This document shows, in pieces, positions 1-13,259 of a stretch of DNA of 13,259 nucleotides. The stretch comes from Calditrichaceae bacterium (lineage in GTDB: Bacteria; Calditrichota; Calditrichia; Calditrichales; Calditrichaceae), in assembly GCA_030622395.1 (NCBI GenBank), contig JAUXGF010000013.1, positions 1 through 13,259 of the forward strand, given 5' to 3'. The stretch's first letter is position 1. Each line of letters opens with the position of its first letter. Both the position numbers and the translations under genes were made by a program. The notes under the pieces are model-generated. The model was not told the origin of the DNA and ran no database searches. It saw only the letters and a list, made by a program, of their open reading frames with translations.

Positions 1-6
1 GTGAAA

Positions 7-93
7 AAAGTTTAAAGTTTATAAGTGAACTAAAATGACTAAAGTTTTCATTAACTTTAGTTCACTTTTAACTTTAGAAACTTTAGGCACTTT
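7..93. repeat. AT-rich quasi-palindromic array upstream of the first amidase gene
   Basis: The left part carries AAAGT units (7-11, 14-18, 41-45) and the right part the complement ACTTT (54, 64, 71, 80, 89), spaced 7-10 nt apart. Two alternative hairpins are visible: AAGTGAACTAAA (23-34) with its complement at 56-67 (one end pair loose), and CTAAAGTT (39-46) with AACTTTAG (53-60) around a six-base loop. There is no ORF here. It resembles the other short-period arrays in this window's gaps. Function is unknown; a hairpin isolating the following operon from upstream transcription is possible but lacks a clean T-run. Confidence 0.55.
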
Positions 94-101
94 GAATCAG
101 G

Positions 102-133
102 TAAACATTTCCCAAATATCGGGACTATACAAT
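102..133 (+). promoter_or_regulatory. Leader motif, copy 1 (candidate promoter of the lysis-like operon)
   Basis: TAAACATTTCC (102-112) is followed by CGGGACTATACAAT (120-133), which ends 25 nt before the ATG at 159. TATACAAT (126-133) makes a reasonable -10 element, and CCC/GGG on either side of AAATATC gives a small inverted repeat just upstream of it. The same two blocks occur upstream of the gene at 3234 and of ksgA. The recurrence at gene starts is seen directly; promoter function is inferred. Confidence 0.5.
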
Positions 134-158
134 AAAATTAAAATAAGGAGGCGTATTG

Positions 159-695
159 ATGGCAAGGTTATGCGCATTAGTTATCGGTCATAAGAAAACC
201 TCTCCCGGTGCGGTAAATAAGAAGTCAAACTTAACGGAATTTGATTTTAACGATAAGCTGGCTCTAATAATTGAAAACAAAGTGTTAAGAACGGATATTC
301 AGCGGGTTTATAGAAGAACATACAACAGCCTGCCAAATGATATTAATGAATTAGAGCCTGATTTTATTGTAAGCCTCCATTGCAATGCTTTTAATGAACA
401 AGCATCAGGGAGCGAAGTTCTCTATTATCATAAGTCAAAAAATGGTGAAAAGATGGCTAAGGTTTTATTGAGACATCTGGTTGGTCACTTACAGTTGCCT
501 GACAGGGGGATTAAGCCAAAAGCAGCGGAAGATCGAGGCGGTTATCTTTTAAAGTATACTAACGCTCCCTGCGTTATTGCGGAGCCTTTTTTTATTGATA
601 ATGACAGTGATCTTGCCAGGGCTCAGGAAAATTTCGATGATTTAGCGGCAGCCTACGCCGCGGCAATAGATGAGTTCACACAGGAAATTAGTTGA
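159..695 (+). CDS. N-acetylmuramoyl-L-alanine amidase, Amidase_3 family (endolysin-like)
   Basis: A zinc-dependent peptidoglycan amidase that should cut the bond between N-acetylmuramic acid and L-alanine. The 178-residue protein is essentially just the catalytic domain. Visible family residues are His11 (IGHKKTSPGA), Glu27 (LTEFDFND), His74 (SLHCNA) and the catalytic Glu142 (CVIAEPFFIDN). There is no signal peptide, membrane segment or obvious wall-binding domain, which is typical of phage-type endolysins that need another protein to cross the inner membrane. I chose ATG 159 rather than the in-frame TTG at 156 because AAGGAGG (145-151) sits 7 nt upstream of it. It is the first gene of a plus-strand run; the next gene starts 21 nt after its stop. 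Enzyme class is secure. A role in lysis rather than wall remodelling is inferred from the missing signal and the neighbours. Confidence 0.9.
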   Translation: MARLCALVIGHKKTSPGAVNKKSNLTEFDFNDKLALIIENKVLRTDIQRVYRRTYNSLPNDINELEPDFIVSLHCNAFNEQASGSEVLYYHKSKNGEKMAKVLLRHLVGHLQLPDRGIKPKAAEDRGGYLLKYTNAPCVIAEPFFIDNDSDLARAQENFDDLAAAYAAAIDEFTQEIS

Positions 696-716
696 TCCTA
701 AAATTTAGGAGGTTAT

Positions 717-2072
717 ATGATTCCATTCGATTTTATTATCGTACCGCTTTCAGCGGCGCTTGGGCTTTCGCTGATAGTTGAGAGAATTCTGGAATTTGCA
801 AAAAATATTTTAGAATGGTTTGTTAAAAGTCAAAATGGAAGAAACATTCCTGAACATTCCGAATCTGATAGGATAATTAGCGATTTGGAAGATAAATATA
901 AAAGAGATGAATTGTCCCTGAAGGCTGAAGAAAGGGCTGAAAAATCAATTAATGAGCGGATTAAAATCAAGGCTAAACTCGACAGTGAATCAGATCCGGC
1001 AAAACGCAAAGAATTGAAGCAAAAATTGGCTGAGCTGGAGAAAGACGGAGAATATGACGAGAGCTTTTCCAATTCCGTTATTCTTGTGGAACCCGCAACA
1101 GATGCGGATGATGGTAAAACTCTTAAAGCCTTTATTCTTCAGTTATTAGGATTTGCCGCAGGAATTATACTCGCCCATTTTTCCGGAATCCAACTCTTTA
1201 ATAGTTTTTTAAGCTCCATTGGCAGCGCTTCAACAATTGCACCCGGTATTGACTATTTGTTCACCGGACTTCTTATTGGAGGCGGAAGCGCGCCAATGCA
1301 TATTTTGATTCGATTCATTACTCAACGTAAAACAATCATAACGGACAATACCGTTTCCACGGGAGCAGATGAAACATCAACTGAAATTGAAAAACCGCGC
1401 GTTCCCGCGATTATTTCCACATCTACCGGTAACAATAATCCGGCTTGGATTGATATACCTTACAATGGCGGCGTAGATCGTGCAGAATTAGAATGGGCTC
1501 ATAAAAGGAAGAAAAATCCTGATCTTATTGTTTACCATCATACCGCCATGAGCAGCCGGAGTAAATTTGAAGACGTTGTGCGGGTGATTAAAAACCGGGC
1601 GGATTCTAAAGGCAATCATTGGCTTACCGGTTACAATTGCGTTGTGCCGTTTGACGGTTCAATCCATCCCTTTTGCCGCTGGGACCGTTACGGTAATCAT
1701 GCCGCAGGTTATAATAGAAATTCTTTAGGGATTGCTTTTAACGGCAATTTTGAAACAGACTCCAAAGTTCCGTATTCTAACCCGGATGGCAGATACGGAG
1801 ATGCGCGTCCTTCGGAAGTTCAGCTTAAAGCTGCAGCGCGCGTAGTAACGCTTTGGACTTTCCTCTATCCCATCGAAGTAGATTTTGAAAAGTCGATTAT
1901 TCCGCATAACAAAATATCAAGTAAAACATGCCCGGGTTCGGAATTTCCTTATGATGAGTTTAAGAAATGGGTGGAATTTTATCGAACGCGTTGGGATAAA
2001 TCGGCAGCCGTTAAAGAACGCATCGAGGAATTTAAATTAAAACCCTATTTATACGTCGATAAGGAGGCATAA
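717..2072 (+). CDS. Three-TM membrane protein fused to a C-terminal Amidase_2/PGRP-type N-acetylmuramoyl-L-alanine amidase
   Basis: A two-part protein of 451 residues. The N-terminal part has a membrane segment at about 6-26, a charged, probably helical stretch at about 50-112, and two more membrane segments at about 139-157 and 180-198, ending in GGGSAPMH (188-195). The C-terminal part (about 268-425) aligns by eye with T7 lysozyme: zinc ligands His274, His397 and Cys405, catalytic Tyr306 and Lys403, and a GNHAAGYNRNSLGIAF segment (326-341) matching the T7 GSHAKGYNHNSIGV region. The catalytic set is complete. If the N-terminus is cytoplasmic, three crossings put the amidase in the periplasm, tethered to the inner membrane. 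AGGAGG (707-712) precedes the ATG. The membrane part is paralogous to the next gene product. The amidase fold is unrelated to that of the preceding gene, so the operon carries two independent amidases. I do not recognise the fusion as a named family. Confidence 0.88.
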   Translation: MIPFDFIIVPLSAALGLSLIVERILEFAKNILEWFVKSQNGRNIPEHSESDRIISDLEDKYKRDELSLKAEERAEKSINERIKIKAKLDSESDPAKRKELKQKLAELEKDGEYDESFSNSVILVEPATDADDGKTLKAFILQLLGFAAGIILAHFSGIQLFNSFLSSIGSASTIAPGIDYLFTGLLIGGGSAPMHILIRFITQRKTIITDNTVSTGADETSTEIEKPRVPAIISTSTGNNNPAWIDIPYNGGVDRAELEWAHKRKKNPDLIVYHHTAMSSRSKFEDVVRVIKNRADSKGNHWLTGYNCVVPFDGSIHPFCRWDRYGNHAAGYNRNSLGIAFNGNFETDSKVPYSNPDGRYGDARPSEVQLKAAARVVTLWTFLYPIEVDFEKSIIPHNKISSKTCPGSEFPYDEFKKWVEFYRTRWDKSAAVKERIEEFKLKPYLYVDKEA

Positions 2073-2074
2073 TA

Positions 2075-2644
2075 ATGGAAGCTATTTTAAAAGTATCAGT
2101 TATGTTCGCTTTAGCGCTTGCCGTTTCCTTTTTGATCGAAAGGTTTTTGGAAATATTAAAAGCCGTTTATGATTTATTAGACAGCCGCCTTAGCTGGCAT
2201 ACTTACTGGACGCGCCGGACTGTAAAAATGAGAGATCGTTTGGAAAAAAGGCTGGAAGTATTTGAATATGTAAATCCCAAAAAAATTGCTTCTTTGTTGG
2301 ATAGGTTTAAAAAAATGTTTTTAAACGGGCAGGGAGGATATTCCGGAACAGTTCCGCTTCTTTCCGGTGATTTAGTGCGGGCGTTTTCAATAAAAGTATA
2401 TGCAAAAATTATCGGCGTCTTGCTTGGAATAGGATTTGCGTTTTGGATGAATATAGATTTAATATCTATCTGGCAGAAAGCGTCAGGCGGAACTTTATGG
2501 TGGAAAATCAATATTGACTCAGAAAGCGTACGCTTTGTTCTTTCCGGTGTGATTTTGGGATTGGGCTCGGCTCCGGTGCACAAAATTATAACAACAATCG
2601 AAAAGAAGAGACAGCAAAAATTAGAGAAAGGAATGCAGCCATGA
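2075..2644 (+). CDS. Three-TM membrane protein, paralogue of the upstream fusion's N-terminal domain; holin-like candidate
   Basis: 189 residues with membrane segments at about 6-23, 108-124 and 152-168. It matches the preceding protein in the same order: IERFLEILK (21-29) against VERILEFAK at identical positions 21-29, then SGVILGLGSAPVHKII (157-172) against TGLLIGGGSAPMHILI. The middle linker is shorter and different, with basic stretches at 47-80. It has no enzymatic domain and ends in a charged tail. AAGGAGG (2061-2067), inside the end of the upstream gene, sits 7 nt before the ATG, and only two bases separate the genes, so the two are probably translated together. A small multi-TM protein beside a signal-less amidase suggests a pore or holin-like role, or a membrane partner for the fused amidase. 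That is inference; I recognise no named holin family. Confidence 0.75.
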   Translation: MEAILKVSVMFALALAVSFLIERFLEILKAVYDLLDSRLSWHTYWTRRTVKMRDRLEKRLEVFEYVNPKKIASLLDRFKKMFLNGQGGYSGTVPLLSGDLVRAFSIKVYAKIIGVLLGIGFAFWMNIDLISIWQKASGGTLWWKINIDSESVRFVLSGVILGLGSAPVHKIITTIEKKRQQKLEKGMQP

Positions 2645-3060
2645 TTGATATTGATCTCATTATTGCGTTTGTAATTATCGGTATTGTGCTTGCGGTATTT
2701 TTATTATCTAAAATAAATTTATTACCTAAAAAGAGTCTGCCGTTTATTATAGCCGGTCTCGCCGGTGCATTTGGTATTATGCTGTTCAGGAAAAGCCGTA
2801 TGAAAGGGCTTAGAAAAGAATTAGAGGAACGCGAAAAAAAACTGCTAGAAAAAGAAGAAAAACTTAAAAAATTAAAAGATAATTACAGCGCATCCGAAAA
2901 ACATTTACAGCAAGCAAATGCAGAGTTGGAAAAACAAAGAGCCGCTTACCAAAAAACAATACTGCAAATCAAAGCGGAAAATGAAGAAGAAAAAGAACGA
3001 ATCGACCGCCTTTCCGGTGAAGATTTACATAATGAATTTCTGGAAGCCTTTGGGGATTAG
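2641..3060 (+). CDS. Two-TM coiled-coil protein of unknown function
   Basis: 139 residues: two membrane segments (about 5-22 and 33-49), a basic junction (RKSRMKGLRK), then a long Lys/Glu-rich coiled coil (about 55-122) and a short acidic C-terminus. Its ATG overlaps the upstream TGA as ATGA (2641-2644), and AAAGGA (2627-2632) lies 8 nt before it, so it is translationally coupled to the three-TM paralogue. A membrane-anchored coiled coil in a lysis-like cassette recalls inner-membrane spanins. However, the basic flank after TM2 favours a cytoplasmic coiled coil under the positive-inside rule, which would argue against that role. A structural partner of the upstream membrane proteins is an alternative. 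Confidence 0.7.
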   Translation: MIDIDLIIAFVIIGIVLAVFLLSKINLLPKKSLPFIIAGLAGAFGIMLFRKSRMKGLRKELEEREKKLLEKEEKLKKLKDNYSASEKHLQQANAELEKQRAAYQKTILQIKAENEEEKERIDRLSGEDLHNEFLEAFGD

Positions 3061-3100
3061 ATAGTCTTATATACTATTTCTAAGTCAGGGTTCGCTTAGC

Positions 3101-3120
3101 CGCTGATTAACGCCGATTAA
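3101..3120. repeat. Two tandem 10-mers in the 3061-3233 spacer
   Basis: CGCTGATTAA (3101-3110) is followed directly by CGCCGATTAA (3111-3120), with one difference. The rest of the 173-bp spacer holds a weak ATAGT/ACTAT pairing at 3061-3077, just after the stop codon and without a T-run, and the leader motif of the next gene. No ORF is supported here. Confidence 0.4.
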
Positions 3121-3173
3121 ATACTGCAACACCTTGAACTTCGTAAACAGCGCAGCAAATGATTTATGAATAT

Positions 3174-3216
3174 TAAACATTTCCATCCCGACTAATCGCG
3201 ATCGTGACTATACAAT
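3174..3216 (+). promoter_or_regulatory. Leader motif, copy 2 (candidate promoter of the secreted coiled-coil gene)
   Basis: TAAACATTTCC (3174-3184) and CGTGACTATACAAT (3203-3216) bracket a degenerate palindrome (TCCCGACTAATCGCGA). The motif ends 17 nt before the ATG at 3234, with AAGGAG in between. The block order matches the copy upstream of gene 159, but the gap between blocks is longer here. It suggests that the last gene of the module has its own start of transcription, co-regulated with the first. Confidence 0.5.
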
Positions 3217-3233
3217 AAATTAAGGAGAACGCT

Positions 3234-3767
3234 ATGCGAATTCGTATAAATTTATACTTACCCGCAATAATTATTTTATGTTTGTTTTATGCAAGCGTAA
3301 CCGCCTTAGCGCAGGATTCCATTTCCTGCAAGGTCGTAAAAAAATATAGTGATGGCAGCTATCTTGTGCAAATAGGCGATATAACTTTCCTTGCCATTAC
3401 CGAAGAAATACAAAAAAATGCGCTTAAGAAAAAACGCGATCTATTAGACGCCCAAAAAGAAATTATTTTAAAGGATTCATTACTCGCTAAATATGAACAG
3501 AATTTAGCCTGGTACGAAGCAACGAATAATCACATGAAAAAATATATTTTAGAATTGGAAGATACATATAAAGGTTATAAAAATTTATACCGGGATTATA
3601 AAAAACTAAAAGAACCCTGGGTTTCCCTTGAAGGCGGAATAGGCGCAACGGGCGATACAAAACCGGCTATTTTAGCAGGCATTCAAATACGCCAAATTCA
3701 TGTTTGGGGTTTCTTGCAGGAAAAAAATTCCGGGGCGTTAATAGGCGCGAACTTTCGTCTTTTTTAA
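3234..3767 (+). CDS. Secreted coiled-coil protein with a strand-like, Phe-terminated tail
   Basis: 177 residues. A signal peptide is clear: basic start (MRIRIN), hydrophobic core, and a likely cut after ALA at residue 26. A small strand-rich stretch follows (about 31-55, including GSYLVQIGDITFLAIT), then a charged helical or coiled-coil region (about 57-126). The tail at about 129-177 alternates hydrophobic and glycine residues and ends in GANFRLF. A terminal Phe after amphipathic strands is common in outer-membrane-inserted proteins, so the tail may associate with the outer membrane; this is tentative. There is no lipobox Cys at the cleavage site. AAGGAG (3222-3227) is 6 nt before the ATG. 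It follows the module genes on the same strand and shares their leader motif. A partner spanning the periplasm is possible. I do not recognise the family. Confidence 0.75.
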   Translation: MRIRINLYLPAIIILCLFYASVTALAQDSISCKVVKKYSDGSYLVQIGDITFLAITEEIQKNALKKKRDLLDAQKEIILKDSLLAKYEQNLAWYEATNNHMKKYILELEDTYKGYKNLYRDYKKLKEPWVSLEGGIGATGDTKPAILAGIQIRQIHVWGFLQEKNSGALIGANFRLF

Positions 3768-3866
3768 TTTATTGTATTAATATTGAATACGATTGTATTT
3801 AATTTAGATACAGAAAAACTTTTTTTCAAATGAAATTTATAATTTTGTGTAAAATCTTAAAAGCTT

Positions 3867-3907
3867 TAATTAGCGCCTGAATGGTGTTTTCATTCATACA
3901 GTAATTA
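3867..3907. mobile_element. Collapsed copy of the GTGYCTGAAYG inverted-repeat element
   Basis: The element proper is 3873-3901: GCGCCTGAATG at the left and, on the opposite strand from the right, CTGTATGAATGAAAACAC. The two ends are nearly joined, so almost all of the interior seen in the larger copies is missing. It is flanked by the direct repeat TAATTA (3867-3872 and 3902-3907). It lies in the convergent gap between the secreted coiled-coil gene and mgtE. The ends and the flanking repeat match the pattern of the two larger copies; the identification rests on that comparison. Confidence 0.5.
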
Positions 3908-3913
3908 TTTTAC

Positions 3914-3937
3914 CTTTGTGGCTTAGTGTCTTAGTGG
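3914..3937. repeat. Three tandem octamers, consensus CTTWGTGK
   Basis: CTTTGTGG, CTTAGTGT and CTTAGTGG follow one another without a gap. It is a small member of the short-period arrays found in several gaps of this window. No function is apparent. Confidence 0.45.
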
Positions 3938-3976
3938 CAGCCCCAATCGGGCTAAATGTTTTTGGTTAGAATTTGT

Positions 3977-5329
3977 TTATATTAAAAATTTCAAGGACAG
4001 CATTGTTATGGTAAGATAAATCAAAAGTCCGAGAATATCGTTGGATGTTGAAACAAAAGGCGCAGCCGCTAAAGCCGGATCGATCTTAAAACGTTTAAAT
4101 GTCAGCGGGACAAGAGCGCCGATAAAAGCAGCATTATTGATTACAATAAACAAAGAAATTGATAAAATTCCCGCAAATAATAATCCATCCCATAAATAAA
4201 CAATTACAAATAATAACATGGAAAAAACCGAACTATTAACCAGTGAGATACGAAATTCTTTAAACAAACGGCTGCGCGTATCGCTCAAATTTATATCGCC
4301 GGTGGCGAGACCGCGCACCACAATAACGCTGGCTTGCTGCCCGGTCGAGCCGCCCATAGCCATTACAATGGGAATGAAAAAAGCGGTCATTAGTTTTTGA
4401 GTAATAGTGGCTTGAAAAGAATCTAAAATAAAGGCGGCGATGATTTCGCCCACAAAAGCAACCAGAAGCCATGGCAGACGCGCTCGTGAGAGTACAAAAG
4501 TCGATTCTTCTAAAACTTCTTCATCAGGCGCTCCAGCCATATAAGCTAAATCTTCCGAGCCTTCTTCTTCTAAAACATCAACAATATCGTCAACTGTAAT
4601 TCTACCGACCAATTTCATAGATTCATCAACAACAGGCGCGCTGATTAAATCGTATTTGCTGAAAAAATTAGCCACATCTTCCTGGTCCATATCAGCCCGA
4701 ACATGCAGAACATCCTCTTCCATAATATCACCCAGCCTGGCGCTGCCCGCCGCCAGCACAAGATCGGTTAATGTTACGCTGCCGAGAAGACATTCGTTTT
4801 CATCAACGACCCAGATATTGTAAAGATTGTCAAATTCTTCACGTACTTCACGGATTTTTTCAATGGTTTTATTTACTGTGGCATCTGCAGGCATGGACAG
4901 GAATTCCAACGCCATAATGCCGCCTGCTGTATCCTCCTTATGATGCAGCAGTTCCTTAACGTCTTGCGAAACTTCTTCCGGCATCTCATCAAGAACTTTT
5001 TCCGCCACATCATCAGGAAGATCAGCCAGAAGGTCCGCCGCATCATCCGATTCCATCTGATCAACCAGAGCAGAAATTCTTTTCTCGCTGGCGTCTTCGA
5101 GAACATGATCAATTACAGGCGTATCTAATTCTGAAAGAACCTCGCTGGCTAATTCTGTGGGAAGTAAGTTAAAGACATATTTACGATTGTCTTTCTTAAG
5201 GCGGTTTAATATCTCTTCGACGTCAGCCGGATGTAAGTCGATAAGAATATTCAGCAGAGCGCCGCTGTTATTACTTTCAATCAATCCTACGATATCGGGT
5301 AGTATGCTTTCATAATCAATATTAATCAT
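3977..5329 (-). CDS. mgtE: Magnesium transporter MgtE
   Basis: A magnesium-selective inner-membrane channel, normally a homodimer whose cytoplasmic domains sense intracellular Mg2+ and close the pore. All three parts are present in 450 residues. They are an acidic helical N-domain (about 20-130, rich in repeated DDxADLLADLPDD-type segments), a pair of CBS domains (about 137-197 and 200-258), and a membrane domain with five hydrophobic segments (about 285-450). The pore signatures are PIVMAMGGSTGQQASVIVVRG (320-340) and DPALAAAPFVSTSNDILGLL (417-436). Asp431 corresponds to the Mg2+-site Asp432 of the Thermus thermophilus protein. The ATG overlaps the end of ksgA by 8 bases (5322-5329), so the two are co-transcribed and probably translationally coupled. 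AAGGCAG just upstream can serve as the ribosome site. Length and domains are typical. Confidence 0.97.
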   Translation of the reverse strand: MINIDYESILPDIVGLIESNNSGALLNILIDLHPADVEEILNRLKKDNRKYVFNLLPTELASEVLSELDTPVIDHVLEDASEKRISALVDQMESDDAADLLADLPDDVAEKVLDEMPEEVSQDVKELLHHKEDTAGGIMALEFLSMPADATVNKTIEKIREVREEFDNLYNIWVVDENECLLGSVTLTDLVLAAGSARLGDIMEEDVLHVRADMDQEDVANFFSKYDLISAPVVDESMKLVGRITVDDIVDVLEEEGSEDLAYMAGAPDEEVLEESTFVLSRARLPWLLVAFVGEIIAAFILDSFQATITQKLMTAFFIPIVMAMGGSTGQQASVIVVRGLATGDINLSDTRSRLFKEFRISLVNSSVFSMLLFVIVYLWDGLLFAGILSISLFIVINNAAFIGALVPLTFKRFKIDPALAAAPFVSTSNDILGLLIYLTITMLSLKFLI

Positions 5330-6116
5330 AAGTCTGCCTTAACTTGCAATTAAGTTCGTTTGCCAGATTTTTAAATTCCTGAATAGTTAAATCTTCAGGA
5401 CGTTTGTTCAAATCAATTGCTTCTAACGAATATACAATACTTTTATCAAAAATTCTACCAAGACTATTTCGCAGCATTTTGCGGCGGTAGTTAAAAGTTT
5501 GGCGGACTAATTGCCGGTAAAGCGGTTCATTTTCAATCTCATTAATTTCATTTAAAAATGAAAGCTTAATTACGGCGGAGTCGACTTTTGGCGCAGGGAA
5601 AAAATTACCGCGGTTAACCTTAAACAAATATTCAACCTTACTATATGTTTGGCAGATTACAGATAATATACCGTACTCTTTGCCGCCGCATCCGGATGAA
5701 ATCCTGCGGGCAACTTCATTTTGAGTCATCAATACAGCCGCGTCAATTTCCCTGTAATTATCTATTAATTTAAAAATAATAGGACTTGTAATATTGTACG
5801 GAAGATTTCCGATAATTTTTATTGATTGTTTAATGGGACTAAAAAGCTTATTGAGATCAATTTTCATAAAATCCTGATTGATTATATCAGCCCGTCCTTT
5901 AAATTGATCCTTTAAATAATCACTCCAGCGGCGGTCGATTTCAACTGCAATGTATCTTTTTGGCGCCGCTTCGATAATATGTTTTGTTAATGACCCTTTA
6001 CCGGGACCGATCTCTAGTACATAATCATCACTGTCGATTTCTAGCGCCTCGACGATTTTTTTACAATAATAAGGATTATTTAAAAAGTTTTGACTAAATC
6101 TTTTTAACGGATACAT
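5322..6116 (-). CDS. ksgA: 16S rRNA (adenine(1518)-N(6)/adenine(1519)-N(6))-dimethyltransferase KsgA
   Basis: Dimethylates the two adjacent adenines in the 3'-terminal hairpin of 16S rRNA, using S-adenosylmethionine, as a late checkpoint in small-subunit assembly. The 264-residue protein is full length. It shows the N-terminal FSQNFL motif (7-12), the SAM-binding LEIGPGKGSLT (34-44), the acidic VEIDRR (58-63), the catalytic NLPY (104-107), the FFPAPKVDSAV segment (172-182), and the C-terminal NYRRKMLRNSL and RPEDLT motifs. The start at 6116 lacks a good Shine-Dalgarno site. Upstream, a MITE-like element separates the gene from a copy of the leader motif. In many bacteria ksgA lies near tatD and metG, as here. 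Confidence 0.97.
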   Translation of the reverse strand: MYPLKRFSQNFLNNPYYCKKIVEALEIDSDDYVLEIGPGKGSLTKHIIEAAPKRYIAVEIDRRWSDYLKDQFKGRADIINQDFMKIDLNKLFSPIKQSIKIIGNLPYNITSPIIFKLIDNYREIDAAVLMTQNEVARRISSGCGGKEYGILSVICQTYSKVEYLFKVNRGNFFPAPKVDSAVIKLSFLNEINEIENEPLYRQLVRQTFNYRRKMLRNSLGRIFDKSIVYSLEAIDLNKRPEDLTIQEFKNLANELNCKLRQTYD

Positions 6117-6133
6117 AACTTAGAAAATGATAA

Positions 6134-6291
6134 TATATAGTGTCTGAACGAAAACTAACCAAAACTGTCATTTCGAAGCGGAGCGTCCCGAGAATCGGAA
6201 TTTTCCTTGAAAAATGGGGCGTTTAAAGATTTCTTCCCGATTAATCGGGATCGAACTGACAAAAAGGGACTTTTCGTTCAGACACTATATA
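6134..6291. mobile_element. MITE-like inverted-repeat element, copy A
   Basis: The element proper is 6140-6285 (146 bp) with perfect terminal inverted repeats GTGTCTGAACGAAAA (6140-6154; complement at 6271-6285). It is flanked by TATATA on both sides (6134-6139, 6286-6291). Inside is a second inverted pair (TGTCATTTCGA near 6167 and TCGAACTGACA near 6250), so the whole can fold into a long hairpin. The core includes TTGAAAAATGGGGCG and the perfect palindrome TCCCGATTAATCGGGA (6235-6250). The core is shared in the same orientation with the copy at 7394-7555. There is no coding capacity, so it would have to be moved by a transposase elsewhere. It sits in the tatD-ksgA gap, directly between the leader motif and the ksgA start. 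Confidence 0.65.
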
Positions 6292-6319
6292 ATTGTATAG
6301 TCCCGAATGGGAAAGTTTA
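6292..6319 (-). promoter_or_regulatory. Leader motif, copy 3 (candidate ksgA promoter)
   Basis: Read on the minus strand: TAAACTTTCC (6319-6310), then CGGGACTATACAAT (6305-6292). The CCC/GGG inverted repeat next to TATACAAT is kept. In the present sequence it lies 175 nt from the ksgA ATG, but if the adjoining element and one TATATA copy are removed the distance becomes 23 nt. That is in line with the other two copies (25 and 17 nt). This points to a promoter that originally abutted ksgA. Confidence 0.45.
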
Positions 6320-6353
6320 CACAGAAAAAGAAGCTTCGTTTCAGTCAGCATTC

Positions 6354-6422
6354 GGTAATCGGTGATCAGTAATCAGTAACCAGTGTCTTTTATCTTGTAT
6401 CTTACATCCAGCATCCAGTATC
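6354..6422. repeat. Heptamer array, units mostly ending in ATC
   Basis: Units in order: GGTAATC, GGTGATC, AGTAATC, AGTAACC, AGTGTC (six bases), TTTTATC, TTGTATC, TTACATC, CAGCATC, CAGTATC. The 7-nt phase is kept except at the one six-base unit. It forms the middle of the 378-bp gap between tatD and ksgA (6117-6494). The rest of that gap holds the MITE-like element, the leader motif and a GC-rich hairpin; no gene is supported in it. Confidence 0.5.
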
Positions 6423-6457
6423 CCCGCAATAGCAGCCTGCCTGCCGCAGGCGGGGAT
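6420..6457. repeat. GC-rich nested hairpin downstream of tatD
   Basis: ATCCCCGC (6420-6427) pairs perfectly with GCGGGGAT (6450-6457). Inside lies CCTGC (6436-6440) opposite GCAGG (6446-6450); the inner and outer stems compete at one base. It starts 37 nt downstream of the tatD stop (minus strand) and is much more GC-rich than its surroundings. It could stall or terminate tatD transcription, but no clean T-run follows on the minus strand. A related CCTGCC-AGGCGGG core appears at the right end of the window (about 13244-13256), so it may be a dispersed repeat. Confidence 0.4.
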
Positions 6458-6494
6458 TTCCGCTCCGCTCCAACCAGCATCTATTTCAGGATTA

Positions 6495-7262
6495 TTAAAG
6501 ATTTAATTTAAAAAGCGTTTTTGCGTTATCTGATGTTATGCTGCCAAGTTCCTCAATAGAAATGCCTTTTAAATCGGCTATTTTTTTTGCAGTGTGTACT
6601 AAAAAAGCCGGTTCGTTACGCTTACCGCGTAAAGGCGCAGGCGTTAAAAAAGGACTGTCTGTTTCTAAAAGTAAATTTTCCAAAGGCGTTTGAATGACAA
6701 GAGGATCAGTCGTACTTTTTTTAAAGGTGATATTACCTGTAAATGATATATATAAATTTGTTAGTAATATTTTTTCTAAAAAAGACTCGTCCCCTGAAAA
6801 GGAATGTAAAACCCCTCCTGTTTCCGCAACGCCTTCGTTGGAAATTATCTCATACATATCATCGTGAGAATCACGGTTATGGATGATTAAAGGCAGATTC
6901 AATTCTGTGGCTAATTTTATTTGTTTTTTAAAGATATTTTTTTGTGTCTCTTTATCGGCGTGCATGTGATAATAATCCAAACCGATTTCGCCGATTGCCA
7001 CCACTTTTTCATGCTGCGTTAATTCTTTGATTTTTTCAAAATCATTATAATGGGCAGAAGCGCAGTCTGAAGGATGTATGCCTACAGCCGCAAAGACAGA
7101 CGCGTATTTTTCTGCGATTTTCACCGCTTGCTCCGATGATTTTAAATCCGTCCCGATTGTAATAATACCCGACACCTTATTTTCGATAGCCCGTTGAATA
7201 ACGATTTCGCGGTCTTCATCATAAGAATCAAAATCTAAATGTGTATGGGTGTCTATAAACAT
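6495..7262 (-). CDS. tatD: TatD family metal-dependent hydrolase (putative deoxyribonuclease)
   Basis: A TIM-barrel amidohydrolase-superfamily enzyme. Family members act as metal-dependent 3'-5' exonucleases on DNA or RNA, or as D-aminoacyl-tRNA deacylase-like enzymes; the cellular role varies. The 255-residue protein is full length and has the whole metal set: His6 and His8 (DTHTHLD), Glu92 (AIGEIGLDYYH), His128 (LIIHNRDS), His153 (VLHSFSGD) and Asp202 (LLETDSPFLTP), plus the GKRNEP family signature. The ATG at 7262 follows GAGAAAG closely. It is collinear with metG (upstream) and ksgA (downstream), a neighbourhood familiar from Bacillus subtilis (metS, yabD, ksgA). It is separated from both by gaps of about 300-380 nt that contain MITE-like elements, so separate transcripts are possible. 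Confidence 0.95.
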   Translation of the reverse strand: MFIDTHTHLDFDSYDEDREIVIQRAIENKVSGIITIGTDLKSSEQAVKIAEKYASVFAAVGIHPSDCASAHYNDFEKIKELTQHEKVVAIGEIGLDYYHMHADKETQKNIFKKQIKLATELNLPLIIHNRDSHDDMYEIISNEGVAETGGVLHSFSGDESFLEKILLTNLYISFTGNITFKKSTTDPLVIQTPLENLLLETDSPFLTPAPLRGKRNEPAFLVHTAKKIADLKGISIEELGSITSDNAKTLFKLNL

Positions 7263-7334
7263 ATCTTTCTCGTCAAATAATTATTTATTTAAAACCGCCA
7301 AATTATTACTTTTTTAATCTTTTCACGAAGTGAC

Positions 7335-7344
7335 CCCTATAGGG
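7335..7344. repeat. Perfect palindrome CCCTATAGGG in the metG-tatD gap
   Basis: A 10-base perfect palindrome lies between two copies of TTTAATCTTTT-like sequence (about 7313-7322 and 7350-7360), on the tatD side of the MITE-like element. The gap 7263-7558 has no supported gene. The palindrome is too short to call a terminator or operator with confidence. Confidence 0.25.
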
Positions 7345-7387
7345 AACCTTTAATCTTTTTTACGGCTCTGCCATACAGTGGAATTAC

Positions 7388-7561
7388 TACTTAATGCCTG
7401 AATGAAAAAACACAAAAACCGTCATTTTCCCACGGGGACGCCTTGCGGCGCGAGCGGAGCGAGAAATCTTTTGCCTTGAAAAATGGGGCGTTTTAAGATT
7501 TCTTCCCGATTTATCGGGATCAAAATGACAAGAAAAAGTGTTTTCGTTCAGGCACTACTTA
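7388..7561. mobile_element. MITE-like inverted-repeat element, copy B
   Basis: The element proper is 7394-7555 (162 bp). The left end is ATGCCTGAATGAAAA; the right end, read inward on the opposite strand, is GTGCCTGAACGAAAAC. It is flanked by the non-palindromic direct repeat TACTTA (7388-7393 and 7556-7561), part of a longer identity ACTACTTAA (7386-7394 and 7554-7562). The core CCTTGAAAAATGGGGCG (7474-7490) and the TCCCGATTTATCGGGA near-palindrome (7505-7520) match copy A in order and orientation. The right flanking repeat overlaps the TAA stop codon of metG, so the element landed exactly at the 3' end of that gene. The hairpin could act as a 3' end for metG transcripts. Confidence 0.7.
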
Positions 7562-9628
7562 ACTAATTTTACTACCGGAAGGAATATCGTCTAAAACAGA
7601 TAGCAAAGTCAAGTTTTCTTTGTTAATTGCGGCAAGCAGCATCCCTTCGGATTTGACGCCGCGCATGGTAACCGGTTCTAAATTGACGACAACTACTACT
7701 TTTTTCCCGATTAACTCCCGTGGTTGATAGCGTTGTGAAATACCCGCCACAATCTGGCGCTGCTCGCCGTCTAATTTAATCTGCAATTTCAACAGGCGGT
7801 CGGATTTTTCCACTTTTTCAGCTTCGATAATTTCACCGATCCGTAAATCAATTTTCTTAAAAGTATCAATATTAATTAAATCAGATTGTTTTTGTTCAGG
7901 CTTATCGTTTTTATTTTCCGAAGACTGCAAAACGCTTTTCAGACGTTCGATTTCAATTTCGACAGCCGAATCTTCAATTTTAGCAAATAGTATTTCAGGC
8001 TTATTTATAGGATGGTCTTTTTTGATTGATAGAGAAGACGCATCATGCCAGTCATACCGGTTTTCAATATTCAGCATTTCGCGGATTTTACGGGAAGTAA
8101 AGGGCAGCAAGGGGTCGGCTAAAACAGAAAAGCTGCATACGGTTTGCAAACACAAGTTAATTGTAGAAGCGCAGCTATCCGCATCAGATTTTCGGGTTTT
8201 CCAGGGTTCTTTATCATTAAAATATTTATTGGCAAAGCGGGCTAAATCCATCAATTCCCGAACATAAGCTTTAAACTTATATTTGTTAATCAGGCTGCCT
8301 AAACGTTCAGGCGCTTTTTCCAATCGCTTGATAAGTTCTTTGTCCATCTTATCTAATTTAGCCAAGGGCGGGGTTTTCCCGTCAAAATATTTATGGATAA
8401 AAGTTGTCGTGCGATTGATAAAATTACCGAGGATATCGGCTAATTCATTATTATGCCGCGCCTGAAAATCTTTCCACGAAAAGTCGGTATCGCGTGATTC
8501 CGGTAAATTGCCGGCAAGTACATAGCGCAGCGAATCCGGTTCAAATTTTTCTAAATAATCATTAAGCCAAACCGCATAATTGCGGCTGGTTGAAAGTTTG
8601 CTGCCTTCCAGATTCAAAAATTCATTTGCCGGGACATTATCGGGGAGAACAAAATCGCCGTGAGCCATGAGCATCGCCGGGAAAATAATACAGTGAAAAA
8701 CAATGTTATCTTTGCCGATAAAATGAATCAGGCGAGTGTCTTTTTCCTGCCAATATTTTTTCCAGAGATCTTCCTTGCCTTTTTCGAGTGCCCACTCTTT
8801 TGTGGCGGAGATATAACCTATTGGCGCATCAAACCAGACATACAATACTTTTCCCTGAACATCGACGCCATATTGCCGCGCCGCGTCTTCGGGAACTGCA
8901 ACACCCCATGGTAAATCTCTGGTAACAGCCCGGTCTTTAAGACCGTCGTTGAACCAGCTTTGTATTTGACCAAGGGCATTCTGCTTCCATTCCCGGTGTC
9001 CGGCAATCCACTTCTCGAGTCGTTTTTGATAGTCAGCAAGGGGCAAATACCAGTGTGTTGTTTCCTTTAATACCGGTTTAGCGTCTGTTATGGCGCTGCG
9101 CGGATTTTTAAGATCTTTTGGACTTAATGAACTGCCGCAGCTTTCACACTGATCTCCATAAGCCTCTTCATAGCCGCAAGAGGGACAAACGCCGCGTATG
9201 AATCGATCCGCCAGAAACATTTTTGCTTCAGGGTCGTAAAGCTGTTTTTCTTTTTTTAAAATAAATTCATTTTTTTTAGCAAGTTTACGGAAAAAATCCT
9301 GACTGGTCTGGTGATGAATCGGAGCGGACGTCCGCCCGTAATAGTCAAAGCTTATCCCAAAATCGGCAAAACTTTTTTTATTCATTTCGTGGTATCGGTC
9401 AACTATTTTCTGTGGAGAAACGCCTTCCTTGCGGGCGCGCAGCATGATTGGAACGCCGTGTTCATCCGACCCGCAAATATAAACGACGTCGGATCCTTTT
9501 AAGCGGTGGTATCTTACAAAAATATCAGCGGGTAGATATGCGCCAGCTAAATGCCCGAGATGTATAGGCCCATTGGCATAAGGCAGAGCGCTGGTAACAA
9601 GCAGTTTTTCAGGCAAGGTAATTCCCAC
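7559..9628 (-). CDS. metG: Methionine--tRNA ligase with C-terminal tRNA-binding domain
   Basis: Class I aminoacyl-tRNA synthetase that charges tRNA-Met and tRNA-fMet. In 689 residues it shows PYANGPIHLGHL with the HIGH-type motif HLGH (23-26), and a zinc knuckle of two CxxC pairs (Cys148, Cys151, Cys161, Cys164). It also has the KMSKS-type loop as KLSTS (344-348), the helical anticodon-binding domain (about 385-550), and a C-terminal EMAP-II/Trbp111-like domain (about 585-689, starting FKKIDLRIGEI). The length is typical of the long, dimeric bacterial form. The start is uncertain: GTG at 9628 has only a weak purine stretch upstream, and TTG at 9616 (four codons later, after GTGGGA) is an alternative. 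The stop codon coincides with the flanking repeat of MITE-like copy B. Confidence 0.97.
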   Translation of the reverse strand: MGITLPEKLLVTSALPYANGPIHLGHLAGAYLPADIFVRYHRLKGSDVVYICGSDEHGVPIMLRARKEGVSPQKIVDRYHEMNKKSFADFGISFDYYGRTSAPIHHQTSQDFFRKLAKKNEFILKKEKQLYDPEAKMFLADRFIRGVCPSCGYEEAYGDQCESCGSSLSPKDLKNPRSAITDAKPVLKETTHWYLPLADYQKRLEKWIAGHREWKQNALGQIQSWFNDGLKDRAVTRDLPWGVAVPEDAARQYGVDVQGKVLYVWFDAPIGYISATKEWALEKGKEDLWKKYWQEKDTRLIHFIGKDNIVFHCIIFPAMLMAHGDFVLPDNVPANEFLNLEGSKLSTSRNYAVWLNDYLEKFEPDSLRYVLAGNLPESRDTDFSWKDFQARHNNELADILGNFINRTTTFIHKYFDGKTPPLAKLDKMDKELIKRLEKAPERLGSLINKYKFKAYVRELMDLARFANKYFNDKEPWKTRKSDADSCASTINLCLQTVCSFSVLADPLLPFTSRKIREMLNIENRYDWHDASSLSIKKDHPINKPEILFAKIEDSAVEIEIERLKSVLQSSENKNDKPEQKQSDLINIDTFKKIDLRIGEIIEAEKVEKSDRLLKLQIKLDGEQRQIVAGISQRYQPRELIGKKVVVVVNLEPVTMRGVKSEGMLLAAINKENLTLLSVLDDIPSGSKIS

Positions 9629-9727
9629 TTCTTTTCTTTAACTTTTAATTAGGGACGAAATTTACAGCAACGCAATATAATATGCAAATACTGAAAATAC
9701 TTTGCCCCTACAAAACTTCAATTTTAC

Positions 9728-9760
9728 ATTACTCCATCACTCCATATACTTCATTACTCC
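9728..9760 (-). repeat. Octamer array (ATTACTCC units) upstream of the hydrolase gene
   Basis: Units ATTACTCC (9728-9735), ATCACTCC, a nine-base ATATACTTC and ATTACTCC (9753-9760). Read on the minus strand these are the same GGAGTAAT family found downstream of the hydrolase gene and after fabH. An in-frame TTG-initiated extension of the hydrolase reading frame runs through it, but the array is unlikely to be coding. Confidence 0.5.
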
Positions 9761-9842
9761 AATTTTTCAACATTTTATTTATAAATTTGAATTGCAAATG
9801 AAAACAGAATCTTATAAATTTATCCTTGAAAGGAGAGGCGGA

Positions 9843-10763
9843 TTGAAAATAATTATATCTATTATTTTTCTGAGTATCACCGGAATTGCAGCGCTTTTTA
9901 TTTTTTTAAATCATATTTTGCAAAGAATATTTCATCTGCCGCATGTCCCCAACACAAAAACCCCAAAAGATTTTGAATTAAAATATGAAGATATTTTGAT
10001 ACCTACGGTACATGATAAAAAAATTCAAATATGGGATTTAAATCCACAAAAAAAAGCTCCTGTAATAATCGGCGTTCACGGTTGGGCAAATACTTCAGAT
10101 AAATTGCTGCCTGCCGCCAAATATCTTGTTCGGAAATGGCGCGTATTTTTATTAAACACACGTAATCATGGCGGCAGTGATGACGACAGTTATACAACCA
10201 TTATTACATACAAAGATGATTTGATTAAAACAATAGACTATGTAATCCAAAAAACAGGTTCGCCGATTGATATTATCTTGTTAGGGCATTCATTAGGAGG
10301 AGCGGCTGTATTATATACAGCGGCGAAAGACGCCAGGATTAAAGGCGTCGTTTCAATTAGTTCATTTGCCGATATGGAAGAAATGATGCGAACAGGTTTT
10401 TTTAAAGGGAGGATGCCCCGTGCTTTTATCACAAGCATGCTTACATATATTGAGTTTCGGATAGGAGAAAACCTTAAGCGCTTATCGCCGCTTTTTACAA
10501 TAAACAAATTCAAAAGCCCTGCGCTTATTATACATGGAACGAAAGATGAAACAGTTGATTTTGAAAATATGAATCGAATTGTAAAATCAGCGACTCGTGA
10601 AAATGTCCACCAATTAATAATGAAAAATCATTCGCATTCATCCCTGCTTGAAGAAACACAATTAGCCGTTGAAATTGACCGTTTCTTATCTACTTATTTC
10701 TCTGATAAAAATCAGCCACCGCCAATCCCGAAAGAAGGTTCTACCAAAGAAAAATTGGAGTAA
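9843..10763 (+). CDS. Membrane-anchored alpha/beta hydrolase
   Basis: A serine hydrolase of the alpha/beta fold; the substrate cannot be told from sequence. Numbered from TTG 9843 (306 residues), an N-terminal hydrophobic anchor (about 3-25) is followed by the catalytic domain. An oxyanion-hole HG lies in VIIGVHGWANTS, the nucleophile is Ser150 in LLGHSLGGAA, the acid is Asp235 in HGTKDETVD, and the base is His263 or His265 in NHSHSSLLEE. I chose TTG 9843 because AAAGGAG (9829-9835) lies 7 nt upstream. The frame stays open to 9702 and has an ATG at 9798, but neither has a ribosome site and the region up to 9760 is repeat DNA. The last codons and the stop fall inside an octamer array (10755-10786). 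The C-terminal QPPPIPKEGSTKEKLE looks like an unstructured tail. Confidence 0.87.
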   Translation: MKIIISIIFLSITGIAALFIFLNHILQRIFHLPHVPNTKTPKDFELKYEDILIPTVHDKKIQIWDLNPQKKAPVIIGVHGWANTSDKLLPAAKYLVRKWRVFLLNTRNHGGSDDDSYTTIITYKDDLIKTIDYVIQKTGSPIDIILLGHSLGGAAVLYTAAKDARIKGVVSISSFADMEEMMRTGFFKGRMPRAFITSMLTYIEFRIGENLKRLSPLFTINKFKSPALIIHGTKDETVDFENMNRIVKSATRENVHQLIMKNHSHSSLLEETQLAVEIDRFLSTYFSDKNQPPPIPKEGSTKEKLE

Positions 10764-10786
10764 CAGAGTAATGGAGTAATGGATTG
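10755..10786 (+). repeat. Octamer array (ATGGAGTA units) overlapping the hydrolase stop codon
   Basis: Four in-phase units: TTGGAGTA, ACAGAGTA, ATGGAGTA, ATGGATTG. The first unit supplies the last two sense codons and begins the TAA stop (10761-10763) of the hydrolase gene. The array is in inverted orientation to the one at 9728-9760, so the gene lies between inverted copies. Confidence 0.5.
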
Positions 10787-10798
10787 TCTCGTCTTGTA

Positions 10799-10823
10799 GG
10801 GATTGTTGCAAATCCCCCTTTTT
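10799..10823 (+). terminator. Possible intrinsic terminator of the hydrolase gene
   Basis: GGGATT (10799-10804) pairs with AATCCC (10811-10816) around a six-base loop, followed by CC and five T residues (10819-10823). The stem is short, so strength is doubtful, but position and T-run fit a terminator between the hydrolase gene and fabH. Confidence 0.4.
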
Positions 10824-10850
10824 GATTCTTTTACAAAAATGCCGTATATT
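10822..10850 (+). promoter_or_regulatory. Candidate sigma-70-type promoter of fabH
   Basis: TTGATT (10822-10827), a 17-base spacer and TATATT (10845-10850), ending 39 nt before the fabH ATG. Its first bases overlap the T-run of the putative terminator. It was identified from consensus likeness only. Confidence 0.4.
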
Positions 10851-10889
10851 TTAGCTTTAATATTAAGTCTTTTAAAAGGATAAATTCGT

Positions 10890-11885
10890 ATGAAAAGATC
10901 AGTTATTGTTGGAGTTGGACGCTATTTACCAAAACGAGTAGTAACTAATTTTGATTTGGAAAAAATGATGGATACTTCAGACGCCTGGATTCGTGAACGT
11001 ACAGGCATTGTTGAGAGAAGATTTGCCGAAGGGGAAGAAACTACTTCATATATGGGAGCGGAGGCTTCCAAAAAAGCTTTAAATATGGCCGGCATGAAAG
11101 CGGAAGATATTGATTTTATTATCCTCGCCACTTTAAGTCCTGACTATTTTTTCCCAGGTTCCGGCTGTTTAATGCAAGATCACCTTGGTATCCCCGGTAT
11201 CGGCGCTTTAGATGTTCGGAATCAGTGCACCGGTTTTGTTTATGGACTGGCGGTTGCCGACCAATTTATTAAAACCGGTATGTACAAAAACATTTTGGTT
11301 GTCGGCTCAGAAGTTCAAAGCAATGGATTGAATTTATCCACACAAGGACGCGATGTTGCAGTAATATTCGGCGACGGCGCAGGCGCGGTAGTGGTAAGCG
11401 CGGCAAATGATAATAACAAAGGCATCCTAACGTCAATTTTACATGCTGATGGAAAACATCATAAAGAACTTTGGGGTAAAAATCCCGGCAGCTCTTCCAG
11501 GCCGTTTGTATCCCATGAAATGATCGAGGAAGGCAGCATTTACCCCCACATGAATGGCAAATCTGTATTTAAACATGCGATCACCCGCTTTCCTGCGGTA
11601 ATAAGAGAAGCATTAGAATCTACCGGTTATACTACAAAAGACGTAGACCTCGTAATACCGCATCAGGCTAATGAACGAATTACCGAAGCAGTGCAAATAC
11701 GTTTAGAACTACCCCGCGAAAAGGTTTATCGTAATATTCATAAATATGGAAATACAACAGCCGCTTCTATTCCAATAGCCCTTAGCGAAGCTCTGGAAGA
11801 AGGCTTGATCAAAGAAGGCTCTCTCGTATGCCTGGCTGCTTTCGGCAGTGGATTTACCTGGGCGGCAAGTTTAGTGCGCTGGTAA
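10890..11885 (+). CDS. fabH: Beta-ketoacyl-ACP synthase III (FabH)
   Basis: Starts fatty-acid synthesis by condensing an acyl-CoA (usually acetyl-CoA or a branched primer) with malonyl-ACP. The 331-residue thiolase-fold protein has the Cys-His-Asn triad: Cys113 (RNQCTGFVYG), His258 (VIPHQANERI) and Asn288 (KYGNTTAASIP). The usual N-terminal SDAWIRERTGIVERR segment (30-44) and GDGAGA (161-166) are present. The residues before the catalytic Cys are NQ rather than the more familiar AA or SA, which marks a sub-branch and may reflect primer preference. AAAAGGA (10874-10880) lies 9 nt before the ATG. It has its own candidate promoter and is followed by a long inverted array, so it may be monocistronic. 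lipA lies downstream on the same strand. Confidence 0.93.
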   Translation: MKRSVIVGVGRYLPKRVVTNFDLEKMMDTSDAWIRERTGIVERRFAEGEETTSYMGAEASKKALNMAGMKAEDIDFIILATLSPDYFFPGSGCLMQDHLGIPGIGALDVRNQCTGFVYGLAVADQFIKTGMYKNILVVGSEVQSNGLNLSTQGRDVAVIFGDGAGAVVVSAANDNNKGILTSILHADGKHHKELWGKNPGSSSRPFVSHEMIEEGSIYPHMNGKSVFKHAITRFPAVIREALESTGYTTKDVDLVIPHQANERITEAVQIRLELPREKVYRNIHKYGNTTAASIPIALSEALEEGLIKEGSLVCLAAFGSGFTWAASLVRW

Positions 11886-11898
11886 TGCGTATAAAAGA

Positions 11899-12096
11899 AT
11901 TGGAGCAATGGAATGGTGAAGTGATGGAGTAATGGGAAGAATGGAGTTATGAAGAATTGAATTATTGAATTAATGGAGTAATGAATTGGTGAATAATTGG
12001 AATAATGGAATGCCTGCGTTAGCGATTTAACCTAACAATTCAACCATCAATCCAATAATCCATTAATCCATTAATTCATCAATTCAACAATTCATT
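11899..12096. repeat. Inverted octamer arrays forming a potential cruciform between fabH and lipA
   Basis: From 11899 to 12011 there are about 14 units on an 8-nt period, of the type AATGGAGT, ATTGAATT and AATGAATT, with one nine-base unit at 11931-11939. After a 25-base unrelated spacer (12012-12036) come complementary-type units: AATTCAAC (12037-12044), a four-base break, and six uninterrupted octamers from 12049: AATCCAAT, AATCCATT, AATCCATT, AATTCATC, AATTCAAC, AATTCATT. The right array is an imperfect reverse complement of the left one, so a long hairpin is possible. It fills nearly all of the 287-bp gap between fabH and lipA; no gene is supported here. Confidence 0.6.
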
Positions 12097-12172
12097 TCCT
12101 TAAGAATATTATTTAATATAGATCGGACTATTACACTTAAAATTAAATTTAGCAAAAAGAAAGCAAGTAAAA

Positions 12173-13072
12173 TTGTCTCAAAAAACAAGCCCGCTAAATA
12201 TAGCTCAAAACACATCGCTTCGAAGACCCGAATGGCTTAAAATCCGCCTGGGTTCAGGGAAGAATTTTTCTGATATACGAAATCTAATTTCCGATCTAAA
12301 ATTACATACTGTTTGTGAAAGCGCGCGCTGCCCAAATATCAGCGAATGCTGGAACAGGCGGACAGCGACCTTTATGATTTTAGGCAGCATTTGTACCCGT
12401 AGCTGTACATTTTGCAATATTGAAGTTAATAAGCCCACAGAATATGACGAGGAAGAACCATCCCGTGTCGCTAAAGCTGTTAAGAGGCTAAATCTGCGTC
12501 ATGCCGTGATTACCTCCGTGGCGCGTGATGATTTAAGCGACGGCGGCGCATCTATGTTTGCACAAACCATTCGACAAATAAACATAGAACAAAAGGAATG
12601 CACTGTCGAAGTTCTCATTCCTGATTTTAAGGGCGATTTGCAAAACCTCGATATTGTACTCGACGCCAACCCTAATATTTTAAATCACAATTTAGAAACA
12701 GTGGAGCGCCTGCAAAAACCGCTGCGTGTTCAGGCAACTTATAAAAGATCGCTGTCAGTTTTACAGCATGCCAAAGAACGCGGCTTCATTATAAAATCCG
12801 GAATCATGGTCGGCGTGGGAGAAGATAAAAAAGAAATTATTCAGACCTTCCGCGATTTAAGAACAATAAACTGCGATATTCTTACAATCGGGCAATACCT
12901 GCCTCCAACTAAAATGCATTACCCTTTGCACCGTTTTTATCATCCTGATGAATTTAAAGAATTAAAGACGATCGCCCTAAAATTAGGTTTTACACATGTT
13001 GAATCGGGGCCGTTAGTGCGAAGCTCATATCATGCAGATGAACAAATCTCTTGCAAAAAATCCGGTGATTAA
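12173..13072 (+). CDS. lipA: Lipoyl synthase (LipA)
   Basis: Radical-SAM enzyme that inserts two sulfur atoms into protein-bound octanoyl groups to make lipoyl cofactor. The auxiliary-cluster cysteines are Cys48, Cys53 and Cys59 (CESARCPNISEC); the radical-SAM cluster CxxxCxxC is Cys74, Cys78 and Cys81 (CTRSCTFC). The C-terminal RSSYHAD (283-289) supplies the serine ligand of the auxiliary cluster. Also present are the family segments TATFMILGS and LPPTKMHYPLHRFYHPDEF. With 299 residues it is full length. No ATG lies upstream in frame, so TTG 12173 is the best start; it leaves an 18-residue lead before RPEWLKIR, as is usual. There is only a weak purine stretch before it. A GGACTATTACA sequence (about 12125-12135) loosely resembles the leader motif. 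No lipB lies in the window. Confidence 0.95.
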   Translation: MSQKTSPLNIAQNTSLRRPEWLKIRLGSGKNFSDIRNLISDLKLHTVCESARCPNISECWNRRTATFMILGSICTRSCTFCNIEVNKPTEYDEEEPSRVAKAVKRLNLRHAVITSVARDDLSDGGASMFAQTIRQINIEQKECTVEVLIPDFKGDLQNLDIVLDANPNILNHNLETVERLQKPLRVQATYKRSLSVLQHAKERGFIIKSGIMVGVGEDKKEIIQTFRDLRTINCDILTIGQYLPPTKMHYPLHRFYHPDEFKELKTIALKLGFTHVESGPLVRSSYHADEQISCKKSGD

Positions 13073-13131
13073 ACGGGATGGGGAATTTATTTGGGTGTAT
13101 ATTTGGAATAAAACAAACCCACCCCTAACCC

Positions 13132-13169
13132 CTCCCAAGAGGGGAATAAGACAATGCCCCTCTTGGGAG
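13132..13169. repeat. Perfect 13-bp hairpin downstream of lipA
   Basis: CTCCCAAGAGGGG (13132-13144) pairs perfectly with CCCCTCTTGGGAG (13157-13169) around a 12-base loop. It begins 59 nt after the lipA stop. No T-run follows on either strand, so a factor-independent terminator is not clear. A transcript-end-stabilising hairpin or a dispersed intergenic repeat is more likely. The C-rich lead (ACCCACCCCTAACC, about 13117-13130) seems to belong to the same unit. Beyond it, to the window end, I see no gene. Confidence 0.5.
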
Positions 13170-13259
13170 TAATGGCACTAACATAAGGTTATATTTATTT
13201 ATATTTTCTATATTTGCCAACTTTTGTCTTACGTGGGTACTTCCTGCCAGGCGGGCGTA

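Follow-up and report, generated by a model that had tools for sequence, protein, structure and literature searches.

Five adjacent genes on the plus strand of a Calditrichaceae contig raise the question of whether a bacterium may own a cassette for opening its envelope, and if so, whether it owes it to a phage. The window, that is, the whole stretch of DNA analysed, is the entire contig (13,259 bp); its left flank was inspected in relatives instead. An earlier note on this DNA had read the five genes as a lysis cassette serving a prophage, a gene-transfer agent, a phage-tail-like or contractile particle, or a release programme of the host. All five ORFs (A1 to A5) are present on the plus strand as it had described, each preceded by a purine-rich ribosome site as judged by eye. 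The features of the locus are as follows.

123..136, + strand: promoter-like repeat element GACTATACAATAAA, before A1
159..695, + strand: A1, signal-less Amidase_3 protein of phage-endolysin type, a local addition (from Pfam, PHROG, phage records and phylum genomes); ATG at 159, the ORF list beginning at TTG 156
717..2072, + strand: A2, 3-TM membrane domain, linker and Amidase_2 domain (T7-lysozyme/PGRP type), the amidase predicted cytoplasmic
717..1331, + strand: residues 1-205 of A2, the membrane domain plus linker; VERxLE in TM1 and GGGSxPxH in TM3 are conserved
1512..1937, + strand: A2 Amidase_2 domain, residues 266-407, catalytic residues retained
2075..2644, + strand: A3, stand-alone paralogue of the A2 membrane domain, with a weak likeness to holins and a C-terminus predicted to be cytoplasmic
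2641..3060, + strand: A4, coiled-coil protein of the inner membrane with two TMs, a candidate for an i-spanin-like role, overlapping A3 by 4 nt
3206..3219, + strand: the GACTATACAATAAA element again, before A5
3234..3767, + strand: A5, signal-peptide-like start, coiled coil and C-terminal beta-like stretch ending in F, candidate outer-membrane partner
3615..3764, + strand: beta-like C-terminal part of A5 (residues 128-177), read by eye as about four strands, with G137, G149 and G167 invariant in the alignment

A1 exhibits a high scoring match to Amidase_3 (Pfam E-value = 1.6e-28; 100.4 bits against a cut-off of 27), in agreement with the earlier description of a signal-less enzyme of this family. 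It matches the PHROG 435 endolysin (E-value = 7.8e-42) and was matched in 265 of 50,697 phage records, the best identity among the matches listed being 45.1%. Among 40 genomes of the phylum, A1 was found in one, its own. An Amidase_3 protein as a core part of the module was rejected on this count and on the finding of no clustering ORF in the 19 of 24 loci having sequence upstream of A2 (the contig starts at, within 173 nt of, or inside A2 in L038, L039, L048, L054 and L055).

Residues 266-407 of A2 correspond to an Amidase_2 domain (Pfam E-value = 4.1e-17; 63.2 bits against a cut-off of 26). When A2 of the window is aligned with 92 chosen relatives, H275, C308, C320, H397 and C405 are kept in all 93 rows, Y306 in 92 and K403 in 87. 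We take H275, H397 and C405 to be the zinc ligands, after T7 lysozyme, and the catalytic set is presumably of the T7-lysozyme type. The membrane-tethered amidase of the earlier note is upheld. Profile matches to the PDB (6srt, E-value = 1.6e-12; 1aro, E-value = 3.2e-6) are consistent with this, the top solved structures being an N-acetylmuramoyl-L-alanine amidase, whose CPG motif is aligned with that of A2, a PGRP and T7 lysozyme. A2 shares its catalytic domain with the T7 lysozyme/PGRP enzymes but adds a membrane domain in front of it and the cysteine pair C308/C320 (93/93 rows). The first cysteine of this pair is absent in the distant variants L033 and L035. Another variant, L037, has lost the HH and CPG motifs of the enzyme, and thus a non-enzymatic form exists, a point counted against the cassette reading. 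The mean number of K+R per 15 residues is 3.1 (A2) and 5.1 (A3) after the last TM, and 0.45-0.94 (A2) and 1.2-1.5 (A3) flanking the TM2-TM3 loop; the N-terminal means are 0.03 and 0.02, the N-terminus here being just two residues. The A2 amidase, carried by the 3-TM domain, is predicted to lie on the cytoplasmic side, a point absent from the earlier note.

By profile-profile comparison A3 is a paralogue of the A2 membrane domain, as had been claimed (probability 98.3%, E-value = 1.4e-14 over 163 columns). A weak match to PHROG holin family 1299 was obtained for nine of the 44 rows of A3 (best E-value = 2.6e-5) and, at E≤0.01, for none of the 93 rows of A2; the holin-like character given to the module by the earlier note is thus weakly reflected in A3 and was not seen in A2. 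Against solved structures A3 exhibited no match better than an E-value of 2.1. By eye, a signal-peptide-like N-terminus is present in all eight relatives of A3 that belong to the window's own family. The C-terminus would be inside in either case, with this segment removed (3 TM, N-out) or retained (4 TM, N-in).

The two-TM coiled-coil A4 and the secreted coiled-coil A5 of the earlier note were likewise recognized by eye. Two windows with a mean hydropathy of at least 1.4 were obtained in 18/18 A4 rows, by a script that always gives its two best windows. Counts of K/R in these rows are 0-2 before TM1, 2-5 in the loop and 4-7 after TM2. An i-spanin has one TM, and a two-component i-spanin is recognized by one TM, an N-in/C-out orientation and a coiled coil, whereas A4 has two hydrophobic windows in 18/18 rows. 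A4 matches spanin family PHROG 739 (E-value = 2e-6) alongside many unrelated coiled-coil families; an Rz homologue was rejected, as this match may be coiled-coil noise.

Of 47 A5 rows, 45 end in F, Y or W, an observation not previously made. Outer-membrane beta proteins have an aromatic C-terminal residue, and A5 is predicted to be placed in the outer membrane. In YadA-type anchors a coiled coil leads into about four strands at the C-terminus, with an aromatic residue at the very end. A5 resembles these trimeric autotransporter anchors in all three features, yet it lacks a large passenger, and at E≤1 the window A5 has no match to YadA_anchor, its sole Pfam match being BBS7_hp; for the 47 rows the comparison extended to the best 25 of 79 matched families. 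Comparison of the A5 family with solved structures yielded weak, unrelated and mostly helical matches (best E-value = 0.049). A lipobox-like motif occurs in just 2/47 rows by a crude pattern, so that A5 does not appear to be a lipoprotein, unlike o-spanins, and a crude cleavage-site pattern is present in only 27/47 rows; both counts were held against the cassette reading.

In the species-genome scan, A3 follows A2 in 24/24 loci. Of the 23 loci that are readable (L042 is not), 20 continue with A4 and then A5, including one with A4 recognized by architecture only (L049) and one with a weak A5 (E-value = 2e-3) at the contig end (L050). Both are absent from the other three (L040, L056, L057): A4 and A5 are retained or lost jointly, which had not been noticed before. 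Nor were the two found next to the variants in the window's own family for which there is sequence downstream. The three loci and the own-family variants were counted against the cassette reading. Gaps from the previous stop, in 18/18 cassettes, are -8 to 27 nt for A3, -8 to 12 nt for A4 and -4 to 395 nt for A5, which are minimal estimates because the script takes the start nearest the previous stop. In the window A5 lies 173 nt behind A4 and has its own promoter-like element, which corrects the earlier picture.

The A2-A3-A4-A5 order is fixed across many phyla (by record title) within unrelated flanks, and no conserved cargo or regulator gene lies beside the module across distant loci. The module was found in a named Thalassolituus strain and otherwise mostly in uncultured phyla. 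A2 is patchy (10/44 genomes of one family, 11/40 of the phylum sample), and the module has apparently spread horizontally. Judged by gene order, A2-A5 is a conserved module with A1 outside it. Recurrence of the gene order in other genomes, the main test set by the earlier note, is thus found for A2-A5 and fails for A1 (1/40 genomes). No description of the module was found in the PMC literature searched, which is not proof of its absence from print.

Genome-wide, GACTATACAATAAA occurs in 63 copies with 0-1 mismatch, against 4 for the reversed control. Among 30 sites read, an ORF of at least 50 aa starts within 50 nt in 16 (including A1 and A5), three more have an ORF within 160 nt, and 11 have none. 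By eye, the genes behind the element look mixed and housekeeping (a dehydrogenase, selB-like, dus-like, a transporter); this rules out a lysis regulon and indicates a common promoter or a repeat. The position of A1 and A5 behind an element common to apparent housekeeping genes argues against a tightly held lethal programme.

Cassettes that lie outside phages and release protein by lysing the cell are well established (PMC10847048). Type 10 secretion systems (T10SS), such as Serratia chiWXYZ and the Yersinia entomophaga lysis cassette, are likewise chromosomal holin/endolysin/spanin-like sets outside phage, although the Serratia enzyme is described there as an endopeptidase and A2 is an amidase (PMC10847048). 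Here the enzyme is, in addition, fused to a membrane protein and there are two paralogous membrane subunits, a 2-TM A4, a non-lipoprotein, beta-ended A5 and no linked cargo seen. Of the marks of a T10SS, the hydrolase and the chromosomal setting are present, A3 and A4 are candidates for the holin and the spanin, and the outer-membrane lipoprotein serving as o-spanin has no equivalent in A5 by the crude pattern (2/47). A T10SS releases coupled cargo by lysis; no conserved neighbour that might be such cargo was seen across distant loci. As in the Rz/Rz1 spanins, an inner-membrane coiled-coil protein is followed by an exported outer-membrane candidate, the two being kept or lost jointly. Rz is N-in/C-out and Rz1 is an outer-membrane lipoprotein (PMC6139136), whereas A4 has two hydrophobic segments and A5 a beta-like C-terminus and no lipobox. 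Natural holin-endolysin fusions are known (PMC9527704). That of Clostridium sporogenes joins a holin-like membrane part to a wall hydrolase, as A2 does, but involves a TpeE-family holin in a Gram-positive host, and the portion of the source that concerns it mentions no counterpart of A3-A5 (PMC9527704).

We propose, with slightly less than even confidence, that A2-A3-A4-A5 is a bacterium-owned envelope-opening (lysis or release) cassette, similar in action to a phage lysis cassette or a T10SS but of a different build. The A2 zinc amidase would be held on the cytoplasmic side, with the wall out of reach, and A3 would be its partner membrane subunit. Upon a trigger, the A2/A3 membrane assembly would open or flip and let the amidase reach the wall. 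A4 in the inner membrane and A5 in the outer membrane (beta-anchored, with a coiled coil) would form a bridging pair completing outer-membrane opening, like i- and o-spanins. A1, a soluble phage-type endolysin, would have been added in front in the window's genome. The earlier claim of a lysis cassette thus stands as regards a compact lysis-like module; the trigger, pore, bridging and lysis itself are what we infer from sequence.

A lysis cassette left by a degraded prophage, tailocin or gene-transfer agent would account for A1, a phage-type endolysin, and for the sheath gene found somewhere in 6/20 genomes of the wider A2-positive set. We regard it as very improbable. A phage lysis cassette is encoded in a phage or prophage, and neither the collections nor the listed flank families place the module in one: A2 was found over >80% of its length in none of 50,697 phage and 72,556 plasmid records, pattern scans of viral contigs revealed no relative of A2 or A3, A3 has no match in phage records at E≤5, and the order is constant over many phyla. 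Among 59 proteins scanned (58 of 80 listed flanking ORFs and one partner gene), no structural phage family is named in the best 25 of 58 Pfam or the best 25 of 27 PHROG families, most of the latter being without named function; the prophage or gene-transfer agent of the earlier note is not borne out. Nor is its contractile particle: the window's (incomplete) genome has no sheath gene, and 0/11 A2-positive genomes of the phylum sample against 6/20 indicate no consistent link, on which counts such a particle was rejected as a general partner. An anti-phage suicide system, in which infection would cause A2/A3 opening and early lysis, suits a patchy, apparently horizontally spread, stand-alone and envelope-active module, but we give it a slim chance. 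In PADLOC, neither A1 nor A3 matches a family, A2 (E-value = 0.011) and A5 (0.094) have only marginal matches, and the 15 matches of A4 (best 3e-5) resemble coiled-coil noise, so that the scan of A1-A5 themselves lends no support to a defence system. The best 25 of 58 Pfam flank families are not defence-island-like.

The main rival, doubtful to us though well ahead of the foregoing, is a trans-envelope complex that does not lyse the cell and serves wall turnover, the budding of vesicles or the integrity of the envelope. Its amidase, facing the cytoplasm and so located like AmpD, would trim lipid-linked precursors or muropeptides that have been imported, and A4/A5 would be a structural tether. 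The predicted cytoplasmic placement suits a recycling enzyme equally with a held-back endolysin. The chromosomal setting and the lack of conserved cargo also favour this rival, as does the occurrence of the promoter-like element before genes that look like housekeeping ones. The patchiness is unexpected for core recycling, however, and the best structure matches are those of the amidase, PGRP and T7 lysozyme. Moreover, the third zinc ligand of AmpD is Asp, whereas in A2 it is presumably C405, in 93/93 rows. Alternatively, the membrane-held amidase fold might sense muropeptides or precursors and signal as a wall-synthesis regulator, in the manner of CwlM, a cytoplasmic amidase homologue acting as a regulator (PMC4946905). 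Such a role, compatible with the predicted cytoplasmic location and with the variant lacking the catalytic motifs, seems improbable, as the catalytic residues are kept in 87-93 of 93 rows and A4 and A5 would be left unexplained.

Returning to the envelope-opening cassette, a stronger version is itself rather unlikely in our view: a lysis machine not borrowed from phage, in which a single polypeptide combines wall amidase and pore, a paralogue serves as pore partner, and a spanin pair that is free of lipid and anchored by a beta-barrel opens the outer membrane, forming a separate host-owned class spread horizontally through many Gram-negative phyla. A conserved four-gene module of a different build would widen the known kind of non-phage lysis cassettes. 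It would hint at the way in which such cells let out large or folded products, vesicles or public goods. For the study of how holins and spanins work, it provides a natural endolysin fused to a membrane domain and what may be a spanin pair without lipid.

The window (G000:C289) is a complete contig of a 3.05-Mb genome assembly, G000 (522 contigs, 76.6% complete), and exhibits five plus-strand genes at 159-3767:

159-695, plus strand: A1, a signal-less Amidase_3 enzyme
717-2072, plus strand: A2, a three-TM membrane domain with an Amidase_2 domain
2075-2644, plus strand: A3, a stand-alone paralogue of the A2 membrane domain
2641-3060, plus strand: A4, a two-TM coiled-coil protein
3234-3767, plus strand: A5, a coiled-coil protein with a C-terminal beta-like stretch

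A Pfam search identified both amidase domains and gave no match for A3 at E-value≤1. A3 residues 100-132 exhibit a weak similarity to NCBIfam NF052278 "AFWIR motif membrane protein" (E-value = 4.3e-4, 20.5 bits against a cut-off of 60). The downstream genes, named by eye, look ordinary: an MgtE-like transporter, ksgA, a TatD-like nuclease, metG, a hydrolase (a naming also backed by the Pfam search), fabH and lipA. An 88-nt intergenic repeat (87.5% identity) occurs at 6201-6287 and 7470-7557. An imperfect inverted repeat at the contig edge (7-84; 76.5% over 81 columns) may be why the assembly breaks there.

When 84,980 species genomes were scanned with the A2 alignment, by way of two short peptide patterns, 24 A2-bearing loci emerged, a sample rather than a census. 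Their record titles (KSB1, Aminicenantes, Acidobacteriota, Gemmatimonadetes, Nitrospiraceae, Deferribacteres, CSSED10-310, Desulfatibia, Bacteroidota/Bacteroidia, and Gammaproteobacteria including Thalassolituus) represent only phyla known as Gram-negative. With profiles built from these same loci, A3 lies immediately 3' of A2 in 24 of 24, and A4 and A5 come next in order in 20, counting the L049 A4 on architecture alone and the L050 A5 though it is weak (E-value = 2e-3) and truncated at the contig end. Both are absent from L040 (with 928 nt beyond A3), L056 and L057, and neither occurs without the other in the 23 readable loci; the L042 contig, unreadable for A4/A5, stops 162 nt past A3. Two genomes of the same class as the window, G025 and G026, possess all four genes. 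Recurrence of the gene order in other genomes, a check suggested in the earlier note, holds for A2-A5 and not for A1. In the window's own family, the profiles detected no A4 or A5 next to A2-A3 in genomes with downstream sequence. A different partner gene (cluster c3, 195-212 aa) precedes A2-A3 in L027, L028, L030, L032, L033, L034 and L036 of this family. Across the 24 loci, neighbour genes are common to close relatives only; meaB lies downstream of A5 in L038 and L039, which both group with the window.

A1 is a local addition to the cassette. Of the 40 phylum-sample genomes one, G000 itself, has A1; and of the 24 loci, the 19 with sequence 5' of A2 contain no ORF that clusters with it. It resembles phage endolysins, with matches in 265 of 50,697 phage records (best identity among the matches listed, 45.1%).

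An A2 tree (32 rows), flagged for a long branch (L037) and for four rows of unusual composition, places the window with KSB1-type sequences (support 97/92), away from a separate 100/100 clade of seven rows from its own family. This placement fits horizontal gain. In the T. alkanivorans family, 16 of 44 genomes matched A2 and 10 matches are real; the other six hit only query residues 2-41, within a 5' extension of the ORF. The A2 variant of L037 (188-1207), adjoining an A3 gene, has lost the amidase HH and CPG motifs and is a predicted enzyme-dead form, perhaps a receptor.

The membrane domain common to A2 and A3 carries a VERxLE motif in TM1 and G-G-S-x-P-x-H in TM3 (GLGSxPxH in A3). Charge counts, the N-terminal one based on very few residues, favour N-out/C-in for A2 and A3 alike. 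Independently, all eight A3 relatives in the window's family, one of them truncated at a contig end, were judged by eye to have a signal-peptide-like start. Both lines point to a membrane-held A2 amidase that is most likely cytoplasmic. The A2 cysteines C308 and C320 are kept in 93 of 93 rows, the first being lost in L033 and L035; at a guess, the pair might be a redox switch.

A4 combines a coiled coil with two hydrophobic segments. The A5 N-terminus is apparently exported (27 of 47 rows fit a crude cleavage-site pattern), and its coiled coil is followed by about 50 residues with G137, G149 and G167 invariant in the alignment and an aromatic last residue in 45 of 47 rows (F 40, Y 4, W 1). A5 may resemble YadA-type anchors; as each chain has only about four strands, a barrel would require oligomerisation.

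The earlier note had proposed that the cassette serves a prophage, a phage-tail-like or contractile injection particle, a gene-transfer agent or a release programme of the host. No phage record among the 50,697 matched A2 over 80% of its length; partial matches occur in 374, the best 20 of which span residues 224-445, the enzyme. A single match (residues 260-414) was found in 72,556 plasmids. A3 had no match in the phage records at E-value≤5, and pattern scans confirmed no relative of A2 or A3 in viral contigs. The flanks as listed comprise 80 ORFs, at most two per side; the scan covered 58 of them and a partner gene (L028:6793-7377). Among the ORFs scanned are some in L041, L047 and L050 that run into A4/A5 and are possibly spurious. 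Their Pfam families (best 25 of 58) include metabolic and signalling ones, and the PHROG tally (best 25 of 27 families), mostly of families with no named function, names no structural family. The contractile sheath family occurs in 0 of 11 A2-positive against 4 of 29 A2-negative phylum-sample genomes, and in 6 of 20 A2-positive genomes picked from the loci (five exceeding the cut-off; five of the 20 are also in the phylum sample), so that no consistent link to a contractile particle appears.

An element at 105-136 and 3190-3219, often cccgannn-tcgg-GACTATACAATAAA, occurs at 63 places in G000 against 4 for the reversed control, 16 of 30 places being within 50 nt of an ORF. It is a common promoter or repeat family of G000. 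This shared, apparently housekeeping promoter-like element, the weak holin and spanin matches and the absence of direct signs of lethality are the main evidence against the lysis function that we infer.

Type 10 secretion systems (T10SSs) are described, in passages of PMC10847048, as holin/endolysin/spanin clusters outside phages, acting by lysis. Their o-spanin is a lipoprotein, whereas A5 has a lipobox-like start in 2 of 47 rows; because of this difference and the unproven holin identity, we do not claim T10SS membership for A2-A5. The parts list, the Gram-negative-only sample and the failure to find the cassette in phages fit a host-owned lysis or release cassette acting like a T10SS, in which the wall enzyme A2 would be held back on a membrane assembly, with A3 as a partner membrane subunit and A4/A5 as a coiled-coil pair of the inner and outer membranes.
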